Assembly (NCBI RefSeq): GCF_900115675.1
Contig: NZ_FOXI01000002.1
Coordinates: 310,001-374,000, forward strand
DNA: 64,000 bases
Reading direction: 5' to 3'
DNA from: Halolamina pelagica
GTDB taxonomy: Archaea; Halobacteriota; Halobacteria; Halobacteriales; Haloferacaceae
Shown here: one piece after another, positions 1-64,000 of the stretch
How the letters are laid out: each line of letters opens with the position of its first letter
How positions within the stretch are numbered: the stretch's first letter is position 1
Position numbers and translations under genes: made by a program
The notes under the pieces: model-generated
Databases searched by the model: none
What the model was told of the DNA's origin: nothing
Seen by the model: the letters and a program-made list of their open reading frames with translations, nothing else

Positions 1-63
1 TATACCGTTCAGGGGCTTCCTGAGGCCGCTTCCGGAATTTCTCGACTTTATCACTAGCCCACC

Positions 64-79
64 TATTTACTAAACTATA
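64..79 (+). promoter_or_regulatory. Candidate TATA region for the DUF7344 gene
   Basis: The AT-rich run tatttactaaactata lies 11-26 bases before the ATG at 90, the spacing expected for a leaderless haloarchaeal transcript. It is the only AT-rich stretch near the start. Called on position and composition only. Confidence 0.4.
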
Positions 80-89
80 CCTAGTGTTT

Positions 90-734
90 ATGTGGCACTA
101 CACTAACACTCTTCATGTGTCATCTTCAACACAGAGTCGGCAACAGGGGGAGGTTGCCGGTGGGGTGGTCTCGGGATCGGTCGGGACGGATTCCCCGGAC
201 CTCTCCGACGACGAGCTGTTCGAGGTGCTCTCGAACCGCCGTCGTCGATACACCGTCCACGCCCTGGAGGAGACAGATGGCGCTGCAGAGATCGGCGACG
301 TAGCCGAACAGGTCGCGGCCTGGGAGTACGACGTCGACGTCGAGGAGGTGTCCTACGAGGAGCGCAAGCGGGTGTACACGGCGCTCCAGCAGTCTCACCT
401 CCCGATGATGGACGAGGCGGGCATCGTGGAGTTCAACAAGGACCGCGGGCTGGTCGAACCGACGGAGTCGCTGAACGACATCGAGGTGTACATGGAGGTC
501 GTCCAGGGTAACGAGATCCCCTGGAGCGTCTACTACCTCGGGCTCTCCGGGGTCGCTGCCACACTCACGGCGGCGGTGTGGCTCGACGCCTGGCCGTTCG
601 CGCTCCTCCCCGACATCGCGTGGATGACTGCACTCACGGCCATGTTCGCCGTCTCAGCAGTCGCCCACACCTACTTCGCCCGCGGACAGCGCATCGGCGA
701 GACGGACAAACCGCACGAACTCAGAAGAGAATGA
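90..734 (+). CDS. DUF7344-type haloarchaeal membrane protein with winged-helix-like N-terminal region
   Basis: A 214-residue protein. After a flexible N-terminus of about 35 residues comes a domain opening with DDELFEVLSNRRRRYTVHAL, the hallmark of the haloarchaeal DUF7344 family, usually treated as winged-helix-like. Two hydrophobic segments follow near residues 145-167 and 170-192, then a short charged tail, so the predicted regulator-like domain is membrane-anchored. The start is uncertain: GTG at 84, ATG at 90 and GTG at 117 are in frame; I chose the ATG because a TATA-like run sits about 25 bases upstream. The stop overlaps the next start as ATGA, so the two genes are probably co-transcribed and translationally coupled. 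Ligand and target are unknown. Confidence 0.8.
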   Translation: MWHYTNTLHVSSSTQSRQQGEVAGGVVSGSVGTDSPDLSDDELFEVLSNRRRRYTVHALEETDGAAEIGDVAEQVAAWEYDVDVEEVSYEERKRVYTALQQSHLPMMDEAGIVEFNKDRGLVEPTESLNDIEVYMEVVQGNEIPWSVYYLGLSGVAATLTAAVWLDAWPFALLPDIAWMTALTAMFAVSAVAHTYFARGQRIGETDKPHELRRE

Positions 735-1279
735 ACTACCGACGCGCGGTCAGTGTGCTGCTCGCAGTGACGGCGGCGACGATGCTCGTCACGGGGAGCT
801 TCGGCTTCACCAGCGTCAGCGCCGACCGCGGCGTCTCGGTCGCCGTCGTCGAGTCCGAGAACGCGTACGTGGGCGTGTCCGTCTGTGAGAAGGACAACGG
901 CACCGGTAACGGCTCGGACCCGGTCAAGGTGACCGTCACGAACCGGTTCTCCGAACCGTTCACGGTCGACGAGATCAGCTGGAGCGATTCCGCTCACCAG
1001 AGCAAGGACCGGTTGAACCCCAAGAAAGGAACCCTGGCTCCCGGCGAATCGCGGACGTTCAACAAAACCTTCGGTGAGCAGGAGGTGACCGTCGAGGTGA
1101 CCGGGGGGCTCGACGCCACCGTCACCGCGGAGGTCGGCGACCGATGCAACAGCGCCAACGAGGAGGGAACGGGAACGCCCACCGAGACGGCGACCCCGAC
1201 TTCGAACGAGACTGCCACTGAAACGGCAACTCCGACGCCTGACACGACGGAGACACCGACGCCGACCGACGACGCCTGA
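731..1279 (+). CDS. Secreted Thr-rich protein coupled to the DUF7344 gene
   Basis: A 182-residue protein starting at the ATG inside the ATGA overlap with the upstream gene. Residues 1-31 form a signal peptide with a basic start (MNYRRAV), a hydrophobic core and an Ala cleavage region ending SVSA. The mature part looks like a compact beta-sandwich with one Cys pair (VCEKDN and DRCNS). It ends in about 45 residues of Thr/Pro/Glu repeats (TPTETATPTSNETATETATP), a typical haloarchaeal stalk or O-glycosylation region. No membrane anchor or sorting motif follows the Thr-rich tail, so it is presumably released or bound non-covalently. I do not recognise a family. Coupling suggests it works with the DUF7344 protein. 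Confidence 0.75.
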   Translation: MNYRRAVSVLLAVTAATMLVTGSFGFTSVSADRGVSVAVVESENAYVGVSVCEKDNGTGNGSDPVKVTVTNRFSEPFTVDEISWSDSAHQSKDRLNPKKGTLAPGESRTFNKTFGEQEVTVEVTGGLDATVTAEVGDRCNSANEEGTGTPTETATPTSNETATETATPTPDTTETPTPTDDA

Positions 1280-1295
1280 TTCGCCTCCCGACCGT

Positions 1296-2501
1296 TCAGA
1301 CCGCGCCGTCTTCCTGCAGTCGTTCGATCTCCTCGTCGCTGTACCCCAACTCCGCGAGCACTGCCTCGGTGTGCTCGCCAAGCAACGGCGGGTGTCGTCG
1401 CGCGGTCGCAGTGTAGTCCTCGAACTGCATCGGCGATCCCGGGAGTTCGACCTCGCCGGCGGTCGGGTGAGAGACGCGCTGGCGCATCCCGCGCGCCTCG
1501 GCCTGCGGGTCGTCGAACGCCTCGAGCACGTCCCGGATGCGCCCGACAGGCACGTCGTTGGTCCGGAGCAGGTCGACGACCTCGTCGACGGTCTCGTCGG
1601 CGAACGCGTCGGTCAGGATCGACTCCAGCTCGTCGCGGTTCTCGACGCGTTGCTCGTTGGTCTCGAAGCGCGGGTCGTCGACGAGATCCGGGCGGTCGAG
1701 CGCCTGACAGAGGCGGTACCAGATGGCCTGGCTCGCGCAGGCGACGACGACGTAGCCGTCAGCCGTCTCGAACGCCTGATACGGCGCGATGTTGGGGTGT
1801 CGGGAGCCCATACGTTCGGGCGCCTCACCGGAGGCGAAGCCGTCGGTCGCCATGTAGGTGAGCCAGCCCAGCAGCGCGTCGAACAGCGCCACGTCGATGC
1901 GGTCGCCCCCCTCGTCCGCGAACTCCCGGCGGAACAGCGCCGCCAGGATCGACTGCGTGGCGTACATCCCCGCCGCGAGGTCGGCGACGGCGACCCCGAC
2001 GCGGACCGGCGGCCGCCCCTCCTCGCCGGTGATGCTCATCATCCCGGCCTCGGCCTGCATCATCAGGTCGTACGCCGGCCGCTCGGCGAGCGGCCCGTAC
2101 TGGCCGTATCCCGTGATGGAGCAGAACACCAGTCCGGGGTTCTCCTCGCTGAGCGTCTCGTAGTCGATGTTCCACTCCGCGGCCTTGCCGACCCGGAAGT
2201 TCTCCAGCACCACGTCGGCCTCGGCGGCGAGATCACGGAACGTCTCGCGGCCCGCCTCGCTGGCGAGGTTGAGCGTGATGGACCGCTTGTTCCGATTGAT
2301 GCTGGCGTAGTAGGAGGCCACCTCGTCGCCGAAGGCCGGCGGGGTCCAGTGGCGGGTCTGGTCGCCGCCGTCGGGTCGTTCCACCTTGATCACGTCGGCA
2401 CCGAGGTCGCCGAGTTGCATCCCGCAGAACGGGCCGGCGAGCACGCGCGAGGCGTCGAGCACGGTGACGCCGTCGAGCGGGCCGGTCGGATCGTCGGTCA
2501 T
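1296..2501 (-). CDS. CaiB/BaiF family (class III) CoA-transferase
   Basis: A 401-residue protein that moves CoA between carboxylic acids; the acids cannot be told from sequence. The family signature is clear: GVTVLDASRVLAGPFCGMQL near the N-terminus, the DVIKVERPDGGDQTR block, and PAYDLMMQAEAGMM with the Asp expected to form the acyl-anhydride intermediate. Length matches the family's roughly 400 residues. The start is the ATG at 2501 just before GPLDGVTVLD; the longer upstream frame is only G+C-rich openness. It converges on the secreted-protein gene with a 16-base gap and has no metabolic neighbour revealing its substrate. Confidence 0.9.
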   Translation of the reverse strand: MTDDPTGPLDGVTVLDASRVLAGPFCGMQLGDLGADVIKVERPDGGDQTRHWTPPAFGDEVASYYASINRNKRSITLNLASEAGRETFRDLAAEADVVLENFRVGKAAEWNIDYETLSEENPGLVFCSITGYGQYGPLAERPAYDLMMQAEAGMMSITGEEGRPPVRVGVAVADLAAGMYATQSILAALFRREFADEGGDRIDVALFDALLGWLTYMATDGFASGEAPERMGSRHPNIAPYQAFETADGYVVVACASQAIWYRLCQALDRPDLVDDPRFETNEQRVENRDELESILTDAFADETVDEVVDLLRTNDVPVGRIRDVLEAFDDPQAEARGMRQRVSHPTAGEVELPGSPMQFEDYTATARRHPPLLGEHTEAVLAELGYSDEEIERLQEDGAV

Positions 2502-2587
2502 GCCCCGACGCCGGCGGCCCAGCGGCTTAGTGGTTCCCACATTACTGGCGCACACCAACGATGGGGCGGACCCCTTCCCGAGGCACC

Positions 2588-3280
2588 CTACCGGTCGACG
2601 ACGCTGGTCCCGGCCAGTCGGTCGGGCAGCGGCCGCAAATCGCCGTCGACAGGGACGTAGCGCCCACCGTGGCGGTCGATCCCGCCGTCGGCGTCGCGAT
2701 CGTCGCCGACGTGGACCAGTGCGTCGACGCCAACGCCGAGTTCGACAGCGATCGCGCCGAACGCGCGGCGGTCCGGCTTGCGCCATCCCACGTCGACGCT
2801 CGTCACGACCGCGTCGAACTGGTCGAGGAGGCCGACCTGCGAGAGCGTCCGGGGGACGAGGCCCGGAACCGAACAGTTCGAGAGCACGCCCGCCGGCGCG
2901 TCGACGGCGGCGAGCCCCTCCTCAGCTCCCGGAAGCACCGCGGCGTCGCGATCGAACGCGTCCAGCACGGCGGCCTCGACCGCCGAAGGTTCGGCGTGGA
3001 TGCCGCGACTCGAGAGTGCCTCTCGGGTGTGAATCGGGAGCGAAAGCTCGGCTCCTTCGGGACAGTCGACGTGGCGTTCGGCGTACGCGGATTCCCAGTC
3101 CGCCGGCACGGTGACGCCCCGCTCGGTCAACTGGGTCGCGATCGCCCGGGCCGGGCTGGGCGGGCGGGGCACCGAGACGAGCGTTCCGAAGCAGTCGAAC
3201 GACGCCGCACTGCCGTCGGCAAGGTGGTCGTCGCTCGCCGATCGGTCCACGTCGGCGGCCGACGCCCCATCCTCACTCAT
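2588..3280 (-). CDS. HAD-superfamily hydrolase
   Basis: A 230-residue soluble hydrolase of the haloacid dehalogenase superfamily. Motif I is SFDCFGTLV (nucleophile Asp; the usual second Asp is replaced by Phe-Gly as in many dehalogenase-like members), motif II is GVLSNCS, the motif III Lys is in GWRKPD, and motif IV is HVGDDRDADGG. A helical cap domain lies between motifs I and II. The first ORF codon is GTG at 3283 followed directly by ATG at 3280; I use the ATG. The substrate is unknown; small phosphate esters are likely from the family. It stands between a CoA-transferase and an esterase-like gene on the same strand, with gaps of 86 and 25 bases. Confidence 0.85.
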   Translation of the reverse strand: MSEDGASAADVDRSASDDHLADGSAASFDCFGTLVSVPRPPSPARAIATQLTERGVTVPADWESAYAERHVDCPEGAELSLPIHTREALSSRGIHAEPSAVEAAVLDAFDRDAAVLPGAEEGLAAVDAPAGVLSNCSVPGLVPRTLSQVGLLDQFDAVVTSVDVGWRKPDRRAFGAIAVELGVGVDALVHVGDDRDADGGIDRHGGRYVPVDGDLRPLPDRLAGTSVVDR

Positions 3281-3305
3281 CACTCGGGTTCGGGCCCGGA
3301 GTCCG

Positions 3306-4604
3306 CTAAGCGTTTTGGCCCCGGGTCTCCCCGATCGGTCGGGTCGGGGTCGACTCCGGCAGGACGAGCAGCCAGTCGTACGATGCCGGCAGAACCGTCC
3401 AAGCGAAGCTCCCCCCGTCGCCGGCGTCGGGATCGAACACTGAGCCGACGTAGCGTGTCCGTCGCTTCGAGGTCAGCCACCCGTCCAGACGCGGGTCGTC
3501 GGCTCCGCCCCGGAGGTCGAGCAGGTACGGGGCGTCGTCGACCGCGGCGAACGCCGCCGTCGCGCTGTCGGCGGGAGGTTCGCCAACGGTGAAGGTTTCG
3601 ACGTCACCGCTCCCGACCCCGACAGCGCGGAACGAGCCACTCGCGAAGTCGAACCCCACCGGTCGGTAGTCGTCGCCGAGTTCGCGGGCGAGTCGGTCGC
3701 CCATCGTCGTCACGTCCTCCCAGGGCGTGCCGTCGTCGAACGTCCCCCGCTGGACGTGGCCGTCGTGGGCCCAAAGCGCGACCCCTGCACCGGAATCACG
3801 CTCCAGGGCCCACAGCGCGTTTTCGGCCATGAACCGATCCCGCGCCGCCATCCCGTCCGGGTGGGGGCCGGGCTCTCGATGTCGGATCCGTGCCCACTCG
3901 CAGGCCTGCCCGACCACGCGGCAGAGATGGCTGGCGGTCTGCCACGCCGTTGCCGACGACGCCGCCTCGTACGGGTCGCGGTTCGCGTCGAGTCGGGCAG
4001 CGAGAGTTGCTGTGGCCGCGGCCACCGCCTCCAGCGTTCGCTCGCGCTCGTCAGCGTCGTCGGGGAGCGTGGCGTCGGCGACGGTCTGGAGTGCCTCGCC
4101 TTGGGCGGCGTCTGGATCGACGCGTTCGAAGTACGCCCGCAGCGGCTGGACGGGCGCCGCCGGCGTACTCAAGTCGACGCCCCGGATCCGGACCTGGTCC
4201 GGGAGCTGTCGTTCCGCGTTGAACTCCCGGAGCCAATCGAGCAGCCCGCGGACGGACTCGGTCTGCCACTGCCACATGTCGAGTTCGGCGAGCGCCGAGT
4301 CGGCGTCAGCCGCGGTACCGACGACGGGGTCACGACCGTCTCGGACGTAGGCGTCAAGCACCGTCGCCGCGGCGGCGTCGGCCTCGAACGCGATCGTCCG
4401 GAACCCCAGCTCCGTCACGAGTCGCTTCACCAACCCGTGTTTGGTTGTGAAACACTCACGCGTCCCGTGGGTCGCCTCCCCGAGGCCGACGATCCGTGCG
4501 TCGTCGACGGACCGCGCAACTTGTGGCGGGAACGGCGTCGACGCTGTCGGCGCGATGGATACGGCGTGCTCTCGGAGCGCCCGTCCGATCCGGTGGCCGA
4601 CCAT
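3306..4604 (-). CDS. Erythromycin-esterase-family protein (EreA/SucB-like fold)
   Basis: A 432-residue protein. The family motif GLGEATHGTRECF near residue 43 carries the conserved Glu and His of the erythromycin esterase active site, and ALWAHDGHVQRG further on carries the second conserved His. In this family only a few members act on macrolides; most archaeal members have no known substrate, so resistance should not be assumed. A longer start at TTG 4631 exists; I chose ATG 4604, which begins MVGHRIGRALREHA. No signal peptide is seen. It ends 25 bases before the HAD hydrolase start and may share its transcript. Confidence 0.82.
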   Translation of the reverse strand: MVGHRIGRALREHAVSIAPTASTPFPPQVARSVDDARIVGLGEATHGTRECFTTKHGLVKRLVTELGFRTIAFEADAAAATVLDAYVRDGRDPVVGTAADADSALAELDMWQWQTESVRGLLDWLREFNAERQLPDQVRIRGVDLSTPAAPVQPLRAYFERVDPDAAQGEALQTVADATLPDDADERERTLEAVAAATATLAARLDANRDPYEAASSATAWQTASHLCRVVGQACEWARIRHREPGPHPDGMAARDRFMAENALWALERDSGAGVALWAHDGHVQRGTFDDGTPWEDVTTMGDRLARELGDDYRPVGFDFASGSFRAVGVGSGDVETFTVGEPPADSATAAFAAVDDAPYLLDLRGGADDPRLDGWLTSKRRTRYVGSVFDPDAGDGGSFAWTVLPASYDWLLVLPESTPTRPIGETRGQNA

Positions 4605-4670
4605 ACAACCCCACTGTGACCACCGCTTCAAGAACGATCATGGTTTGGAGCAGCGGGGTGAATCACGCCA

Positions 4671-4680
4671 ACATTTACCA
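4671..4680 (+). promoter_or_regulatory. TATA-like box for the mini zinc-ribbon gene
   Basis: acatttacca is centred about 30 bases before the ATG at 4705, consistent with a leaderless or near-leaderless transcript, and supports the 37-residue gene being real. Confidence 0.5.
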
Positions 4681-4704
4681 CTCCCCACGCCACATACTGA
4701 GTCG

Positions 4705-4818
4705 ATGGTCGGTTCCCAGTTCGTCTGTCGGGAGTGTTCTCGGACGGTGAGCAACCGCTCGTACCGGGCGCTCTGCCCGGACTGCGGCGGCGACCTCGGT
4801 CGACGGCGACGGGCCTAA
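4705..4818 (+). CDS. 37-residue zinc-ribbon protein (rubrerythrin-like mini-domain)
   Basis: This tiny protein consists almost entirely of one zinc ribbon: FVCREC and, 12 residues later, LCPDCGGDL, two CxxC knuckles, with a basic tail RRRR. Haloarchaea carry many such mini zinc-finger proteins; a few have been linked to swarming or biofilm traits, most are uncharacterised. A TATA-like box at 4671-4680 fits the start. It lies between the divergent esterase-like gene and the convergent cold-shock gene, so it is probably monocistronic. Partner and function are unknown. Confidence 0.7.
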   Translation: MVGSQFVCRECSRTVSNRSYRALCPDCGGDLGRRRRA

Positions 4819-4862
4819 CGGGTGCACTTGGCCGTCGGACCGAAGAAACCGGTCGGCCGCCG

Positions 4863-5057
4863 CTACAACCGTTCCAGGTTCGTCGCGCGCGGCCCCTTGT
4901 CCGCCTGTTCGATCTCGAACTCGACCTCCTGGCCTTCCTCGAGGTCGGGGCCGCCGACGTCCTCCATGTGGAAGAACACGTCGTCGTCCGCGCCCTCGGT
5001 CTCGATGAAGCCGTACCCTCCGGTGTCGTTGAAGAACGCAACCTTGCCTGTCGCCAT
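4863..5057 (-). CDS. cspA: Cold-shock domain protein (CspA family)
   Basis: A 64-residue single cold-shock domain that binds single-stranded RNA or DNA and acts as an RNA chaperone. RNP1 is [10 protein letters not shown] and RNP2 is VFFHMEDV, both with the aromatic residues that stack on bases. The N-terminus [11 protein letters not shown] and C-terminus [10 protein letters not shown] match haloarchaeal Csp proteins in length and sequence. A TATA-like box lies 34-45 bases upstream. It converges on the mini zinc-ribbon gene, and its promoter lies back to back with the small gene at 5176. Confidence 0.93.
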
Positions 5058-5090
5058 CGCTATCCCCGTCGGATCGGTTGTGCGTTCTTG

Positions 5091-5102
5091 GACATATATG
5101 TG
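5091..5102 (-). promoter_or_regulatory. TATA box for cspA
   Basis: gacatatatgtg reads CACATATATGTC on the minus strand, a strong TATA match. The predicted start site is about 10 bases before the cspA ATG at 5057. Confidence 0.6.
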
Positions 5103-5175
5103 TGGGTGAGTGGCACGGGTTCGTTGCGTGGCCCGGTATCAAGACTGAAGTGGGTCCACAGCCTCGAACGGGGTA

Positions 5176-5295
5176 ATGTACCGTGCCAAGATCTACCTCA
5201 ACTTGGACGCCGGATGCATCCCGAGCAGGGTGACCGACGCGCTGGGCGACGAGGCCGCGGAGCGCCAGCGACGCCGTGAGGCCAACGCGGCATGA
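5176..5295 (+). CDS. 39-residue protein translationally coupled to the LeuA-like gene
   Basis: The frame begins MYRAKIYLNLDAGCIPSRVT and ends in a charged Arg/Glu/Ala tail. Its stop overlaps the next gene's start as ATGA at 5292-5295. The beginning resembles the N-terminus of longer haloarchaeal Bat-type HTH regulators, where an opening like YRAKIYLDL recurs, so it may be a truncated relic; that is memory-based resemblance, not a search. It may equally be a real small protein or a device coupling translation. I see no catalytic motif. Confidence 0.5.
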   Translation: MYRAKIYLNLDAGCIPSRVTDALGDEAAERQRRREANAA

Positions 5296-6377
5296 CCGGG
5301 ACGAAGCTCCTCGACCTCACGCTACGGGAGGGCGAACAGCGCCCCGGCGTGGAGTATTCCGTCGACCGGAAAGTCGCCGCCGCGCGCGAACTCGACGAGC
5401 TGGGGGTCGACTACCTCCAGATCGGCTTCCCGGTCGCCGGCGAGCGCACCCGAACGGTCTGTGACCGCCTCGATATCGCGGCCGACATCACCGGGCTCGC
5501 CAGGGCCATCCCGAGCGACGTGGAGGCAGCGCTCGACGCCGGCGTCGACGTGGTGGACCTGTTCGCCCCGACCAGCGACGCGCAACTGGACGCTGTCCTC
5601 GGCGCCTCCCGTGAGTCGATGGTCGAGTCCGTACGGGAAGCCGCCGAACTCGCCCGGGAGGGCGGCGCCGACGTGCAGTTCACCGCGATGGACGGCTTCC
5701 GCACCGATCCGGGCCACCTCGACGACCTGTTCGCCGCCGTCGACGCCGACTGGTACACGGTCGCGGACACGGTGGGCTCCCGAACCCCGGCGGGCGTCGA
5801 GCAGTTCCTCGCCGACCTCGACACGGACCTCGCCGAGGTCGGGGTCCACTTCCACGAGGACCTCGGCGTCGGCACCGCGAACGCGCTGGCGGCGGGCCGC
5901 GCGGGCGCCGGAAAAGTCGACGTGTCCGTCGGCGGCATCGGCGAGCGCGCCGGCAACACGCCGACCGAGGAGTTCGTCGCCGCCGCCGCGGTCGGCGAGG
6001 AACCGATCGAGCTCGCGGTCGACGAGTCCCGGCTGTTCCCGGTCGCCAAGCGCGTGCTGGACGCGCTGGGTGAGGACGTGGAACCGACGAAACCGCTGCT
6101 CGGCGACGAGGTGTTCTCCCACGAGTCCGGCCTGCACACGGCCGCGATGCTCGACGAGCCGTCGACGTTCGAACCGTTCGACCCGGCCCGCTTCGGCGGC
6201 GAGCGTCGACTCCTGTTCGGGGGGAGTACCGGCCGGGGCGCCGCTCGAAAGCTGCTCGAACGCGCCGGCCGAGAGCCGACGGACGCGCGAGTGGAGGCGC
6301 TGCTGACCCGGCTCGCGGAACTGGACGGGGAGGCCGGCGTCGACGAGGCCGTGGAGCTGGCCGCGAAGGTCGACTGA
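5292..6377 (+). CDS. LeuA/homocitrate synthase-family protein (2-isopropylmalate/citramalate/homocitrate synthase-like)
   Basis: A 361-residue HMGL-like TIM-barrel enzyme condensing acetyl-CoA with a 2-oxoacid. The N-terminal LLDLTLREGEQRPGVEYS is the family signature with the divalent metal and Arg-Asp-Glu residues. GVHFHEDLGVGTANAL supplies the metal-binding His pair, and GGIGERAGNTPTEEFV is signature 2. It lacks the roughly 130-residue LeuA allosteric domain and is shorter than full 2-isopropylmalate synthases, so the substrate is open; AksA/NifV-type or citramalate synthases are alternatives. The N-terminus is coupled to the small gene at 5176. It sits just outside the arginine cluster, on the other strand, which alone does not establish a role in amino-acid synthesis. 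Confidence 0.85.
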   Translation: MTGTKLLDLTLREGEQRPGVEYSVDRKVAAARELDELGVDYLQIGFPVAGERTRTVCDRLDIAADITGLARAIPSDVEAALDAGVDVVDLFAPTSDAQLDAVLGASRESMVESVREAAELAREGGADVQFTAMDGFRTDPGHLDDLFAAVDADWYTVADTVGSRTPAGVEQFLADLDTDLAEVGVHFHEDLGVGTANALAAGRAGAGKVDVSVGGIGERAGNTPTEEFVAAAAVGEEPIELAVDESRLFPVAKRVLDALGEDVEPTKPLLGDEVFSHESGLHTAAMLDEPSTFEPFDPARFGGERRLLFGGSTGRGAARKLLERAGREPTDARVEALLTRLAELDGEAGVDEAVELAAKVD

Positions 6378-6403
6378 AGCCGCCGAGTTCGCCCGCCGAC
6401 CCC

Positions 6404-6413
6404 ACCTTTTTGC
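6404..6413 (+). promoter_or_regulatory. TATA-like box for the acetamidase/formamidase gene
   Basis: acctttttgc is centred about 28 bases before ATG 6437, a leaderless spacing. It supports starting at 6437 rather than at the in-frame codon at 6410, which would overlap the box. Confidence 0.5.
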
Positions 6414-6436
6414 TGGCGCGAGCCGACTGGGCCCCC

Positions 6437-7369
6437 ATGGCCAGAGAGACGATCAGCGACGACACCCACGGCGTCGTCTACGAGTTCGCGCCCGAGATGG
6501 ACCCGGTCCGGACGGTCGAACCCGACACCAGCCTCACCTTCGAGACACGGGACAGCCTGAACGGCGCGATCCAGAGCGACGACGACCTGCTCGACCAGAT
6601 CCCCGAGGAGGTCAACGCCGCCACCGGCCCCGTCGCCGTCGAGGGCGCCGACCCCGGCGACGTGCTCCGGGTCGAGATCGAGGACGTGCGCCTCGCTGAG
6701 GATCGCGGCCGCGTCGTCACCACGCCGGGGTTCGGCCTGATGCAGGACGACGAGGACGTGGAAGCGCCGTTCACCCGGATCACGCCCGTCGAGGACGGCG
6801 GGAACTACGACGACGGCCGGCCCCGGGTCCGGTTCGGCGAGCGAGCGATCCCGGCCGATCCCTGTATCGGCACCATCGGCGTCGCCCCCGCCACGGAGTC
6901 CTACACGACCCTCGTCCCGCACGACCACGGCGGCAACCTCGACACCAACGACGTGACCGCGGGCTCGGTGCTCTACCTCCCGGTGTTCCAGTCCGGCGCG
7001 ATGCTCGCGATGGGTGACTCGAAGGCGGTGATGGCCGACGGCGAGATGTGTGGGACGGGCGCCGAGATCGCGACCGACGTGGACGTGACGCTCGACGTGG
7101 TCTTCGACCCCGAGTTCGACCTCGAACGGCCGCTGATCGACACCGGCGACCAGTGGAAGACCGTCGCCAGCGCCGAGACGGTGGAGGAAGCCGCCAAGCT
7201 GGCCCACAAGGACGCGATGAAGCTGCTCTCGAAGGAACACGGCTACAGCCTGACCGAGGCCCACACGTTCGGGAGCCTCGTCGGCGGCCTGGAGATCTCA
7301 CAGGTCGTGGACCCGCTGGTGACGGTGCGGAACGCGATCCCGGACGAGCACGTCTCCTCGCCGTTCTGA
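6437..7369 (+). CDS. Acetamidase/formamidase family protein
   Basis: A 310-residue protein of the FmdA/AmdA amidase family, which hydrolyses formamide or acetamide to ammonia and the acid. Family blocks visible are GPVAVEGADPGDVLRVEI, the IGTIGVAP block, the PHDHGGNLDTNDVTAGS block with conserved His and Asp, and FQSGAMLAMGDSKAVMADGE. The TATA-like box at 6404-6413 supports the ATG at 6437. It converges on argF with a 22-base gap. Substrate and physiological role (nitrogen salvage is likely) are inferred from the family only. Confidence 0.88.
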   Translation: MARETISDDTHGVVYEFAPEMDPVRTVEPDTSLTFETRDSLNGAIQSDDDLLDQIPEEVNAATGPVAVEGADPGDVLRVEIEDVRLAEDRGRVVTTPGFGLMQDDEDVEAPFTRITPVEDGGNYDDGRPRVRFGERAIPADPCIGTIGVAPATESYTTLVPHDHGGNLDTNDVTAGSVLYLPVFQSGAMLAMGDSKAVMADGEMCGTGAEIATDVDVTLDVVFDPEFDLERPLIDTGDQWKTVASAETVEEAAKLAHKDAMKLLSKEHGYSLTEAHTFGSLVGGLEISQVVDPLVTVRNAIPDEHVSSPF

Positions 7370-7391
7370 GTCGGTTCGCGGTCTCCGACCT

Positions 7392-8321
7392 CTATTCGCC
7401 GAGTAGTTCCAGCAGCAGCGCCTGCTGGGTCGGCTTGCGGTTGCCGGCCTGCTGCCAGACGACCGACTGCTCGCTCTCCAGCGCGTCGTCGGTCACCTCC
7501 TCCCCGCGGTTGGCTGGGAGGCAGTGCATGAGCTTCGCGCCGCCACCGAGCAGATCTTCGCCGACCTGGAACCCCTCGAACGCTGGCAGCTTCTCCGCGC
7601 GACTCTCGCCTTCGCCCATGCTCATCCACACGTCGGTGTAGATCGCGTCGGCGCCGGCGACGGCCGCCTCGGCGCTGTCGAACAGCGTGGGCTCGCCGCC
7701 CGCAGCACGCGCGGCCGCGACGGCGTCGTCGTCGACGCCGTACCCCTCCGGCGTCGCCACGCGCAGGTCCACGCCCGCGAGCGCACAGCCGACGACGAGC
7801 GAGCGTGCGACGTTGTTGCCGTCGCCGACCCACGCGAGCGTCACGTCCGAGAGCGAGCCGCCGGACTCGGCGGCGAGCTCACGCAGCGTCAGAAGGTCCG
7901 CGAGCGTCTGGCAGGGGTGGGCGCGCTCGGTCAACGCGTTCACCACCGGCACGTCGGCGTGTGCGGCCAGTTCCGTCAGGTCGTCGTGGCTGTTCAGCCG
8001 CGCCACGATGGCGCCGACGTACTGTGAGAGCGCGCGGGCGGTGTCCTTGATCGGCTCGCCGTGGCCGAGGTGGATGTCGTCCTGCCCGAGGAACGTCGGG
8101 TGGCCGCCCAACGCCGTCACGCCGGCCTCGAAGGAGGTCCGGGTGCGGGTCGAGGGTTTCTCGAACACCATCGCCACGGTCCGGTCGTCCAGCCGTGCGG
8201 CTTCCTCGCCGGCCTTGATCCGGGCTGCCCGGTCGAGCAGCCGCGAGAGCGCCGCTGGCGAGAGCTGGTCGATCGTGAGGAGATCCGTCGGGAACGTGGG
8301 TTCGGTGTCGTTGTCGTACAT
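7392..8321 (-). CDS. argF: Ornithine carbamoyltransferase
   Basis: A 309-residue enzyme that makes citrulline from ornithine and carbamoyl phosphate. The carbamoyl-phosphate loop is FEKPSTRTRTSFEAG, the next phosphate contact is ERAHPCQTLADLLT, and the ornithine/catalytic loop is MHCLPANRGEEVT with the Cys typical of OTC rather than ATC. The start at ATG 8321 lies 13 bases after the stop of the upstream gene; the longer frame would overlap it. It is the last gene of the minus-strand operon starting at lysW. Carbamoyl phosphate synthase is not in the window. Confidence 0.94.
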   Translation of the reverse strand: MYDNDTEPTFPTDLLTIDQLSPAALSRLLDRAARIKAGEEAARLDDRTVAMVFEKPSTRTRTSFEAGVTALGGHPTFLGQDDIHLGHGEPIKDTARALSQYVGAIVARLNSHDDLTELAAHADVPVVNALTERAHPCQTLADLLTLRELAAESGGSLSDVTLAWVGDGNNVARSLVVGCALAGVDLRVATPEGYGVDDDAVAAARAAGGEPTLFDSAEAAVAGADAIYTDVWMSMGEGESRAEKLPAFEGFQVGEDLLGGGAKLMHCLPANRGEEVTDDALESEQSVVWQQAGNRKPTQQALLLELLGE

Positions 8322-8334
8322 CGGTCTGAATCGG

Positions 8335-9441
8335 TCAATCGGTGAGCTGCGCACAGGCGGTCGTCAGGACCGTCACCGCGCGGTCGAACTCGGCGAGCGG
8401 GAGGCGCTCGTCGGGCGCGTGGTCCAACTCGGCGTCGCCGGGGCCGTAGGTGACCACAGGCACGTCCCAGGCATCGGCGTAGAGGTTCGCGTCGGCGGTC
8501 CCGGTCTTGTGGAGGTGGGTCGGCTCCCCGCCGGCGTCGCGGATCGCCTTCCGGAGCGCCGCCGGCAGCACACCGCGGGGCGAGGCGACGTGGGGCGGGA
8601 TCGACTGCCCCCACGCGACTTCCCCCGCGTCGAGGCAGTCGTCGACGAGTGCACGAACCGAGTCCGGCGTCTCGCTGGCTGGGACTCGGAATCGCGTCGC
8701 CATCGACGCAGTGACGGCCGAGCCGTCGGCAGCGAGACCGCCGTCGACGGACGCCGCGGTGGCGGTGATCGTGTCGAAGCCGCCCGGTTCCGCCTGTCCG
8801 TTTGCGTCGTCGACGGCGGCACGCACTCGCTCCCACCACGCCGTCGCGTGGTCGATCGCGTTCGCCTCGGGGCGCGCGCCGTGGCCGGCGGGGGTCGACG
8901 CCGCGTACTCGCCGCCGACGATGCCGCGGTAGCCGAGCGTGATCGCCTCCCAGCCCGACGGTTCCCCGTTGATCACCGTTTCCGGCGCCTCGCGGTCCTC
9001 GATCAGGTAACGTGCGCCGCGGGAGTCGGTCTCCTCGCCGACGACGCCGACGAAGGAGGCGCCGGTTTCGACCGCGGCGACGGCCATCGCAGCCAGCGGG
9101 CCCGTCGCGTCGACGCTGCCGCGCCCCCAGAGAACGGGGCCCGCAGCGCCGAGTTCCTCGTCACCCTGCTCGACGCGGACCGGAACGTCGCCCGGGACGG
9201 TGTCGACGTGGGAGGTCAGCAGCACCGAATCGTCGCCCGGGGCGCGGACGTTCCCGGCGTCGTCGACCCAGACCTCGCGGCCGCGGTCCTCGAAGAACGC
9301 TGCGAGACGACTCCCGGCCGCGGATTCCTCCCCCGAGGGCGACGGGACCGGGACGAGGTCGGCCAGCAGTCGGCGACCAGGGGTGTCGAGCACGCCGTCG
9401 GCGCCCGGGATCTCGGTGTCGAGGGGGGCGGAGACGGTCAC
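8335..9441 (-). CDS. argE: [LysW]-ornithine/lysine hydrolase (M20 deacylase)
   Basis: A 368-residue zinc peptidase of the M20 family, expected to release ornithine from the C-terminal Glu of LysW (LysK/ArgE role). Metal ligands are visible: TSHVDTVPGDV (His and the catalytic Asp), GRGSVDATGPLAAM (bridging Asp), GVVGEETDSRGA (the Glu-Glu pair) and later THLHKTGTADAN. The start is GTG 9441, overlapping the argD stop by four bases (GTGA), which implies translational coupling. In haloarchaea this gene set serves arginine, because lysine is made by the diaminopimelate route; that is established family knowledge and was not tested here. Confidence 0.92.
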   Translation of the reverse strand: MTVSAPLDTEIPGADGVLDTPGRRLLADLVPVPSPSGEESAAGSRLAAFFEDRGREVWVDDAGNVRAPGDDSVLLTSHVDTVPGDVPVRVEQGDEELGAAGPVLWGRGSVDATGPLAAMAVAAVETGASFVGVVGEETDSRGARYLIEDREAPETVINGEPSGWEAITLGYRGIVGGEYAASTPAGHGARPEANAIDHATAWWERVRAAVDDANGQAEPGGFDTITATAASVDGGLAADGSAVTASMATRFRVPASETPDSVRALVDDCLDAGEVAWGQSIPPHVASPRGVLPAALRKAIRDAGGEPTHLHKTGTADANLYADAWDVPVVTYGPGDAELDHAPDERLPLAEFDRAVTVLTTACAQLTD

Positions 9442-10580
9442 GAGAGCACCTCCACGAGGCTCGCGACCACGCTGTCGGCGTCTCCCTCGTCCACCGTCAG
9501 CGGCGGGAGCAGGCGCACGACCGAGCGACCCGCGGGGAGCGCGAGCACCTGCTCGGAGAGCGCTAGATCGCGCAGGACGCGCATCGACCCGCGCTTGACC
9601 TCGATCCCGATCATGAGGCCCTCGCCGCGCACCTCGCGCACGGGGAGGTCGTCGGCGTCGACGGCCGCGCGTAGTTCCGTACGGAGGTACTCCCCGACTC
9701 TGGCGGCGTTCTCGGGGACGGACTGCGCCTCGATCTCGGTCAGCGTCGCGCCCGCGGCGGCGGCGACGACGGGGTTGCCCGCGAACGTCGAGCCGTGGTT
9801 CCCGGCGCCCTCGGCGATCCAGTCCGCACACAGCGTGACCCCCAGCGGGAGGCCCGAGGCGACGCCTTTCGCGGCGGTCAGCACGTCCGGAACGACGCCG
9901 GCCGACTGACAGGCCCACATCGTCCCGGTTCGGCCGAGGCCGGTCTGGATCTCGTCGAGGACGAGCGCCGCGCCCGCCGCCTCGGTCGCCTCGCGAGCAG
10001 TCTGGAGGTACGAATCGCCCGCAGGGTGGACGCCCCCCTCACCCTGTATCGGTTCGAGGAAGACCGCCGCCGTCTCGTCGTCGACGGCGTCGGCGAGCGC
10101 CTCGGCGTCGCCGTAGGGGACGAACTCGACGCCGTGCGGGAGCGGGCCGAACGGGTCGCGGTACTCGTCCTTCCAGGTCAGCGAGAGCGCGCCCAACGTG
10201 CGGCCGTGGAACGCGCGTTTCGCGACGACGACCTTCTCGCGGCCCGTCGCCGAGCGCGCGAACTTCAGCGCGGCCTCGTTTGCCTCGGTGCCGGAGTTGG
10301 GGAGCCAGACTTTCGAGAGGTCGCCCGGACCAACGTCGGCCAACTGCTCCTGTAGCGCGGTGCGTGCGGCGACTGGGTAGGAGCCCTGTACGTAGAGCAG
10401 GTCCTCGGCCTGCTCGGAGATGGCGTCGACGACCGCCGGCGGCGAGTGCCCCAGCGGCGTGCAGGCGTAAGAGGCGCCGAAATCGAGGTACTCGGTGCCG
10501 TCCGCGGCCGTGAGCGTCGCGCCCGCGCCGGACTCGATCTCGATGGGCTTCTCCGAGAAGACGAACCCCTCGCCGGTCAC
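9438..10580 (-). CDS. argD: [LysW]-glutamate semialdehyde aminotransferase
   Basis: A 380-residue class III PLP aminotransferase (ArgD/LysJ type) turning LysW-glutamate semialdehyde into LysW-ornithine. Motifs: LDFGASYACTPLGHSPPAV, the phosphate-binding SGTEANEAALKFAR, LVLDEIQTGLGRTG with the PLP-contacting Asp, and the Schiff-base Lys in LTAAKGVASGLPLG. The second phosphate loop is NHGSTFAGNPV. The start ATG overlaps the argB stop by four bases and the stop overlaps the next GTG by four. Confidence 0.94.
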   Translation of the reverse strand: MTGEGFVFSEKPIEIESGAGATLTAADGTEYLDFGASYACTPLGHSPPAVVDAISEQAEDLLYVQGSYPVAARTALQEQLADVGPGDLSKVWLPNSGTEANEAALKFARSATGREKVVVAKRAFHGRTLGALSLTWKDEYRDPFGPLPHGVEFVPYGDAEALADAVDDETAAVFLEPIQGEGGVHPAGDSYLQTAREATEAAGAALVLDEIQTGLGRTGTMWACQSAGVVPDVLTAAKGVASGLPLGVTLCADWIAEGAGNHGSTFAGNPVVAAAAGATLTEIEAQSVPENAARVGEYLRTELRAAVDADDLPVREVRGEGLMIGIEVKRGSMRVLRDLALSEQVLALPAGRSVVRLLPPLTVDEGDADSVVASLVEVLS

Positions 10581-11470
10581 GCCGACTCACCCCCAGTCGT
10601 CGCTGTCGTGTTGTCGGCGACGGCCGCGGGGTCCAGCCACGTCCCGTGCCCCTCCAGCGCGGCGAGCAGGGGTTTGCGGAGCGTCGCGTCGGAGACGACG
10701 ACGCCGGCGGCGCCGCCGGTCAGCGCCTCCTCCGCGGCGTGGACCTTGCGGCTCATGAACCCCGCCGCGGCCGCCTGGACGGCCTCGAATTCCGCCGGCG
10801 TCGACGCCTCCTCGATGAGGGTGTCCGGATCGTCGGGGTCCTCGTAGACGCCCGCCACGTCGGTCAGGAGCACTAACTCCGCGCCGAGCTCGGCCGCGAG
10901 CAGCGCGGCCACGCGGTCGGCGTCGGCGTTGGCGGCGGTGCCGTCGTCGGCCAACATCGGCGGCGAGACCGTCGGCACGTAGCCGTCGGCGAGCAGGTCG
11001 GTCAGGAGGCCGGCGTTGACCGACTCGGGCTTGCCAGCGTGATCGCCGCGGCGGATCTTCCGCTTGCCGTCCTCGACGACCCGGACCGCGGACTTGCGCG
11101 GGCCCGTGACGAGGCCGCCGTCGACGCCAGAGAGCCCGACTGCGTTGACCCCCGCGGCGCGGAGCTCCGTTACCAGTTCGGTGTTGAGCTTGCCCGGGAG
11201 TACCATCGAGAAGACCTCCAGGGTCTCCTCGTCGGTGAAACGCCCCGAGACGCCCGCGGGGGTCTCGACGTACTCGGGCTCCTTCCCGAGTGCGTCGAGC
11301 GTGTCGTCGACGGCCGTTGAGCCGCCGTGGACGACGACGACCTCGCGGCCGCTGGCGACGATGTGGGCCACGTCCTCGATCACGCCCGCCGGATCGACTG
11401 CGCGGGCGCCGCCGATTTTCACCACGAGCGGGGGCTGCTCTGGGCCAGCGGCCGCGTTGGACTCGCTCAC
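10577..11470 (-). CDS. argB: [LysW]-glutamate kinase
   Basis: A 297-residue amino-acid kinase (ArgB/LysZ type) phosphorylating the Glu carried on LysW. It opens PPLVVKIGGARAVDPAG with the kinase Lys and Gly-rich loop; VVVHGGSTAVDDT is the substrate loop, and VNAVGLSGVDGGLVTGPR, ANADADRVAALLA and LLTDVAGVYEDPDDPD are typical kinase blocks. The start is GTG 11470 and overlaps the argC stop by four bases. The long frame upstream of it is only the shadow of argC. Confidence 0.93.
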   Translation of the reverse strand: MSESNAAAGPEQPPLVVKIGGARAVDPAGVIEDVAHIVASGREVVVVHGGSTAVDDTLDALGKEPEYVETPAGVSGRFTDEETLEVFSMVLPGKLNTELVTELRAAGVNAVGLSGVDGGLVTGPRKSAVRVVEDGKRKIRRGDHAGKPESVNAGLLTDLLADGYVPTVSPPMLADDGTAANADADRVAALLAAELGAELVLLTDVAGVYEDPDDPDTLIEEASTPAEFEAVQAAAAGFMSRKVHAAEEALTGGAAGVVVSDATLRKPLLAALEGHGTWLDPAAVADNTTATTGGESA

Positions 11471-12513
11471 GGCGATCCCACCGGGTGGAACCCCGTCTGT
11501 GTCAGGCCGGCCGTCTCCTCGAGGCCGAACGCGAGGTTCGCGGCGTGGACCGCCTGCCCAGCCGCGCCCTTCATCACGTTGTCGATGGCCGCGAAGGCGA
11601 CGACGCGCTCGCCGTCCGCCGCGAAGCCGACCTCCGCGAGGTTCGTGCCGGCGACCGACTTCGGCTCGGGGTAGCGATAGACGCCGCCGCCGCCCGCGAC
11701 GAGGCGGACGAACGGCTCCCCTTCGTAGGCGTCGCGGTAGGCGCTCCAGAGGTCGGCCGTCTCGACGCCGCCCTCGACGCTCGGGCCGGTCGGGAACGTG
11801 TGACAGGTCGCGGCGGCGCCGCGGACCATGTCCACCGCGTGGACCGTGAAGGAGAGCGAGAGGCCCAGTTGCTCCTCGATCTCTGCCTCGTGGCGGTGGC
11901 CCGTGGGCGCGTACGGACGGACGACACCCGAGCGCTCCGGGTGCGATGAGGCCGCGCCGCCGCCGGCGCCGCCCTCGGAGGAGCCGACCTTGAGGTCGGC
12001 GACGACCTGGTCGTCCGGCTGGAGCAGGTCGGCGTCGACGAGCGGCTTCAGCGCGAGCATCGTCGCCGTGGCGTTGCAGCCGCCGGAGGCGACGATGTCG
12101 GCGTCGGCGAGCCCTTCGCGGCCCAACTCGGGGAGCGCGTAGGTCGCGCCATCGAGGTACTCCGGCGCCGTGTGTCCGTCGTACCACTCGTCGTAGGCCG
12201 CCTCGGTGCCCAGGCGGAAGTCCGCCGAGAGATCGATCAGGCGCTCGGCGGCGCCGAGGTACGACTCGACGTTGGCCATCGAGACGCCGTGGGGCGTCGC
12301 CGCGAACAGTGCGTCGACGCTCTCGAGGCCCTCCGGGTCCGAGAACCGCAGGTCGAGTTCACGCAGGTTCGGGTGAACGTGGCCGACCGTGCGGTTCTCG
12401 TACTCGCGGGAGGTCGCCTGCACGACCTCGAACTCGGGGTGGGCCGACAGCAGGCGGAGCAGTTCCCCGCCCGCGAAGCCGGAGGCGCCGACGACGCTCG
12501 CGGTGAGCGTCAC
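11467..12513 (-). CDS. argC: [LysW]-glutamyl-phosphate reductase
   Basis: A 348-residue NADPH-dependent reductase (ArgC/LysY). VVGASGFAGGELLRLLSAHP is the Rossmann NADP motif, ASGGCNATATMLAL holds the catalytic Cys, and DLKVGSSEGGAGGGAASSHP with the following HRHEAEIEEQL gives the catalytic His region. The ATG at 12513 overlaps the argX stop by four bases. Length is normal for the family. Confidence 0.94.
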   Translation of the reverse strand: MTLTASVVGASGFAGGELLRLLSAHPEFEVVQATSREYENRTVGHVHPNLRELDLRFSDPEGLESVDALFAATPHGVSMANVESYLGAAERLIDLSADFRLGTEAAYDEWYDGHTAPEYLDGATYALPELGREGLADADIVASGGCNATATMLALKPLVDADLLQPDDQVVADLKVGSSEGGAGGGAASSHPERSGVVRPYAPTGHRHEAEIEEQLGLSLSFTVHAVDMVRGAAATCHTFPTGPSVEGGVETADLWSAYRDAYEGEPFVRLVAGGGGVYRYPEPKSVAGTNLAEVGFAADGERVVAFAAIDNVMKGAAGQAVHAANLAFGLEETAGLTQTGFHPVGSP

Positions 12514-13412
12514 GGCTGTACCTCCGCCGGCGTGGCGTCGGTCCCGACCTCGGAGTCGGCGACTTTCGCCTCCAGCCAGTCGATGACCGTCGTCGCAACG
12601 TCCACGTCCACGGCGGCGTTGAGCGCCTTGAACTCGACCGTGTGGTTGACCTCGTGGACGGTGTACTCGTCGCCGCCCTCACCGCCCAGTTCCATCAGGT
12701 CGACGCCAAGCAGTCCGCCGCCGACCGCTTCGCTGGCCTCGCGGGCCAGACGCTCGACTTCGGAGTCGAGCTCGAACGACTCGGTCTCGGCGCCGGCCGC
12801 GGCGTTGGTGAGCCAGTGGTCGGAGCTGCGGCTCATCGCCGCCACGGGCTCGCCGTCGACGGTCAGCACGCGCAGGTCGCGGCCGGGCTTGTCGACGAAC
12901 TGCTGGACGTAGAAGACGCTGTGTTCGTAGTGGCCGAGCGTCTCCTTGTGTTCGAGCACGGCCTCCGCGGCCGAGCGCGATTCGAGTTTGGCCATCAGTC
13001 TGCCCCAGGACCCGACGACGGGCTTCAGCACGCAGGGGTAGCCGAACGCCTCGATCGCCTCCAGCGCCGACTCCGTCGTGAACGCGACGGTGGTCTCCGG
13101 CGTCGGGATCCCGGCCTCCGAGAGCGCGAGTGTGGTCTCGACCTTGTCCGAGCAGAGCTTCGCGGTCTCGGGGCTGTTGACCACGGGCACGTCGTAGTGG
13201 TCAGCGAATCGCCCCGCGTAGCGCGAGCGCGAGGTCGCCATGCAGCGGTCGAGCACCACGTCACACTGCCCCAGCGGCTCGGGCGGCGCGTCGAGGCCGA
13301 ACGTCGCCTCGCGCACGTCGACCTTGTGGACCTCGTGGCCGCGCTCGCGCAGCTCCGTCAGCAGGAGCTTCTCGTCCGGGCGGATGCGGGAGTAGAGCAG
13401 ACCGACCTCCAT
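12510..13412 (-). CDS. argX: Glutamate--LysW ligase ArgX (ATP-grasp)
   Basis: A 300-residue RimK-like ATP-grasp ligase attaching glutamate (arginine branch) or aminoadipate (lysine branch) to the C-terminal Glu of LysW. MEVGLLYSRIRPDEKLL is the typical LysX/ArgX start; YPCVLKPVVGSWGRLMAKL is the ATP-grasp glycine-rich loop; DLRVLTVDGEPVAAM and HEVNHTVEFKAL hold the metal and substrate residues. GTG 13415 and ATG 13412 are both possible; the ATG shares one base with the lysW stop (TGATG). I call it ArgX because every neighbour is an arginine gene. Confidence 0.9.
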   Translation of the reverse strand: MEVGLLYSRIRPDEKLLLTELRERGHEVHKVDVREATFGLDAPPEPLGQCDVVLDRCMATSRSRYAGRFADHYDVPVVNSPETAKLCSDKVETTLALSEAGIPTPETTVAFTTESALEAIEAFGYPCVLKPVVGSWGRLMAKLESRSAAEAVLEHKETLGHYEHSVFYVQQFVDKPGRDLRVLTVDGEPVAAMSRSSDHWLTNAAAGAETESFELDSEVERLAREASEAVGGGLLGVDLMELGGEGGDEYTVHEVNHTVEFKALNAAVDVDVATTVIDWLEAKVADSEVGTDATPAEVQP

Positions 13413-13582
13413 CACTCCCCCCAGTCTTCCGCGAGGTCGGGCGCCTCGGCCAGCTCGGCGGGGTCGACGCCCACGACTTCCAGTTCCGTGCCACAGCTGC
13501 CGCAGTCGACGATCTCGCCGACCTCGGCGTCCTCGGGCAGTGCGACGCTGTCACCGCAGGTCACGCAGTCAGCTTCTGACAT
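13412..13582 (-). CDS. lysW: LysW amino-group carrier protein
   Basis: A 56-residue acidic carrier. Residues 6-9 (CVTC) and 27-30 (CGSC) form a zinc ribbon. The protein ends EDWGE, the conserved LysW tail whose terminal Glu gamma-carboxyl carries the growing amino acid. It is the first gene of the lysW-argXCBDEF operon, with a TATA-like box at 13609-13618 giving almost no leader. Its stop shares a base with the next start. Confidence 0.92.
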   Translation of the reverse strand: MSEADCVTCGDSVALPEDAEVGEIVDCGSCGTELEVVGVDPAELAEAPDLAEDWGE

Positions 13583-13608
13583 CGTACTCCGAAGGATGTG
13601 ACGGGGGT

Positions 13609-13618
13609 ACTTTAATCC
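13609..13618 (-). promoter_or_regulatory. Promoter of the lysW-argXCBDEF operon
   Basis: actttaatcc (GGATTAAAGT on the minus strand) is centred about 31 bases before the lysW ATG. It lies in a 276-base gap (13583-13858) between argH and lysW, whose 13620-13656 part is AT-rich and whose remainder is very G+C-rich, so lysW appears to be transcribed separately from argGH. Confidence 0.6.
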
Positions 13619-13858
13619 GTCTATTTAATTACTGCAAAATATACGTATAGCCGCTCCTATCCGACGAATTCGGACGAATCGGTGCCGCGCGAAACCGGCC
13701 GCGACGGCGCGAAGTGAGTGGTGGCCCGGGTGGGCCGCGGCCGCCGCCGCTGGAAGCGGGGCGACCGCGCCGGGAGCCGTCGACCCCGGTTCGGCCGCGG
13801 CCGCCAGAGCCGTGGCTGGCGTCGCCGGAACTGCGGGAGCGGGGGCGCCGATACGAGC

Positions 13859-15349
13859 TCAGACATACTCGCTCACCTCCGACGCGAGTCGGTCGTCGGC
13901 GGCCGCGAGCGCCTCGCGGTTGGCGTCGACGGCCGCCGCGTGGTCGGCGTGTGTCTCACGCATGCGGGTCAGCGACGCCTCGACCGCCGAGGCAGCGGGC
14001 CCACCCTGCGAATCACGCGCCGCGACGCTCCCGGCGGGCGAGAGCAGGTCTTCCAGCGTCTCGCGGTCGACGTAGGTCGCGAGCGAGTCGTCGAGGACGG
14101 CCGCCGCTGCGGTCTCCAGTGCGTCGATCTGCGCGTCGGTCTCGGCCATCTCCGCGTCGTCGAGGTCCGTCGCCGCCTCGGCGACGAGTTCGTGCGCGGA
14201 GCGGAACGGGAGGCCCGCAACCGCGAGCGCGTCCGCGACGCCCGTCGCCGTCGAGAACCCCGCGCCGGCGTCTGCCGCGCAGGCGTCGGCGTCCCACTCG
14301 GCGGTCGCGACGGCGCCCGCGGTGACCTCGGTCGCCTCGGTGACGATGTCGACGGCGTCCCACGCGTGGGGCGTGGCGCGCTGGAGGTCGCGGTTGTAGG
14401 CGCGGGGCAGCCCCTTCAGCGTCGAGAGCAGTCCCGTCAGGTCGCCGACGGCGTCGCCGGCGACCGCGCGGACCAGCTCCAGCGAGTCGGGGTTCTTCTT
14501 CTGGGGCATGATCGAGGAGGTCGAGGCGTAGGCGTCGTCGAGGTCGACGTGGCCGTCCTTCGCGCCCTCGATCAGGTCCGTCGCGAGCCCCGAGAGCGTC
14601 GCCGAGAGCGCGGCGAACGCGCCACAGCCCTCGACCAGGAAGTCGCGCGCGGTCACCGCGTCGGCGGCGTTCTCGATCACGTCGTGGAAGCCCAGCAGGT
14701 CAGCAGTGCGCTCGCGGTCCACGTCGAACGTGGTGCCGGCGAACGCGGCGCTGCCGAGCGGCGAGCGGTTCGTACGCTCGTAGGCGGCGAGCAGGCGTTC
14801 GGTGTCGCGCGCCACGGCGCCCGCGTAGGAGGCGAGCAGGTGCCCGACTGTGGTGGGCTGAGCGTGCTGGCGGTGGGTGAAGCCGGGGACGACGGTCCCG
14901 GTCTCCGCGGCCGCCGCGTCGAGCAGGGTCCCGCGGAGTTCGATCGTGGCCTCGGCGGCGTCCAGCAGGTCCTGGCGGAACCGGTAGCGGATGCAGGTCG
15001 CGACCTCGTCGTTGCGCGAGCGTGCGGTGTGCATCTTCCCGCCTGCGGGCCCGACTTCCTCGACGACGGCCGACTCGATGGCCTCGTGCACGTCCTCTCC
15101 CTCGGGGAGCGCCTCGTGGCCGGCTTCCGCCACGGTATCGAGCGCGCCGAGGATGGCCCCGGCGTCGTCGTCGCCGACGATCCCCTGCTCGGCCAGCATC
15201 ACGACGTGTGCGCGGTCGACTGCGAGGTCCGCCGCGAAGATGCGCTGGTCGGCGTCGAGGCTCGACATGAACGACCGCGCGGGGCCGCCCGCGAAGCGCT
15301 CGCGGCGGACGACGGTTTCCGCGGTTCCGCTGGGGTCGTCGCCGGTCAT
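13859..15349 (-). CDS. argH: Argininosuccinate lyase
   Basis: A 496-residue fumarase/aspartase-superfamily lyase that splits argininosuccinate into arginine and fumarate. Signatures: KMHTARSRNDEVATCIRYRF, VVPGFTHRQHAQPTTVGHLL and the mobile catalytic loop TSSIMPQKKNPDSLELVRA. It abuts argG exactly (argG stop 15350-15352, argH ATG 15349), so both are on one transcript. It is slightly longer than the usual 460-490 residues. The same frame stays open past the TGA with an Ala/Pro-rich stretch, described under findings. Confidence 0.95.
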   Translation of the reverse strand: MTGDDPSGTAETVVRRERFAGGPARSFMSSLDADQRIFAADLAVDRAHVVMLAEQGIVGDDDAGAILGALDTVAEAGHEALPEGEDVHEAIESAVVEEVGPAGGKMHTARSRNDEVATCIRYRFRQDLLDAAEATIELRGTLLDAAAAETGTVVPGFTHRQHAQPTTVGHLLASYAGAVARDTERLLAAYERTNRSPLGSAAFAGTTFDVDRERTADLLGFHDVIENAADAVTARDFLVEGCGAFAALSATLSGLATDLIEGAKDGHVDLDDAYASTSSIMPQKKNPDSLELVRAVAGDAVGDLTGLLSTLKGLPRAYNRDLQRATPHAWDAVDIVTEATEVTAGAVATAEWDADACAADAGAGFSTATGVADALAVAGLPFRSAHELVAEAATDLDDAEMAETDAQIDALETAAAAVLDDSLATYVDRETLEDLLSPAGSVAARDSQGGPAASAVEASLTRMRETHADHAAAVDANREALAAADDRLASEVSEYV

Positions 15350-16582
15350 CTACTCCCCGCCGTCCGTCGAGAGCGTGGCTTTCTCCTGTTCGTCCTCGGT
15401 CTCTGCGCTCTCTTTCACCTGGTTTGCCAAGCGCTCCTGGAAGCCGTGGTACTTCGCGACACCGGTCGCGTCGGCCTGTTCGATGCCGTTCACGGTCTCG
15501 GTGTTGAACGAGGCCGCGTTCTCGGAGTAGACGCCGTACTCGGACTCGCGGGCGACCGGACGGACGTGCCCGCCCTGCAGCTTCACCGTCACCGTGCCGG
15601 TGACCTTCTCCTGTGAGGCGTCGAGGTAGCCGTTCAGGCTCTCCGTCAGCGGGGAGAACACCAGCCCGCGGTAGGCCTGCTCGGCCCACTGCTGGTCGAT
15701 CTGGGGCTTGAAGTCGCGCTCGGTCTTCGTGAACACCAGCTGTTCGAGCGCCTCGTGCGCGGTCAGGAGGACGGTCGCCGCGGGGTGCTCGTAGTTCTCG
15801 CGCACTTTCAGCCCGAGCATGCGGTCCTCGAGCATGTCCGTGCGGCCGACGCCGTGGGCGCCTGCAAGCGCGTTGAGCTCCTCGATCAGGTCGACGGGGT
15901 CGAGGTGGTCGCCGTCGATCGCGACCGGATAGCCGTCCTCGAACTCGATCTCGACGAGTTCCTCGCCGCCGCTGGGGGTCTCGGTCCACTCGTAGATGTC
16001 CTCGCTCGGGACGTGGCCGGGGTCTTCGAGGTCCCCACCCTCCACGGAGCGGGACCAGAGATTGGTGTCGATGCTCCAGGTCCCCTCGTTGCCGGCTTCG
16101 ACGGGCAGGTCGCGCTCGGCGGCGTACTCGACCTCCCACTCGCGGGTCAGGCCGAGTTCGCGGACGGGGGCGATGACTTCCAGGTCCGAGCCGCGCCAGA
16201 CGGTCTCGAAGCGGAGCTGGTCGTTGCCCTTCCCCGTACAGCCGTGGGCGATCGCGTCGCAGTCCTGCCCCTCGGCGACCTCGAGGATCGCCTCGGCAAT
16301 CACCGGGCGTGCCAGCGCGGTCCCGAGCGGATAGCCTTGATACGTGGCGTTCGCGCGGACCGAGTCGAAACACAGCGACGCGAACTCCTCGGTGGCGTCG
16401 ACGACGTGGATGTCCAACCCGAGCGCGTCGGCGGTCTCTCGCGCCTCGGCGAACTCGGCCTCGGGCTGGCCGACGTCGACGGTCACGGCGACGACCTCGT
16501 CGTAGCCGTACTCCTCTTGCAGTAGCGGGACACAGACGGTGGTGTCGAGTCCACCGCTGAACGCGAGCGCGACTTTCGTCAT
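15350..16582 (-). CDS. argG: Argininosuccinate synthase
   Basis: A 410-residue ATP-pyrophosphatase ligase joining citrulline and aspartate. The PP-loop is VALAFSGGLDTTVCVPLL at the N-terminus; GCTGKGNDQLRFE and EWEVEYA are further family blocks. The ATG is at 16582, with a TATA-like box at 16606-16615 about 29 bases upstream. It is the first large gene of the argGH unit. A 33-residue leaderless frame starts 238 bases upstream on the same strand. Confidence 0.95.
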   Translation of the reverse strand: MTKVALAFSGGLDTTVCVPLLQEEYGYDEVVAVTVDVGQPEAEFAEARETADALGLDIHVVDATEEFASLCFDSVRANATYQGYPLGTALARPVIAEAILEVAEGQDCDAIAHGCTGKGNDQLRFETVWRGSDLEVIAPVRELGLTREWEVEYAAERDLPVEAGNEGTWSIDTNLWSRSVEGGDLEDPGHVPSEDIYEWTETPSGGEELVEIEFEDGYPVAIDGDHLDPVDLIEELNALAGAHGVGRTDMLEDRMLGLKVRENYEHPAATVLLTAHEALEQLVFTKTERDFKPQIDQQWAEQAYRGLVFSPLTESLNGYLDASQEKVTGTVTVKLQGGHVRPVARESEYGVYSENAASFNTETVNGIEQADATGVAKYHGFQERLANQVKESAETEDEQEKATLSTDGGE

Positions 16583-16605
16583 ACCTACGTCTGATAGCTG
16601 CTGCT

Positions 16606-16615
16606 GGATAAATAC
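16606..16615 (-). promoter_or_regulatory. Promoter of argGH
   Basis: ggataaatac (GTATTTATCC on the minus strand) is centred 29 bases before the argG ATG, so argG can be transcribed without the upstream mini-frame. A minus-strand U-rich run (GTTTTCTTTC, near 16632-16641) just upstream could end transcription coming from the mini-frame. Confidence 0.55.
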
Positions 16616-16718
16616 ACCGATTTAGGGTTTGAAAGAAAACGTGCTACGACACGCTACGCGAACGAAGAACTGGTAAACAGCGGCGAAACCGTGACGATGG
16701 GGGAAGGTTGAGTTGGGC

Positions 16719-16820
16719 CTAAGCGGCCCGCGGCCGGAACGCGACCCGTCGCTGTCGAACGGCGTCGACAGCGATGTCGACGGCGGATGGGCCGTCGACG
16801 GCGATGGTCGCGTGAGTCAC
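16719..16820 (-). CDS. Leaderless 33-residue protein upstream of argG, Arg-rich C-terminus
   Basis: A GTG-started frame of 33 residues lying in the 282-base gap between the aminotransferase gene and argG. It has its own TATA-like box exactly 25 bases upstream, most third codon positions are G or C, and it runs MTHATIAVDGPSAVD then into VRQRRVAFRPRAA, where five of 13 residues are Arg. I do not recognise the family. It could be a small protein of its own or a leader peptide whose Arg codons sense arginine supply. It was judged by hand, so it may be a chance frame. Confidence 0.45.
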   Translation of the reverse strand: MTHATIAVDGPSAVDIAVDAVRQRRVAFRPRAA

Positions 16821-16840
16821 GGGTATGGGTGTGAGCCGTG

Positions 16841-16850
16841 GGTAAATAGA
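16841..16850 (-). promoter_or_regulatory. TATA box for the 33-residue frame upstream of argG
   Basis: ggtaaataga (TCTATTTACC on the minus strand) is centred 25 bases before GTG 16820, the canonical leaderless distance. No other gene on this strand starts nearby. Confidence 0.5.
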
Positions 16851-16864
16851 TGTTTCGTCGGGCG

Positions 16865-18124
16865 CTACTCCAGGTACGCCTCGGTCGCTCGCGCCAGCGC
16901 GGCGATCCCGTCGTCCAGTTCCTCGGGAGTACAGTGGCTGAACGAGAGCCGTGCCGACCGCTTCCCCCCTGTCCGGTCATCGACGGGCTCGGCGGCGGGC
17001 TGTCGGCCGCCGTCGCCGACGAAGAACCGCTCGCCCGGGAGGTAGGTCACGCCCTCCTCGGCCGCCAGGGGGAGCATGTCCTCCGCGTCGACGCCCTCGG
17101 GGAGCGTGACCCAGAGGAAGAACCCGCCCTCGGGTTCGGTCCACGACGAACCCGGCGGGAGGTGGCGCTCCAGCGCGTCGAGCATCGCGTCGCGACGTGT
17201 CTCGTACCCCTCGAGCAGGCGCTCCAGCGTCGGCTGGTAGTGGCCGGCGTCGAAGTAGCGCCCGAGCACGCTCTGGGTGAACGTGTTCGTGCCGCCGGCG
17301 GCCATGGTTCCGATCTGGTCGGCCAGCGCCTCGTCGGCGACGATCCAGCCCGTCCGGACGCCGGGGGCGATCGTCTTCGAGACGGTCCCGACCCGGATCA
17401 CCCGGCCAGCGTCGTCCATCGCCGCGAGCGGCGGCGGCGACTCGCCCCCGAAGCGGAGTTCGCCGTAGGCGTCGTCGGCGACGATCAGGAAGTCGTACTC
17501 CGCGGCGAGTTCGAGCACGCGCTCGCGGCGCTCGCGGGTGAGCGTCGCGCCCGTGGGGTTCTGGAACTCCGGGATCGTGTACAGCAGCTTCGGCGTCGCC
17601 TCGCCCGCGGCCTCGCGGGCGTCGAGCGTCGCCTCCAGCGCGTCGGGATCGAGGCCGTCCTCGTCGAGCGTGACACCCGTGAGTTCGGCGCTGCGGTTGT
17701 CCAGCACCGCGAGGCTCCAGACGAACGTCGGCGACTCGACGAGCACTTCGTCGCCGGGGTCGAGGAACGTCGAGGCGATGGCGTCCAGCGCGTAGGTCGC
17801 GCCGTTGGTGACGATCAACTCGTCGCGCGTGGCGTCGATCCCCCGATCGTGTTCCCGGGCCAACAGCCCGTCGTGCAGGCGCTCGACGTACTCGCCGCCG
17901 CCGTACTGGAGCACGTCGGCGCCCTCCTCCTCGAGAACGGTCTCGGTCGCCGCGACGAGTTCGGCCGTCGGGAACGATTCGGGGTAGGGGAAGCCGTACG
18001 TCAGCGGAACCGCGTCCTCGGCTGCGGGCGAGGCGCTGCTACCGTACCCCCCGCCGTCGAGACGCTCGCGCACCGTCGACGCGAACAGGTGGTCGAACCG
18101 GTCGTCGCGCGCTTGCTCGGCCAT
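16865..18124 (-). CDS. Class I/II PLP-dependent aminotransferase (AraT/LysN-like)
   Basis: A 419-residue fold-type I aminotransferase of the group with 2-aminoadipate and aromatic aminotransferases. Visible: YTIPEFQNPTGATLTRERR, ADDAYGELRFGG with the PLP Asp and Tyr, and VGTVSKTIAPGVRTGWIV with the Schiff-base Lys. The C-terminal WTEPEGGFFLWVTLP is typical of the family. ATG 18124 is preferred, since upstream codons are not conserved-looking. It follows the arginine genes on the same strand, but 282 bases and promoter signals separate them, so a role in arginine synthesis is not implied. The amino-acid substrate is unknown. Confidence 0.88.
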   Translation of the reverse strand: MAEQARDDRFDHLFASTVRERLDGGGYGSSASPAAEDAVPLTYGFPYPESFPTAELVAATETVLEEEGADVLQYGGGEYVERLHDGLLAREHDRGIDATRDELIVTNGATYALDAIASTFLDPGDEVLVESPTFVWSLAVLDNRSAELTGVTLDEDGLDPDALEATLDAREAAGEATPKLLYTIPEFQNPTGATLTRERRERVLELAAEYDFLIVADDAYGELRFGGESPPPLAAMDDAGRVIRVGTVSKTIAPGVRTGWIVADEALADQIGTMAAGGTNTFTQSVLGRYFDAGHYQPTLERLLEGYETRRDAMLDALERHLPPGSSWTEPEGGFFLWVTLPEGVDAEDMLPLAAEEGVTYLPGERFFVGDGGRQPAAEPVDDRTGGKRSARLSFSHCTPEELDDGIAALARATEAYLE

Positions 18125-18211
18125 GGGTGGGGTCGGCGGCGCCGCGGGATAAAGCCACCCGTGGCGGAAACAAGCGTCCACGTCCGGGGCTACAGCGACC
18201 ACCGGGCCGAC

Positions 18212-19168
18212 TCAGCTCAGCAGTCCCAGCACCCACCGAACGACTTCCGACCCGGCCAACAGGCCGCCCTCGACTCGCGAGAGCTTCCGCCCGGTCCAGA
18301 GGGCGGCGACGACCAGCACCGTAATCGCCGCCAGCCACGCGAGCGTCGAGAGCGCGGCCGCGCTCACCGAGAGCGGGTTGATGGTCGCGGCGAGCCCCAG
18401 CACCACGAGGAGGTTGAAGAGGTTGCTGCCGACGAGGTTCCCCACCGAGACGCCGAGGCTCCCGCGTCGGACGGCCACCAGCGAGACCGCGAGCTCCGGC
18501 GTCGACGTGCCGGCGGCGACGACGGTCCCGCCGATCACCCACTCCGAGACGCCGGCACCCCGGGCCAGGTTCGAGGCGGCCCGAACCATGAGGTCGCCGC
18601 TCACGAGTACCAGCGCCAGCCCGCCCACGAGCAGCACGGCGTCGCGCCCGCGGAACGAGACCCGTTCGGTCACCGCCCGCGTGACCGCGTCGGGGTCCGC
18701 CTCGGCCTGGCCGTCCCGCCCCGACTGGAGCAGATACAGCGTGTAGAGCACGGACAGGCCGGTCATCGCGACCCCCTCCGGCCGAGTCAGCGCGAGATCC
18801 AGGAGGAGCCCGCCGCCCGCTGCCGTGCCGGCGAGCAGCGCGATCCCGTCCCTGTGCAGGAGCGACCGGTCGATCGGGATCACGCGGATCAGCGCGACAA
18901 CGCCCATGACGAACGCGAGGTTGTAGACGTTCGAGCCGAGGACGTTCGCGACGGCGATGGTCTCCAGTCCCTTGAACGCCGCGTCGAGTGAGACGGCCAG
19001 TTCCGGCGTCGACGTGCCCGCGGCGACGACGGTCAGCCCGATCACGAGCTCCGAGAGCCCGAACCGCCGAGCGAGGCGCACGACGGCGTCGACGAGCAGT
19101 CGCGCGCCGACCCCGAGGCCGACGACCGACGCGAGGACGACGGCCAACTGGCTCAGCGTGCCGTCCAT
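18212..19168 (-). CDS. Calcium/sodium antiporter, CaCA family (YrbG-like)
   Basis: A 318-residue membrane protein with about ten hydrophobic segments in two homologous halves. Both alpha-repeats are intact: VIGLTVVAAGTSTPELAVSL in the N-half and VIGGTVVAAGTSTPELAVSL in the C-half, each followed by a GSN motif (VLGSNVYNLAF, LVGSNLFNLLV). These form the cation-binding site, and the transporter exchanges Ca2+ with Na+ or H+ across the cytoplasmic membrane. The start is ATG 19168; the longer frame adds a non-hydrophobic stretch unlike the family. Confidence 0.93.
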   Translation of the reverse strand: MDGTLSQLAVVLASVVGLGVGARLLVDAVVRLARRFGLSELVIGLTVVAAGTSTPELAVSLDAAFKGLETIAVANVLGSNVYNLAFVMGVVALIRVIPIDRSLLHRDGIALLAGTAAGGGLLLDLALTRPEGVAMTGLSVLYTLYLLQSGRDGQAEADPDAVTRAVTERVSFRGRDAVLLVGGLALVLVSGDLMVRAASNLARGAGVSEWVIGGTVVAAGTSTPELAVSLVAVRRGSLGVSVGNLVGSNLFNLLVVLGLAATINPLSVSAAALSTLAWLAAITVLVVAALWTGRKLSRVEGGLLAGSEVVRWVLGLLS

Positions 19169-19345
19169 CGGTCGAACTCCTGGATGTCGGGGGACGGTTC
19201 CAGCGGGCTGGGCATACGCGCGCTGTCTCCTTCCACCGGTATATCGGTACTGGCGAGCCGGATCACCCGGCGAAAAGCGTGTTACTTTCGCAGGTTGACG
19301 GATCGGAAAGGAGGGTTTTGAGCGGCCGCAGCCCAACAGCCGTGC

Positions 19346-20253
19346 ATGACCCGGACGACGCTGACGCGACGTGAGGCCCTCCGTGTCGGCGGCGCCGCCG
19401 CACTGGCCGGGATCGCCGGCTGTTCCGGCGGCGTCGGCGGGAACGCGAACGCGACCGTCTACGGCGAGTGGACGCCAGAGCGCGACGGCACGGGCGCGGA
19501 ACCGGGTGGTGAGTCGATGTGGGCGATGGAGCCCGTCGACTTGGCCGAGACCCGTTACGCGCTCGGCGACCGTACGACCTGATGGCCGCGTTCCTCGAAC
19601 CGCCGGTGCCGACGATGGAGTTCGGCGAACTCGACGCGGTGTACTACACGGGCGGGTGGACCACGTCGCTGTACGGCGTCGAGGCCGAGTTCGATTAGTC
19701 GACGATGATCACTGCCTCCCGGGAGGCGCTCGACGCCGAATCCGTCAACAGCACCTACCGCGACTACGAGTTCTACCGCGTCGACGCCACGCTGCACTCG
19801 TACCTCGTCGGCGTCGCCGATGGCCGGATCGCCATCTCGGCCAACGGCGGCCGGGACCGGGCGGCGCTCGAGTCGCTGATCGACGCCCGCGAGGACGGCG
19901 CGGGTCGGGTGGAGAACGACGGCCCGCTCGCGTCGATCCAGTCGGCGGTGGGGCAGGAGTCCTACACCCGGATCTCGATCGGTGACGAGGTGGGGATCCA
20001 GGTGGGCGAGACCACCCCGACCGCCGTCGCGACCGGGTTCAGCGTCACGGACACCGAAGACGAGCTGGTCCGCATCACTACCGGGTTCGTGCTGCCGGAG
20101 ACGGTCACCGATCCCGAAGCCGCGGTCGAAGGGCGTGTCAACGGTGACGCGGCCGTCGGGGTACTGCGCTTCGGCGACGCAGAGGTGGGCACGGAGGCCG
20201 GCGTCGTGATCGCGACCGAGGAACGCCCGGTCGCCGACGCGCTCTCGCTCTAA
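19346..20253 (+). pseudogene. Decayed Tat-type lipoprotein gene with a one-base deletion and an amber stop
   Basis: The frame begins MTRTTLTRREALRVGGAA, a twin-arginine signal, then a lipobox LAGIAGCSGG, so the ancestor was a lipid-anchored surface protein. The first frame stops at 19582. Adding one base near 19572 would read LGDRYDLMAAF straight into the next frame. That frame runs 19582-19695, meets TAG at 19696-19698 and continues, open and coding-like, to TAA at 20253 (includes ASREALDAESVNSTYRDYEF). Repaired length is about 302 residues. The 3' part from ATG 19705 could still be translated, but without a signal. The stop overlaps the convergent peptidase stop by four bases. I do not recognise the family. 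Confidence 0.75.
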
Positions 20254-21644
20254 GCGCGGTCGAACAGTTCGACGCTCGTCCGGACGCCGCTCCGGAAGCA
20301 GTCGAGCGCGAGGTTCTCGTCGGGCGAGTGGTTGTTCTCGTCCTCGTTCGCGTAGGGCACCGTCACGCAGGGCAGTCCCAACTCCCGCTCGAACACCGCC
20401 GTCGGGAGCGAGCCCCCGAGCGTCGGCTTCAGGATCGGCTCGGTCGGCCACGCGGCCGCGACGGCCTGCATTACGGGCTCGCGGATCGGGTGATCCAGCG
20501 GCGTCCGCTGGGGGTGCATCTGTCCCATCTTCGTGACTTCCACGTCGCAGACGCCGGTGGCGTGCCGGTGGACGTGGTCCTCGAAGGCCTCGTAGATCGC
20601 CTCGGGGTCCTGGTCGGCGACCAGGCGCATGTCCATCTTCAGCGTCGCCGTCGACGGCAGCACGGTCTTGCTTCCCTCGCCGCCGTAGCCGGAAGTGAAG
20701 CCGCAGATGTTGCAGGTCGGGTAGTAGAGCAGTTTCTCCAGGTAGCTCTCGCCCGGCCCCTCGGCGAACCGGTCGATGCCGAGGTCGGCCTTGATCGCCG
20801 CCTCGTCGAACGGCATCGCCGCCAGCGCCTCGCGGTCCTGCTGCTCGATCGGTCGCACGTCGTCGTAGAAACCGTCGATGGCGACGCGGCCGGTCTCGTC
20901 CTTGAGCGAGGCGACGATCCGGACCAGTTCCCACGCGGGGTTCGGGACCGGACCGCCGTAGTTCCCGGAGTGGAGGTCGCGGTTGGGTCCCGTTACGTCC
21001 ACTTGGACGTACTGCATCCCGCGAGCGCCCATCAGGACGTGCGGGCGCCCCGACTCGTCGATGGGGCCGTCGGCGACGTACGCGAGGTCGGCGTCGCCGA
21101 GCACGTCGGCGTACTCCCGGACGACGCCGTCGAGGTTGGGGCTGCCGCTCTCCTCCTCGCCCTCGAGCAGGAGGGTGACGTTGGTCGGCAGGCCCGTGGT
21201 CTCCCGCAGCGCCCGGACAGCACAGAGGTGGGCGAACCACTGGCCCTTGTTGTCGCCGGCGCCGCGGGCGTGGATGCGTTCGCGGCCGTCCGGGCCCTCG
21301 CGGACCGTCGGCTCGAACGGCGGTGTCGTCCACTCGTCGGGGTCGGCCGGCTGCACGTCGTAGTGGCCGTAGACGAAGGTGGTGGGGGCGCCGCCGTCGG
21401 CAGTCGCCTCGTCAACTGCCGCCGCGTCAGCCTCGGCCCGGGCGATCACGGCCGGCTGTCCCGGCGTCTCGACGCGCACCACGTCGTCGAACCCGTACTG
21501 CAGACAGAGGTCCTGGACCAGGTCCACGCAGTCGGCGACGCCCTCGCCGGTCGCGCTGATCGAGGGCTGGGAGAGGAGTTCGAAGAGGTCGTCCACCTGC
21601 TCGGCCTCGTGGTCGGCGACGAACTGCCTCGCGGCCTCGCTCAT
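20250..21644 (-). CDS. M20-family dipeptidase (CNDP/DUG1-like)
   Basis: A 464-residue zinc peptidase. Metal ligands and catalytic residues: VYGHYDVQPADPDEW (His and Asp), ARGAGDNKGQWFAHL (bridging Asp), LLEGEEESGSPN (the Glu-Glu pair), YVADGPIDESG, and the late His in NEDENNHSPDENLAL. The dimerisation domain, containing DLHSGNYGGPVPNP, lies in the middle. It hydrolyses short peptides or N-acyl amino acids in the cytoplasm. The stop codons of this gene and the convergent decayed lipoprotein gene share CTAA. Confidence 0.92.
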   Translation of the reverse strand: MSEAARQFVADHEAEQVDDLFELLSQPSISATGEGVADCVDLVQDLCLQYGFDDVVRVETPGQPAVIARAEADAAAVDEATADGGAPTTFVYGHYDVQPADPDEWTTPPFEPTVREGPDGRERIHARGAGDNKGQWFAHLCAVRALRETTGLPTNVTLLLEGEEESGSPNLDGVVREYADVLGDADLAYVADGPIDESGRPHVLMGARGMQYVQVDVTGPNRDLHSGNYGGPVPNPAWELVRIVASLKDETGRVAIDGFYDDVRPIEQQDREALAAMPFDEAAIKADLGIDRFAEGPGESYLEKLLYYPTCNICGFTSGYGGEGSKTVLPSTATLKMDMRLVADQDPEAIYEAFEDHVHRHATGVCDVEVTKMGQMHPQRTPLDHPIREPVMQAVAAAWPTEPILKPTLGGSLPTAVFERELGLPCVTVPYANEDENNHSPDENLALDCFRSGVRTSVELFDRA

Positions 21645-21757
21645 CGGCGCTCACCCGGGGTCGTGTGCATGTGTATTCGTGACGGGGCACGGGGTAAATC
21701 CCCATCGAACCCGGCGACCGACGGTCGCGCTGCGGTGATCCCCGGGCCGGCACTGGC

Positions 21758-22249
21758 TCACTCGACTCGGCCCAGCGCGATCTCGCGAGCGGTGTCGTCG
21801 GGGGGTTCGGTCGTCAGTTCGATCGTGTCCACCCACTTGACGCTCTCCCAGCAGTCGGCGTCGGCCGGCTGCACGAGCCGCGCCGGGCCGCCGTGTGCCG
21901 TCGGGAGCGGTTCGCCGTCGAGTTCGAGCGCCAGCACGGCGTCCTCGAGTCGGTCGAGCCGGAAGGAACAGGCGTAGTCGCCGTCCATCGCGTGGACCAG
22001 CGCGAACTGGCTCGCCGGGGTCGGGTCGACCATGTCTAGGAGGTCGCCCACACGGACGCCGCGCCAGGAGAGCCCTTTCGCGATCCAGCCGGCCTCGCAG
22101 TCGAAGTCGCCGGTGAACGACGCCGTCGGGAGCGCCGCGAGGTCGTCGGCGTCGAACCTCCGGGGACGCCCGACGCTCCCGCGAACGGTCAGCGTCCAGT
22201 CGTCGGTCGTGACCTCCTCCGGAACGTCGTGGCTGGGGAGTCCGGCCAT
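21758..22249 (-). CDS. Small molybdopterin-binding-domain protein (sulfite oxidase/MsrP-like)
   Basis: A 163-residue protein that is essentially one oxidoreductase molybdopterin-binding domain. WTLTVRGSVGRPRRFDADDL opens the fold; FDCEAGWIAKGLSWRGVRVGDLL carries the Cys expected to bind molybdenum; GGPARLVQPADADCWESVKWV is the family end block. No signal peptide and no dimerisation domain are present, so it is shorter than sulfite oxidases. Neighbours do not name a substrate. The gene lies between the M20 peptidase and serA on the same strand. Confidence 0.82.
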   Translation of the reverse strand: MAGLPSHDVPEEVTTDDWTLTVRGSVGRPRRFDADDLAALPTASFTGDFDCEAGWIAKGLSWRGVRVGDLLDMVDPTPASQFALVHAMDGDYACSFRLDRLEDAVLALELDGEPLPTAHGGPARLVQPADADCWESVKWVDTIELTTEPPDDTAREIALGRVE

Positions 22250-22339
22250 CGGTCGGGGTTGTGGCTAGTGACGCATGAATCCCGGCACGAACCAGTACGG
22301 GCGGGGTTCTGCCGGGCGATACGGTTGTCGCCGGACCGG

Positions 22340-23914
22340 TCAGAGCGACAACTGCGTCACGTCGATGATCCGACCGTCGCCCGTCAGTTCCGCCATCGCC
22401 GAGTCGGGCACGACGTCGTCGAGGCTGTACACCGTCAGCGCCTCGCCGCCGATGGTCTCCCGGGCGTTGTACATCCCCGCGATGTTGACGCCGTGGTCGC
22501 CGAGGACGGTCCCGATGTGGCCGATCACGCCCGGTGCGTCCTCGTTGCGCGCGACGAGCATCTGGCCGTGGGGGAGCGCGTCGACGCGGTAGCCGTCGAT
22601 CGAGACCAGTCGGGGTTCCTCGCCGGTGAACAGGGTGCCCGACACCGCGAGGTCGTCCGTACCGTCGCCGACGGTCACGGTCAGCAGGCTCCGGAAGTCC
22701 TCGGAGCTCCGGGTCTTGGTCTCGGTCACGTCGACGCCGCGCTCCTCGGCCACCCGGGGCGCGTTGACCGCGTTGACCTGCCACTCGAGCGGTTCGAAGG
22801 CCCCCTGCAGCGCGCTGGCGGTGACCAGTTCCACGTCCTCCTCGGCGATCTCGCCGGCGTAGGACACCTCGATCTCCTCGATGCGGCCGTCGAACAGGCC
22901 AGCGGCCACCCGGCCGGCGGTCTCCGCGAGCCCGATGTACGGTTCGATCCGCGGGAACGCGCTCTCGTCGACCGACGGCGCGTTGAGCGCGTTCATCACC
23001 GGTTCGTCGTCGAACGCCGCGAGCACCTGCTCGGCGGTGGCGACGGCGACGTGCTCCTGTGCCTCCGCGGTGGAGGCGCCGAGGTGGGGCGTGAGCACGA
23101 TGTCCTCGACCTCCCGCAGTCGGGAGCCCTCCGGCAGGGGCTCGTCGGCGAAGACGTCGAGCGCCGCGCCGGCGACGACGCCGTCCTCGACGGCGTCGGC
23201 CAGCGCGGCCTCGTCGACGACGCCCCCGCGGGCGACGTTGATCACGTAGCCGTCCTCCATCCGCGCCAACTCCTCCTCGCCGATCAGCCCCTCCGTCTCG
23301 TCGGTCAGCGGGACGTGGACCGTGAGGAAGTCGGCGCGGTCGATACACTCGTCCAGGTCGACCAGTTCGGCGCCCATCTGTTCGGCGCGCTCCTCGCTGA
23401 TGTAGGGGTCGTACGCGACGAGATCCATCCCCAGCGAACCCAGCCGCTTGGCGGCCTCCTGCCCCACGCGGCCGAGGCCGACGATGCCCAGCGTCTTGCC
23501 GTCGAGTTCGGTGCCGAGGAACTCCCCCTTCGCCCAGGCGCCCTCGACCATGCGCCCGTGGGCCTGCGGGATCGAGCGCGCGGTGGCGAACGTCATCCCG
23601 ACGGTGTGTTCGGCGGCCGCGCGGACGTTCCCCTCCGGTGCGTTCGCGACGATCACGCCGTGGTCGGTGGCGGCGTCGATGTCGATGTTGTCGACGCCGA
23701 TGCCGGCGCGCCCGACGATCTGGAGGTTCGGCGCGGCCGCGAACAGTTCCTCGCTCACGTCGGTGCCGGAGCGGACGATCAACGCGTCGGCGTCGCCGAC
23801 GGCGTCCAGCAGTGCCGTCCCGGCGACGTCGTAGGCCGTAACTACCTCGTGGCCCTCCCCTCGAAGCCGCTCGATCCCGGCGTCGGCGATCGGATCCGTA
23901 ACGAGTACTCGCAC
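22340..23914 (-). CDS. serA: D-3-phosphoglycerate dehydrogenase
   Basis: A 524-residue long-form enzyme oxidising 3-phosphoglycerate with NAD+, the first step to serine. The catalytic and NAD domain occupies roughly 1-310: GKTLGIVGLGRVGQEAAKRL is the NAD motif, INVARGGVVDEAAL supplies the catalytic Arg region and VLTPHLGASTAEAQ the catalytic His. An intervening domain follows and the last 75 residues are an ACT domain (ARNEDAPGVIGHIG) for serine feedback. The start is GTG 23914 before RVLVTDPIADAG, 25 bases from a TATA-like box. Divergent from serB. Confidence 0.95.
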   Translation of the reverse strand: MRVLVTDPIADAGIERLRGEGHEVVTAYDVAGTALLDAVGDADALIVRSGTDVSEELFAAAPNLQIVGRAGIGVDNIDIDAATDHGVIVANAPEGNVRAAAEHTVGMTFATARSIPQAHGRMVEGAWAKGEFLGTELDGKTLGIVGLGRVGQEAAKRLGSLGMDLVAYDPYISEERAEQMGAELVDLDECIDRADFLTVHVPLTDETEGLIGEEELARMEDGYVINVARGGVVDEAALADAVEDGVVAGAALDVFADEPLPEGSRLREVEDIVLTPHLGASTAEAQEHVAVATAEQVLAAFDDEPVMNALNAPSVDESAFPRIEPYIGLAETAGRVAAGLFDGRIEEIEVSYAGEIAEEDVELVTASALQGAFEPLEWQVNAVNAPRVAEERGVDVTETKTRSSEDFRSLLTVTVGDGTDDLAVSGTLFTGEEPRLVSIDGYRVDALPHGQMLVARNEDAPGVIGHIGTVLGDHGVNIAGMYNARETIGGEALTVYSLDDVVPDSAMAELTGDGRIIDVTQLSL

Positions 23915-23938
23915 GGGCGGAGTGAGCAACCCGCCGGG

Positions 23939-23950
23939 GTTAACGCTTTC
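23939..23950 (-). promoter_or_regulatory. TATA-like box for serA
   Basis: gttaacgctttc (GAAAGCGTTAAC on the minus strand) is centred about 29 bases before GTG 23914. It shares the 164-base serA/serB divergent gap with the serB box at 24051. Confidence 0.45.
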
Positions 23951-24050
23951 TCCACCGTGGTACCGACCCACGCCCGATATTGGACACGATCGTGGATGTA
24001 TGTGGAGGAGACCCTCTCGTTCTGTTCAGTCCTGTGCGCTTTCACAACAG

Positions 24051-24060
24051 GAATAACCCC
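24051..24060 (+). promoter_or_regulatory. TATA-like box for serB
   Basis: gaataacccc is centred 24 bases before ATG 24079, giving a leaderless transcript and ruling against the longer frame from 23980. Confidence 0.5.
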
Positions 24061-24078
24061 GGCGCCCACAGGGAGGGT

Positions 24079-24717
24079 ATGAGCCTCGTCGCCTTCGACT
24101 TCGACGGCACGCTCTCGGACTCCGAGATGCTGATCGCGCTGGGCGAGCGCCACGGCGTCGCCGACGGGATCGGCGAGATCACCGCCCGCGCGATGCGGGG
24201 GGAGATCTCCTACGCCGAGAGCCTGCGGGAACGCGCGGCGATGGTCGCCGGACTGCCCGAACACGAGGCCGCCGCGGCCTACGAGGAGACAACGCTCCGC
24301 CCGGGCGCCGCCGACGTGATCGAGCGACTGAACGACGCCGGCCACACCACCGCGATCCTGACGGGCGGGTTCACGCCCGGCGTCGAGGCGGCGCTGACGC
24401 GCGACGGCGCGAGCGTCGACCGCATCGTCGCGAACGACCTGCCGGCGGCCGAGGGGGAACTCACCGGCGAGGTCGAGGGGCCGCTGATCGAGGGGACCAA
24501 GGACGACGCGCTGCGGGACCTCTATGAGGAGTACGGGGTCGACGTGGCGAACACCGTCGCGGTCGGCGACGGCGCGAACGACCTGCCGATGCTGCAGGCG
24601 GCGGGTCACGCCGTCGGGTTCGAGCCGAAGGACGCCGTGGAACCCCACTGCGACGACGTGGTGACGACGATGGACGCGCTGGCGGTACTGTTCGAGCGGA
24701 CGGGGCTGCTCGACTGA
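24079..24717 (+). CDS. serB: Phosphoserine phosphatase
   Basis: A 212-residue HAD phosphatase, the last serine step. VAFDFDGTLSDSEM is motif I with the DxD pair, AILTGGFTPGVEAAL is motif II, the motif III Lys is in EGTKDDALRD, and VAVGDGANDLPMLQAAGH is the strong SerB-type motif IV. MRGEISYAESLRERAAMVAG is the helical cap typical of SerB. It is divergent from serA. Phosphoserine aminotransferase is not adjacent; the class V enzyme at 27008 is a candidate. Confidence 0.93.
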   Translation: MSLVAFDFDGTLSDSEMLIALGERHGVADGIGEITARAMRGEISYAESLRERAAMVAGLPEHEAAAAYEETTLRPGAADVIERLNDAGHTTAILTGGFTPGVEAALTRDGASVDRIVANDLPAAEGELTGEVEGPLIEGTKDDALRDLYEEYGVDVANTVAVGDGANDLPMLQAAGHAVGFEPKDAVEPHCDDVVTTMDALAVLFERTGLLD

Positions 24718-24898
24718 GGAGCGGGACCCGAGGGCGCCTACGCCACACCGGGGAGAACGAGTACCGAAACCGATCGGTTGTGGCTGGATCGTGAACGAAT
24801 CGCGGGTGTCGATATCGCCCGACGGTGATCAGGTGTATTTTGCTTGCAGGTAGAGCCACGAAATGTCGGCAACGAGGGGGAACAGGCGTCACCGCCAA

Positions 24899-24910
24899 CA
24901 AGTTTATGGC
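24899..24910 (+). promoter_or_regulatory. TATA box for the rhodanese/MBL gene
   Basis: caagtttatggc is centred about 32 bases before ATG 24937. The rest of the 219-base gap after serB (24718-24936) shows no other gene I can support. Confidence 0.55.
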
Positions 24911-24936
24911 TTCGGCAGTTCGTAATATTGGACGTA

Positions 24937-26061
24937 ATGAGCAAGACCGATATCGACGCTGCTGAGGTCGCACGTCGCATCGCGGAGGACGACGCGGAGG
25001 AGCCGTTCCTGCTCGACGTACGGAACGAGTCGGACTACGAGGAGTGGCAGATCCCGGGCAGCACCAACCTCCCGGTGTACGACGAACTCCTGGCACACGA
25101 CTTCTCCGGCCTCGAGTCCCACCTCGACGACCTCCCCGAGGACACCGAGATCGCCGTCGTCTGCGCCGCGGGCGTCACGTCCGCGCGGGCCGCGGATTTC
25201 CTCCGCGACCACGGCTACGACGCCAAATCCATCCCGGACGGGATGAACGGCTGGGGACGCGTCCACCGCGAGTACGAGGTCGACGACGCCGACGGCGTCG
25301 TGCAGATCGTCCGCCCCGGAACCGGCTGTATCTCCTATCTCGCCCACGACGGCGACGAAGCCGTCGTCGTCGACCCGACACAGTACGTCGATCGGTACCT
25401 GAACGCGGCCGACGAGCGCGATCTCGAGATCGTCGGCGTCGCCGACACGCACGCCCACGCCGACCACGTCTCCGGCGCGCGTCGACTGGCCGGCGAACTC
25501 GACGTTCCCTACTACCTCCACGGCGACGACGCGGGCGACCTCGAGGACGTGACCGAGGTCGCGGACGGCGACACGGTTCCCGTCGGCGATCGCGCTCTGG
25601 ACGTTCACTTCACCCCCGGCCACACGCCGGGCAGCGTCTCCTTCCGGTTCGGCGACGCGCTGCTCTCGGGGGACACGCTGTTCCTCCGGAGCGTCGGCCG
25701 GCCCGACCTGGAGGACAGCTCGGAGGAGGCGGTCCGCGAGGCGGCGAGCCAGCTGTACGACAGCCTCGAGGGCCTGACCGAGCTCCCGGACGACACGGTC
25801 GTGCTCCCGGGTCACTTCAGCGACGAGGAGGTCCGACCGCTCGCGACGAAGCTCGGCGAGCTACGCGCCGAGACGACGAACGAACTCCTGAGCTACGTCG
25901 CCGACGGCGACGAGGAATCGTTCGTCGAGACCATCGTCGAGAGTCTCTCCGACGAGCCCGCGAACTACAACCAGATCAAGCAGATCAACTGGGGCAAAGA
26001 GCAGCCGAGCGGCGACGTGGAGTCGCTCGAACTCGGTCCCAACAACTGCGCAGCCAACTGA
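24937..26061 (+). CDS. Rhodanese-metallo-beta-lactamase fusion, persulfide dioxygenase-like
   Basis: A 374-residue two-domain protein. Residues about 8-110 are a rhodanese (EPFLLDVRNESDYEEWQIPG) with the active-site loop VVCAAGVTSARAAD carrying the persulfide Cys. Residues about 125-330 are a metallo-beta-lactamase domain with THAHADHVSGARRLAGEL, TPGHTPGSVSFRFGDALLSG and LPGHFSDEE as metal ligands. The order is reversed relative to many ETHE1-rhodanese fusions, where rhodanese is C-terminal. It likely handles glutathione-like or low-molecular-weight thiol persulfides in sulfur detoxification; that is inferred from the family. The redox genes downstream (thioredoxin, DUF2892 protein) fit a sulfur or redox neighbourhood. 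Confidence 0.9.
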   Translation: MSKTDIDAAEVARRIAEDDAEEPFLLDVRNESDYEEWQIPGSTNLPVYDELLAHDFSGLESHLDDLPEDTEIAVVCAAGVTSARAADFLRDHGYDAKSIPDGMNGWGRVHREYEVDDADGVVQIVRPGTGCISYLAHDGDEAVVVDPTQYVDRYLNAADERDLEIVGVADTHAHADHVSGARRLAGELDVPYYLHGDDAGDLEDVTEVADGDTVPVGDRALDVHFTPGHTPGSVSFRFGDALLSGDTLFLRSVGRPDLEDSSEEAVREAASQLYDSLEGLTELPDDTVVLPGHFSDEEVRPLATKLGELRAETTNELLSYVADGDEESFVETIVESLSDEPANYNQIKQINWGKEQPSGDVESLELGPNNCAAN

Positions 26062-26120
26062 TCGGCCCGATCAGCTGCTGAGAGCGACGCGCCCTGTCGC
26101 TCGAAGCGGTTTCGCCGCTT

Positions 26121-26339
26121 CTACCGGCCCGAGAACGTGTCGAACCCGAACACGCGGTGGATCAGACACCGCTGAGTGAGTCCGGTCCCGGTGAACACCA
26201 CGCCGACGACGAGCAACACGGCGCCGACGATCGTTCCGCCGGGAATCGCGTCCAGCAGCGCCGCGACCCCCAGCAGCGCCAGTAGCGGTCCGGCGACGAG
26301 ACGAGCGGTTCGGTCGAATCCGCCGACGTTCTTCTCCAT
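26121..26339 (-). CDS. DUF2892/YgaP-like small membrane protein
   Basis: A 72-residue protein beginning MEKNVGGFDRTARLVAG, the family opening, with two hydrophobic segments near residues 15-33 and 37-55 and the closing GLTQRCLIHRVFGFDT. Bacterial and archaeal DUF2892 domains often accompany or fuse with rhodanese domains, and this one sits 59 bases from the rhodanese-MBL gene, convergent with it. It is probably a membrane partner in sulfur transfer. Start ATG 26339 has a TATA-like box 22-32 bases upstream. Confidence 0.88.
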   Translation of the reverse strand: MEKNVGGFDRTARLVAGPLLALLGVAALLDAIPGGTIVGAVLLVVGVVFTGTGLTQRCLIHRVFGFDTFSGR

Positions 26340-26360
26340 ACTTCGATTCTTCGTGCACTC

Positions 26361-26371
26361 GAGCATAAATG
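26361..26371 (-). promoter_or_regulatory. TATA box for the DUF2892 gene
   Basis: gagcataaatg (CATTTATGCTC on the minus strand) is centred about 27 bases before ATG 26339. Confidence 0.55.
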
Positions 26372-26550
26372 TTCGGCCCGTATTGTGTGGGTAGTTCAAA
26401 ACCCCTCCCGAACGGAGCCCCGGAAGCTACGCGACGGGCGAACAACAGACACTCGATGGGTGCGGTATCTCCCGCTATCTCCGACCGAGTCGGGGGGCGA
26501 CGCTCTTCGCGGCTATGTGCACCACGAGCCAGTATTGCCCAAAGAGTCCA

Positions 26551-26560
26551 AATCTATAAA
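26551..26560 (+). promoter_or_regulatory. TATA box for the thioredoxin gene
   Basis: aatctataaa is centred about 29 bases before ATG 26585. It lies in a 245-base divergent gap (26340-26584) with no other supportable gene, and rules out the longer frame from 26369. Confidence 0.55.
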
Positions 26561-26584
26561 CGGGAGGGGAGCGTAGTACGTCCG

Positions 26585-26941
26585 ATGGCAACCGAACCTT
26601 CGGACGGACACGCCGCTGCGACCGACGAACCGATCTACGTGGACGGGGAGGAGGCGCTGGACCAGATCGTCGCAGGGAACGACGTGGTGCTGGCGGACTT
26701 CTACGCGGACTGGTGTGGCCCGTGTCAGATGCTCGAGCCGGTCGTCGAATCGCTGGCCGAGGAGACCGAGGCCGCGGTGGCGAAAGTCGACGTCGATGCG
26801 AACCAGATGCTCGCGAACGCCTACGGCGTCCGCGGCGTCCCCACGCTCGTCCTGTTCGCCGACGGCGAGCAGGTCGAGGAGATCGTCGGCGTTCAGGGCG
26901 AGGACCAGCTCCGCTCGCTGATCGAGCGCTACGCGAACTGA
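26585..26941 (+). CDS. trxA: Thioredoxin
   Basis: A 118-residue single-domain thioredoxin with the redox site DFYADWCGPCQMLEPVV, the cis-Pro loop RGVPTLVLFADGEQVEEIVG and a roughly 20-residue acidic N-terminal extension common in haloarchaea. It reduces protein disulfides in the cytoplasm. It is divergent from the DUF2892 gene and near the rhodanese-MBL gene, so it may serve persulfide chemistry as well as general redox. Confidence 0.94.
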   Translation: MATEPSDGHAAATDEPIYVDGEEALDQIVAGNDVVLADFYADWCGPCQMLEPVVESLAEETEAAVAKVDVDANQMLANAYGVRGVPTLVLFADGEQVEEIVGVQGEDQLRSLIERYAN

Positions 26942-27007
26942 TCGCCCGTACTGAAACAGCGAGCCGTCACCGGGACGGCTCGACGCGGTAAGCGGCGGCC
27001 GGATGGA

Positions 27008-28183
27008 CTACCGGCCGAGCTCTTCTTCCGCCGTTTCGACGCCCGTAGTCGTCGCCACGTCGACGCCCACCTCCTCGAACGCCTCGCCGATCGTCCGGAT
27101 CCCGCGGAGCAGCTGCTCGTCGGTGATGGTCCCCATGTTGCTCACCCGGAAGATCTCGCCGCCGAGGTGGGCCTGCCCGCCCGAGATCGAGACCCCCCGA
27201 TCCGACACGGCGTCGAAGAACGCCCCGCTGTCGTCGTCGCGGGCGCCCTCCGGGAGTTCGATCGCGGTCAGCGTGTTCGAGTAGTCGGTCGCGTCGTTCA
27301 GCGCCGGGAAGGAGTCGAGCCCCATCGCCCACATCGCCTCCCGGAACGCCGTCGACTGCCGACGGTGGCGAGCGATCCGCTCGGCCATCCCTTCGGCCTC
27401 GATCTCCTCGACGGCGACTGCGAGCCCGCGGAACAGCGGGACGGCGCTGGTGAAGGGCGTCTGGTGTTGGTCCGCCTTCCGGCTGTGCCAGTCCAGATCC
27501 TCGTAGAACGGGGCCGACTCACCGTCGATGCGAGCGTCGACGCCGTCGGCGACGTAGAGCGCGGAGACGCCCGGCGGCGCGGCGAGTGCCTTCTGCCCGT
27601 CCGTGACCGCGATGTCGACCCCCCAGTCGTCGATCCGGAACTCGTCGCCGCCGATCGAGGTGACGCCGTCGACGACGAACCGGGCGTCGTGGTCGTCGGC
27701 GATCTCGCCGATCTCCTCGACGGGATTGAGGAGGCCGGTACTGGTCTCGTTGTGGACGACCGTCACGACCGCCGTCCCGTCGCTCACCGCGTCGGCGACG
27801 GCGTCGAGGTCGACCGGGTCCCCCCAGTCGAACTCGACGGGCGTGACCTCGCAGTGGCGCTCGGCGATGCGCTTGAACCGCCGGCCGAACTTCCCGTTCA
27901 CGACCGCGACGAGTTCGTCGTCCTCGTCGACGAGGTTCGCGACCGCGGCCTCCATCCCCATCGTCGCAGTCCCGTTCAGGATCAGCGCCTCGCCGCCGCT
28001 CGCGGTGGCGGACTCGTCGAGCGTCGACCGCTCGAACACGTACTCGAGGCCGTCCTGTGCGCGCTCGTAGACCGCCTCGAACGCGGCCGAGCGGTGGGAG
28101 ACCATCGGCTCGCTCATGGCCTCGCGCGCCGCCTCGCTCATCGGTACCGGCCCCGGGTTGAGCAGCAGGAAGTCGTCTCGCAT
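27008..28183 (-). CDS. Class V aminotransferase (alanine-glyoxylate/serine-pyruvate type)
   Basis: A 391-residue PLP enzyme. LLLNPGPVPMSEAAREAM is the family start, ILNGTATMGMEAAVANLV contacts PLP phosphate, VTVVHNETSTGLLNP and RFVVDGVTSIGGDEFRID hold the PLP Asp, and the Schiff-base Lys is in VTDGQKALAAPPGVSAL. Family members use serine, alanine, glyoxylate or phosphoserine. Archaea lacking SerC often use such a class V enzyme for phosphoserine, and serA and serB lie 3-5 kb upstream, so it is a candidate for that step; this is inference. Confidence 0.9.
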   Translation of the reverse strand: MRDDFLLLNPGPVPMSEAAREAMSEPMVSHRSAAFEAVYERAQDGLEYVFERSTLDESATASGGEALILNGTATMGMEAAVANLVDEDDELVAVVNGKFGRRFKRIAERHCEVTPVEFDWGDPVDLDAVADAVSDGTAVVTVVHNETSTGLLNPVEEIGEIADDHDARFVVDGVTSIGGDEFRIDDWGVDIAVTDGQKALAAPPGVSALYVADGVDARIDGESAPFYEDLDWHSRKADQHQTPFTSAVPLFRGLAVAVEEIEAEGMAERIARHRRQSTAFREAMWAMGLDSFPALNDATDYSNTLTAIELPEGARDDDSGAFFDAVSDRGVSISGGQAHLGGEIFRVSNMGTITDEQLLRGIRTIGEAFEEVGVDVATTTGVETAEEELGR

Positions 28184-28203
28184 GTGTGGGCCTCCGCCGC
28201 GGT

Positions 28204-28215
28204 GGTGTTAAGCCC
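28204..28215 (-). promoter_or_regulatory. TATA-like box for the class V aminotransferase gene
   Basis: ggtgttaagccc (GGGCTTAACACC on the minus strand) is centred about 26 bases before ATG 28183, on one side of a 113-base divergent gap. Confidence 0.45.
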
Positions 28216-28264
28216 CTCGTTCGTGTGGTGGTGTATCGCACACGGCTCTGACGGGGCGCCGATA

Positions 28265-28275
28265 GAGCAAAAACC
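28265..28275 (+). promoter_or_regulatory. TATA-like box for the thiamine-binding protein gene
   Basis: gagcaaaaacc is centred about 27 bases before ATG 28297, on the other side of the same divergent gap. Confidence 0.4.
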
Positions 28276-28296
28276 GCTCGCCCCGTACGGTGGGGC

Positions 28297-28608
28297 ATGA
28301 CCGTCGTCGCGTTCCTCTCAGTCGCACCGGCGACCGACGAGTCGATGAGCCCCGAAGTCGCGAAGGCCGTCGCGGCGCTCGACGACTTCGACGTGTCCTA
28401 CGAGACCACGCCGATGGGGACCACCATCGAGGCCGACACGATCGACGAGGTGTTCGCCGCCGCGCAGGCCGCCCACGAGGCCGTCGACGGCGACCGCGTG
28501 AGCACGTTCCTCAAGATCGACGACAAGCGGACCAGCGACGCCGACGCGGGGTCGAAGGTCGCGTCGGTCGAGCGCGAGTTGGGCCGGGAAGCGCGAAAGG
28601 ACGCCTGA
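28297..28608 (+). CDS. MTH1187-family thiamine-binding protein
   Basis: A 103-residue protein of the MTH1187/YkoF superfamily. It opens TVVAFLSVAPATDESMSPEV, has the central YETTPMGTTIEADTIDEVF and the late RVSTFLKIDDKRTSDADAGSK. Family members form a ferredoxin-like fold that binds thiamine or hydroxymethylpyrimidine. It lies 51 bases upstream of mch on the same strand, but mch has its own TATA-like box. Confidence 0.88.
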   Translation: MTVVAFLSVAPATDESMSPEVAKAVAALDDFDVSYETTPMGTTIEADTIDEVFAAAQAAHEAVDGDRVSTFLKIDDKRTSDADAGSKVASVERELGREARKDA

Positions 28609-28630
28609 CCGCGAGCACGGGACTGAAAAC

Positions 28631-28640
28631 CCTTTACGCG
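28631..28640 (+). promoter_or_regulatory. TATA-like box for mch
   Basis: cctttacgcg is centred about 25 bases before ATG 28660, leaderless spacing. Confidence 0.45.
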
Positions 28641-28659
28641 GGGACGCGGGAGTACGCGT

Positions 28660-29595
28660 ATGGAGAGTATCAACCGGATGGCGGTCGAGCTCGTCGACGA
28701 GGCGCTCGACTTCGCCGACGAGCTCAACGTCACGCCCTACGAACTCGACTCGGGCGCGACCGTGCTCGACTTCGGCGTCGAGGTCGACGGCGGCGTCGAG
28801 GCGGGCGTGCTGCTGGCTGAGATCCAGACCGCGGGGCTGGCGACGATCACGACCCGGACCGGCCGGGTCGACGGCGCGCCCGTCCCGCACGTCGAACTGT
28901 CGACCGACCACCCCGGCGTCGCCCTGCTCTGCTCGCAGAAGGCGGGCTGGGAACTGGACTTCGAGTTCTACGACGGGCTCGGCTCCGGCCCGGCCCGCGC
29001 GCTGGTCGGGCAGGAGACCGAGTTCGAGGCGGTGGGCTACTACGACGAGTTCGACCTGACCGTCCTCGCGGTCGAGAGCATCGACCTCCCCGACGAGCGG
29101 GTCGCGAGCCACGTCGCCGACCTCGCGGGCGTCGAGGAGAGCGGCGTGTTCCTGCCGACGTTCGCGCTGGGCTCGATCTCCGGTTCCGTCGCCGCCGGCG
29201 CACGCGCACCCGAGTCGGCTGTCTGGCAGCTGTTCGAGGCCGGGTACGACCCCGACGACGTGCTCTCGGTCTCCGGGAGCGCGCCGGTCGCCCCGGTGGG
29301 CTACGACGAGAGCGAGGCGATGGCCCGCACCAACGACGCGCTGGCCTACGGCGGCGAGGTCCACCTCACCGTCGCCCGCGACGACGAGGACGCGTTCGAG
29401 GCCATCATCTCGACCGCCGGCGAGGAGTTCGGCGAACCCTTCGCCGAGATCTTCGCCGCCCACGACTGGGACTTCGAAGCGCTGCCTGAGTCGGTGTTCG
29501 GCCCCGCCGCCGTCACCGTCGACGTGGTCGACGGGCCGACCTACCGCTTCGGCGAGCGGAACGAGACGCTCCTCGCGGAGAGCTTCGGCTTCTGA
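28660..29595 (+). CDS. mch: Methenyltetrahydromethanopterin cyclohydrolase
   Basis: A 311-residue enzyme clearly of the Mch family: SINRMAVELVDEALDFADEL at the start, the LSTDHPGVALLCSQKAGW block, FYDGLGSGPARALVG, and SGSAPVAPVGYDESEAMART near the end. In methanogens it interconverts methenyl- and formyl-H4MPT. Haloarchaea use folate-type carriers and retain Mch for one-carbon supply to purine and thymidylate synthesis (established knowledge for the group). The next gene starts 4 bases after the stop, so they probably form an operon. Confidence 0.94.
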   Translation: MESINRMAVELVDEALDFADELNVTPYELDSGATVLDFGVEVDGGVEAGVLLAEIQTAGLATITTRTGRVDGAPVPHVELSTDHPGVALLCSQKAGWELDFEFYDGLGSGPARALVGQETEFEAVGYYDEFDLTVLAVESIDLPDERVASHVADLAGVEESGVFLPTFALGSISGSVAAGARAPESAVWQLFEAGYDPDDVLSVSGSAPVAPVGYDESEAMARTNDALAYGGEVHLTVARDDEDAFEAIISTAGEEFGEPFAEIFAAHDWDFEALPESVFGPAAVTVDVVDGPTYRFGERNETLLAESFGF

Positions 29596-29598
29596 GGC

Positions 29599-30105
29599 AT
29601 GCGGCTCAAGCCGCTCCCCGAACTGCCCGCGGACCTCGAGGACCGGACCGTCTTCGACGCCGTCGCCGCCGCGCAGTCGGCGGTGCCGCTGGTCCCGGGC
29701 ACCGAGAACGACTGCTGTGCCCGCCTGATGCGCCGCGAGGGCTACGGGAGCCGTGACGTGGCGCGGTCGTGGCTCACGTTCCTCCGCGCGCTGGAGCTGG
29801 CCGAGGAGACCGACGCCGGGTTCAAGCGGACCGACCACGACCCGACCCCGGGGAACGTGCGCGAGTCGTTCCGCGAGCGCGTGTTCGGGGCACCGGAGAC
29901 CCTGGCGGTGCTTCGGGAGGCGGAAGAACCACTCACCGCCGGGACCGTGTTCGATCGCCTGCGCGAGACGGTTCCGGGCTGGGAGCGCCACCGCCGGAAC
30001 TCGTGGGTGGACCACTGGGAGGCACGGACGGAACGACTGCTCGACTGGCTGGTGCTGCTCGATCTCGCCGACCGCGCTGACGACGGGTACATCGCGACCG
30101 ACTAG
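29599..30105 (+). CDS. Conserved haloarchaeal protein of unknown function, in operon with mch
   Basis: A 168-residue soluble protein, mostly alpha-helical, without a signal peptide. Notable points are ENDCCARLMRREGYGSRDVARSW with a vicinal Cys pair and a helix-turn-helix-like spacing, and GTVFDRLRETVPGWERHRR, which looks like a winged-helix recognition segment. That suggests a DNA-binding or regulatory role but I cannot name the family. It starts 4 bases after mch, so translation is probably coupled. Its stop shares CTAG with the convergent membrane-protein gene. Confidence 0.8.
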   Translation: MRLKPLPELPADLEDRTVFDAVAAAQSAVPLVPGTENDCCARLMRREGYGSRDVARSWLTFLRALELAEETDAGFKRTDHDPTPGNVRESFRERVFGAPETLAVLREAEEPLTAGTVFDRLRETVPGWERHRRNSWVDHWEARTERLLDWLVLLDLADRADDGYIATD

Positions 30106-30503
30106 CGCGGGTCCCCGTCGACCGCCTCCCGCCCGAGCACGAGCGCGCGGGCCGCGGTCCCGCCCAGGTACGTCGCGGCTGCGCCGCTGCCGACCGTGAG
30201 CATCGACGCCACATCGAGCGTGAGCAGCAGCGCGACAGTGCCGACACCCATCGCGGTGCCGATACCGCTCTCGCCCAGCGCCAGGAGCGCTCGCGTCCGG
30301 AGCCGATCGACGCGCGAGAGTGCCGGGTACGCGCCAGCCAGGAGCAGGGGCATGCCGACGCCCAGGCCGACGACGACGGCGTACGGTTCGGCGTCGACGA
30401 CCCCCCTCCCGTCCAGGAGGAGCTGGACGATCGCAGTCGCGCCCGCGGTGAGCAGGACGCCGCCGCCGAACAGCGCCAGCCGTCGCTTCGCGGTCGGCTC
30501 CAT
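30102..30503 (-). CDS. Four-helix membrane protein of unknown function
   Basis: A 133-residue protein with hydrophobic segments near residues 8-29, 39-59, 68-87 and 91-115 and short polar ends. The N-terminus MEPTAKRRLALFGGG is basic, consistent with an inside start. I do not recognise the family. The stop overlaps the convergent upstream gene by four bases. The gene follows the GTPBP1-like gene on the same strand after a 45-base gap. Confidence 0.75.
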   Translation of the reverse strand: MEPTAKRRLALFGGGVLLTAGATAIVQLLLDGRGVVDAEPYAVVVGLGVGMPLLLAGAYPALSRVDRLRTRALLALGESGIGTAMGVGTVALLLTLDVASMLTVGSGAAATYLGGTAARALVLGREAVDGDPR

Positions 30504-30548
30504 CGCTTCGGAGGTTACCGGCCGGCGCGAAAAGCGTTCGGGCTCGCC

Positions 30549-32207
30549 TCACTCCGTCTCGATCGACCTGACAGTCCCGACGCCCTTGCTCCGGCCCTCG
30601 CGGAAGACGAACCGCTGGCCCGCCTCGACCAGGTAGGGGTGGAACTTGAACCGGATCGTGGTCCGGCCGTTGTCACCCGGGAGCAGGTGCCCGCCCTCCG
30701 GCGTGAAGATCGCGGCCTCGCTCAGGGTCTCGAGGTGGACGACCGGCTCGTACCCCTCGCCGATCTTGGTCGGGTGGTTCAGCACGACCACCTCGGCCTC
30801 GAACTCGCGCACCGGCTGCGGGTCGGCGTCGCGAGGGACCAGCGCCATCCCGCGCTCGATCTCCGACTCCTCGACGCCCTTCAGCGCGATCCCCACGATC
30901 TGGCCCGCGCTGGCCTGATCGACGCGGTGGTAGTGCATCTCGATCGAGCGCGCCTCGACCTCCCGGAAGCTCCCGTCGGCCATCGGACCGAGCAGGAGCT
31001 CGTCGCCGGCCTCGACCGTGCCCGCGTTGACCGTCCCGGAGGCGACGGCGCCGACCCCGGTGACGCTGTAGGAGCGGTCGACGTACATCCGGAACGGCGC
31101 GTCGGCGTCGGACTCGCGCTTGGGCAGCGCCTCGAACAGCGTGTCGAGGTCGTCGAGCCCCGCGCCCGAGACCGCGCTCGTCCGGAGTATCGGGACCGTG
31201 GTGCCGATCTCCTCGATCGCGGCGTCGACGCCGTGGCGCGCGACGGGGAGGGGCGTCTCGCCGACCTCGCGGAGCATCGCCTCGACCTCGTCCTCGACTA
31301 CCTCCACGCGCTCGTCGCCCACGGCGTCGACCTTGGTGATCGCGACCATCGTCGGCAGTTCGGTCGCGAGCAGGATGCCGAGGTGTTCCCGGGTCGTCTT
31401 GGTCGGCCCGTCGTCGGCCGCGACCGCGAGCAGGCCGTAGTCGAGTTTCTGCCCGACGATCCCGCGGATCGTGGTGCGGAGCCACGGCTCGTGGCCGACG
31501 GTGTCGACGAAGCTGACGAGCCGGTCGGCCTCCCGGACCACGCGAGCGCGGTCGCTCTTGCGGTCGGGGTTGTCCATCCGGACCGGGGCGTCCTCGTCGT
31601 CGAAACCGTAGACGGCGTAGGAGAGGTCCGCGGAGAGCCCCCGCTCGACCTCGTGGGGCTGCACGTCGAGGAACGACCGCGTGCCGCCCTGGCCGTCGTC
31701 GCGCTCGCCGGTGACGAGCGTGCCGACGAGCGTGGACTTCCCGTGATCGACGTGGCCCGCGGTGCCGACGACGACGTGTTCGTCGTCGTCCTCCCGGTCG
31801 AGCATCGCGCCCTCACGGAGCGTGGCGACGCCGACGAGGCCGTCCTGGTCGCCCACATCACCAGGTTCTACCTGGTTGCCAGAGGAGCTCTGCTCCTCGA
31901 TGCCCCACGTCTCCACGTCCTCGATGTGGGCGTCGGCCTCCTCGGCCAGCAGGGAGAGCACGTCCATCGACTCCGAGAACGCCTCGGGGGAGATCCCCGC
32001 GATCGCGCCGTCGTCGTCGACGCCGACGACGTACGTCGCCTCACCGTCGCCAGAGAGCACGCGGTGGCGGAGTTGGGCGGCCAGCGACTCCATCCGACCG
32101 TCCGCGAGGTGGGTGTCGCGGGTGAGCCGCGTCTTGAACTCGATCGGGCCACCCTCCTCCTCGCCGCGCTCCAGGGCCCGCCGGAGCGGGGCCCGGTCTG
32201 CGCTCAT
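30549..32207 (-). CDS. GTPBP1/GTPBP2-type translational GTPase
   Basis: A 552-residue EF-Tu-like GTPase. G1 is VVVGTAGHVDHGKSTLVG, G3 is FVDTVGHEPWLRT, and G4 is VAITKVDAVG. Two beta-barrel domains follow (YVDRSYSVTGVGAVASGTVN and the C-terminal PEGGHLLPGDNGRTTIRFKF). The first 95 residues hold RHRVLSGDGEATYVVGVDDD, which matches the N-terminal domain of eukaryotic GTPBP1 in pattern. GTPBP1-family proteins act on ribosomes or mRNA turnover; the archaeal role is poorly known. The TATA box at 32231-32240 supports ATG 32207. Confidence 0.9.
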   Translation of the reverse strand: MSADRAPLRRALERGEEEGGPIEFKTRLTRDTHLADGRMESLAAQLRHRVLSGDGEATYVVGVDDDGAIAGISPEAFSESMDVLSLLAEEADAHIEDVETWGIEEQSSSGNQVEPGDVGDQDGLVGVATLREGAMLDREDDDEHVVVGTAGHVDHGKSTLVGTLVTGERDDGQGGTRSFLDVQPHEVERGLSADLSYAVYGFDDEDAPVRMDNPDRKSDRARVVREADRLVSFVDTVGHEPWLRTTIRGIVGQKLDYGLLAVAADDGPTKTTREHLGILLATELPTMVAITKVDAVGDERVEVVEDEVEAMLREVGETPLPVARHGVDAAIEEIGTTVPILRTSAVSGAGLDDLDTLFEALPKRESDADAPFRMYVDRSYSVTGVGAVASGTVNAGTVEAGDELLLGPMADGSFREVEARSIEMHYHRVDQASAGQIVGIALKGVEESEIERGMALVPRDADPQPVREFEAEVVVLNHPTKIGEGYEPVVHLETLSEAAIFTPEGGHLLPGDNGRTTIRFKFHPYLVEAGQRFVFREGRSKGVGTVRSIETE

Positions 32208-32230
32208 GAGGCGGGGTAGGCGCCGCGGAC

Positions 32231-32240
32231 GATATATGCC
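32231..32240 (-). promoter_or_regulatory. TATA box for the GTPBP1-like gene
   Basis: gatatatgcc (GGCATATATC on the minus strand) is centred 28 bases before ATG 32207. It lies in a 284-base divergent gap (32208-32491) ahead of the HxlR gene; short G+C-rich frames there look spurious. Confidence 0.6.
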
Positions 32241-32491
32241 TTTTCGTGTCGTGTCTCACCATGCCACGGGCCGGTGTCGCACGGCATCGACGCCGACGGA
32301 ACCGAGAGTGGCAACCCGCGGTGGGGGTGGCAGAACCGACGCGGGTTCGACGCGCTGCGAACGGCTCGACGGACGCGACGAGCGCGTCGCCGCCGAGGCC
32401 GGAGGACCGAACGAGCCGGGAGGTGCGCCGACCGGCGAGTGTCTTCCCCAGGGGAAGCCGTTATTGCTGTCGGCGTACAACCGGGTAACAG

Positions 32492-32860
32492 ATGTCCACC
32501 GATATCGAGGAAGCCGGGGCGGCCTTGGAGAGTCAGGCCGACGACGTCTGTCCGGTCGTCGACGCCGTCGAACAGATCGGTTCCCAGTGGCGGCTCGTCG
32601 TGCTCCACGACCTGACGGACGGGGAGAAACGGTTCAACGAGCTCAAGCGGTCGACCGAGGCCAACGCCCGCACGCTCTCGCGCGTGCTCGACGACCTACA
32701 GGAGTCGGGGTTCGTCGAACGCCGCCTCGAGGAGGACACGCCGGTCGCGACCTACTACTCGCTGACCGGGAAAGGCGAGTCGCTGGCGCCCGTCTTCGAC
32801 GAGATCGAGTCGTGGGCCAACGAGTGGATGGAGAGCTGTCAGGCCGCGACAGACGACTAG
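32492..32860 (+). CDS. HxlR-family winged-helix transcriptional regulator
   Basis: A 122-residue regulator. CPVVDAVEQIGSQWRLVVLH is the HxlR opening, RFNELKRSTEANARTLSRVL is the recognition helix region, and DLQESGFVERRLEEDTPVAT is the wing. The Cys near residue 20 is the position that senses electrophiles in some HxlR proteins such as HypR, though redox sensing here is unproven. The convergent histidine kinase gene shares its CTAG stop region, so antisense overlap is minimal. Confidence 0.9.
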   Translation: MSTDIEEAGAALESQADDVCPVVDAVEQIGSQWRLVVLHDLTDGEKRFNELKRSTEANARTLSRVLDDLQESGFVERRLEEDTPVATYYSLTGKGESLAPVFDEIESWANEWMESCQAATDD

Positions 32861-33834
32861 TCGGTCCTGACCTCGACGCGCGCGCCGCCGTCGGTGGTCG
32901 CTCCGATCTCCCAGCCGTGGGCGTCGGCGATCCGCCGGACGATGCCGAGCCCCGCGCCCTGCCCGCCGTCGGTGGAGTAGCCCCACGCGAACGGGTCGCC
33001 GCCGCCGAACCCCGGGCCGTCGTCGACGACGGCGAACCCGGCGTCGGTGTCGATCACGCGGACGGTCACGCCCGCGCCGGCGTCGGTCCCGCCGTCCGTG
33101 GTGCCGTGCTCGACGCTGTTGCGGATCAGGTTCTCGAGGAGTAGCGTCACCAGCTCCGGCTCGCCCCGTACGCTCCCGTCGGCGTCGACGTGGATCGACG
33201 CGTCGGGGGCCCGGACGCGAGACGCGGCGTCCTCGCCGGCCGTATCGAGCGGAACCGGTTCGGGATCGTCGACCTCGCCGGCGGCGATGGCTTCGGCCTC
33301 GTCGGCCAGTCCCTCGAGCCGATCCAGCGCGTTCCGCAATTGCTCGACCGTCGGCCCCTCGAGCGAGTCGACCGCGAGTCGGGCCGCACTGAGGTGGTTC
33401 CGGAGCTCGTGGGAGACGGTCTCGCCGTAGGACGCCAGCGGGTCGTGTTCGACCGCGGGCTCCGCCGCCGTGGCCGTCGCCGCGAGCAGCCGCTGTCGGA
33501 TCACCGACGCGGCCGCCTCGGCGCCCGCGGGCGCCTGTTCGACGCCCGGCGGGAGCTGGCGGGTTTTCGATCCCACGAACACCCCCGGGAGTTGGTGTCC
33601 CCGGCGCGCGGCGGCCCCGAACACGTCGCGGGGGCCCCAATCGCCGCCGTCGACGACGACCAACAGGTCGACCGCCACCGCATCGAGCGTGGCGAGCGCC
33701 TCGGGTGCTGATGCGGCCCGCGTCGCGTCGACGCCGTCGGCCGCGAGCGTGCGCACGAGCGCCGCCGCTCTGTCGCCGTTCCCGAGAACGAGAACGCGAC
33801 GGTCGGCGAGCGACGACTCGTGAGTCCGCGTCAC
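32857..33834 (-). CDS. Soluble histidine kinase with a receiver-like N-terminal domain
   Basis: A 325-residue protein with no membrane segment. Residues about 10-115 resemble a response-regulator fold (RRVLVLGNGDRAAALVRTLA, DLLVVVDGGDWGPRDVF), but whether its Asp works as a phosphoacceptor is unclear. The HisKA dimerisation helix holds YGETVSHELRNHLSAARLAV with the phospho-His. The ATPase domain has the N-box LLENLIRNSVEHG, G1 VVDDGPGFGGGDP and G2 GYSTDGGQGAGLGIVRRIAD. The start is GTG 33834: a TATA-like box at 33858-33867 lies 24-33 bases upstream, inside the longer frame from 33936. Its input signal and partner regulator are unknown. Confidence 0.88.
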   Translation of the reverse strand: MTRTHESSLADRRVLVLGNGDRAAALVRTLAADGVDATRAASAPEALATLDAVAVDLLVVVDGGDWGPRDVFGAAARRGHQLPGVFVGSKTRQLPPGVEQAPAGAEAAASVIRQRLLAATATAAEPAVEHDPLASYGETVSHELRNHLSAARLAVDSLEGPTVEQLRNALDRLEGLADEAEAIAAGEVDDPEPVPLDTAGEDAASRVRAPDASIHVDADGSVRGEPELVTLLLENLIRNSVEHGTTDGGTDAGAGVTVRVIDTDAGFAVVDDGPGFGGGDPFAWGYSTDGGQGAGLGIVRRIADAHGWEIGATTDGGARVEVRTD

Positions 33835-33857
33835 ACGGGTGTGTTTGCGCCCGTCCT

Positions 33858-33867
33858 GAATAAACGC
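33858..33867 (-). promoter_or_regulatory. TATA box that fixes the histidine kinase start
   Basis: gaataaacgc (GCGTTTATTC on the minus strand) is centred about 28 bases before GTG 33834 and overlaps the coding sequence of the longer alternative start, which makes the shorter protein more likely. Confidence 0.55.
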
Positions 33868-33959
33868 TCGCTCTGAATCCGTGATCTGATAACCGAACCG
33901 TGCGGCGTGTTCACGTGGGTTCGGAACACGTTTCACGCCGCGGTGTCCACGCCGACGCC

Positions 33960-34571
33960 GTGGACGAACGCCGATCGACGGTCCGCGCGGGCTACGACGC
34001 CATGGCGGCGACCTACGACGACCAGCGAACGAACGCGCCCGGGGACAACGAGGGGCTCGTCGCCCTGCGCGAGTCGCTTCCGGCGCGGCCGCGGGTGCTG
34101 GATCTCGGCTGTGGCGCCGGCGCGGGGCCGCTCCAGTTCCTCCCCGCCGAGCGCGCGGTCGGGCTCGACTTCTCGTCCGAACAGCTCCGGCTCGCCCGCG
34201 ACCGCGTCGAGGCCGACCTCGTCGCGGGGGAGCTGACGGCGCTGCCGTTCGCGGCCGACAGCTTCGACGCCGTCACCGCCTTCTACTCGGTGATCCACCT
34301 GCCGATCGGGGCCCACGCTGACTGCTACGCCGAGGTCGCACGGGTGCTGGCGCCGGGCGGGGAGTTCCTGTTCAGCATCGGCGACGACTGGGCCGGCACG
34401 AACGACGACTGGCTCGACACCGGCGAGCGGATGGCCTGGTCGTTCCCGCCGCTTTCCGAGACCGAGCAGTTGTTGGCGGACGCCGGGCTCACGGTCGTTG
34501 ACCGCTACGGCGTCGAGAGCGAGGTGGACGACGACGAGTGGCCGTTCCTGCGGTGTCGGCTCGGGACCTGA
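33960..34571 (+). CDS. Class I SAM-dependent methyltransferase
   Basis: A 203-residue Rossmann methyltransferase. VRAGYDAMAATYDDQR precedes motif I RVLDLGCGAGAGPLQFLP; AVGLDFSSEQLRLAR is motif II; GELTALPFAADSFDAVTAFY is motifs III-IV and VARVLAPGGEFLFSIGDDWA is motif V. The pattern is of the UbiE/DUF-like group acting on a small molecule. The start is unsure: I use GTG 33960; GTG 33900 would add 20 residues with no family match. No neighbour reveals the substrate. Confidence 0.85.
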   Translation: MDERRSTVRAGYDAMAATYDDQRTNAPGDNEGLVALRESLPARPRVLDLGCGAGAGPLQFLPAERAVGLDFSSEQLRLARDRVEADLVAGELTALPFAADSFDAVTAFYSVIHLPIGAHADCYAEVARVLAPGGEFLFSIGDDWAGTNDDWLDTGERMAWSFPPLSETEQLLADAGLTVVDRYGVESEVDDDEWPFLRCRLGT

Positions 34572-34609
34572 CCCGCCGACGCGTCGACCCGTGCCGGCGC
34601 TGCCGGTTC

Positions 34610-34620
34610 CTTTTTACTGC
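34610..34620 (+). promoter_or_regulatory. TATA-like box for the MBF1 gene
   Basis: ctttttactgc is centred about 25 bases before ATG 34640 and excludes the longer frame beginning at 34538. Confidence 0.45.
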
Positions 34621-34639
34621 CAGACCCGGTACGTCGCGT

Positions 34640-35164
34640 ATGGCCCAGTGTGAGATGTGCGGCGCGGAGAAGTCCTCGCTCACCACGACGAAAGTCGAGG
34701 GCGCGGAACTCGAACTCTGCGACGACTGCAAGGATTTCGGGACGGAGGTCAAAACCGAGTCGAGTTCGACCACCTCGACGAAGTACTCCACCTCCTCCGA
34801 CGAGAGTTCGTCGTCGTCGAGCGGCGGAACCAGCACCGGCGGCGGGGGCGGCGGCGGCCGCCGTCGCGACATGTTCGACCAGATGGACGAGATCGCCGGC
34901 GACTACGACGAGCAGATCCGGAGCGCCCGCGAGCGCGAGGGGCTGAGCCGCGAAGACCTCGCGAAGGAACTCAACGAGAAGGCCTCCCTGATCAGCAAGC
35001 TCGAACGCGGCGACATCCTCCCGAGCGACGACGTGCGCGGCAAACTCGAGAAGCGCCTCGGCGTCTCGCTCTCCGAAGGCTCCGACGACGACACCGCCGA
35101 CTGGGAGACCGACTCCTCGATGAGTCAGACCCTCGGCGACGTGGTCGAGCGCAAGGGCGAGTAA
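34640..35164 (+). CDS. Multiprotein bridging factor MBF1-type regulator
   Basis: A 174-residue protein (archaeal MBF1, TIGR00270 type). It begins with a zinc ribbon, MAQCEMCGAEKSSLTTTKVE then LCDDCKDF. A Ser/Gly/Thr linker follows near residues 45-80. The cro/C1-type helix-turn-helix is SAREREGLSREDLAKELNEK then ASLISKLERGDILPSDDVRG. In eukaryotes MBF1 bridges TBP and activators; archaeal MBF1 binds ribosomes and affects translation. Its own TATA-like box makes it a single-gene unit upstream of tpiA. Confidence 0.93.
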   Translation: MAQCEMCGAEKSSLTTTKVEGAELELCDDCKDFGTEVKTESSSTTSTKYSTSSDESSSSSSGGTSTGGGGGGGRRRDMFDQMDEIAGDYDEQIRSAREREGLSREDLAKELNEKASLISKLERGDILPSDDVRGKLEKRLGVSLSEGSDDDTADWETDSSMSQTLGDVVERKGE

Positions 35165-35190
35165 CGACCCTCGGGTCGCGGAGAACCGCC

Positions 35191-35200
35191 TACCTATTTG
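35191..35200 (+). promoter_or_regulatory. TATA-like box that fixes the tpiA start
   Basis: tacctatttg is centred about 30 bases before GTG 35225 and overlaps the alternative TTG at 35198, so the GTG start is favoured. Confidence 0.5.
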
Positions 35201-35224
35201 CTGATCGGGGCACGGCCTTCCGAC

Positions 35225-35869
35225 GTGTTCATCCTCGTCAACCTCAAAGCGTACGACTGTGATCCCGTCAGCGTCGCTGAGACCGCCGCGGATGTGGCCG
35301 ACGACACCGGTGCCCGCATCGCGGTCGCCCCCCAGGCCGCGCGCCTCGGCGCCGTCGCGGCGACGGGTGTCGAGACGTGGGCCCAGCACGTGAGCCCCGT
35401 CGATCACGGCAGCCACACCGGCAGCACCCACGCCGCCGCCGTCGAGCGCGCGGGCGCGGTCGGGACGCTGCTGAACCACTCCGAGAAACGCCTGAAACTC
35501 GCGGACATCGACGCCGGGCTCGACGCCGCCGGGGAGGCGAGCCTGGAGACGGTCGTCTGTGCGAACAACCCCGATCAGATCGCCGCCGTGACGGCGCTCG
35601 ACCCCGACGCCGTCGCCGTCGAACCCCCGGAGCTCATCGGCGGCGACGAGTCGGTCGCCACGGCGGATCCGGACATCGTGCGCGACGCGGTCGACGCCGC
35701 CGCGGAAGTCGATGACGGCGTCGAGGTGTTCTGTGGCGCCGGGATCGCGACCGGCGAGGACGTGGCGGCCGCGCGGGACCTCGGCGCCGACGGCGTCCTC
35801 CTCGCCTCGGGCGTCGCGCTGGCCGACGACCCCGAGGCGGTGCTACGGGACCTCGTCGCTCCGCTCTGA
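35225..35869 (+). CDS. tpiA: Triosephosphate isomerase
   Basis: A 214-residue archaeal-type TIM, shorter than the bacterial 250 residues. [20 protein letters not shown] holds the substrate Asn and Lys; [17 protein letters not shown] contains the catalytic His; [15 protein letters not shown] follows; [16 protein letters not shown] has the catalytic Glu; [20 protein letters not shown] and [11 protein letters not shown] form the phosphate loop. It interconverts dihydroxyacetone phosphate and glyceraldehyde 3-phosphate. Confidence 0.94.
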
Positions 35870-35893
35870 ACTGCTAGCCGGTATCGGACCGTC

Positions 35894-36175
35894 TCACTCC
35901 TCGCGTTCTTCGATCACGTAGTGATCCTCGCCCTGCTCGACTAGCGTCCCGCCCTCCCGGAGCGTGACGATATATCCAGTCGGCGTGTGTTCGATCTCGT
36001 GGGGGGGACGCACCCGGACGAGGTTCCCGATGAACTGCGCAGCGGGCGGTTTCTGGGCGGCGCCGCAGTCGTACACCGTCACCAGTTCGTCGCCGGCGTC
36101 GGCCTCGTACACGACGAGGCGGGCGTGGCGGTCGAGTCGCCAACGACCCTGCCCGGTCTCTGGGAGCGCGCGCAT
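35894..36175 (-). CDS. Conserved small haloarchaeal protein, coupled to the upstream gene
   Basis: A 93-residue soluble protein, probably all-beta: RWRLDRHARLVVYEADAG, then AQFIGNLVRVRPPHEIEHTP, YIVTLREGGTLVEQ and DHYVIEEREE. I do not recognise the family beyond haloarchaeal conservation. The ATG at 36175 shares one base with the stop of the previous gene (TGATG), so they are probably translated together. GTG 36178 is an alternative start. The gene is convergent with tpiA, 24 bases away. Confidence 0.72.
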   Translation of the reverse strand: MRALPETGQGRWRLDRHARLVVYEADAGDELVTVYDCGAAQKPPAAQFIGNLVRVRPPHEIEHTPTGYIVTLREGGTLVEQGEDHYVIEEREE

Positions 36176-37155
36176 CACTCGAGGTCGGCCGCGGCCTCGA
36201 TGGCGTCGACGGCGTCCCCGACGGTCCGGCCGTCGGCGTTGCCGTCGAACGCTTCCGCAACGAGGTCGGGCAGCGCGTACCGGTACCGCCCGGCGCCCTC
36301 GTGTTCGATCACGCCCGCCTTCCGCAGGGTGCGGTTGCGCGCGTAGGCGTACTGTCGCTCGCCCGAGCCACCGGCGGCGACGTGGGCGTCGACTGGCGCC
36401 GCGTCGCCGGCCTCGCGGTAGTGGGCCAACATCGCTCGAGTCACGCCGTCCAGCGCCTCGATCCCGTCGACGAACGCGTCGATCACCTCCTCTTCGTCCC
36501 GGCGCTCGGCGCGCCGGACGAGACGGCTGAGCCGTTCACCACGGTCGGCGGTCGGGTCCGGTAGTGCTGTCCCAGTGGCCGAGTCGTCCCTATCGGCGCC
36601 CGATTCGGCCGTCCCACCTGTCGCTTCTCCCCTTTCGGCCGTCTCGACGCGGGCGGAGCGGGCGTCGGTGGTGCTCCCGAGCGAGCCACCCGTCAAGTCC
36701 GAGCCGGCCTCCATCGTCACGCCGGATGGTTCGTCGTTCTCGGCTGCCGGCTCCCGGGCCGTCGGCTCCCGGTTCTTCTGGGGGGTTCGGTTCCCCGAGG
36801 AGGCCGTCCGGACGGGTGCGAGCCCGGAGTCGTCGACGGTGGCCGTCGACTCGAGGGACGGCGTCACCCCGTCCCGATCGCCGTCGGGCGTGGCAGCTCC
36901 GGCGTCCCGGAGCGGGTCGGTCGCCGGCTCCCAGTCCCCGGGCGACCGCGGGTCCGTCTCGCCGGATTCGTCCGCCCCGTCGGGATCCGTCGCTTCCCCG
37001 TCGGGGTCGAGATAGCGCCGATCGAGTTCGGCCTCGAGGCGCTCGATGCGGTCGGCCTTCGCGTCGATCTCCGCTTCGAGCGCCGCGAAGGAGTCGATGA
37101 GCGGGAGCGAGACGGCGTCGTCGCCGTGGTCGTCGTGGTCGGTGTCGTCGGTCAT
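36175..37155 (-). CDS. Coiled-coil protein with acidic linker and C-terminal winged-helix-like domain
   Basis: A 326-residue acidic protein. Residues about 15-50 form a coiled coil (LIDSFAALEAEIDAKADRIE). A long low-complexity segment of Asp, Glu, Ser, Thr and Gly covers about 55-210 and is probably disordered. The C-terminal 110 residues are helical with SRLVRRAERRDEEEVIDAFV and RNRTLRKAGVIEHEGAGRYR, the latter like a winged-helix recognition region. I do not recognise the family. The ATG at 37155 is preferred over a long non-conserved upstream extension. Translation is coupled to the 93-residue gene. Confidence 0.72.
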   Translation of the reverse strand: MTDDTDHDDHGDDAVSLPLIDSFAALEAEIDAKADRIERLEAELDRRYLDPDGEATDPDGADESGETDPRSPGDWEPATDPLRDAGAATPDGDRDGVTPSLESTATVDDSGLAPVRTASSGNRTPQKNREPTAREPAAENDEPSGVTMEAGSDLTGGSLGSTTDARSARVETAERGEATGGTAESGADRDDSATGTALPDPTADRGERLSRLVRRAERRDEEEVIDAFVDGIEALDGVTRAMLAHYREAGDAAPVDAHVAAGGSGERQYAYARNRTLRKAGVIEHEGAGRYRYALPDLVAEAFDGNADGRTVGDAVDAIEAAADLE

Positions 37156-37273
37156 GGGTGGTGGCGTCGCCGTCGCCCCGGTTGTGGCGCCGGGCGAACG
37201 GCCGTGAGCGACCGTGTCGGTCGCCGGAGTCGTCGTATCACACCCACCGCGGCCACATAGGGTTTCCGACGAA

Positions 37274-38611
37274 TCACTCGAACTCCTCGAGCGAGAACTG
37301 GCCCGACCGATCTTCGCCCACAGTTGGCCGGTCTGCAGGTTCCGCGGTCGCGTTCTCGGAAGCGTCCGGTTCGGCCGTGCTGCCGTCGACGACAGCCTCA
37401 CCCCGCGATTCGTGGCCGTCGAACCCGTCGAGGCTGGCCTGCTCGCCGGCAGTGAAACTCAGCTTCGAGACCCGAACCCCGAGCTTCCGGACCTCGCTGT
37501 CGGCGAACTCCTCGAGCAGCGAGAGCGCGACCTCCTCCACCAGTTCGGGCTCGTCGACGGGACCCGAGAGCGATTCGGCTCGCGTGTTCACGTCGTAGGG
37601 GGTCGTGACGACCTTGATGCCGATGGTCCGGTAGAGCGCGTCCTTCGAGCGGGCTCGCTCCGCGACCGCGGCGGCGAGCGCGCGAACCTTCTCCCGCATC
37701 GCCTCGCCGTCCGTGGTCGCCTCGGCGAACGACGACTCCCGGGAGAGGCTCTTCGGGAGCCCGGTGGGGGTGACCTCCCGGTCGTCGACGCCGCGGGCGC
37801 GGTCGTACAGCTCCCGGCCTCGGTCGCCGAAGCGATCCTGCAGGGTCCGAGGGTCGGCCGACGCGAGGTCGCCCGCGGTCTCGATGCCCAACTCCCGGAG
37901 GTCGCTCGCCCGGACGGGGCCGACGCCGTGGATCTCCTCAACCGGCAGCGGCGCGAGGAAGTCGGTGACGTCCCCCGGCGGCACCACGGTCAGGCCGTCC
38001 GGTTTGTCGTGGTCGCTGGCAACCTTCGCGGCGGCCATGTTCGGCGCGACGCCGACGCTCGCCGGCACGCCCACCTCGCGGGCGATGCGCTCGCGGACGT
38101 GCCGGGCGAGCCCCTCCGCGAGCGTGCGCCGCTCGGCCGCGCCCGAGGCGCTGGCCGGCGCGTCGACGGTCGCCCACGACGTGCGGTCGGTCACGTCGAG
38201 GTACGCCTCGTCGATGCTCACCTCCCGGACCGTGTCGGCGCAGTCGTGGAGGATCGCCTTCACCTCGCCGGCGACGGACTGGTAGAACTCCATGTCCACC
38301 GGGCGGTAGTGGCCGCGGTCGTCGTCCGCCGAGCCGAGGTCGGGGCGTTCGACGGGGGGCAGTCGCTCGACGGCCCGGGAGATGGGCTGGGCCGAGTCGA
38401 CGTCGTACTCCCGCGCCTCGTAGGAGGCGGTGGCGACGGCGCCGATGGTCTCGCCCGCCTCGTAGCCCATGCCGACGACGACCGGTTCGCCGCGGAGTGC
38501 CGGCTCTCTGAGGCGTTCGCAACTCGCGTAGAAGCAGTCCATGTCGACGTGGAGCACCACCCTGTCGGGCGACTCGTCGTCGCCGGTCCCCGGGAGGGTG
38601 CTTCCGCTCAT
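37274..38611 (-). CDS. dinB: DNA polymerase IV (Y-family, DinB)
   Basis: A 445-residue translesion polymerase. Catalytic motifs are RVVLHVDMDCFYASCERLRE with metal-binding Asp and the steric-gate Phe-Tyr pair, and REVSIDEAYLDVTDRTSW with the Asp-Glu pair. GVGPVRASDLRELGIETAG is the HhH-like thumb. The little-finger domain follows, then an acidic tail ending QFSLEEFE, which resembles a PCNA-interacting (PIP) box, as in other archaeal PolY enzymes. ATG 38611 is used. It lies next to the Nudix-IF-2B gene on the same strand. Confidence 0.93.
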   Translation of the reverse strand: MSGSTLPGTGDDESPDRVVLHVDMDCFYASCERLREPALRGEPVVVGMGYEAGETIGAVATASYEAREYDVDSAQPISRAVERLPPVERPDLGSADDDRGHYRPVDMEFYQSVAGEVKAILHDCADTVREVSIDEAYLDVTDRTSWATVDAPASASGAAERRTLAEGLARHVRERIAREVGVPASVGVAPNMAAAKVASDHDKPDGLTVVPPGDVTDFLAPLPVEEIHGVGPVRASDLRELGIETAGDLASADPRTLQDRFGDRGRELYDRARGVDDREVTPTGLPKSLSRESSFAEATTDGEAMREKVRALAAAVAERARSKDALYRTIGIKVVTTPYDVNTRAESLSGPVDEPELVEEVALSLLEEFADSEVRKLGVRVSKLSFTAGEQASLDGFDGHESRGEAVVDGSTAEPDASENATAEPADRPTVGEDRSGQFSLEEFE

Positions 38612-38679
38612 ACGCCGTGTTCGGAACGGGACGGAGAAGAGGGTTTCCCGCGCGCGGTGGAAGTGAAGTCGAAGGCGTG

Positions 38680-39975
38680 TTAGCCCCACTCGGCCCGTCG
38701 TCGATGCGCCACAGCCACCGCCCGGAGCTCGTCCCCCTCGAGCACGCCGTCCTCGGTGACGATCGCGTCGAACCGCTCGCCGGGCGTCGCGCCGAACGTC
38801 GGGTTCTCGGCCGCGACGTCGGCGTCACCGTCGGAGACCGCTGCGGGGTCGCGCTCCTCGCGGTCGAACGCTACGTCGCTCCCCTCACCGCCGTCGTTCG
38901 CTGCGGGCCGAACTTTGTCCCTCGTCGTGACCACGTAGCAGTCCGCCCCCTCCGCCGCCGCGACAGCCACCGCCCCGCGCGTGCCGACCTTGTTGACCAC
39001 ACGGCCGTCCGGGAGCACCGCGTCCGCGCCGACGAGCAGCGCGTCCACCTCGCGCTCGGCCAGTAGCTCCCCGAACGCGGCGTCGGTCGTGACGACCGTT
39101 TCGGCGGCCGTCTCGCCGGCGAGTCGCTCGGCGGCGGCAACGCCCTCCCGCGCCGGCCGCGACTCGGCGACGAGAACGAACTCGGGCTCGGCGTCGGCGA
39201 GCGCGGTCAGTACGGTCCCCGACCGGGAGAGCGTCGCCACGCGGTCCGGCAGGCGGTCGGCCGCGCTGCCGGCCGACCGTTCGTCAGCCGCAAGCGCGCG
39301 GTCGATCTCCTCGTTCGCCGCCTGCTCGACAGCTTCGGGGGTCGCCTCGTCGTTCGAAGCGTCCATCACCCGGTTCACGCGGTTGGCAACGACGGTCATC
39401 GACGGGCGGGCCTCCCGGAGCGTCCGGGCCGTGGCAGTCAGTTCGTCCCATTCGGTCCTCCCGCACTCGACACCCAGCGCGGCTTCGTCACGGAGGTGTT
39501 CCAGCGCGCGGACGGCGAGGTAGCTCGATCCGTGGTCCCGGTCGTCGGCGACTGTCTCCACGGTCGGCCGCAGGCGGTCGTAGGAGGTCCACAGCTCCGG
39601 GACCGTCTCCCGACGGATTATCTCGGTCGGCGGTACCCACTGGGCTTCCGTGGTCTCGTAGTTGGTGGTCACCTCGCGGATCCGGGCGTCGAACAGGTAC
39701 GGGTGGACGACCCACCGCGTCCCGAGATCCTCGTCGGCGACCTCGAACGGGGCAGCGCGACGGACGAGCGTCACGTCCGCATCCGGATCGAGTCCGGTCT
39801 CCTCCCGGATCTCCTCGCGGGCAGCGTCGTCGGGATCACTCTCGACGTGGCCGGCCACCGCCCCCCACTGGCCGCTGTAGGAGCCGACCCCGTCGCTCCG
39901 CCGGAACAGGAGCGTGTCGGCGTCGTGCCGCAAGAACACAGTGACGACCGGTGTCGTGTCTACCTCGTCGCTCAT
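38680..39975 (-). CDS. Nudix hydrolase fused to an eIF-2B-like domain
   Basis: A 431-residue fusion. Residues about 8-135 are a Nudix domain with the box GHVESDPDDAAREEIREETG. Residues about 150-430 match the eIF-2B alpha/ribose-1,5-bisphosphate isomerase/MtnA fold: SYLAVRALEHLRDEA, ESRPAREGVAAAERLA, the VDALLVGADAVLPDGRVVNK block with the conserved Asp, and NKVGTRGAVAVAAAEGA. Where isomerases of this fold carry a catalytic Cys, I see LSRSGTVLTAL with Ser, so the isomerase chemistry may be lost. The substrate is unknown. ATG 39975 with a TATA-like box about 37-46 bases upstream supports the start. Confidence 0.85.
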   Translation of the reverse strand: MSDEVDTTPVVTVFLRHDADTLLFRRSDGVGSYSGQWGAVAGHVESDPDDAAREEIREETGLDPDADVTLVRRAAPFEVADEDLGTRWVVHPYLFDARIREVTTNYETTEAQWVPPTEIIRRETVPELWTSYDRLRPTVETVADDRDHGSSYLAVRALEHLRDEAALGVECGRTEWDELTATARTLREARPSMTVVANRVNRVMDASNDEATPEAVEQAANEEIDRALAADERSAGSAADRLPDRVATLSRSGTVLTALADAEPEFVLVAESRPAREGVAAAERLAGETAAETVVTTDAAFGELLAEREVDALLVGADAVLPDGRVVNKVGTRGAVAVAAAEGADCYVVTTRDKVRPAANDGGEGSDVAFDREERDPAAVSDGDADVAAENPTFGATPGERFDAIVTEDGVLEGDELRAVAVAHRRRAEWG

Positions 39976-40011
39976 ACTCCCACTCCGGCGGCCGACCGTA
40001 TCAGCGTCCGG

Positions 40012-40021
40012 GGATAAATGT
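40012..40021 (-). promoter_or_regulatory. TATA box for the Nudix-IF-2B gene
   Basis: ggataaatgt (ACATTTATCC on the minus strand) sits 37-46 bases before ATG 39975, giving a short leader of roughly 15 bases. Confidence 0.5.
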
Positions 40022-40050
40022 CCGATACGCTACCAAAGATCATTGCCGGG

Positions 40051-40059
40051 AATACATTT
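40051..40059 (+). promoter_or_regulatory. TATA-like box for the MFS transporter gene
   Basis: aatacattt is centred 30 bases before ATG 40085. A 6-base inverted repeat directly follows it at 40062-40079. Confidence 0.45.
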
Positions 40060-40061
40060 CC

Positions 40062-40079
40062 ACTGTGAGGCCCCACAGT
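40062..40079. promoter_or_regulatory. Palindromic operator candidate in the MFS promoter
   Basis: ACTGTG-aggccc-CACAGT is an exact inverted repeat of 6-base arms separated by 6 bases, located between the TATA-like box and the predicted start site. Such a position would let a dimeric regulator block transcription. Confidence 0.4.
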
Positions 40080-40084
40080 CGATC

Positions 40085-41314
40085 ATGGTCTCGGTCATCA
40101 GGCGCTACTACGCCTACCGGGCGACGCTCACCAACGGCTTCTACCTCCCGGTCTCGGTGATCTACATGGAGGCCCAGGGACTCGGGCTGGCCGACATCGG
40201 CTTCGTCCAGGGCGTCTTCCTGTTCGGGATGGTTGCCGGCGAACTCCCGACGGGGTACCTGGCGGACTACCTGGGCCGAAGGCGGACGCTCGCGCTCGGA
40301 AACGCCGTCACCGCGACGGTGATGGCGGGGTTCGTGTTCGCCTCGTCGACGGTGGGGTTCACCGCGCTGTTCCTGCTGTGGTCGCTGGCGTGGACGCTCC
40401 GGAGCGGAACCAGCGACGCGTGGCTGTACGAGCTGCTGGCCGAACAGGATATCGACGGCGAGTTCGCGCGACTGAGTGGCCGGGCCGAGTCCGTGCTGCT
40501 GGTGGTCTCTGCCGGCACCGCGCTGACTGCCGGCGTGCTGTACACCGTCGATCCCGCGCTGCCGTTCGTGGCCAACGCCGCCGTCGCCTCGCTGGGGCTG
40601 CCGATCCTGTTCACGCTCCCGGGAACGGGGGCGGCCGACGACGCCGACGACGAGCCGACGATGACGGTCAGCCGGGCGGCCTCGCTGCTCCGCGAACAGT
40701 TCACGCGCCCCTCGATCGGCTGGCTGGTGGTCTACGCCGCCCTGTTCAACGTCGTCTTCTCGGTGACGCGGGTGTTCGAACAGCCGGCGCTCCGGGCGGT
40801 CGGCGTGCCCGTCGCCGGCCTCGGCGTGGTTTACGCCGGCTTCAAGCTCGTCTCGGCGGTCGCGACCGGCGCCGCGGGAGCGGTGCAGGACCGCCTGGGA
40901 ACGCGCGGCGTCATGCTGTCGCTGATCCCGATCTTCGGCGTGCTCTACGCGAGTTTCGCGGTCGTCCCGCTCCTGCTCGTCCCGGCAGTGTTCGCGCGGC
41001 GGGCGGTCTCGCAGTTGGTCAGGCCGGTTCGGAACGAGTACCTCAACGACCGGCTCGGCGACGTCGGCCGGGCGACGGTGCTCTCGGGCGTCTCGATGGT
41101 GCTCTCGCTGGCTTCGGGGTCCGCAAACGTGCTCGGCGGCCGCGTCGCCGAGGGAGTCGGTCCGGTCACGTTCCTCGCGGCAACCGGCGTCGCCGTCTCC
41201 GTCGCCGCGGGCGTGCTCTGGCTGCTCACGTCGCCGGTTCGGGACGATCCCGAGCCCGCGGCTCCGGCCTCTGTCGGATCTCCCGAACAGTCGTCGGCGA
41301 CCGCTGATCCGTAG
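40085..41314 (+). CDS. MFS transporter
   Basis: A 409-residue membrane protein with about 12 hydrophobic segments. The first loop has the MFS motif A form GELPTGYLADYLGRRRTLAL. The N-terminal helix contains YYAYRATLTNGFYLPVSVIY, and the central loop is a hydrophilic Asp-rich segment near residues 182-200. The C-half repeats the fold (DRLGTRGVMLSLIPIF). Direction and substrate are unknown; the general pattern is of drug/H+-like MFS exporters. The start is ATG 40085, and the promoter carries a palindrome. Confidence 0.9.
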   Translation: MVSVIRRYYAYRATLTNGFYLPVSVIYMEAQGLGLADIGFVQGVFLFGMVAGELPTGYLADYLGRRRTLALGNAVTATVMAGFVFASSTVGFTALFLLWSLAWTLRSGTSDAWLYELLAEQDIDGEFARLSGRAESVLLVVSAGTALTAGVLYTVDPALPFVANAAVASLGLPILFTLPGTGAADDADDEPTMTVSRAASLLREQFTRPSIGWLVVYAALFNVVFSVTRVFEQPALRAVGVPVAGLGVVYAGFKLVSAVATGAAGAVQDRLGTRGVMLSLIPIFGVLYASFAVVPLLLVPAVFARRAVSQLVRPVRNEYLNDRLGDVGRATVLSGVSMVLSLASGSANVLGGRVAEGVGPVTFLAATGVAVSVAAGVLWLLTSPVRDDPEPAAPASVGSPEQSSATADP

Positions 41315-41375
41315 GTTCGTCGTTCGACGCTGAACCCACCGAAAACGCTACCTCCGCGCTCCCCAAGCGTCACCC

Positions 41376-42356
41376 ATGCGGGAACGCGACGAGCCACGGA
41401 CCCACGGCCGGCTCCCGCCGGAGACGGCGCTGTCGCTGCTGTCGAACGAGGTTAGGGCGGCCGTACTCTGGCAACTCAGCGAGGCCCGCGGCGGCGGCGG
41501 GCCCCCGCCGCTGCTGTCGTTCTCAGAACTCAAGGCGCTGGCCGCGCCGGACGTCGACAGCAGTCGGTTCAACTATCACCTCCAGCAGCTCGTCGGCCCC
41601 TACGTCGAGCGCGTCGACGACGGCGACGCCTGGGGGGAGGCCAGTCGTCCGGTACCGGGCATGGCTGGCGACCCGGAGGAGGGGTACCAGCTCACCCCCG
41701 AGGGGACGACGCTGATCCGGACCGTCCGTGCGTGGTCCGCGGAGGGCGAGATCGACCGGGAGCTGGCGATCGACCACGACTGCGACTACTGCGGAACCGG
41801 GCTGACAGCGCGCTACGAGAGCGCGATCCTGGCCGTCCAGTGTCCGGGCTGTGAGTACCTCTACGACTACAACCTCACGCCGCCGGGCGTGCTCGAAGGG
41901 GCCGACGACGGGTTCGCCGACGTGGACGACGGGGATGTGCTCGACAGGGCCGCGGCGTACAACCGTGCCATCCGCCTCGCGTTCGCCCGCGGCGTCTGCC
42001 CGTACTGCGGCAACGGCGTCGACGCCGAGTTTCAGGACCCGGAAACCACTGGCTATCCCCGCGGGGACCGCCGCGCGGCGCTGATCCGCCGTGGGTGTTC
42101 ACACTGCGGGAACAAGGACAACCTCACGGTCGGCGAACTGCTGCTCCGGGAACCGCGGCTGGTCTCGTTCTGTCTCGACCACGGGCTGGACGTGACCCGA
42201 ACGCCCATCTGGGGGATCGAGTTCGCGGCGACCGACCGCCACACGACGGTCCGCTCGACCGACCCGTGGGCGGTCGCGGTCGACGTGACGTTCGCCGACG
42301 ACCGACTGACCCTGGTCGTCGACGAGTCGCTGACCGTCGTGGAGGCGGGAGAGTAG
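41376..42356 (+). CDS. ArsR-like winged-helix protein with C-terminal zinc-ribbon domain (DUF7351 type)
   Basis: A 326-residue haloarchaeal regulator. The N-terminal 110 residues are an ArsR-like helix-turn-helix (ETALSLLSNEVRAAVLWQLS, then SSRFNYHLQQLVGPYVERVD). The remainder is a Cys-rich sensor-like region: CDYCGTGL, QCPGCEYLY, VCPYCGNGV and GCSHCGNKD, four CxxC knuckles probably forming two zinc ribbons. The family is regarded as haloarchaeal regulators with unknown ligand. It starts 62 bases after the MFS gene on the same strand, and a TATA-like run at 41339-41350 suggests its own promoter. It is a candidate regulator of the MFS gene. Confidence 0.88.
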   Translation: MRERDEPRTHGRLPPETALSLLSNEVRAAVLWQLSEARGGGGPPPLLSFSELKALAAPDVDSSRFNYHLQQLVGPYVERVDDGDAWGEASRPVPGMAGDPEEGYQLTPEGTTLIRTVRAWSAEGEIDRELAIDHDCDYCGTGLTARYESAILAVQCPGCEYLYDYNLTPPGVLEGADDGFADVDDGDVLDRAAAYNRAIRLAFARGVCPYCGNGVDAEFQDPETTGYPRGDRRAALIRRGCSHCGNKDNLTVGELLLREPRLVSFCLDHGLDVTRTPIWGIEFAATDRHTTVRSTDPWAVAVDVTFADDRLTLVVDESLTVVEAGE

Positions 42357-42382
42357 GGGAACCGCCGGAACGCCGCGAGAAG

Positions 42383-42811
42383 CTACTTCAGCCGCTCCTG
42401 CAGGAAGGTGGGGTGCGCCGCGGTGATGCCGTCGATCTCGAGAACCTCCTCGTTGATCACGTCGCCGAGCGAGTCGCCGTCTTCGGCCCTGATCTCCGCC
42501 ATCAGCATGTGGTCACCCGAGGAACTGTACAGCGACTCGACCGACTCGAGCTGCTTGAGCGCGTTCGTGGCGTCGACGTACTGCTCGCTGTCGACGTCCA
42601 TCCCGACCAGCGCGATCGACTGCCCCGTGAGCTTCTTGGGGTCGACCTCGGCGGAGTAGCCGACGATCACGCCCTCGTCCTCGAGTTGGCGGACGTACTT
42701 CCGGACCGTCGGCTTCGAGACGTCGGCGCGCTCGGCGATCTCGGAGACCGACGCCTGCGCGTCCGCCTCCAAGATCTGCAGGATTCGGTCTTCCGTGGCC
42801 GACGTAGTCAT
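42383..42811 (-). CDS. Lrp/AsnC-family transcriptional regulator
   Basis: A 142-residue protein with an N-terminal helix-turn-helix (DRILQILEADAQASVSEIAE, SKPTVRKYVRQLEDEGVIVG) and a C-terminal RAM/AsnC ligand domain (GMDVDSEQYVDATNALKQLE). Archaeal Lrp proteins sense amino acids and regulate metabolism. It is the next gene after porB, on the same strand, but has its own TATA-like box 20-32 bases before ATG 42811. It may control amino-acid or 2-oxoacid genes; the porA-upstream hairpin at 45755 is a possible target. Confidence 0.9.
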   Translation of the reverse strand: MTTSATEDRILQILEADAQASVSEIAERADVSKPTVRKYVRQLEDEGVIVGYSAEVDPKKLTGQSIALVGMDVDSEQYVDATNALKQLESVESLYSSSGDHMLMAEIRAEDGDSLGDVINEEVLEIDGITAAHPTFLQERLK

Positions 42812-42830
42812 GGAAGTTGATTCAGCGTGC

Positions 42831-42843
42831 GGGGAAAAATGCC
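42831..42843 (-). promoter_or_regulatory. TATA-like box for the Lrp gene
   Basis: ggggaaaaatgcc (GGCATTTTTCCCC on the minus strand) is centred about 26 bases before ATG 42811. Confidence 0.5.
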
Positions 42844-42912
42844 TTGCGAAGCGGAAAGCGATGATCGAACGGAACGAAGGGCCGGCAGCGGCGAGCTACC
42901 GAGCCGCGGTGT

Positions 42913-43851
42913 TCACTTGTGGTCGTCGATGAACATGTCGGCGGAGCGCTCCCAGTCGTAGTCGTCGTCGAAGTAGCGCTCGGCCAGCGGTTCCTCGGGC
43001 ATCTCGCCGATCTGCTGTTTCTCCTGCTGGTAGGACGGGCGGTCCTCGTCGACGTAGTACTTGCCGGTGAGGACTTTCCCCTCGTGGAGCGCGTTTTCGG
43101 TCTCACGCATCATTTCCGCCGCTTCCTCCCGGTTCGTCGGGTCGAAGTCGTAGTCGTCGTTCTCGTTGACGTCGATGTACGGGACGTACTGCTTCGCGTC
43201 CTTGTTCCAGGTCGGACACTGGGTCAGGAAGTCGATGTGGGCGAACCCGTCGTGCTCGATGGCCTCCTTGATCAGCTCCTTGGCCTGGTTGGGGTTGACC
43301 GCAGCGGTGCGGGCCACGAACGACGCCCCCGCGGTGAGCGAGAGCGAGAGCGGCCGCACCGGCTCCTTGGCGGAGCCGTGGGGCTGGGTCTTCGACTTGT
43401 GTCCCTTCGGGGAGGTGGGCGAGGTCTGGCCCTTGGTGAGGCCGAAGATCTCGTTGTTGAACACGATGTAGGTGAAGTCGTGGTTCTCCCGGGCGGTGTG
43501 CATGAAGTGGTTCCCGCCGATCCCGTAACCGTCGCCGTCGCCGCCGGCGGCGATCACTTCCAGCCCGGGGTTCGCGAGCTTCGCGGCCCGCGCGACGGGC
43601 AGGGCGCGCCCGTGGATCGTGTGGAACCCGTAGCTGTTGAAGTAGGAGTTCAGCTTGCCCGAGCAGCCGATCCCCGTCACCGTCAGGGTCTCGTCGGGCG
43701 TGCGCCCGGCCTCCGGCAGGGCGCCTTTCAGCGCCTTGAGGACGCCGAAGTCACCACAGCCCGGACACCACGTCGGCTGGGGCTCGATGCCCGGCGTGTA
43801 CTCGTCCTGGTCGATCTCGCGTTCCTCGCCGATTGCGCTGAATGCACTCAT
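42913..43851 (-). CDS. porB: 2-oxoacid (probably pyruvate):ferredoxin oxidoreductase beta subunit
   Basis: A 312-residue thiamine-pyrophosphate subunit. The N-terminal PTWCPGCGDFGVLKALKGAL carries a Cys pair; GIGCSGKLNSYFNSYGFHTI and VIAAGGDGDGYGIGGNHFMH are the TPP-binding GDG motif; YIVFNNEIFGLTKGQTSPTS continues it. It oxidises pyruvate (or 2-oxoglutarate) to acyl-CoA, passing electrons to ferredoxin. I lean to pyruvate because the 312/629 subunit sizes fit haloarchaeal PorB/PorA better than KorB/KorA, from memory. The porA stop lies 3 bases upstream of its ATG. Confidence 0.85.
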   Translation of the reverse strand: MSAFSAIGEEREIDQDEYTPGIEPQPTWCPGCGDFGVLKALKGALPEAGRTPDETLTVTGIGCSGKLNSYFNSYGFHTIHGRALPVARAAKLANPGLEVIAAGGDGDGYGIGGNHFMHTARENHDFTYIVFNNEIFGLTKGQTSPTSPKGHKSKTQPHGSAKEPVRPLSLSLTAGASFVARTAAVNPNQAKELIKEAIEHDGFAHIDFLTQCPTWNKDAKQYVPYIDVNENDDYDFDPTNREEAAEMMRETENALHEGKVLTGKYYVDEDRPSYQQEKQQIGEMPEEPLAERYFDDDYDWERSADMFIDDHK

Positions 43852-43854
43852 GGG

Positions 43855-45744
43855 TCAGTCACCTCCCGCGGGTACGAACGTCGTCTGGTGGTCAGTCGGT
43901 TCCTCGTCGGCGACCGTGTTGTGGAACCCTTCGACGACCTCGCCGGGTTCGAACGGGTTGCCGTTGTACTTCAGGAGGCTCGACAGCTTCGGCCCGTACT
44001 CGCCCAGGTGTTTCTGGGTGAGCCCGCGGAACTGTGCCGAGGCGTTCATCTCGACGACCATGACGCGGTCGACGCTCTCGATGAACTCCCGCACCTCCTC
44101 CTCCGGGAACGGCGCGAGTTCCCCGACGGCGAGCGCCTTCACGGACTCGTCGTCGTCGTTGAGTCGGTCGACCGCCTCCTCGACGGTGCCGACCATGCTG
44201 CCGAACGCGAGCACGCCGTAGTCGGCGTCCTCGGGGCCGTAGGTCACGTTGAGCCCGTTCCCGTCGAGGTCCTCCCGGATCGTCTCGAGCTTCCGGGTCC
44301 GTCGATCGACCTGCGCGACGCGGTTGTCCGGGTCCTCGCTGATGTGCCCGGCCTCGTTGTGCTCGTTACCGGAAGCGAGGAACCGGCCGTCCTTCTGGCC
44401 CGGCACCGAGCGCGGCGAGACGCCGTCCTCGGGGTCGTGGCGGAACCGCTGGAACTTCCCGCCGGGCTCGTGGGGCGCGTCGGCGATCTGCTCCTCCGTG
44501 AGCGTCTGCCCGATATCGGGGTTGGGCTCGCGGTCGAAGTGGCTCGCCGGGACGTTGCGGTACTCCCCGGAGAGCTTCTGATCGTAGAGGATGATCGTCG
44601 GGATCTGGTACTCGTAGGCGATCTCGAACGCCCGCCGCGCGTGGTCGTACGCCTCGGCCGGGTCCGCGGGCGCGAACACGACGCGGTTGGAGTCTCCCTG
44701 CGAGGTGTACAGGACGTGCTCCAGGTCGGCCTGCTCGGGCTTCGTCGGCATCCCCGTCGACGGGCCCGCTCGAGCCGCCTCCAGCAGCACGATCGGCGTC
44801 TCCGACATCTCCGCCAGTCCGAGTGGCTCGGACATCAGGGCGAAGCCGCCGCCGGAGGAGCCGGACATCGCCTTCACGCCGGTGTGGGCGGCGCCGATGG
44901 CCAGCGACGCGGCGGCGATCTCGTCCTCGACCTGCTCGGAGATCCCCCCGACGTCGGGGAGGACCTTCGACATGATCGTGAACACTTCCGTCCACGGCGT
45001 CATCGGGTAGCCGGCGATGAACCGACAGCCCTCGTCGAACGCGCCGTAGGCGATCCCCTCGGAGCCGTTGACGAGCACCTGCTCCTCCTCGTGCTCGCCG
45101 TCGGGACAGGAGACCTCGACGCCGGAGAGGTCGTAGTCCTCCAGCACCGCATCGTACGCCTCGTTCAGGATCTCCAGGTTCGGCTCGAGGATCTTCTCCG
45201 GCATCGCGTCCTCCATCAGCTCCTCGATGGCCTCGACGGGGATGTCGGCGATGGCGCAGGTGGCGCCGACGCCGGCGGTGTTGCGCATCACCTCCCGGCC
45301 CTTCTCGCGGGCCAGCCCGCGGAGGTCGAGCGGGAACACGTGCCAGTTGTTCTCCTCGACGCGCTGGTCGAAGTTCGGTACCTCGTCGGCGTCGATGAGG
45401 CCGGAGTCGTAGACGATCACCCCACCCTCCCGGAGATCGTCGAGGTTCTCCGAGAGCGGCTTGATCTCCTCGGTACCGTAGTACGCCTCCTCCTGCGGGT
45501 TGCGCGCGAAGGAGTCCCCGAGCGCGAGGAGGAAGTCGTAGCCGTCGCCCCGCGAGGTCACGTCCTCGGGCGCGGCGCGTACTTCCGTGTACGTGTGACC
45601 GCCGCGGATCCGCGACGGGTAGTGTCGGTGGGTGAATACGTCGAGCCCCGACCGCATCAACGCTTTCGCGAAGTTCTGGCTCGTCGAAGCGATTCCGTCG
45701 CCGGAACCCCCTGCGATTCGCCAGATGAGTTCGTCGTCAGTCAT
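43855..45744 (-). CDS. porA: 2-oxoacid (probably pyruvate):ferredoxin oxidoreductase alpha subunit, gamma-alpha fusion
   Basis: A 629-residue subunit. The first 190 residues are the gamma domain (ELIWRIAGGSGDGIASTSQN, then HRHYPSRIRGGHTYTEVR); the rest is alpha domain (GNEAIAYG-like region around ACRFIAGYPMTPWTE, SGSSGGGFALMSEPLGLAEM). This fusion is normal for haloarchaeal enzymes. ATG 45744 gives the conserved start MTDDELIWR; a second in-frame ATG at 45765 falls inside the hairpin at 45755-45773. It is followed by porB with only a 3-base gap. Confidence 0.87.
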   Translation of the reverse strand: MTDDELIWRIAGGSGDGIASTSQNFAKALMRSGLDVFTHRHYPSRIRGGHTYTEVRAAPEDVTSRGDGYDFLLALGDSFARNPQEEAYYGTEEIKPLSENLDDLREGGVIVYDSGLIDADEVPNFDQRVEENNWHVFPLDLRGLAREKGREVMRNTAGVGATCAIADIPVEAIEELMEDAMPEKILEPNLEILNEAYDAVLEDYDLSGVEVSCPDGEHEEEQVLVNGSEGIAYGAFDEGCRFIAGYPMTPWTEVFTIMSKVLPDVGGISEQVEDEIAAASLAIGAAHTGVKAMSGSSGGGFALMSEPLGLAEMSETPIVLLEAARAGPSTGMPTKPEQADLEHVLYTSQGDSNRVVFAPADPAEAYDHARRAFEIAYEYQIPTIILYDQKLSGEYRNVPASHFDREPNPDIGQTLTEEQIADAPHEPGGKFQRFRHDPEDGVSPRSVPGQKDGRFLASGNEHNEAGHISEDPDNRVAQVDRRTRKLETIREDLDGNGLNVTYGPEDADYGVLAFGSMVGTVEEAVDRLNDDDESVKALAVGELAPFPEEEVREFIESVDRVMVVEMNASAQFRGLTQKHLGEYGPKLSSLLKYNGNPFEPGEVVEGFHNTVADEEPTDHQTTFVPAGGD

Positions 45745-45754
45745 GAGTGGTACG

Positions 45755-45773
45755 GCGACCCGCATCGGGTCGC
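45755..45773. promoter_or_regulatory. Inverted repeat just upstream of porA
   Basis: GCGACCCG-cat-CGGGTCGC is a perfect 8-base stem with a 3-base loop, ending 11 bases before the porA ATG on the minus strand. It could be an operator or an RNA hairpin masking the start. The alternative ATG at 45765 sits in the loop. The 141-base region 45745-45885 contains no other gene. Confidence 0.45.
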
Positions 45774-45885
45774 GTCTTCATGGGCCTTCCCACGCCGAAC
45801 TCAAAGCACTTGCTATGAGTTGTCGTGGAAAGATCGTGAGGAATACCCCTCCGGAGAGAAAGGAATTCGACCCGGCAGTCGCGGT

Positions 45886-46107
45886 TCAGTGGCCCCCGTC
45901 CCGGTCCGGGAGGTCGTCCAGGTAGCGAGCGAGTAGCAGGACGCCGCCGACGATGACGGCGCCGCCGACGGCCTGCAGCGGTTGGGCCAGCGCTGCGTTG
46001 TGCATCCCCATCTCGGTGCCGAGTTCGACGCCCAGCAGCAGGACGGCGAGCCCGACGGTCATCGCACCCGTGAGCAGGTAAGGCATCGAGGACTCGTTCT
46101 CGATCAT
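45886..46107 (-). CDS. 73-residue two-helix membrane protein
   Basis: Two hydrophobic segments near residues 8-27 and 41-60 are followed by the acidic tail RYLDDLPDRDGGH. A TATA-like box at 46129-46140 precedes ATG 46107 by 22-33 bases, leaderless. No family is recognised; it may be a haloarchaeal small membrane protein. Confidence 0.65.
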   Translation of the reverse strand: MIENESSMPYLLTGAMTVGLAVLLLGVELGTEMGMHNAALAQPLQAVGGAVIVGGVLLLARYLDDLPDRDGGH

Positions 46108-46128
46108 GGCCGGAGACGGGGGGGCGAA

Positions 46129-46140
46129 GCGTAAATAACG
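46129..46140 (-). promoter_or_regulatory. TATA box for the 73-residue membrane protein gene
   Basis: gcgtaaataacg (CGTTATTTACGC on the minus strand) is centred about 27 bases before ATG 46107. Confidence 0.5.
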
Positions 46141-46200
46141 CACGGACACGTCGCGGACGTCCCCCTGCCGCGCCGCCCGTCAAATCTCACCTTCTCCACG

Positions 46201-46210
46201 GAATTTAAGT
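46201..46210 (+). promoter_or_regulatory. TATA-like box for the PKD surface protein gene
   Basis: gaatttaagt is centred about 37 bases before ATG 46242. A seven-codon frame begins at 46222 and its TGA overlaps this ATG; it may be chance. Confidence 0.5.
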
Positions 46211-46241
46211 GCGATAGCAGTATGAAGAATCTCACGTTTCG

Positions 46242-49001
46242 ATGAAACTACGTTCGATCGCGCTGGCCGCCCTCCTCGTGGTCGCAGGTGTGACGGCCCC
46301 GGTGGCTGCCGACGACGACGGTCGCCCGCTCGCGGACGCGGGACTCGATCAAACCGCGACGGTCGGGAGCACGGTTTATCTCGACGGCGGTGGCAGCCTC
46401 GATCCCGACGGCGAAATCGTCGCGTACCGTTGGTCGATCGAAACGCCGAGTGGCGAGTCGATCACACCCGTCGATCCGACTTCGGTAACGACCCGCTTCG
46501 TCCCCGAGGAACCGGGACGGTACTACGTCCGGCTGACCGTAACCGGTGACGACGGGCGACGCCACAGCGATACGCTGTACGTCGACGTGGAGCGGGCACC
46601 CGACCCGCAAACGCCGACACAGTCGGGAACGGCGACGCCGCCTTCGCCTCCCGAGCCGACAACGGACTCGGAACCGACGCCCGATCCGATATCGACTCCC
46701 GAACCGACACCGAACTCGGGACCGACGGCCGAGCCAGTATCGACTCCCGAACCGAACCTGACGCCGACAACGCAGAACGATGACGACGAGCCGACAGAGA
46801 CGACGAACCAGCCACCGAACGGAGCGATCCACGGCCCGGCGTCGGTATCCACAGGATCGTCGGTGACCTATACGATCGACGCGAACGATCCGGACGGCGA
46901 GATCGTCGACCGCTGGTGGCTCCCGACGGCACTGTCTTCCTCGCCTGCCGGGCAGGGGGAACTCCGGAGTCGCACGCGGAGGCTCACTGTCGACGGGACA
47001 CCCAAAACCAGTGCGGAGATCGCGGCGATCGTCGTCGACGACGACGGGGCGACCTCGACGCTGACGAAGACCGTCGAGGTGCGGAACACGCTGCCGAGCG
47101 CCTCGATCGAAGGGGACAGTACCGCAGTCGTGAACTCGACGAAGGAGTACCGACTCGTCGCGTCCGACCCCGACGGGCAGATCACGTCGGTGAGCCTGAC
47201 GAGCCCTGACGGTGCGGTCGAAGCCGTCGAACCGATGCCGTGGGACGGGCCCACCAGTAGTGGTGAATGGGCGCGCTCGTTCCGGTTCGCGGAGATCCCC
47301 GAAGACGACGGGACGGTTACGTTGGAGGCGGTAGTTCGTGACGAGTACGGTGGGGTGACGCGGGTGGAGAAGGAGGTGACTGTGGTAAAAAGTGAAGAAA
47401 TGAGGGTTGCGGATCCGGTGGTCCGGCAACCACCTGAAATCCTCAGTTTAGAGGCCTCGTTTATAGATAGTCCTGAAGGAATTAACAGCAGGCAGATTCT
47501 GTTTAGTGCTGTCGCGACCGACAACGATTCAGATCAACTGGTCTTCGATTGGCGAATCGGCGAATCTGCGATGCTCAGTAACAGGGCAGGTGGTGACCCA
47601 GCCCGAGCCAACATTTCGTACTCGCTCGAAGATATGCAGTTTGAGGACGGGACAATTGACGTGGCTCTCACAGTTACTGATCAGAATGGTCACCAGCGGA
47701 AACTTACCAAAACCTTCGATGTCGAACGTCCCAACCCGAGTGGTGGCAATATTGGGCGAGCTAATCAGATCCAAATCTCGCATACACAGGGGAGGACTGT
47801 TTACGGCAGTTATCAGATGAACTCGATACACGCTGGTGAACAAATATTCATTAGTTTCGGTGACGCTCACTCTGATACATACACGCTTGGGGACACTCGA
47901 TCTTATCAGTTTAAACATAAGTATTCATCAGCGGGCCGATACGCTATCTCTGTAAGCCCCAGTTGGACGTCCGACAGTGCTACGACTCCGCTCGATATCT
48001 CCAACCAAACCTACACTGTCTGGACCTACGAACAGAACGAAACAGAAGTACTCAGAACCGAGGCTGCCGAAAGCCCTGGCGAGGATTGGACCCGAGACGG
48101 TATCGCTCGCATCGATCGGAAACAGGTCGGCGTCGAAACGACGAAGACACGCGCTATCGACGATAGAGCGATAACGAGCCCCGGAAAGGAGTGGACTCGG
48201 ATAGGGACGACGATCGAGTACCACACGGAACAGCGGACAACTGAAAGTACCAGCCATCCCGGCGGGGACTGGACCCTTACGGAGCGGAACGTCGATCAGA
48301 AACGAGTGTTCGCAGGCTGGGAACACACAACGGTTCCTCAGCGTGGGCTCCTCGGTGCCGACTGGGAATACGTTGAAGCAGTTCCGTACACCGTCGAACG
48401 AACCAAAACGGAGCGATCTGCGGACCGACCGAGGGGAAGTGGTTGGAGCCGCGGTGAACAGGTGGGGCGAACTCAGGTAGACTACGACACGCGATGGGTC
48501 GACTATCGGTTCCACGCCGACGCCGACTGGCAGTACCTCGGAGGAGACCGATACATCAGTGGCTACGACACGACGACGACGTGTGTCGAGTACGTCCAAC
48601 TCTATCGGACTCGTCACTGCATCGAAGAGGAAACCAACTACCACCCAGAGTACGATTATCGCTACGAATATCGAGTTCCGAAGTACGACCCGGTGTACGA
48701 GTGGGAACGTACTGTTGAGGAGACGAAGTACGCGTACCGTTACCGCGCAGCCACGTTCGAGACAGAAGCGGTTGACGCGTATACGAAAGAGGTCCGCGTA
48801 GGGACCGAGTACGTTCAGTGGGAGCGACCAGTGTTCGAAAAGACGGACATCTATCGCTGGAAGAACACCCGATACACGTGGGAAGAATCCCGGGTCTTCA
48901 GCAAGCCGTCCGGTGACGTGCGTAACCTCTCCAAAGTAGTGAAGGAGTGTGGAACAGAACCCGCAGACCAGGAACCGAACCTCTGTTCGGAGGGGACCTG
49001 A
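46242..49001 (+). CDS. Large secreted PKD-domain protein with a Trp/Tyr-rich repetitive C-terminus
   Basis: A 919-residue secreted protein. Residues 1-24 are a signal peptide (MKLRSIALAALLVVAGVTAP). PKD-like domains lie at about 28-110 (LDGGGSLDPDGEIVAYRWSI), 200-285, 286-380, 390-495 and a weaker one 500-590. A Pro/Thr/Glu/Ser linker covers 115-195. From about 600 to 900 the sequence changes: roughly 26-35-residue imperfect repeats each hold a W (PGEDWTRDG, PGKEWTRIG, PGGDWTLTE, GADWEYVE, RGSGWSRGE, DADWQYLGG), then a very aromatic stretch (EYDYRYEYRVPKYDPVYEWE). Four Cys lie in two pairs at the end. No membrane anchor or sorting motif is visible. The stop abuts the CAP-protein ATG. Function unknown. 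Confidence 0.85.
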   Translation: MKLRSIALAALLVVAGVTAPVAADDDGRPLADAGLDQTATVGSTVYLDGGGSLDPDGEIVAYRWSIETPSGESITPVDPTSVTTRFVPEEPGRYYVRLTVTGDDGRRHSDTLYVDVERAPDPQTPTQSGTATPPSPPEPTTDSEPTPDPISTPEPTPNSGPTAEPVSTPEPNLTPTTQNDDDEPTETTNQPPNGAIHGPASVSTGSSVTYTIDANDPDGEIVDRWWLPTALSSSPAGQGELRSRTRRLTVDGTPKTSAEIAAIVVDDDGATSTLTKTVEVRNTLPSASIEGDSTAVVNSTKEYRLVASDPDGQITSVSLTSPDGAVEAVEPMPWDGPTSSGEWARSFRFAEIPEDDGTVTLEAVVRDEYGGVTRVEKEVTVVKSEEMRVADPVVRQPPEILSLEASFIDSPEGINSRQILFSAVATDNDSDQLVFDWRIGESAMLSNRAGGDPARANISYSLEDMQFEDGTIDVALTVTDQNGHQRKLTKTFDVERPNPSGGNIGRANQIQISHTQGRTVYGSYQMNSIHAGEQIFISFGDAHSDTYTLGDTRSYQFKHKYSSAGRYAISVSPSWTSDSATTPLDISNQTYTVWTYEQNETEVLRTEAAESPGEDWTRDGIARIDRKQVGVETTKTRAIDDRAITSPGKEWTRIGTTIEYHTEQRTTESTSHPGGDWTLTERNVDQKRVFAGWEHTTVPQRGLLGADWEYVEAVPYTVERTKTERSADRPRGSGWSRGEQVGRTQVDYDTRWVDYRFHADADWQYLGGDRYISGYDTTTTCVEYVQLYRTRHCIEEETNYHPEYDYRYEYRVPKYDPVYEWERTVEETKYAYRYRAATFETEAVDAYTKEVRVGTEYVQWERPVFEKTDIYRWKNTRYTWEESRVFSKPSGDVRNLSKVVKECGTEPADQEPNLCSEGT
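46690..46755 (+). repeat. In-frame repeat in the Pro/Thr linker of the PKD protein
   Basis: The 18-base sequence tatcgactcccgaaccga occurs at 46690-46707 and again at 46738-46755, exactly 48 bases (16 codons) apart, encoding STPEPTP-like repeats. It is consistent with slippage or unequal recombination lengthening the linker. Confidence 0.6.
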
Positions 49002-49480
49002 ATGAGAGGAGTAACGATCGCGGTTTGTGTGCTGGTGCTCACTGCCGGCTGTCTCGGAAACGGGGGAATTCATGCCAGTTCCACTGAAACCGAAGAAGCG
49101 GTTACAGAGGCAAAACCGACACCGAAACAGCCGACGACGCCGTCGTCACAGAAGTACAATGTCGATGTGGAGCGAATCGAGGACATCATCCACGAGAAGA
49201 TGAACGAGCGTCGGGAAGAGAACGGTCTCGAATCGCTCGCTCGGAACGAAACGCTCGACGTCGTCGCACGATACAAGTCATGGGATATGGCACAACGGGA
49301 CTATTTCGCACATACTGGTGCGAACGGGACGAGACATGCGGAATTACGGAATCAGTTTGACACACACTGCAAATATTCTGGACAGAATATCTATAAAGAC
49401 AATTGGGCAAAAAATAGCCAGAATGTGCATCTTGCACTAACAAATAATGAAAAAATTGCTAGTGCAGCGGTTCGGCTACT
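47390..49480. other. Segment of lower G+C and mixed codon usage within the surface-protein island
   Basis: From about 47390, inside the PKD gene, codons ending in A or T become common and G+C falls well below that of neighbours; the middle of the CAP gene (about 49340-49470) is distinctly AT-rich. High G+C returns at about 49480. The estimate is by eye over the written sequence. It suggests import by recombination from a different lineage; boundaries are approximate. Confidence 0.6.
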
Positions 49481-49598
49481 TCTCACCTCCCCGGGCCACC
49501 GCGAGAACGCACTCTCTCCCCACTACGACTCCCAAGGAATCGGCGTCTTCGTCGACGAGAACGGCACGGTCTTCCTCACCCAGGAGCTCTGCGGTTAG
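49002..49598 (+). CDS. CAP-domain (SCP/PR-1-like) lipoprotein
   Basis: A 198-residue protein. MRGVTIAVCVLVLTAGCLGN is a lipoprotein signal with the lipobox Cys at residue 17. A Thr/Pro spacer leads to the CAP domain at about 50-198: YFAHTGANG with the first His, CKYSGQNIYKDN in place of the usual GENI, SPGHRENALSPHYDSQGIGV with the second His, and a final VFLTQELCG. Two extra Cys could form a disulfide. CAP proteins in prokaryotes bind lipids or act as peptidase-like surface factors; the role here is unknown. It directly abuts the PKD gene (TGA then ATG), so the two surface proteins are co-expressed. Confidence 0.85.
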   Translation: MRGVTIAVCVLVLTAGCLGNGGIHASSTETEEAVTEAKPTPKQPTTPSSQKYNVDVERIEDIIHEKMNERREENGLESLARNETLDVVARYKSWDMAQRDYFAHTGANGTRHAELRNQFDTHCKYSGQNIYKDNWAKNSQNVHLALTNNEKIASAAVRLLLTSPGHRENALSPHYDSQGIGVFVDENGTVFLTQELCG

Positions 49599-50761
49599 TC
49601 GTTCCGCGGGCTACTCGGGTGATACGGCGTGTCGTACTCGCCCGGGTTGTCGTCCAGTCGGTCCGGGTTGATCCGGCCACCGAGCAGCATGAAGTCGAGA
49701 ATCGTCAGGTACAGCATTGCCTCGACGACCGGGACCGCCCGCGGCGGCAGCACCGGATCGTGGCGACCGACGACCTGAATCTCCTTCTCCTCGCCCGTCT
49801 CCCAGTCAGCGGTCCGTTGGGTTTTGGGAATCGACGTGGGGGCGTGGAGCGTGAGTTCGCCGTAAATCGGCTGGCCGGTGGTGATGCCGCCCTGCAACCC
49901 ACCGTGGTCGTTGCCCACCGGCGTCGGATCGGGATCGTCCTCGCCCTCCGGGAACTCCCAGTCCTCGTTTCGCTCCGTACCCGTGACCTCGCGTGCTTCG
50001 CGGCCGAGTCCGTACTCGACGCCCGTCGACGCCGGCACCGAGAGCATCGCCTGGCCGAGCCGGGCTGGGAAACTGTCGAACCGCGGCGCGCCGAGGCCGC
50101 GGGGGACACCCTGCGCCTCGAACTCGACGCTACCGCCGATGGAGTCACCCGCCTCCTGGTACTCGTCGATCAGGTCGCGCATCTCCGCGGCGGTCTCGGG
50201 GTCCCCACAGCGGACCTCGTTCTCCTCGCTGTGTTCGAGCATCTGTTCGAAGCTCACGTCGGGCGCCTCGATGTCGCCGATCTGGTTGACGTGGGCCTTG
50301 ACCTGTACGTCGTGCTCGCTCTGATCGAGCACCTGCTTGGCGACGGCGCCGGCGGCGACCCAGTTCACCGTCTCGCGGGCGCTGGAGCGGCCACCGCCGC
50401 CCCAGTTCCGCGTGCCGAACTTCGCGGAGTAGGTGAAGTCTCCGTGACTCGGTCGGGGGGCTGTGACGAACGGTTCGTACTTCCCCGAGCGGGCGTCCTT
50501 GTTCTGGATCGTCATCCCGATCGGCGTTCCGGTCGTGTAGCCGTCCTGGAGTCCCGACTGGATGGAGACCTCGTCAGGCTCGCCGCGGCTGGTGGTGATC
50601 ATCGACTGGCCGGGTTTGCGCCGGTCGAGGTCGCGCTGGATGTCCGCCTCGTCGAGTTCGACGCCGGCGGGGACGCCGCTGACGGTACAGCCCATCCCCG
50701 GGCCGTGACTCTCGCCGTAGGTAGTCACCTGGAACAGGCGACCGAAGCGATTGCCGTTCAT
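49595..50761 (-). CDS. aroC: Chorismate synthase
   Basis: A 388-residue enzyme converting EPSP to chorismate with reduced FMN. Signature blocks: FQVTTYGESHGPGMGCTVSG, IQRDLDRRKPGQSMITTSRG, NWGGGGRSSARETVNWVAAG and LGQAMLSVPASTGVEYGLGR. It is longer than the bacterial 360 residues, with acidic insertions usual in haloarchaea. Its stop shares TTAG with the CAP gene. aroA lies two genes upstream on the same strand. Confidence 0.95.
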   Translation of the reverse strand: MNGNRFGRLFQVTTYGESHGPGMGCTVSGVPAGVELDEADIQRDLDRRKPGQSMITTSRGEPDEVSIQSGLQDGYTTGTPIGMTIQNKDARSGKYEPFVTAPRPSHGDFTYSAKFGTRNWGGGGRSSARETVNWVAAGAVAKQVLDQSEHDVQVKAHVNQIGDIEAPDVSFEQMLEHSEENEVRCGDPETAAEMRDLIDEYQEAGDSIGGSVEFEAQGVPRGLGAPRFDSFPARLGQAMLSVPASTGVEYGLGREAREVTGTERNEDWEFPEGEDDPDPTPVGNDHGGLQGGITTGQPIYGELTLHAPTSIPKTQRTADWETGEEKEIQVVGRHDPVLPPRAVPVVEAMLYLTILDFMLLGGRINPDRLDDNPGEYDTPYHPSSPRND

Positions 50762-50780
50762 GGGCGGACGTAGAGAGCCG

Positions 50781-50792
50781 GGCTTATAGTCG
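50781..50792 (-). promoter_or_regulatory. TATA-like box for aroC
   Basis: ggcttatagtcg (CGACTATAAGCC on the minus strand) is centred about 25 bases before ATG 50761. It implies that aroC can be transcribed separately from the phosphodiesterase-like gene upstream. Confidence 0.5.
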
Positions 50793-50855
50793 TTGCAGAA
50801 GCGGCCGGTCGCCGCGGCGTCGACGCCGGCGAGCAGGCGGTGTAGTCAGGACCAG

Positions 50856-52124
50856 TCAGTCCTGCAGGTCGCTCGCGCGAGCGGCGGCGAAGGGGACGAA
50901 CATCTCCTCGGGCGTCATCCCGCCGTGGACGCCGATCTTGTCGTCCGCCTCGTGCCACATCGTCGACTCGCGGTGGACCGCCAGCAGGTCGGGCGCGCGG
51001 CGGTCGAACGTCTCCCCCGGATCTGCGTGATTGCTCCCGAAGAGCCCACGCTCGCGGTACTCCGCTTCGGAGAAGGTCAGCACGTCGTCGCCGGCCACGC
51101 GGTCGAGGTAGTCACGGAGGTCGGCGACGCGACCGTCGGCGACGTGGAACTGGACGTTCCGTGGGCCGCCGACGGGTGGGATCGGCTCGCCGTCGGCGCC
51201 CCGCGCAAGACAGTCCTGCACTTCCGAGACCGAGAGGTCGACCGGAACTTCCTCGCCGACGTTCGTGTGGCCGTGATCCGCCGTCACGAGCAGGGCGGTC
51301 TCCGCGGCCGTCTCGGCGTCGAGGTCCTCGAGGAAACCCGTCCGGATCGCCGCCGTGATCATCCTGACCTGCGCGTCGTAGCGGTCAGTGTCGGTCCCGG
51401 TCACGTGCGAGATCGTGTCGACGTTGGGCACGTACGCCGTCACGTGTGTCGGGTCATCGCCGTCGGCGACGATATCTCGGAGCGTGACGGCCATCTCGGC
51501 GACGTTCCAGTAGGCGTGCGTCTCCGCGCCGGCCGTCGTGAGCTCGGAGGAGATCGAACCGGCGATGTGCTCGGGCTGGGTGACGTGGGTGTCGACGCCG
51601 GCGGCCTCGGCGTCGCCGTAGATGGTGTCGCCGTCGAACAGTTCGCGGGGGTTCGCCAGCGGGTACTCGTCCTGCACGGGCGTGCCGTCCTCGAGGAGGT
51701 ACGGGAGCGTCTGGATCGACTCGCCGATCGAGTCGAGGTACTGGTGCCAGCCGAGCAGGCCGTGTTCGGCCGGGAGGAGCCCCGTGTGTAGCGTCGTGAT
51801 CGCGGCCGCGGTCTCGGAGGGGTAGGTGGAAGTGAGCGGGGTGACGGTGCCGTCGGTCTCGAACGCGTCGAGCAGTCGGAGCTCCTCGCGCAGGCGGGCC
51901 CACTGGTCGAGGCCGAAGCCGTCGACGACCAGGAGCACGACGTTCTCGATCCCGCCGTCGAGCAGTCCCGTGAACGCCTCGTCAGGGAGGTTCTGCGGGA
52001 ACGAGTCGGAGAGCAGCGAGAGCGCGCTCGCGGGGGCGTCGGCGAAACAGCGGTCCCGGTACGCCGGGAGGACGTAGCCGGACTCCTCGTACGCCGCACG
52101 GAGGTCGGGGGCGAGTTCGGTCAC
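50856..52124 (-). CDS. Alkaline-phosphatase-superfamily nucleotide pyrophosphatase/phosphodiesterase-like protein
   Basis: A 422-residue hydrolase. Metal and nucleophile motifs: ENVVLLVVDGFGLDQWARLR with Asp, PLTSTYPSETAAAITTLHTG with the Thr/Ser nucleophile region, and VTADHGHTNVGEE with the Asp-His-His cluster; GVHGGMTPEEMFVPF holds the late His. This pattern suits type I phosphodiesterases (NPP family). There is no signal peptide, so it is cytoplasmic. The start is GTG 52124. It lies between aroC and aroA on the same strand; a role in shikimate metabolism is not implied. Confidence 0.85.
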   Translation of the reverse strand: MTELAPDLRAAYEESGYVLPAYRDRCFADAPASALSLLSDSFPQNLPDEAFTGLLDGGIENVVLLVVDGFGLDQWARLREELRLLDAFETDGTVTPLTSTYPSETAAAITTLHTGLLPAEHGLLGWHQYLDSIGESIQTLPYLLEDGTPVQDEYPLANPRELFDGDTIYGDAEAAGVDTHVTQPEHIAGSISSELTTAGAETHAYWNVAEMAVTLRDIVADGDDPTHVTAYVPNVDTISHVTGTDTDRYDAQVRMITAAIRTGFLEDLDAETAAETALLVTADHGHTNVGEEVPVDLSVSEVQDCLARGADGEPIPPVGGPRNVQFHVADGRVADLRDYLDRVAGDDVLTFSEAEYRERGLFGSNHADPGETFDRRAPDLLAVHRESTMWHEADDKIGVHGGMTPEEMFVPFAAARASDLQD

Positions 52125-52205
52125 GATCTGACTCGCGGATCGACGGAGAAAGAGCTACCGACACGACCGGACCGCGAGCGGGCGCCGCGGGAGCGCCGAG
52201 ACCCC

Positions 52206-53510
52206 TCAGGCGTCGGTAACGTTCGCGCCGAGTTCGTCGAGGACGGTCCAGAAGTCGGGGAAGGAGACGTCGACGTGCTCGGCGCCGGCGATCGTCGTCG
52301 TCCCGTCGGCGACGAGCCCGGCGACGGCGAGCGCCATCGCGATCCGGTGGTCGCCGCGGCCGTCGACCTCGGCGCCGACGAGCGAGGAGTCGCCGCCGTG
52401 GACCGTGAGCGTGTCCCGCTCCTCGGTCACGTCAGCGCCGAGTTTTCCGAGTTCCTCGGCCATCGCGGTCACGCGATCGGTCTCCTTCAGCCGGACGTGC
52501 TCGCAGTTCACGATCCGGGTGTCTCCCTCGGCGACGGCGCCGACCGCGGCGATCGTGGGCAGGAGGTCGGGCGTGTCGCCCACGTCGACTTCGACCCCGG
52601 AGAGGTCGCCGCCCGCGGCGCGGAGTTCGCCGGCGTCGCGGTCCCAGTCGATTTCGGCGCCCATGCGGTCGAGCACGTCGACGATGGCGGTGTCACCCTG
52701 TGCGCTGGGGTGGGCACCGTCGACGACGACGCCATCGCTTCCCGCGTCTGACGCGACGGCGCCCGCGGCCGCGAGGTAGGAGATCGAGGAGAAGTCGCTG
52801 GGGACCGCGTAGCTGCCGCCGTCGGGCGAGTACGACTGGCCGCCCGCGACGCGGCACCCCGAGTCGGTGCGCTCGGCGTCGACGCCGAACGCGTCGAGCA
52901 CTTCGACGGTGATGTCGACGTACGGTGCCGACTTGAGTTCGGTCTCGAGATCGATCTCGATCCCCGCCTCCGTGACCGCACCGGCCATCAGGAGCGCCGT
53001 CACGAACTGCGAGGACACGTCGCCGGGCATCGAGACGGTTCCCCCCGAGAGTGAGTCGCCGATGACCAGCGGCGCCTGCCCGTTCCGGCGGGTGCTCTCG
53101 GCTCGTGCGCCGAGTGACTCGACGGCGTCCAGGAGCGGCCCGTGGGGCCGCGAGCGCAGGGAGTCGTCGCCGGTGAGGACCGAGAGGTCCTCCCCCAGCG
53201 CCGCCGCCGCGGTGACGAGTCGCGTCGTCGTTCCGGAGTTCTCGCAGTTGATCACGTCGTCCGGCGTCTCGGGCCGGCCGTCGAAGCCGTCGACTTCGAG
53301 GACGCCGGCATCGAGCGCGGAACGATCGACGTGACCGCCGAACGCCGAAACGGCGCGCATCGTCGCCTTCGTGTCGGCGCTGACGAGCGGGTCCTCGACC
53401 GTCGCCCCGTCGGCGTACCCTGCCGCGAGAATTGCCCGGTGCGTGTAGCTCTTCGACGGCGGTGCGCGACAGCGTCCGTCGACACTCGACTGTGAGACGT
53501 GTTTCTTCAT
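52206..53510 (-). CDS. aroA: 3-phosphoshikimate 1-carboxyvinyltransferase (EPSP synthase)
   Basis: A 434-residue enzyme adding the enolpyruvyl group from PEP to shikimate 3-phosphate. Motifs: [20 protein letters not shown] with Lys and Arg substrate contacts, [17 protein letters not shown], and [20 protein letters not shown], plus [13 protein letters not shown]. It feeds aroC. A TATA-like run near 53555-53565 gives a leader of about 20-25 bases. Confidence 0.95.
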
Positions 53511-53603
53511 GCACCCCTGTCAGACTGCCGGGGAGATGAGTCCACCGGAGCCCGTTTTTGAAGTACGGTGACGGGGCCACCATCTCCGTGACCTGACTGC
53601 TGC

Positions 53604-53642
53604 CGTGAGACGGTTCGCGAGTGTGTGGCCAGCCGTCTCACG
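53604..53642. repeat. 10-base inverted repeat between aroA and the M20 hydrolase gene
   Basis: CGTGAGACGG (53604-53613) pairs perfectly with CCGTCTCACG (53633-53642), loop 19 bases. It lies in a 180-base gap (53511-53690), 49 bases past the hydrolase stop and upstream of the aroA promoter region. It may be a terminator hairpin for the hydrolase transcript or an operator ahead of aroA. No other gene is supported in this gap. Confidence 0.5.
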
Positions 53643-53690
53643 AGGATTTCGGCCACCTGTTCGTACGGGGACGCCAGCGCTGCGGCGGGG

Positions 53691-54956
53691 CTACTCCCCA
53701 GCGGCGTCAGCGCCTGCCACGTCGGCCATCGCCCCGGCCATCACGCGGGTCGCGTTCGCGCAGTCCTCCCAGTCCGTCCACTCCCGCGGGTTGTGGCTGA
53801 TGCCGTCCTCCGATGGCGCGAAGAGCAGCGCGGCCTCCGTCACGTCGGCGAGGTGCATCGTGTCGTGGGCGGCACCGGAGTGCAGGTCCATCGTCCGGAT
53901 CCCGGCCTCCTCCCCCGCGCGGTGGGCAGCCCCCCGAAGCGACTCGGACATCGGCGTCGGTTCGAGGTCGAACGGCCGGGAGAACGAGGTCTCCACGCCG
54001 CGGTCGGCTTCGACGACGGCGAGGCTCGATCGCGTGGCGTCGACGATGGTCTGCATCGACTGGTACTCCACGTCCCGGATGTCGACGCCCATCTCGACCG
54101 TCCCGGGGACGACGTTGGTCGCGTTCGGGGAGACCGAGAGCGAGCCGACAGTGCCGACTGCGGTCTCGCTCTCCTCGGCGACGACCTCGTTGGCCGCGGC
54201 CTCCACGTCTAACACCACCTCCGATGCGGCCGCGAGCGCGTCGGTGCGCTCGTCCATCGGCGTCGCACCGGCGTGGTTCGCCTCGCCGACGATCTCCGCC
54301 TCGCAGTGGGTGATCCCGGTGATCGTGGTTACCACCCCGACCGGGACGTTCTCGCGCTCCAGTTGGGTGTGCTGTTCGACGTGGAGTTCGTACCACGCCG
54401 CCCACTCGCTGGCGTCGAGTCGGCCCTCGCCCTGGAAGCCGATCCGCGAAAGCGACTCTTCGAGGCTGATCCCCCCGTCGTCCTCGATCCCGAGCGCCTC
54501 GTCCACGGTTCGCTCGCCGACGGCGACCGAGGAGCCGAGCAGCCCGTCGGCGAAGCGCTGGCCCTCCTCCTCGGTGAAGGAGACGACGACCAGCGGCCGC
54601 GCCGGCTCGACGCAGGCGTCCTGCATCGCGCGAACCGCCTCCAGCGCGGCGTAGACGCCGAGCGGGCCGTCGAAGATCCCGCCCTCGGGAACCGAGTCCA
54701 CGTGGCTCCCGGCGGCGACGGGTGCGGCGCCGGGGTCCGCCGATTCGGGGACCCATCTCCCGGCGATGTTCCCCACCGCGTCGACGGTCACGTCCAGCCC
54801 CGCGTCCTCCATCCGCTCGACGAGCCTTTCGCGGGCGGCCCGGTTGGCGTCGGTTCCGGTGAGAACGGTCCGGCCGCGTCCTTCCTCCACCTCGATCTCC
54901 CCGTGCTCGGCGTTGGCCTCGATGTCCGCCCGGAGGCGGTCGGCGTCGACGTGCAT
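53691..54956 (-). CDS. M20 Zn-dependent hydrolase (hydantoinase/N-carbamoylase/allantoate amidohydrolase type)
   Basis: A 421-residue amidohydrolase. VAAGSHVDSVPEGGIFDGPL has the metal His and Asp, VVVSFTEEEGQRFADGLLGS the Glu pair, YELHVEQHTQLERENVPVG the bridging residues, and MDLHSGAAHDTMHLADV the last His. EANHAGATPMDERTDALAAA is the dimer-domain signature of the AmaB/HyuC/AllC group. It probably releases ammonia or carbamate from ureido compounds. ATG 54956 has a TATA-like box 25-34 bases upstream. Confidence 0.9.
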   Translation of the reverse strand: MHVDADRLRADIEANAEHGEIEVEEGRGRTVLTGTDANRAARERLVERMEDAGLDVTVDAVGNIAGRWVPESADPGAAPVAAGSHVDSVPEGGIFDGPLGVYAALEAVRAMQDACVEPARPLVVVSFTEEEGQRFADGLLGSSVAVGERTVDEALGIEDDGGISLEESLSRIGFQGEGRLDASEWAAWYELHVEQHTQLERENVPVGVVTTITGITHCEAEIVGEANHAGATPMDERTDALAAASEVVLDVEAAANEVVAEESETAVGTVGSLSVSPNATNVVPGTVEMGVDIRDVEYQSMQTIVDATRSSLAVVEADRGVETSFSRPFDLEPTPMSESLRGAAHRAGEEAGIRTMDLHSGAAHDTMHLADVTEAALLFAPSEDGISHNPREWTDWEDCANATRVMAGAMADVAGADAAGE

Positions 54957-54980
54957 ACTTGACCGTGGCGGCGCCGACGC

Positions 54981-54990
54981 CCTTACGTGT
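54981..54990 (-). promoter_or_regulatory. TATA-like box for the M20 hydrolase gene
   Basis: ccttacgtgt (ACACGTAAGG on the minus strand) is centred about 29 bases before ATG 54956. Confidence 0.45.
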
Positions 54991-55030
54991 ACCCTTCGGG
55001 GCAGCCGGCGAGGACACCCCCGGAGTCGTG

Positions 55031-55041
55031 GTGCTTAACCC
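55031..55041 (+). promoter_or_regulatory. TATA-like box for lhr
   Basis: gtgcttaaccc is centred about 29 bases before ATG 55065, on the other side of a 108-base divergent gap. Confidence 0.45.
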
Positions 55042-55064
55042 CGACGACCGTCTCCGTCCGATAG

Positions 55065-57920
55065 ATGCAGAACGCCGGAGCTGACGCGTTCACCCACCTC
55101 GGACCGGCGGTTCGGGAGGCCCTCTCCGAACGGGGGTTCTCGACGCCGACCGAGCCACAGCGACGGGCGATCCCCCCGCTCGCGGCGGGCGAGAACGCAC
55201 TGGTGATCGCGCCCACCGGGACTGGCAAGACCGAGACCGCGATGCTCCCGGTGCTCGACCGGATCGCGGCCGCCGAGGAGCGCCACGGCATTTCGGCGCT
55301 GTACATCACGCCCCTCCGCGCGCTGAACCGCGACATGCTCGAACGGCTGGAGTGGTGGGGCGAGACGCTGGACCTCGAGGTCGACGTGCGCCACGGCGAC
55401 ACCACCGACTACCAGCGCAGCAAGCAGGCCGACGACCCGCCGGACGTGCTGATCACCACGCCCGAGACGGTGCAGGCGATGCTGACCGGCGAGAAACTCC
55501 GGAAGGCGCTCTCGGACGTCGAGCACCTGATCGTCGACGAGGTCCACGAGCTCGCGGCCTCCAAGCGCGGCGCCCAGCTGACGATCGCGATGGAGCGCGT
55601 CCAGGAGCTCTCGGGGCCGTTCCAGCGGATCGGGCTCTCGGCGACCGTCGGCGACCCCGACGAGGTCGCGAAGTTCCTCACCGGCGCCGTCCAGGACGAG
55701 CGCCGAACCCGGCGGGACTATCGGATCGTCGAAGTCGACGCCGGCTCGAAGATCGACCTCGACGTGGTCCGGCCGGAGATCACCGACTCGGACCGCCGAC
55801 TCGCGGGCGAGCTCGCGACCGAGCCGGAGATCGCCAGCCACGTCCGGTTCATCCGGGACGTGGTCGCCGAGAACGAGTCGACGCTCGTGTTCGTCAACAC
55901 CCGGCAGACCGCGGAGGCGCTGGGATCGCGGTTCAAGAGCCTCGACGCGCCGATCGGGATCCACCACGGGTCGCTCTCGAAGGACGCCCGCATCGAGGTC
56001 GAGGAGGCGTTCAAGGCCGGCGAGGTCGACGGCCTCGTCTGCACGTCGTCGATGGAACTGGGGATCGACGTCGGCCGCGTCGACCACGTCGTGCAGTACG
56101 GCTCGCCCCGCGAGGTCGCACGCCTGCTCCAGCGCGTCGGCCGCGCGGGGCACCGCCGGGATCAGGTCTCGAACGGCACCGTCGTCGTCTCCGACGCCGA
56201 CGACGCCAGCGAGGCGATGGCGATCGCCCGCCGAGCCGCGGCCGGCGAGGTCGAACCCGCCGGCATCCACGAGGGGAGCCTCGACGTGCTCGCGAACCAG
56301 ATCGTCGGCCTGTTGATGGACCACGGCGATATCGACGCCCGCGAAGCCTACGAGCGGATCAAACGCGCCTACCCGTTCCGGGACCTGCCCGAGGCGACGT
56401 TCCGCGAGGTCGTCCGGGAACTCTCCTCGAACCGCCTGCTCTGGCTGGAGGAGGACCACGACCGCATCGAGAGTTCGGGCGGGACGTGGCAGTACTACTA
56501 CGCGAACCTCTCGATGATCCCCGACGAGGAGAAGTACGAGGTGTACGACGTCTCCTCCCGGCGCGGGATCGGGACGCTCGACGAGCGGTTCGTCGTCAAC
56601 TTCGCGGAGCCGGGCTCGGTGTTCGTCCAGCGCGGCGAGATGTGGCGCGTCGACCGCGTCGACGACGAGGAGGAGCGGGTCGAAGTCTCGCCCGTGCAGG
56701 ACCCCGGCGGCGAGGTGCCGACGTGGGTCGGCTCCGAGATCCCCGTCCCCGCGGCCGTCGCGAACGAGGTCGGCGAGCAGCGCGAGGTAGCTGCCCGGCA
56801 GTTCGAGACCGGCGCCGACCCGTCGGCCGTCGGCGCCGACTTCACGAACCGCTACCCCGTCGACGCCGCGACGGCCGAGACCGCGCTCGAACCGGTCGAA
56901 CGGCAGGTCGAGGCTGGCGCGCCCGTGCCGACGGCGGAGCGGCTGGTGCTGGAGTCACAGGGGCGGACGGTCGTGCTCAACAGCCCGTACGGCCACCAGG
57001 TGAACGAGACGCTGGGGAAGCTCTGCTCGGCGCTCGTCGGGCAGCGAACGGGCTCCTCGGTCGGGATGGAGGTCGACCCCTACCGGATCGAGTTCGAGGT
57101 CCCGGGCGGCGTCGGCCTGGCTGCGTTCGACGAGGTGCTGCGGGAGACCGACCCCGACCACGTCGAGGCGATCCTCGAACTCGCGCTCAAGAACTCGGAC
57201 GCGCTGAAGTTCACGCTCAGCCACGTCGCCGCCAAGTTCGGCGCGCTCAAGCGCTACCAGGGCCAGGGGCGCTTCGGCGCCGACCGGCTGCTCGCCGCGC
57301 TCGAGGACACGCCCGTCTACGAGGAAGCGCTCCGGCAGGTGTTCCACGAGGACCTCGCCGTCACGGCGACGAAGGACCTGCTCGACGCGATCCAGTCCGC
57401 GGACGGCGACGTGGAACTGACGACCGCCCGCGAGCGCACGCCCATCGGCGCCGGCGGGCGCTCCGCGGGCGGCGAGTTCCTCGTCCCGGACGACGCCGAC
57501 GCCAGCGTGATCCAGACCGTCCGGGACCGGCTGGAGGGCGACCGCGTGCTGCTGTTCTGTGTCCACTGCAAGGACTGGAACCGCCGGCAGGAAGTGGGGA
57601 AGATCCGCGAACCGATCAAGTGCCCCGAGTGTGGCTCCACCCGGGTCGCGGCGCTCAACCCGTGGGCCGACGAGGTGGTGAAGGCGACCCGCGCCGACGA
57701 GAAGGACGACGAGCAGGACCGCATGACGCGGAAGGCGTTCAGGTCCGCGAACCTCGTGCAGGAACACGGGCTGAAGGCCGTGCGGGCGCTCGCGGCCCGC
57801 GGCGTCGGCCCGCAGACGGCCGCGCGGATCATCTCGAAGTTCCGCGAGGACGAGGCCGACTTCTACCGGGACATCCTCGAGCAGGAGCGCCAGTACGCGC
57901 GGACCAAGAGCTTCTGGTGA
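55065..57920 (+). CDS. lhr: Lhr-type ATP-dependent DNA/RNA helicase
   Basis: A 951-residue superfamily 2 helicase. Walker A is APTGTGKTETAM (about 49-60), the motif II DEVH is in LIVDEVHELAASKRGAQLTI (about 155), motif III is IGLSATVGDPDEV, and motif VI is YGSPREVARLLQRVGRAGHR. The winged-helix and Lhr core domains follow, and CVHCKDWNRRQEVG with CPECGSTR near 832-857 makes a Cys4 zinc site as in some archaeal Lhr subgroups. Lhr proteins unwind DNA-RNA hybrids and forked DNA in repair and RNA metabolism. cdc48 begins 53 bases downstream. Confidence 0.93.
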   Translation: MQNAGADAFTHLGPAVREALSERGFSTPTEPQRRAIPPLAAGENALVIAPTGTGKTETAMLPVLDRIAAAEERHGISALYITPLRALNRDMLERLEWWGETLDLEVDVRHGDTTDYQRSKQADDPPDVLITTPETVQAMLTGEKLRKALSDVEHLIVDEVHELAASKRGAQLTIAMERVQELSGPFQRIGLSATVGDPDEVAKFLTGAVQDERRTRRDYRIVEVDAGSKIDLDVVRPEITDSDRRLAGELATEPEIASHVRFIRDVVAENESTLVFVNTRQTAEALGSRFKSLDAPIGIHHGSLSKDARIEVEEAFKAGEVDGLVCTSSMELGIDVGRVDHVVQYGSPREVARLLQRVGRAGHRRDQVSNGTVVVSDADDASEAMAIARRAAAGEVEPAGIHEGSLDVLANQIVGLLMDHGDIDAREAYERIKRAYPFRDLPEATFREVVRELSSNRLLWLEEDHDRIESSGGTWQYYYANLSMIPDEEKYEVYDVSSRRGIGTLDERFVVNFAEPGSVFVQRGEMWRVDRVDDEEERVEVSPVQDPGGEVPTWVGSEIPVPAAVANEVGEQREVAARQFETGADPSAVGADFTNRYPVDAATAETALEPVERQVEAGAPVPTAERLVLESQGRTVVLNSPYGHQVNETLGKLCSALVGQRTGSSVGMEVDPYRIEFEVPGGVGLAAFDEVLRETDPDHVEAILELALKNSDALKFTLSHVAAKFGALKRYQGQGRFGADRLLAALEDTPVYEEALRQVFHEDLAVTATKDLLDAIQSADGDVELTTARERTPIGAGGRSAGGEFLVPDDADASVIQTVRDRLEGDRVLLFCVHCKDWNRRQEVGKIREPIKCPECGSTRVAALNPWADEVVKATRADEKDDEQDRMTRKAFRSANLVQEHGLKAVRALAARGVGPQTAARIISKFREDEADFYRDILEQERQYARTKSFW

Positions 57921-57973
57921 TCGCTTCTCGTTCGTCCGGCAACGCTTTGGGGCGCCCGACCCCACCCCCGGCC

Positions 57974-60244
57974 ATGACCGACTCCCTCCGCCTCACCGTC
58001 CGCGCCGCCGAGAAGCGCGACGCGGGTCGGGGTATCGCCCGGCTGCCGGAAGCCGCCAGACAGCAGTTGGGCCTGCTCTCGGGCGACACCGTCCTGATCG
58101 AGGGCGAACGCGAAACCGTCGCGAAGCTCTGGCCCGCGCGGGGCGACGTCCCCGACGGCGTGGTCCGGATCGACGCCGACAGCCGCGCCAACGCCGGCGT
58201 GAAAGTCGGCGACACCGTCCGCGTCGCCGCGGCCGACCTCCCCGAGGCCAGACGCGTCACCCTGCGCGCCCCGGCGGCGCTGGGCGAAGTCGACGTGGAG
58301 CGCGACTCCATCGAACGCCTCGTGGCCGAGGACGTTCGCAACCGGCCCGTCGCGCCCGGCGACCGACTCCACCTCGAGCGCCTCTCAGACATCGGGTTCG
58401 CCGTCGACGACACCGACCCCGACGGCCGCATCCGGGTCACCGAGGAGACGACCGTTCGGGTGGTGATCGAGGGCGAGGCCGACACGTCGGGGCACCTCGG
58501 CGAGATCGGTCAGTCCGCGGGATCGACCGCGGAAGCGTCGTCGTCGGATACTGACGAGACGGAACCTGGCGGTACGAGCGTCGAGGTCGAGGGCGGCGCC
58601 GTCGACGTGGACGGTGCCGGCGACACGACGACCGGCGTCGCCTACGAGGACATCGGCGGCCTCGACGAGGAGCTGGACCTGGTTCGCGAGACGGTCGAAC
58701 TCCCCCTCTCGAACCCCGAACTGTTCGCGCGGCTGGGGATCGACCCGCCGAAGGGGGTGCTGCTCCACGGGCCGCCCGGCACCGGGAAGACCCTGATCGC
58801 GAAAGCCGTCGCCAACGAGGTCGACGCGACGTTCATCTCCATCTCCGGTCCGGAGATCATGAGCAAGTACAAAGGCGAGAGCGAGGAGCGCGTCCGGGAG
58901 GTGTTCGAGGCCGCACAGGACGACGCGCCGGCGATCGTCTTCTTCGACGAGATCGACTCCGTCGCGCCCAAGCGCGAGGATGGCGGCGACGTGGAGAGCC
59001 GCGTCGTCGGCCAACTGCTCTCGCTGATGGACGGACTGAACGCCCGCGGGGAGGTGGTCGTCATCGGCGCAACCAACCGCGTCGACGAGATCGACCCCGC
59101 GCTCCGGCGCGGCGGGCGGTTCGACCGCGAGATCGAGATCGGCGTCCCCGGCGAGACCGGCCGACGGGAGATCCTCGACGTGCACACCCGGAACATGCCC
59201 CTCGCCGACGACGTGCGCGTCGACCGGCTCGCGGAGCGGACCCACGGGTTCACCGGCGCGGACCTCGCCTCGGTCGCGAAGGAGGCGGCGATGTCCGCGC
59301 TCCGGCGGGCGCGCCGAGAGGGAACCGAGACCGCCGACGCGGACCCCGAGACGGCGATCGCCGCCGCCGACCTCACGGTCACCCGTTCGGACTTCGAGTC
59401 GGCGATGGCGGCGGTCGAACCCAGCGCGATGCGGGAGTACGTCGCCGAGTCGCCGGCGGCCGACTTCGACGACGTGGGCGGACTGGACGAGGCACGGGAG
59501 ACGCTCGAGCGGGCGGTCACATGGCCGCTGACCTACGGGCCGTTGTTCGACGCCGTCGAGGCGTCGCCGCCGACCGGCATCCTGCTCCACGGGCCCCCGG
59601 GGACCGGGAAGACGCTGCTCGCACGCGCCATCGCCGGCGAGAGCGGCGTGAACTTCCTCCAGGTCGCCGGGCCGGAACTGCTCGATCGCTACGTCGGCGA
59701 GAGCGAGAAGGCGGTCCGGGAGCTGTTCGAACGCGCCAGACAGGCGGCGCCCGCGGTGGTGTTCTTCGACGAGATCGACGCCGTCGCCACGGCCCGCGAC
59801 GGGGGGAACGACTCAGAGGTGGGCCAGCGTGTGGTCTCACAACTGCTGACCGAACTCGATCGCGCCGCGGACAACCCCAACCTCGTGGTGCTCGCAGCCA
59901 CCAACCGGAAGGAGGCGCTCGATCCGGCCCTCCTGCGGCCAGGCCGGTTCGAGTCCCACGTCCACGTTCCCGCGCCGGGCGAGGACGCCCGCCGAGAGAT
60001 CCTGGCGGTCCACGTGGCGGGCAAGCCCCTGGCGGACGACGTGGATCTGGACGCCATCGCGGCCGCGATGGCGGGCTACACGGGCGCGGACGTGGCGGCG
60101 GTCGTCCGCGAGGCGACGCTGCTGGCGGTCGAGGACGTGGCGGATCGCTACGACGGCGCCGAGGCCAACGAGCACGCCGACGAGATCGTGCTGTCCGGCG
60201 ACCACTTCGAGCGCGCGCTCGATGCGATCGTACCCTCCATCTGA
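57974..60244 (+). CDS. cdc48: CDC48/VAT-type AAA+ ATPase
   Basis: A 756-residue unfoldase with an N-terminal double-psi beta-barrel domain (about 1-180, [17 protein letters not shown] at the start), an acidic linker (about 180-218) and two AAA modules. D1 has [20 protein letters not shown] (about 265) with [15 protein letters not shown]2 has [20 protein letters not shown] (about 539) with [14 protein letters not shown], each followed by sensor and Arg finger ([19 protein letters not shown]). It extracts and unfolds proteins, in archaea often for the proteasome. Haloarchaea carry several paralogues. It lacks an obvious C-terminal HbYX motif. Confidence 0.94.
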
Positions 60245-60333
60245 TCGCTGTTACAGCCACTCGGTGGCGTCGCCGTGTCCGAGACTGGCCCGGTGCCGGG
60301 TGGCTTATGCCACTCCAGCCGTACGCTCCGGTA

Positions 60334-60543
60334 ATGGTGTTCGGCCTCAGCAGGCGCGCGACCGCGGCCGTCGTCGCCGTCGCGCTGACGGTGGCGGGGA
60401 TGACGGTCGGGACGGTGTTACTGCTGGTGACTGGCCGGACGAACGTCGGCTGGTTCATGTTCGTGCTCTCCTTCAGCGCGTGGATGTTCGCCGCCGTCGG
60501 CGGCATGCTGCTGGTCTGGGACTCGGGGTACTTGGACCGATAG
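60334..60543 (+). CDS. 69-residue two-helix membrane protein
   Basis: MVFGLSRRATAAVVAVALTV begins a first hydrophobic segment (about 8-33), and NVGWFMFVLSFSAWMFAAVG a second (about 38-62), with a short tail SGYLDR. It is a haloarchaeal-type small membrane protein with no family I can name. It lies 89 bases after cdc48 on the same strand. ATG 60334 is chosen because longer frames are mere extensions of the cdc48 shadow. Confidence 0.65.
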   Translation: MVFGLSRRATAAVVAVALTVAGMTVGTVLLLVTGRTNVGWFMFVLSFSAWMFAAVGGMLLVWDSGYLDR

Positions 60544-60645
60544 CGGCCGTGACTCGTCGGCGGCCCGCGAAACCGCCACCGGGACTTCCGGACGTAGCGC
60601 CACGGTTCCGATAGGCCAAAGTGCACGCCCGCCACAGTCACCCCT

Positions 60646-60795
60646 ATGGACGACCACGGCGACGATCACAGCGACGACGAGGGGCGCGTGACCGCACCGA
60701 TGCAGGAGTTCTCCACCAGCCAGGTCGGTATCGGCTTCGCGGTGCTGGTCGTCGGCCTCGTGCTGACGTTCGGCGTGGCGCTCACCCTCGCCTGA
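60646..60795 (+). CDS. 49-residue tail-anchored membrane protein
   Basis: An acidic His/Asp-rich N-terminus (MDDHGDDHSDDEG) is followed by GRVTAPMQEFSTSQVGIG, then one hydrophobic helix (about 28-48) to the C-terminus. The TAPMQ-like block looks conserved among haloarchaeal mini membrane proteins. Function unknown. It lies in a run of same-strand genes between cdc48 and the enolase-like gene. Confidence 0.65.
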   Translation: MDDHGDDHSDDEGRVTAPMQEFSTSQVGIGFAVLVVGLVLTFGVALTLA

Positions 60796-60868
60796 ACCGG
60801 ACGGGTTCGGCGTCGCGATCGCCGCTTCTCCCGCCGGAGTTAACCCCCGGCGCCCGCTTCTCCCGACG

Positions 60869-61951
60869 ATGACCGACAGCTCCGCCCCGGCAGCGTACCG
60901 TACGATCGCCGACCTCCCGCTGGCGGTTGCAGGCGTCGACTACGAGCAGTTCGAGCAGGACACCTCCTCCGGCTTCACCCGCGTCACGACCGTCTTCGAA
61001 CTCCGCGGCGACGGCGCGACGGGCCGCGGGGAGGACGTTACCTACGACACCGAGGACCACGAACGGCTCGCGGCCGCGATCGACGACGGCGCGTTCTCCC
61101 TCCCGACCGGGTCGTTCACGTTCGGCGAGTTCTCCGCGGCGCTCGACGACGCCGAGCTGTTCCCCGCTGAGGGCCCCGAACGGGAGGACTCTCGGGACTA
61201 CCGGCGGTGGGCCGTCGAGTCCGCGGCGCTGGATCTGGCGCTCCGGCAGAACGGGACGAACCTGCCCGCCCTGCTCGACCGGCGACACCAGCCGGTCCGC
61301 TTCGTCGCCAGCACCCGGCTGGGCGACCCGCCGAGCGCCGACCGCGTCGACGCAGTCCGGGCCCGGAACCCCGATATCGGATTCAAACTCGATCCGACGC
61401 CGGACTGGAGCGACGACCTGATCGACGACCTGCGCGCCCGCGACGCCGTCCGGATCGTCGACCTGAAGGGTCACTACGAGGGGACCGAGGTCGACAACGA
61501 CGCCGACACGGCGTTCTACCGCCGGATCGTCGACGGCTTCCCGGACGCGGTCGTCGAGGACCCCCGACTGACCGACGGGACCCGACCGGTGTTCGACGGC
61601 GAGGAGGGGCGCGTCTCGTGGGACAGTCCGATTCACGGCCTCGACGACGTGCGTGCACTGCCCTGGGACCCTTCGTGGCTCAACGTCAAACCCTCCCGCT
61701 TCGGCACCGTCGAGTCGCTGTTCCGAACGCTGGCGTGGGCAGTCGATGCCGGCGTGAACCTGTACGGCGGCGGCCAGTTCGAACTCTCGGTCGGCCGCGG
61801 ACAGGCCCAGGAGCTCGCCGCGCTGTTCTACCCCGACGGCCCGAACGACCTCGCGCCGAGCGTCTACAACGAGTCGTCGCTGCCCCCGGAACTCCCGCGG
61901 AGCCCCATCGCCGTCCCCGCTCACGGCGATCACGAAGGGTTCGGGTTCTGA
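60869..61951 (+). CDS. Enolase-superfamily protein (mandelate racemase/muconate lactonizing-like)
   Basis: A 360-residue protein with the barrel pattern of the enolase superfamily: IGFKLDPTPDW places Lys and Asp at the base side, AVRIVDLKGHYEG the first metal Asp, AVVEDPRLTDG the metal Glu, and PSWLNVKPSRFGTVESLFR the opposing Lys. NLYGGGQFELSVGRGQAQEL completes the barrel. The third metal ligand is less obvious. The reaction is unknown; haloarchaea have annotated enolase-like proteins of this type without a defined substrate. Confidence 0.78.
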   Translation: MTDSSAPAAYRTIADLPLAVAGVDYEQFEQDTSSGFTRVTTVFELRGDGATGRGEDVTYDTEDHERLAAAIDDGAFSLPTGSFTFGEFSAALDDAELFPAEGPEREDSRDYRRWAVESAALDLALRQNGTNLPALLDRRHQPVRFVASTRLGDPPSADRVDAVRARNPDIGFKLDPTPDWSDDLIDDLRARDAVRIVDLKGHYEGTEVDNDADTAFYRRIVDGFPDAVVEDPRLTDGTRPVFDGEEGRVSWDSPIHGLDDVRALPWDPSWLNVKPSRFGTVESLFRTLAWAVDAGVNLYGGGQFELSVGRGQAQELAALFYPDGPNDLAPSVYNESSLPPELPRSPIAVPAHGDHEGFGF

Positions 61952-61963
61952 GAGGCGGGCCGG

Positions 61964-63166
61964 CTACGCGGCGGACTCGTGTTTCGCGACGATCTCGACG
62001 CCCGAGCCGCGCTCTCCCCTCGCGTTCGCGGCTCGGACGAAGGACCGCTCCCCGAGGTAAACGACGGTGGTCCGGTTCGTCACCCGCTGTAGTCGGTAGG
62101 TTGCAGACCCTGCGTCCTGGTACCAGACGCTCCCGTTCCGCGTCGCCTTCGCGTCGAGGAAGCGCTCGAACGCCGCCTCGAACTCGGTCGCGTTGGCCGC
62201 GTCGTCCCAGCGGAGCACCCACGCCGTCCCGACCTCGCCGTTGCGGACGAACGTCACCCGTCGGTCGTCGCCCCAGCCGTGGGCGGCGTCGACGGCCGCC
62301 GAGCGGTTCAGTTCGGTCCGGAGCGCGACCCGTAGGAACAGTTCCCCCTGCCGGTCGCGGTCGCGTTCGGTCCAGCCGCTGGTGGGGCCGACTCGGACCG
62401 TGAGGTCGGCGACGGGGTCGTCCGAACCGTGGAGCACCTGTTCGGTCGACGTCGGCGGATCGTGGTGGAGCGCTTCGAGGCCGGCAGGCGAGTCCGCACG
62501 GGCGGCGACGTACTCGGCACCGTAGTGGTAGCGTGCGAGCAGGAGTCGCGCGTACGCCGAGGCGTTCCCGTAGGCCGCCGCCTGGTGGGCCATCGCCGGC
62601 TGCCGCTCCCGGAGGTACCGACGCTCGTAGACCGTCTGGGTGTAGGTCGCTGCCCCCTCCCGCAGGAGCAAGTACGTCGTCGCGCCGTCGTAGCTCAGGT
62701 CGCCGTCGATCCGTGGCTGGCGACGGAGCGCCGCCTCGTCCCAGCCGTGCTGGAACTGGACGACGTGGACGAACTCGTGGGCTAGCGTGGACTCGGTCAG
62801 TCCGGCCTCGTCGAGCACCCACTCGTAGACCGTGACCGACTCGCCGTCGACCCCTGTCGCGCCGTGAGTCCTGACGTGGGGCCCAGTCGGATCACCGGCG
62901 GAGTGTGGCGTGACGCCCAGCGCGACCCAGAACCGCGGCAGGTCCGGTCCCGTCGACGACTCGTCGGCCGTCTCGACGGTCACCGTCGGCGGGTCGGCGC
63001 GCTCGTCGAGCAGGCTCACCACGCGCTCGAAGACGGGCGTCGGATCGACGGGGAGCTCGCCCTCGACGGCCACCTCGTCCGGGCCGCCGTCCGCCGGCGT
63101 CGGGGCGACGACGCCGCCGCAGCCAGCGACAACCAGCAGCACGCACGCGAACACGGCGCGACGCAT
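61964..63166 (-). CDS. Hvo_1808-family surface lipoprotein with an HExxH-like motif
   Basis: A 400-residue lipoprotein. MRRAVFACVLLVVAGCGGVV ends in a lipobox with Cys 16. The motif LAHEFVHVVQFQHGWDE near residue 130 carries HExxH and a downstream His typical of zinc metalloproteases. A helical body follows with repeated LLLARYHYGAEYVAARADSP, and the last third has NRSAAVDAAHGWGDDRRVTF and WDDAANATEFEAAFERFLDA. The family was defined from a Haloferax surface protein; protease activity is suggested by the motif only. It is the downstream member of a tandem pair with the gene at 63210. Confidence 0.85.
   Translation of the reverse strand: MRRAVFACVLLVVAGCGGVVAPTPADGGPDEVAVEGELPVDPTPVFERVVSLLDERADPPTVTVETADESSTGPDLPRFWVALGVTPHSAGDPTGPHVRTHGATGVDGESVTVYEWVLDEAGLTESTLAHEFVHVVQFQHGWDEAALRRQPRIDGDLSYDGATTYLLLREGAATYTQTVYERRYLRERQPAMAHQAAAYGNASAYARLLLARYHYGAEYVAARADSPAGLEALHHDPPTSTEQVLHGSDDPVADLTVRVGPTSGWTERDRDRQGELFLRVALRTELNRSAAVDAAHGWGDDRRVTFVRNGEVGTAWVLRWDDAANATEFEAAFERFLDAKATRNGSVWYQDAGSATYRLQRVTNRTTVVYLGERSFVRAANARGERGSGVEIVAKHESAA
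62148..62210 (-). repeat. 63-base identical segment shared by the tandem surface-lipoprotein genes, copy 1
   Basis: This stretch, encoding WDDAANATEFEAAFERFLDA and flanks, is identical base for base to 63376-63438. Identity this long across synonymous sites indicates recent duplication or gene conversion. Confidence 0.75.
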
Positions 63167-63209
63167 CGGACGAGGGTCACTGGGCGCGACGGAAACAGTT
63201 GGCGCCGAG

Positions 63210-64000
63210 TCAGATCTCGATATCGAGTACGCCGTCCCGTGTCGCCTCGACCGTCGCGGCCCGGACGAACGCCTCGTCGCCGAGTAACACGACCGTCGTT
63301 TCGTCGTTCGCCTCGACGACGCGGTAGGTGGCGTTCCCGTCGGACTGGTACCAGACCCCGTCCCGCTCGATCGCTTTCGCGTCGAGGAAGCGCTCGAACG
63401 CCGCCTCGAACTCGGTCGCGTTGGCCGCGTCGTCCCAGTGGAGGGTCCAGGCCGTCCCCGTCTTGTTGCCGCGTTCGAACGTGATCCGGCGGTCCTCTCC
63501 CCAGCCGTGGGCGGCGTCGACGGCGGTCGACCGGTTCAGTTCGGTCCGGAGCGCGACCCGCAGGAACAGTTCGCCCTGCCGGTTCCGGGTGTGCTCGGTC
63601 CAGTCGCCCGTCTCGGAGGTGGTGACGATCAGGTGCTCGACGGGGTCAGTCGAGTTGTGGAGCACCTGCTCGGAGGATTCGGGCGGATGCCGGTGCACGC
63701 CGGCGAGCTCCCGGGGCGAGTCGACGCGCTCGGCGACGTACTCGGCGCCGAGGACGTAGCGTGCGAGGTTCAAGCGCTCGTAGGCCGAGCCGTCGCGGTA
63801 GTCGGCTCGCAGGGGATCCTCGCCGTCAACTCCCGGGACGAACTGTCGTACGTAGTGGTCCTCGACGTACTCGCCGGCGCCCTCGATCACCAGGTAGTAG
63901 GTGAGTTCCCGGTCGTAGCTGATCCCCCCGGCGTCGAAGGCCGGGTCGACGCTCCACACCGACTCGTGCCACCCGTTCCGGAACTGGACGACGTGGACGA
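63210..64000 (-). CDS. Second Hvo_1808-family surface protein (5' end beyond the window)
   Basis: A partial gene of at least 263 codons reading off the right edge; the frame stays open to the edge (VHVVQFRNGWHESVW at the incomplete start). The visible part matches the C-terminal two-thirds of the neighbour: AYERLNLARYVLGAEYVAER, NRSTAVDAAHGWGEDRRITF, and the identical EAAFERFLDAK segment. The HExxH region lies mostly beyond the edge, but VHVVQF and the following residues are present. It lies 43 bases upstream of the paralogue on the same strand, so both are probably one transcript. The partner ends with acidic residues rather than a sorting motif. Confidence 0.85.
   Translation of the reverse strand, partial: VHVVQFRNGWHESVWSVDPAFDAGGISYDRELTYYLVIEGAGEYVEDHYVRQFVPGVDGEDPLRADYRDGSAYERLNLARYVLGAEYVAERVDSPRELAGVHRHPPESSEQVLHNSTDPVEHLIVTTSETGDWTEHTRNRQGELFLRVALRTELNRSTAVDAAHGWGEDRRITFERGNKTGTAWTLHWDDAANATEFEAAFERFLDAKAIERDGVWYQSDGNATYRVVEANDETTVVLLGDEAFVRAATVEATRDGVLDIEI
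63376..63438 (-). repeat. 63-base identical segment shared by the tandem surface-lipoprotein genes, copy 2
   Basis: This is identical to 62148-62210. Flanking bases differ, so identity ends abruptly on both sides. A second nearly identical block lies in the HGWG region of both genes (about 62270-62350 and 63498-63580). Confidence 0.75.

Follow-up and report, generated by a model that had tools for sequence, protein, structure and literature searches.

The question raised by this locus is whether a short, arginine-rich reading frame lying immediately upstream of argG in the haloarchaeon Halolamina pelagica is translated as a leader and thereby senses the arginine supply for the arginine biosynthesis genes behind it. 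Such a role had been proposed in the initial annotation of a 64,000-nucleotide stretch of H. pelagica DNA (the window), which was made from the sequence alone. Here, we analysed this frame and its surroundings in the window, in the genus Halolamina and across the class Halobacteria, together with the leaders of other genes that carry runs of a matching amino acid.

A leader frame upstream of an arginine operon

The 33-codon frame is present in the window as it had been described, with its GTG start and five Arg among the last 13 residues (Table 1). The signals reported around it could also be located, namely a TATA-like box of its own, a separate TATA-like box of argG and, between the leader and argG, a U-rich run that follows a short stem. 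This stem with its T-rich tail was found once in the gap, against 0.3 expected in shuffled sequences; the stretch is conserved in the genus, and similar ones occur in other lineages whose argG has its own box (referred to as two-promoter lineages). It had further been claimed that the frame precedes argGH on the same strand. The order and the strand were borne out, but the downstream unit is larger than thought: profile matches assign nine arg genes to it, not argGH alone.

Table 1 Features of the leader region and of the arginine operon in the window
Feature	Position	Strand	Sequence or evidence
Leader TATA-like box	16843..16850	(-)	TCTATTTA; begins 30 nt 5' of the GTG
Leader ORF	16820..16719	(-)	GTG start, 33 codons, VTHATIAVDGPSAVDIAVDAVRQRRVAFRPRAA, ending RQRRVAFRPRAA; stop TAG at 16721-16719
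Hairpin A within the leader ORF	16776..16799	(-)	GTCGACGGC..GCCGTCGAC; predicted fold
Control region with Arg codons	16728..16757	(-)	CGA CAG CGA CGG ... CGG CCG CGG; conserved in the genus, class-wide Arg peak
Hairpin B	16715..16729	(-)	GGGCC-GCTTA-GGCCC, TAG in loop and 3' arm; same ORF position in all lineages, arms covary
G-free C/U/A tract	16696..16714	(-)	Immediately 3' of hairpin B; G-free run statistics
Short stem and T-rich tail in the leader-argG gap	16631..16656	(-)	Stem followed by TTTTCTTTC; possible terminator of the leader RNA
argG TATA-like box	16608..16616	(-)	TGTATTTAT; identical throughout the genus, lacking in six other lineages
argG, argininosuccinate synthase	15350..16582	(-)	NCBIfam TIGR00032 / NF010392 above cut-off
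argH, argininosuccinate lyase	13859..15349	(-)	TIGR00838 above cut-off
lysW/argW amino-group carrier protein	13412..13582	(-)	TIGR01206 above cut-off
lysX/argX ligase	12510..13415	(-)	TIGR02144 above cut-off
argC	11467..12513	(-)	TIGR01850 above cut-off
argB-type kinase (start not refined)	10577..11461	(-)	NF010661 above cut-off
argD-type transaminase	9438..10580	(-)	NF002874 / TIGR00707, strong but below curated cut-offs
argE/lysK-type hydrolase	8335..9438	(-)	NF003367 above cut-off
argF, ornithine carbamoyltransferase (start not refined)	7392..8318	(-)	TIGR00658 above cut-off

Conservation of the frame in the genus and in the class

A frame broken in close relatives would have refuted the leader idea. 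However, it is open in all six congeners, which retain the Arg-rich end (RQ[RP]RVAFRPRA[AI] before the stop) as well as its place before argG. These congeners carry 14-24 codons ahead of the conserved end, and all the differences in length are multiples of 3. The control region is invariant across the genus except for one codon (CGA, CGG or CCG), and the TATA region of the leader, the argG box and the T-rich stretch are likewise retained. The conservation of the last ~48 bp of the element is nearly complete in the genus and includes third codon positions and bases past the stop. This would suit a non-coding site acting in cis at the level of RNA or DNA, i.e., a GC palindrome that is bound by a regulator or serves as a terminator, with the frame as no more than a by-product of GC-rich sequence; the restriction of indels to multiples of three argues against such a site. 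An exact pattern drawn from the leader matched three Halolamina genomes. Outside the genus, a search with the genus motif as a DNA pattern gave only scattered, chance-like matches with a single mismatch, and a protein search with the short leader peptide yielded no convincing match.

The same layout was found class-wide, consisting of a TATA box, a small ORF with a 5' hairpin, an Arg run, a stop codon in a GC hairpin and a G-free tract. Under a strict rule (an ORF of 15-60 codons whose stop is located in the loop of a GC hairpin), 92 of 110 argG-upstream regions (~48 genera) carry an ORF with its stop in the hairpin. Inspection by eye of the 18 regions failing this rule showed that some have the stop just past the hairpin or a 4-bp stem, and that a few look degenerate. 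The leader peptides vary widely in length (18 to 57 codons) and in sequence except for their Arg residues, with ends such as RRPRRPGR, RQRRVAFRPRAA, RRVPRRPGSF and RRRPAL in different lineages. Despite this range of lengths, 85 of 95 candidate starts located ~30-34 nt after a TATA box are in frame with the hairpin stop. Among the evidence for translation of the ORF, this retention of the frame from start to stop carries the most weight, and it is difficult to reconcile with the non-coding site. Because the species are not independent, such class-wide counts overstate the number of events.

The linkage to argG is equally visible in the genomes. A pattern composed of the hairpin and its flanks matches 59 of 194 Halobacteria genomes; the position of argG is known for 35 of these, and in 32 the match is found shortly before the gene and on its strand. 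Two side observations concern the distribution of the element. The hairpin pattern CGACSGGSCCGTAGTAGGGCC occurs in three genomes of family f6 (G156:C1:922527, G095:C1:342376 and G040:C4:55468); the match in G156 is not at argG, and argG positions are not listed for G095 and G040. In addition, argG was matched on three different contigs of genome G218: L135 (C85) and L137 (C78) lie directly after another gene and have no leader; the third locus, L136, does have one.

At the usable argG loci among the 23 collected from the phylum's other classes, the element was not seen upstream of the gene; in one locus (L205), the gene start is mislocated. A comparison of six leaders with Pfam gave no match at E-values up to 1, and none of the six belongs to the speF leader orf34 family (PF10940). 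Similarly, Rfam had no relevant match in the region of the window and none that reached the gathering threshold when 14 other leader loci were compared.

A hairpin around the stop codon and the tract behind it

The GC palindrome around the stop codon, hairpin B, is the best-conserved piece of the element class-wide, a feature that again suits a non-coding site. Its sequence, however, differs between families (arms GGGCC/GGCCC, GGCCC/GGGCC, CGGGC/GCCCG, GGGGTC/GACCCC and GGGGC/GCCCC), with paired changes at the second, third and fifth positions; what stays constant is the pairing together with the stop codon, and this weighs against that alternative. As the set of hairpins was chosen for pairing, these counts cannot be used as a significance test. 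The 5' half of the leader ORFs also folds better than shuffled sequences across the class (mean z -1.65).

Behind hairpin B, the longest G-free run within 44 nt has a median of 18 nt, compared with 6 nt in random 44-mers of the window, and runs of at least 18 nt are found in 67% of the leaders versus 0.4% of the random 44-mers. No classical hairpin with a U-run was detected directly after hairpin B. Nor was there a general antiterminator in which the Arg run would pair with downstream sequence (mean z -0.27 in the two-promoter and -0.64 in the single-promoter lineages). Strong pairing of the Arg run with the segment after hairpin B was observed at L129, L150, L151, L174, L175 and L185, which, going by the modelled folds, could represent a lineage-specific alternative structure. 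The position of hairpin B is such that a ribosome standing on the Arg codons would block its formation.

A frame-specific run of rare arginine codons

The Arg content of the leaders is specific to the reading frame. In the last 12 codons, Arg accounts for a fraction of 0.37 in frame and for 0.20 and 0.12 in the two other frames, and it peaks at codons -4 (0.75), -5 (0.73) and -7 (0.62) before the stop. GC-rich DNA by itself favours open frames and CGN codons, and control ORFs elsewhere that also end in a hairpin reach Arg fractions of 0.21-0.24, a point that can be made for a frame arising as a by-product.

The choice of codon is more telling. CGA makes up 288 of the 410 Arg codons (70%) in the last 12 codons of the leaders, as opposed to 20 of 143 when codons 13-25 of these ORFs are counted, 7 of 480 (1.5%) in argG genes and 6 of 120 (5%) in five neighbouring genes of the window (where CGC is used 82, CGG 23 and CGT 7 times). 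CGC is missing altogether from the five Arg codons among the last 13 of the window leader. This confinement of rare Arg codons to the control region fits codon-dependent stalling. On the other hand, the CGA repeats could be an RNA motif instead of codons. A non-coding site nevertheless has to contend with an Arg enrichment that is specific to the frame and a CGA bias that is restricted to the end of the ORF, the earlier codons being CGC as in ordinary genes, and we consider it an unlikely explanation of the element as a whole.

Leaders with matching residues at pheS and the second trpS

Two further genes of Halobacteria are preceded by leaders with their own cognate residue. At pheS, 21 of 28 loci (among L221-L246) have a leader ORF whose last codons include a run of Phe, usually as GFGFFFA before the stop; these leaders show strong hairpins, one within the reading frame and a long stem 3' of the stop codon. 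The window's own genome is among them, with the pheS leader MAPDTAARTNRLAAAGRGVGFFFA followed by a stop (L235, G000:C14, ~197185). At a second trpS (trpS2), leaders with WRWR, WRWW or WQWRW were found in all nine loci (L310-L318), in genomes having this gene, and they show two strong hairpins, the second of which usually holds the stop codon. No clear TATA box was seen between the leader and the gene at pheS or trpS2. Cognate-rich leaders were absent within 1500 nt before trpE, trpD and ilvB.

A correspondence of residue and gene that recurs at three genes is unlikely to reflect chance or a role confined to the DNA. With these parallels, two criteria of an attenuator are fulfilled at argG: cognate codons are clustered, as seen from the frame-specific Arg run and its Phe and Trp counterparts, and the control codons are rare, as seen from the CGA bias. 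The pheS and trpS2 leaders also suggest that the signal is tRNA charging and not a ligand. This bears on the possibility that the frame is an upstream ORF of the kind represented by the fungal arginine attenuator peptide, in which arginine would stall the ribosome through the nascent peptide and repress the downstream gene. An Arg-rich C-terminus beside the stop, upstream of an arginine biosynthesis gene, is compatible with such an arrest; yet the peptides are too divergent between lineages for a conserved arrest sequence, and the rare-codon bias is better explained by stalling that depends on codons. Taken with the evidence for tRNA charging, these points leave peptide-mediated arrest very improbable.

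Promoter layout in two groups of lineages

The lineages fall into two groups by the promoter-like boxes before argG. A TATA-like box belonging to argG itself is present in f1 (the window's family), f10, f14, f17-g74 and most of f7, where about 120-157 nt separate the stop codon of the leader from argG. In f3, f4, f5, f12, f7-g85 and f17-g44, argG has no full TATA-like box; the leader stop is mostly 70-145 nt from argG, and only the G-free tract was seen in between, where a premature terminator would be expected. The lack of an argG box in at least six lineages implies that the leader should be the 5' UTR of argG there, and as the 5' part of the argG transcript it can hardly avoid a role in cis.

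We also considered whether the leader is simply a gene in its own right that merely adjoins argG and specifies a small basic peptide or a short RNA with a separate function. Its own promoter-like box, the separate argG box of the two-promoter lineages and the T-rich, stop-like signal between the leader and argG in the window would all be in keeping with such a gene. However, in the six single-promoter lineages the leader's box is the only one before argG, the linkage to argG is tight throughout the class, the peptide is poorly conserved outside the Arg run and without a Pfam match, and leaders at pheS and trpS2 are rich in their own amino acid. We regard an unrelated neighbour as very improbable.

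For the two-promoter lineages, the presence of an argG box means that the leader cannot be the sole control of argG. Here, including the window's lineage, a cis-acting leader can control only the transcripts from its own promoter, and in the window's lineage it may thus control only part of argG expression. In these lineages, conservation extends to a TAGCGTGCAGT-like motif with a T-rich stretch behind it, ~60-90 nt before argG (L008-L030 and similar loci; 16656-16631 in the window) and upstream of its TATA box. This motif and the T-rich stretch may be an operator or a terminator of the leader RNA.

A model of ribosome-mediated control

The proposal of an arginine-sensing leader is thus supported by the class-wide layout, the rare CGA codons and the cognate leaders at pheS and trpS2, although a response to arginine itself has not been shown. 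We estimate the probability at roughly three in four that the leader ORF is translated and senses the arginine supply for the arg operon by ribosome-mediated control, where translation, stalling and the arginine response are all inferences from comparative sequence data. In this model, a leaderless transcript would begin at or near the start codon of the leader. The ribosome would open hairpin A and then meet the rare Arg codons about 4-10 codons before the stop. With ample Arg-tRNA, it would finish and leave, and hairpin B could form ahead of the G-free tract, by which expression of the downstream arg genes would be limited. With scarce Arg-tRNA, it would stall on the Arg codons (-4 to -7) with its front edge at the 5' arm of hairpin B; hairpin B would then be kept open, and argG and the rest of the operon would be expressed. 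The direction of control is likewise inferred, and the simplest one is that at low arginine the hairpin is open and the operon is on.

The last step is also an inference. It may be premature termination, possibly by FttA; reinitiation or RNA decay is not excluded. FttA-dependent termination is attractive in view of the hypothesis that a coupled ribosome keeps FttA out (PMC11616081). A hairpin has been shown to terminate transcription partially in Haloferax (PMC7237163). A broader proposal, which we advance tentatively and regard as somewhat short of even odds, is that ribosome-mediated attenuation operates throughout Halobacteria and evolved separately from that of bacteria: leaderless cognate-codon leaders (Arg at the arg operon, Phe at pheS, Trp at trpS2) would gate read-through via a stop-codon hairpin, and termination would be brought about by FttA/Spt5 and not by a bacterial-type hairpin with a U-run.

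If the model is true, archaea sense amino acids by the progress of the ribosome through a leader peptide, as the class-wide Arg leaders and the matching Phe and Trp leaders would indicate. Transcription-translation coupling and FttA action in archaea could then also be tested in vivo at these naturally occurring loci, in a class that has tractable laboratory species among its members.

Comparison with known systems

Ribosome-mediated attenuators are known from bacteria, as in the trp, his, leu and pheST leaders. The haloarchaeal leaders share with them a short leader ORF, a succession of cognate codons ahead of a gene for biosynthesis or for a synthetase, hairpins that overlap the ORF and rare control codons, and the haloarchaeal pheS leader (GFGFFFA) resembles the Escherichia coli pheST leader in its logic. 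They differ from the bacterial systems in the archaeal host, the TATA promoter, a leader mRNA that is probably itself leaderless and the location of the stop inside the hairpin, as well as in the absence of a U-run directly after the hairpin and of any general antiterminator pairing in our searches.

In fungi, the arginine attenuator peptide is a conserved nascent peptide for which arginine is the ligand. It has in common with the haloarchaeal leader an upstream ORF tied to arginine synthesis. In the haloarchaeal leader, by contrast, it is the Arg codons and not the peptide sequence that are conserved, and the criterion of a conserved arrest sequence is not met.

For archaea, a 2021 paper stated that neither transcription attenuation nor antitermination had a known example (PMC8448881). 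A study of start sites in Haloferax volcanii described upstream ORFs that are transcribed, within long 5' UTRs, ahead of ordinary genes, among them pheS and a gene for a tryptophanyl-tRNA ligase, some of these genes also having their own start site; in the portion of that article available, the table of upstream ORFs does not include argG, and there is no remark on matching amino-acid runs (PMC4983044). We found no report of a comparable archaeal attenuator in the literature searched; preprints and most subscription papers were outside its scope, and an earlier description is possible.

A further parallel in terms of arginine is the Salmonella speF leader orf34, in which consecutive Arg codons couple the arginine supply to downstream expression via ribosome pausing (PMC6386406). 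This system demonstrates that the principle of sensing by Arg codons works in bacteria (PMC6386406). The orf34 product is a conserved peptide (PF10940) preceding ornithine decarboxylase, whereas the haloarchaeal leader has no Pfam match, stands before the genes of arginine synthesis and carries its stop codon within a hairpin.

Follow-up and report, generated by a model that had tools for sequence, protein, structure and literature searches.

A haloarchaeal Nudix/IF-2B fusion family with a fixed, cysteine-less pocket predicted to bind a sugar phosphate and a Nudix half that has decayed in many members

Two well-described systems frame what can be expected of a protein with an IF-2B domain. Archaeal ribose-1,5-bisphosphate (R15P) isomerase, R15Pi (PH0208, TK0185; model TIGR00511), carries a catalytic cysteine, Cys135 in PH0208 and Cys133 in the Tk enzyme, and the C135S variant of PH0208 is reported to bind R15P still but to carry out no isomerisation (PMC5789824), so that a serine cannot simply stand in for the cysteine. 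Human eIF2B-alpha, which sits in a decameric exchange factor, has a pocket of the same fold that lacks the cysteine and binds F6P or M6P, with sugar contacts that include E198 and N208; PMC8187479 states that homologues which bind a ligand retain these contacts, and that the beta and delta subunits do not.

Proteins that join a Nudix domain to an IF-2B domain are known as annotated genes. HVO_1934 of Haloferax volcanii is annotated as a "NUDIX family hydrolase/eIF-2B domain protein" of 43.2 kDa (PMC8576121) and shares its domain architecture with the protein described here; from name, architecture, size (the Haloferax profundi orthologue is 44.2 kDa) and genus, we infer that it is the family's orthologue in Haloferax volcanii. 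Its single deletion made no difference across the 12 conditions given in PMC3828320, and the same paper describes the double deletion of HVO_1934 and HVO_2706 as wild-type-like under various conditions, although the legend to its Figure 6 speaks of a panel showing conditions in which the double mutant differed. If the fusion were a subunit of a translation initiation factor, aIF2B, as its homology to eIF2B alpha, beta and delta and the study of HVO_1934 under the name "aIF2Bsu" (PMC8576121) would suggest, then the lack of a phenotype in the single deletion and the ease with which the double deletion was made would be hard to accommodate. The authors of PMC3828320 doubt the aIF2B annotation themselves, and the interaction data in PMC8576121 support neither an aIF2B complex nor a ternary complex. 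We disfavour this reading and regard it as very improbable. In the literature searched, the locus tag HVO_1934 appeared only in these two papers, and no published analysis of the fusion's pocket was found there. What is already known is the fusion as an annotated gene; what is new is the decay of its Nudix half around a fixed pocket without the cysteine.

The fusion gene and its pocket

The DNA analysed here, which we call the window, is a 64,000-nucleotide stretch of the Halolamina pelagica genome. It carries one such fusion, with the following parts and downstream neighbour:

38680..39975, minus strand: NUDIX/IF-2B fusion gene, 431 aa, ATG start; called as an open reading frame with Pfam matches, inferred orthologue of HVO_1934
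39598..39954, minus strand: NUDIX domain, residues 8-126; PF00293, E 6.9e-13; NudI fold match, Z 17.2
39790..39852, minus strand: Nudix box, residues 42-62; G42, E55, E58 and E59 kept, Glu54 at the place of the Arg of the REU motif
38737..39534, minus strand: IF-2B/R15Pi-like domain, residues 148-413; PF01008, E 1.7e-39; match to R15Pi 5yfs_A, Z 32.3
37274..38689, minus strand: DNA polymerase IV open reading frame, downstream of the fusion; a neighbour in the window genome only, as far as seen

Both domains score well above their curated Pfam cut-offs (NUDIX, 49.2 bits against 21.1; IF-2B, 136.2 bits against 22.4). In an AlphaFold2 model of the window protein built from 61 aligned rows (pLDDT 95.7, pTM 0.93), the top fold match of the IF-2B half is the R15Pi C135S mutant 5yfs_A (rmsd 2.6 over 287 residues), whose place at the top is happenstance, since four more R15Pi entries with bound ligand score within Z 1 of it; the Nudix half matches NudI (3n77_A, rmsd 2.4 over 131 residues) and 3grn (Z 16.6). 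By profile score and by its R15Pi/eIF2B fold, the window protein is a member of the IF-2B superfamily, and the joining of a Nudix hydrolase to an eIF-2B/R15Pi-like domain, which an earlier note on this DNA had read from the sequence, is borne out. The top NCBI models for the protein are those for R15P isomerase and MtnA, and it falls far below both cut-offs (84.5 bits against 314.1 for TIGR00511). The Nudix box of the window copy is intact, with E55, E58 and E59 in place, and on profile and box glutamates together the copy is a predicted hydrolase. The N-terminal half of the fusion has the fold of the NudI and MutT-type Nudix hydrolases but, unlike them, the family does not conserve the arginine of the REU motif.

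The ligand residues of PH0208 (PMC5789824) were mapped onto the fusion family by profile alignment, and their conservation was read from an alignment of 101 orthologues:

39214..39234, minus strand: TLSRSGT motif, residues 248-254; Ser250 replaces catalytic Cys135, Ser252 corresponds to Ser137 (5-phosphate); from the mapping and the 101-orthologue alignment
39532..39534, minus strand: His148, corresponding to Arg22 (1-phosphate ligand); His in 95/101
39406..39408, minus strand: Arg190, corresponding to Arg65 (1-phosphate ligand); Arg in 97/101, Lys in 4/101
39145..39147, minus strand: Glu277, corresponding to Gln166 (1-phosphate ligand); Glu in 101/101
39022..39024, minus strand: Asp318, corresponding to catalytic Asp204; Asp in 100/101, one gap
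38989..38994, minus strand: Asn328-Lys329, corresponding to Asn214-Lys215 (sugar and 1-phosphate ligands); 101/101
38914..38916, minus strand: Lys354, corresponding to Lys240 (5-phosphate ligand); 101/101

In the profile alignment, Ser250 (TLSRSGT) falls at Cys135 and Asp318 (VGADAVLPDG) at Asp204, and Ser250, Ser252 and Thr254 are each present in all 101 orthologues. The earlier note had quoted LSRSGT at the place expected for the cysteine and the Asp block VGADAVLPDGRVVNKVGT as retained, and both quotations are right, with the small correction that the change from Cys to Ser is common to the whole fusion family, not peculiar to the window copy; it is not a matter of chance. A second, partly overlapping set of loci gives the same result. 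In an alignment of 61 rows (A3: the window plus 60 of the 80 second-set loci), H148, S250, S252, T254, E277, D318, N328 and K329 are invariant (61/61), and K354 is conserved in at least 90%. A cysteine elsewhere in the active site, which the note had named as grounds for rejecting its claim, was also sought: a column scan of the 101 orthologues found no conserved Cys elsewhere in the IF-2B half, where the most Cys-rich column is 401 (20/101). The two cysteines that the window protein has in this half, Cys171 and Cys346, lie in a column that is mostly non-Cys (171, where E, gap, R, G, D and T are the commonest entries) and in one with Cys in 9 of the 101 (346). The family's most Cys-rich column, 97, belongs to the Nudix half (59/101).

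By this mapping, the side-chain sites for the 5-phosphate and the sugar stand, with both 5-phosphate ligands, Ser137 and Lys240, retained as Ser252 and Lys354 (101/101), and the 1-phosphate site is remodelled, with Arg22, Arg65, Gln166 and Lys215 becoming His, Arg, Glu and Lys, so that two of the four are kept. With the side-chain ligands of the 5-phosphate and the sugar retained, the prediction that a sugar phosphate can still be bound in the pocket is supported. None of the seven side chains of the AMP site (Arg124, Asp290, Arg229, Trp231, Asn209, Arg190 and Lys194) is present in the family profile consensus, in a region where the alignment is less sure than in the pocket. The fusion is like R15Pi in its fold, its catalytic Asp and its 5-phosphate and sugar side-chain ligands, and unlike it in the Ser for Cys, the His for Arg22 and the Glu for Gln166, in the loss of the AMP-site side chains and in the added N-terminal Nudix domain.

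Loss of the Nudix box and constraint on the two halves

Of the 101 orthologues, 70 have an intact or nearly intact Nudix box and 31 have lost it, a loss that again sets the family apart from the NudI and MutT-type hydrolases. At a Pfam threshold of E 0.01, the IF-2B domain is matched in every box-lost orthologue (31/31) and in every other one (70/70); NUDIX is matched in 66 of those 70 and in four of the 31, and NUDIX_4 in one of the 31. Two loci (L123 and L126) have, by eye, no recognisable Nudix sequence ahead of the IF-2B half, and a third (L115) starts near residue 90; the rate tests below were run without these three. Five orthologues with one doubtful box residue (L054, L059, L079, L090 and L092) count among the 70 in the per-residue and Pfam figures (alignment A1) and were omitted from the box counts on the tree and from the rate tests. 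Throughout the 31 box-lost members, the pocket residues S250, S252, T254, E277, N328, K329, K354 and D318 are unchanged, with one gap at D318.

On the best tree of the IF-2B half, in which a single HVO_2706-like row served as the sole outgroup, the box-lost label changes 10 times, and two of these changes are forced by well-supported branches. Four of the coded families (f1, f4, f5 and f10) include members in both box states, which, if inheritance was vertical, points to several losses of the Nudix half. The rates of change of the two halves were compared in pairs whose IF-2B halves are 70-97% identical. The pair median of dN(Nudix)/dN(IF-2B) is 0.86 for 128 box-intact pairs and 2.55 for 22 box-lost pairs, the pairs not being independent; by clade, with clades hand-picked from the IF-2B-half tree and singletons left out, the medians are 0.81 for 15 box-intact and 2.06 for 7 box-lost clades (p 3.5e-4), and one box-lost clade, the single close pair L109/L110, lies at 0.83, inside the box-intact range. 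In the Nudix half, dN/dS by clade is 0.22 for box-intact against 0.48 for box-lost members (p 8e-5), while in the IF-2B half the corresponding values are 0.26 and 0.30 (p 0.14). With pairwise re-alignment as a control for an alignment artefact, the box-lost set (1.39-2.43) and the box-intact set (0.66-1.25) separate fully (p 1.2e-5).

A Nudix half relocated elsewhere in the genome was not found in the 31 box-lost genomes at E 1e-15, where 14 gave a match at the degraded fused locus only and 17 gave none. Because the rise in rate is confined to the Nudix half and no relocated copy was seen, the IF-2B half is under selection independent of Nudix catalysis, with the two halves uncoupled. On these sequence comparisons, the Nudix half would be an optional partner, and the conserved job probably sits in the IF-2B half. 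Some constraint remains on the degraded Nudix half (dN/dS about 0.5), which may have a structural role.

These results bear directly on the earlier note's proposal that the IF-2B-like domain senses a sugar phosphate or a nucleotide and steers the Nudix hydrolase in nucleotide-pool sanitation. Both halves do lie in one chain, with the box intact or nearly so in 70 of the 101 orthologues, and the two halves are equally constrained in the 15 box-intact clades tested (dN/dS 0.22 for Nudix and 0.26 for IF-2B). If steering were the reason for the domain, however, the pocket should not have stayed unchanged in the 31 members that have lost the box and in those without recognisable Nudix sequence; of "sense and steer", the pocket's predicted fitness for a sugar phosphate stands and steering as its purpose does not. 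For the sanitation role the note had pointed to the adjacency of DNA polymerase IV, a hint that it called weak, and this support fell away: neither polymerase IV nor the adjoining MFS gene of the window was found near any of 180 related loci (100 + 80, some genomes being in both sets) within flanks of 5-6 kb per side where the contig allowed, and each query found itself in the window under the same settings. We consider the proposal distinctly unlikely, although the IF-2B half may steer the Nudix enzyme in box-intact members, the window copy included.

Distribution, related groups and gene neighbourhood

The fusion family is present in at least 110 of the 146 genomes of the order searched; nine of the 110 (G136, G093, G040, G045, G095, G111, G121, G133 and G131) are omitted from the 101-orthologue set. 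In a search of 246 phylum genomes that took in the order itself, none of the matches listed from outside the order covered both halves. A scan of the collection with an alignment as the query gave at least 496 relatives, of which the best 80 were kept as the second locus set, 8 of them sharing an exact 200-base stretch with one of the 100 first-set loci; with the single window protein as the query, the collection scan gave no match. The all-against-all search of open reading frames was run with an acidity filter. Fusion copies occur in four of 296 genomes of the Salinibacter phylum, two of these being already in the best-80 set. The six bacterial copies (L184, L191, L195, L204, L215 and L226), from Salinibacteraceae, a Rhodothermia MAG, two Gammaproteobacteria MAGs and a Bacteroidetes MAG, all keep TLSRS (6/6); horizontal transfer, or for some MAGs mis-binning, is their likely origin, and the Ser-bearing clade is mainly haloarchaeal. 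One genome outside the order has a stand-alone Nudix open reading frame of 140 aa (G468 contig 84, 4013-4432) with a match to the Nudix half of the fusion (E 6e-42), possibly a relative of the fusion's donor.

In a subfamily tree of 41 rows, the fusion family, R15Pi, the HVO_2706-like paralogue and the MtnA-like rows form one clade each, and support of 100/99 separates the fusion clade from haloarchaeal R15Pi; the deep joins are between long branches, and we make no claim for their order. The motif THCHS was read in 23 of 25 haloarchaeal R15Pi loci (one genome, G113, being included twice), the other two giving no clean pattern, and THDYS in four of the five HVO_2706-like sequences read, five of seven such loci having given a usable open reading frame. 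HVO_2706-like proteins resemble the fusion in lacking the cysteine and in occurring in the same archaeal order, the window's genome included, but they have Asp at the Cys place (THDYSSTVL), an altered Asp/Asn/Lys block (YNRIG or YNRVG), no Nudix domain that could be seen and a clade of their own. The one other IF-2B gene of the window's genome (G000 contig 18, L001 1288-2304) is HVO_2706-like, with THDYSSTVL and its Asp at the Cys place.

No R15Pi above the TIGR00511 cut-off was found in the window's genome. If the fusion filled that gap as an R15P isomerase working with Ser for Cys, then its best match in both fold and sequence, which is R15Pi, would be explained. The inactivity of PH0208 C135S (PMC5789824) and the two altered 1-phosphate ligands argue against this, as does the score of the window protein, so far under the TIGR00511 threshold, and simple replacement is also contradicted by the 59 of 146 genomes that, among the matches listed, hold both the fusion and an R15Pi above the cut-off. 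We regard such an isomerase as quite improbable. In the same count, 51 genomes have the fusion alone, 14 R15Pi alone and 22 neither (p 0.18), from which a coupling of the fusion to R15Pi is not clear. R15Pi occurs in 10 of 31 box-lost and 44 of 65 box-intact genomes (p 0.0018); supported branches give two independent pairs, for which a sign test is uninformative, and we claim no association between box loss and the absence of R15Pi. Replacement of RpiA by the fusion is ruled out by the presence of RpiA in 141 of the 146 genomes, and with RpiA near universal, plain ribose-5-phosphate isomerisation is a poor candidate reaction.

Several gene families, each named by Pfam on one member, recur around the 100 first-set loci. 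The F420-0 ligase gene cofE lies near 73, a gene for a luciferase-like monooxygenase, perhaps F420-dependent, near 63 and a metallophosphoesterase gene near 45, these being almost always upstream and divergently oriented; a gene for a D-2-hydroxyacid dehydrogenase lies near 40, and at 39 of those loci it is downstream and shares the strand of the fusion. None of these recurrent neighbours alone indicates a pathway. The window copy lies outside this setting of its relatives (L033-L132). Past the MFS gene, the window encodes a DUF7347/DUF7351 protein (41376-42356) that contains Cys pairs and weakly matches a zinc ribbon, and after it, on the opposite strand, an Lrp/AsnC-type regulator (42383-42811). 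Five bacterial loci had no common partner gene by eye. In the one Salinibacter locus read for it, that of Salinibacter altiplanensis, a ribose-phosphate pyrophosphokinase (PRPP synthetase) gene (L215 7533-8492) follows the fusion after about 270 bases on the same strand.

What the IF-2B half may do

In the view that we favour, the fusion family forms a Ser-bearing clade within the R15Pi/MtnA/eIF2B superfamily, and its conserved work falls to the IF-2B half. That work could be sensing. The main rival to our own reading makes the IF-2B half a sensor of sugar phosphates that, as in eIF2B-alpha, catalyses nothing; its output would be a partner protein or an oligomer state and not, or not only, the Nudix half. 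Ligand binding by eIF2B-alpha and by R15Pi C135S needs no cysteine, the fusion has in common with eIF2B-alpha an acidic residue at the Asp place (Asp318), the Asn (Asn328) and the phosphate Lys (Lys354), and HVO_1934 was pulled down with RpoB2 as bait (PMC8576121). On the other hand, human eIF2B-alpha carries Ala where R15Pi has its Cys and Glu where it has its Asp (PMC5789824, PMC8187479) and no Nudix domain, whereas the fusion keeps the catalytic Asp in 100 of 101 orthologues together with an invariant Glu at the Gln place. The second phosphate ligand of eIF2B-alpha, R132, falls at Gly253 of the fusion if Ala129 is taken as the Cys place, a placement that is ours, and the R15Pi AMP site is not recognisable in the fusion. 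The partners reported for HVO_1934 number one or two, none of them reciprocal among the aIF2B-like proteins (PMC8576121). A sensor whose output domain is dead or gone in cis would also be harder to explain than an enzyme, and we hold the sensor to be rather unlikely.

Our preference, tentative and somewhat short of an even chance, goes instead to an enzyme: the IF-2B half would act on a sugar 5-phosphate by chemistry that does not use cysteine, with the Nudix half as an optional supplier. The pocket would take a 5-phosphorylated, pentose-like compound without phosphate at C1, a C1 phosphate being unlikely because an invariant Glu replaces the Gln that met the 1-phosphate, and R15P isomerisation being unlikely because C135S PH0208 binds R15P without turnover (PMC5789824). 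Glu277 may offer a new acid or base near C1, and the Ser/Glu/Asp set would act on the compound in place of Cys/Asp. In box-intact members, the Nudix half may cut a diphosphate-linked, NDP-sugar-like compound and so feed the pocket, and it would have decayed where this supply became needless. The spread of the fusion to Salinibacter relatives and to MAGs labelled Gammaproteobacteria also fits an accessory enzyme. Spelled out in full, as a catalytic class new to the R15Pi scaffold with Ser/Glu/Asp for Cys/Asp, a 5-phosphorylated sugar without 1-phosphate as its substrate and a Nudix supplier that decayed several times beside a fixed pocket, the proposal is doubtful.

Several observations weigh against an enzyme. 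The HVO_1934 deletion made no difference in the 12 conditions reported (PMC3828320), the change from Cys to Ser abolishes isomerisation in R15Pi (PMC5789824), and eIF2B-alpha has a Cys-less pocket of the same fold as a pure sensor (PMC8187479). RpiA, present in 141 of the 146 genomes, leaves no need for a second enzyme to isomerise ribose 5-phosphate, and the degraded Nudix half, at a dN/dS of about 0.5, keeps constraint and so may still do something.

How evolution connects the sugar-phosphate isomerases with the stress sensor eIF2B is still an open question. Three groups of this fold occur in haloarchaea, distinguished by Cys, Asp or Ser at the catalytic position, and the Ser group is a natural test of how a pocket that has lost its cysteine can be kept for binding or for new chemistry, its pocket being fully constrained without Cys chemistry and many of its members being without an active fused enzyme. 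A published deletion strain exists for HVO_1934, the orthologue in a genetically tractable species. The decay of the Nudix half around a fixed, Cys-less pocket is a new point and worth a test at the bench.
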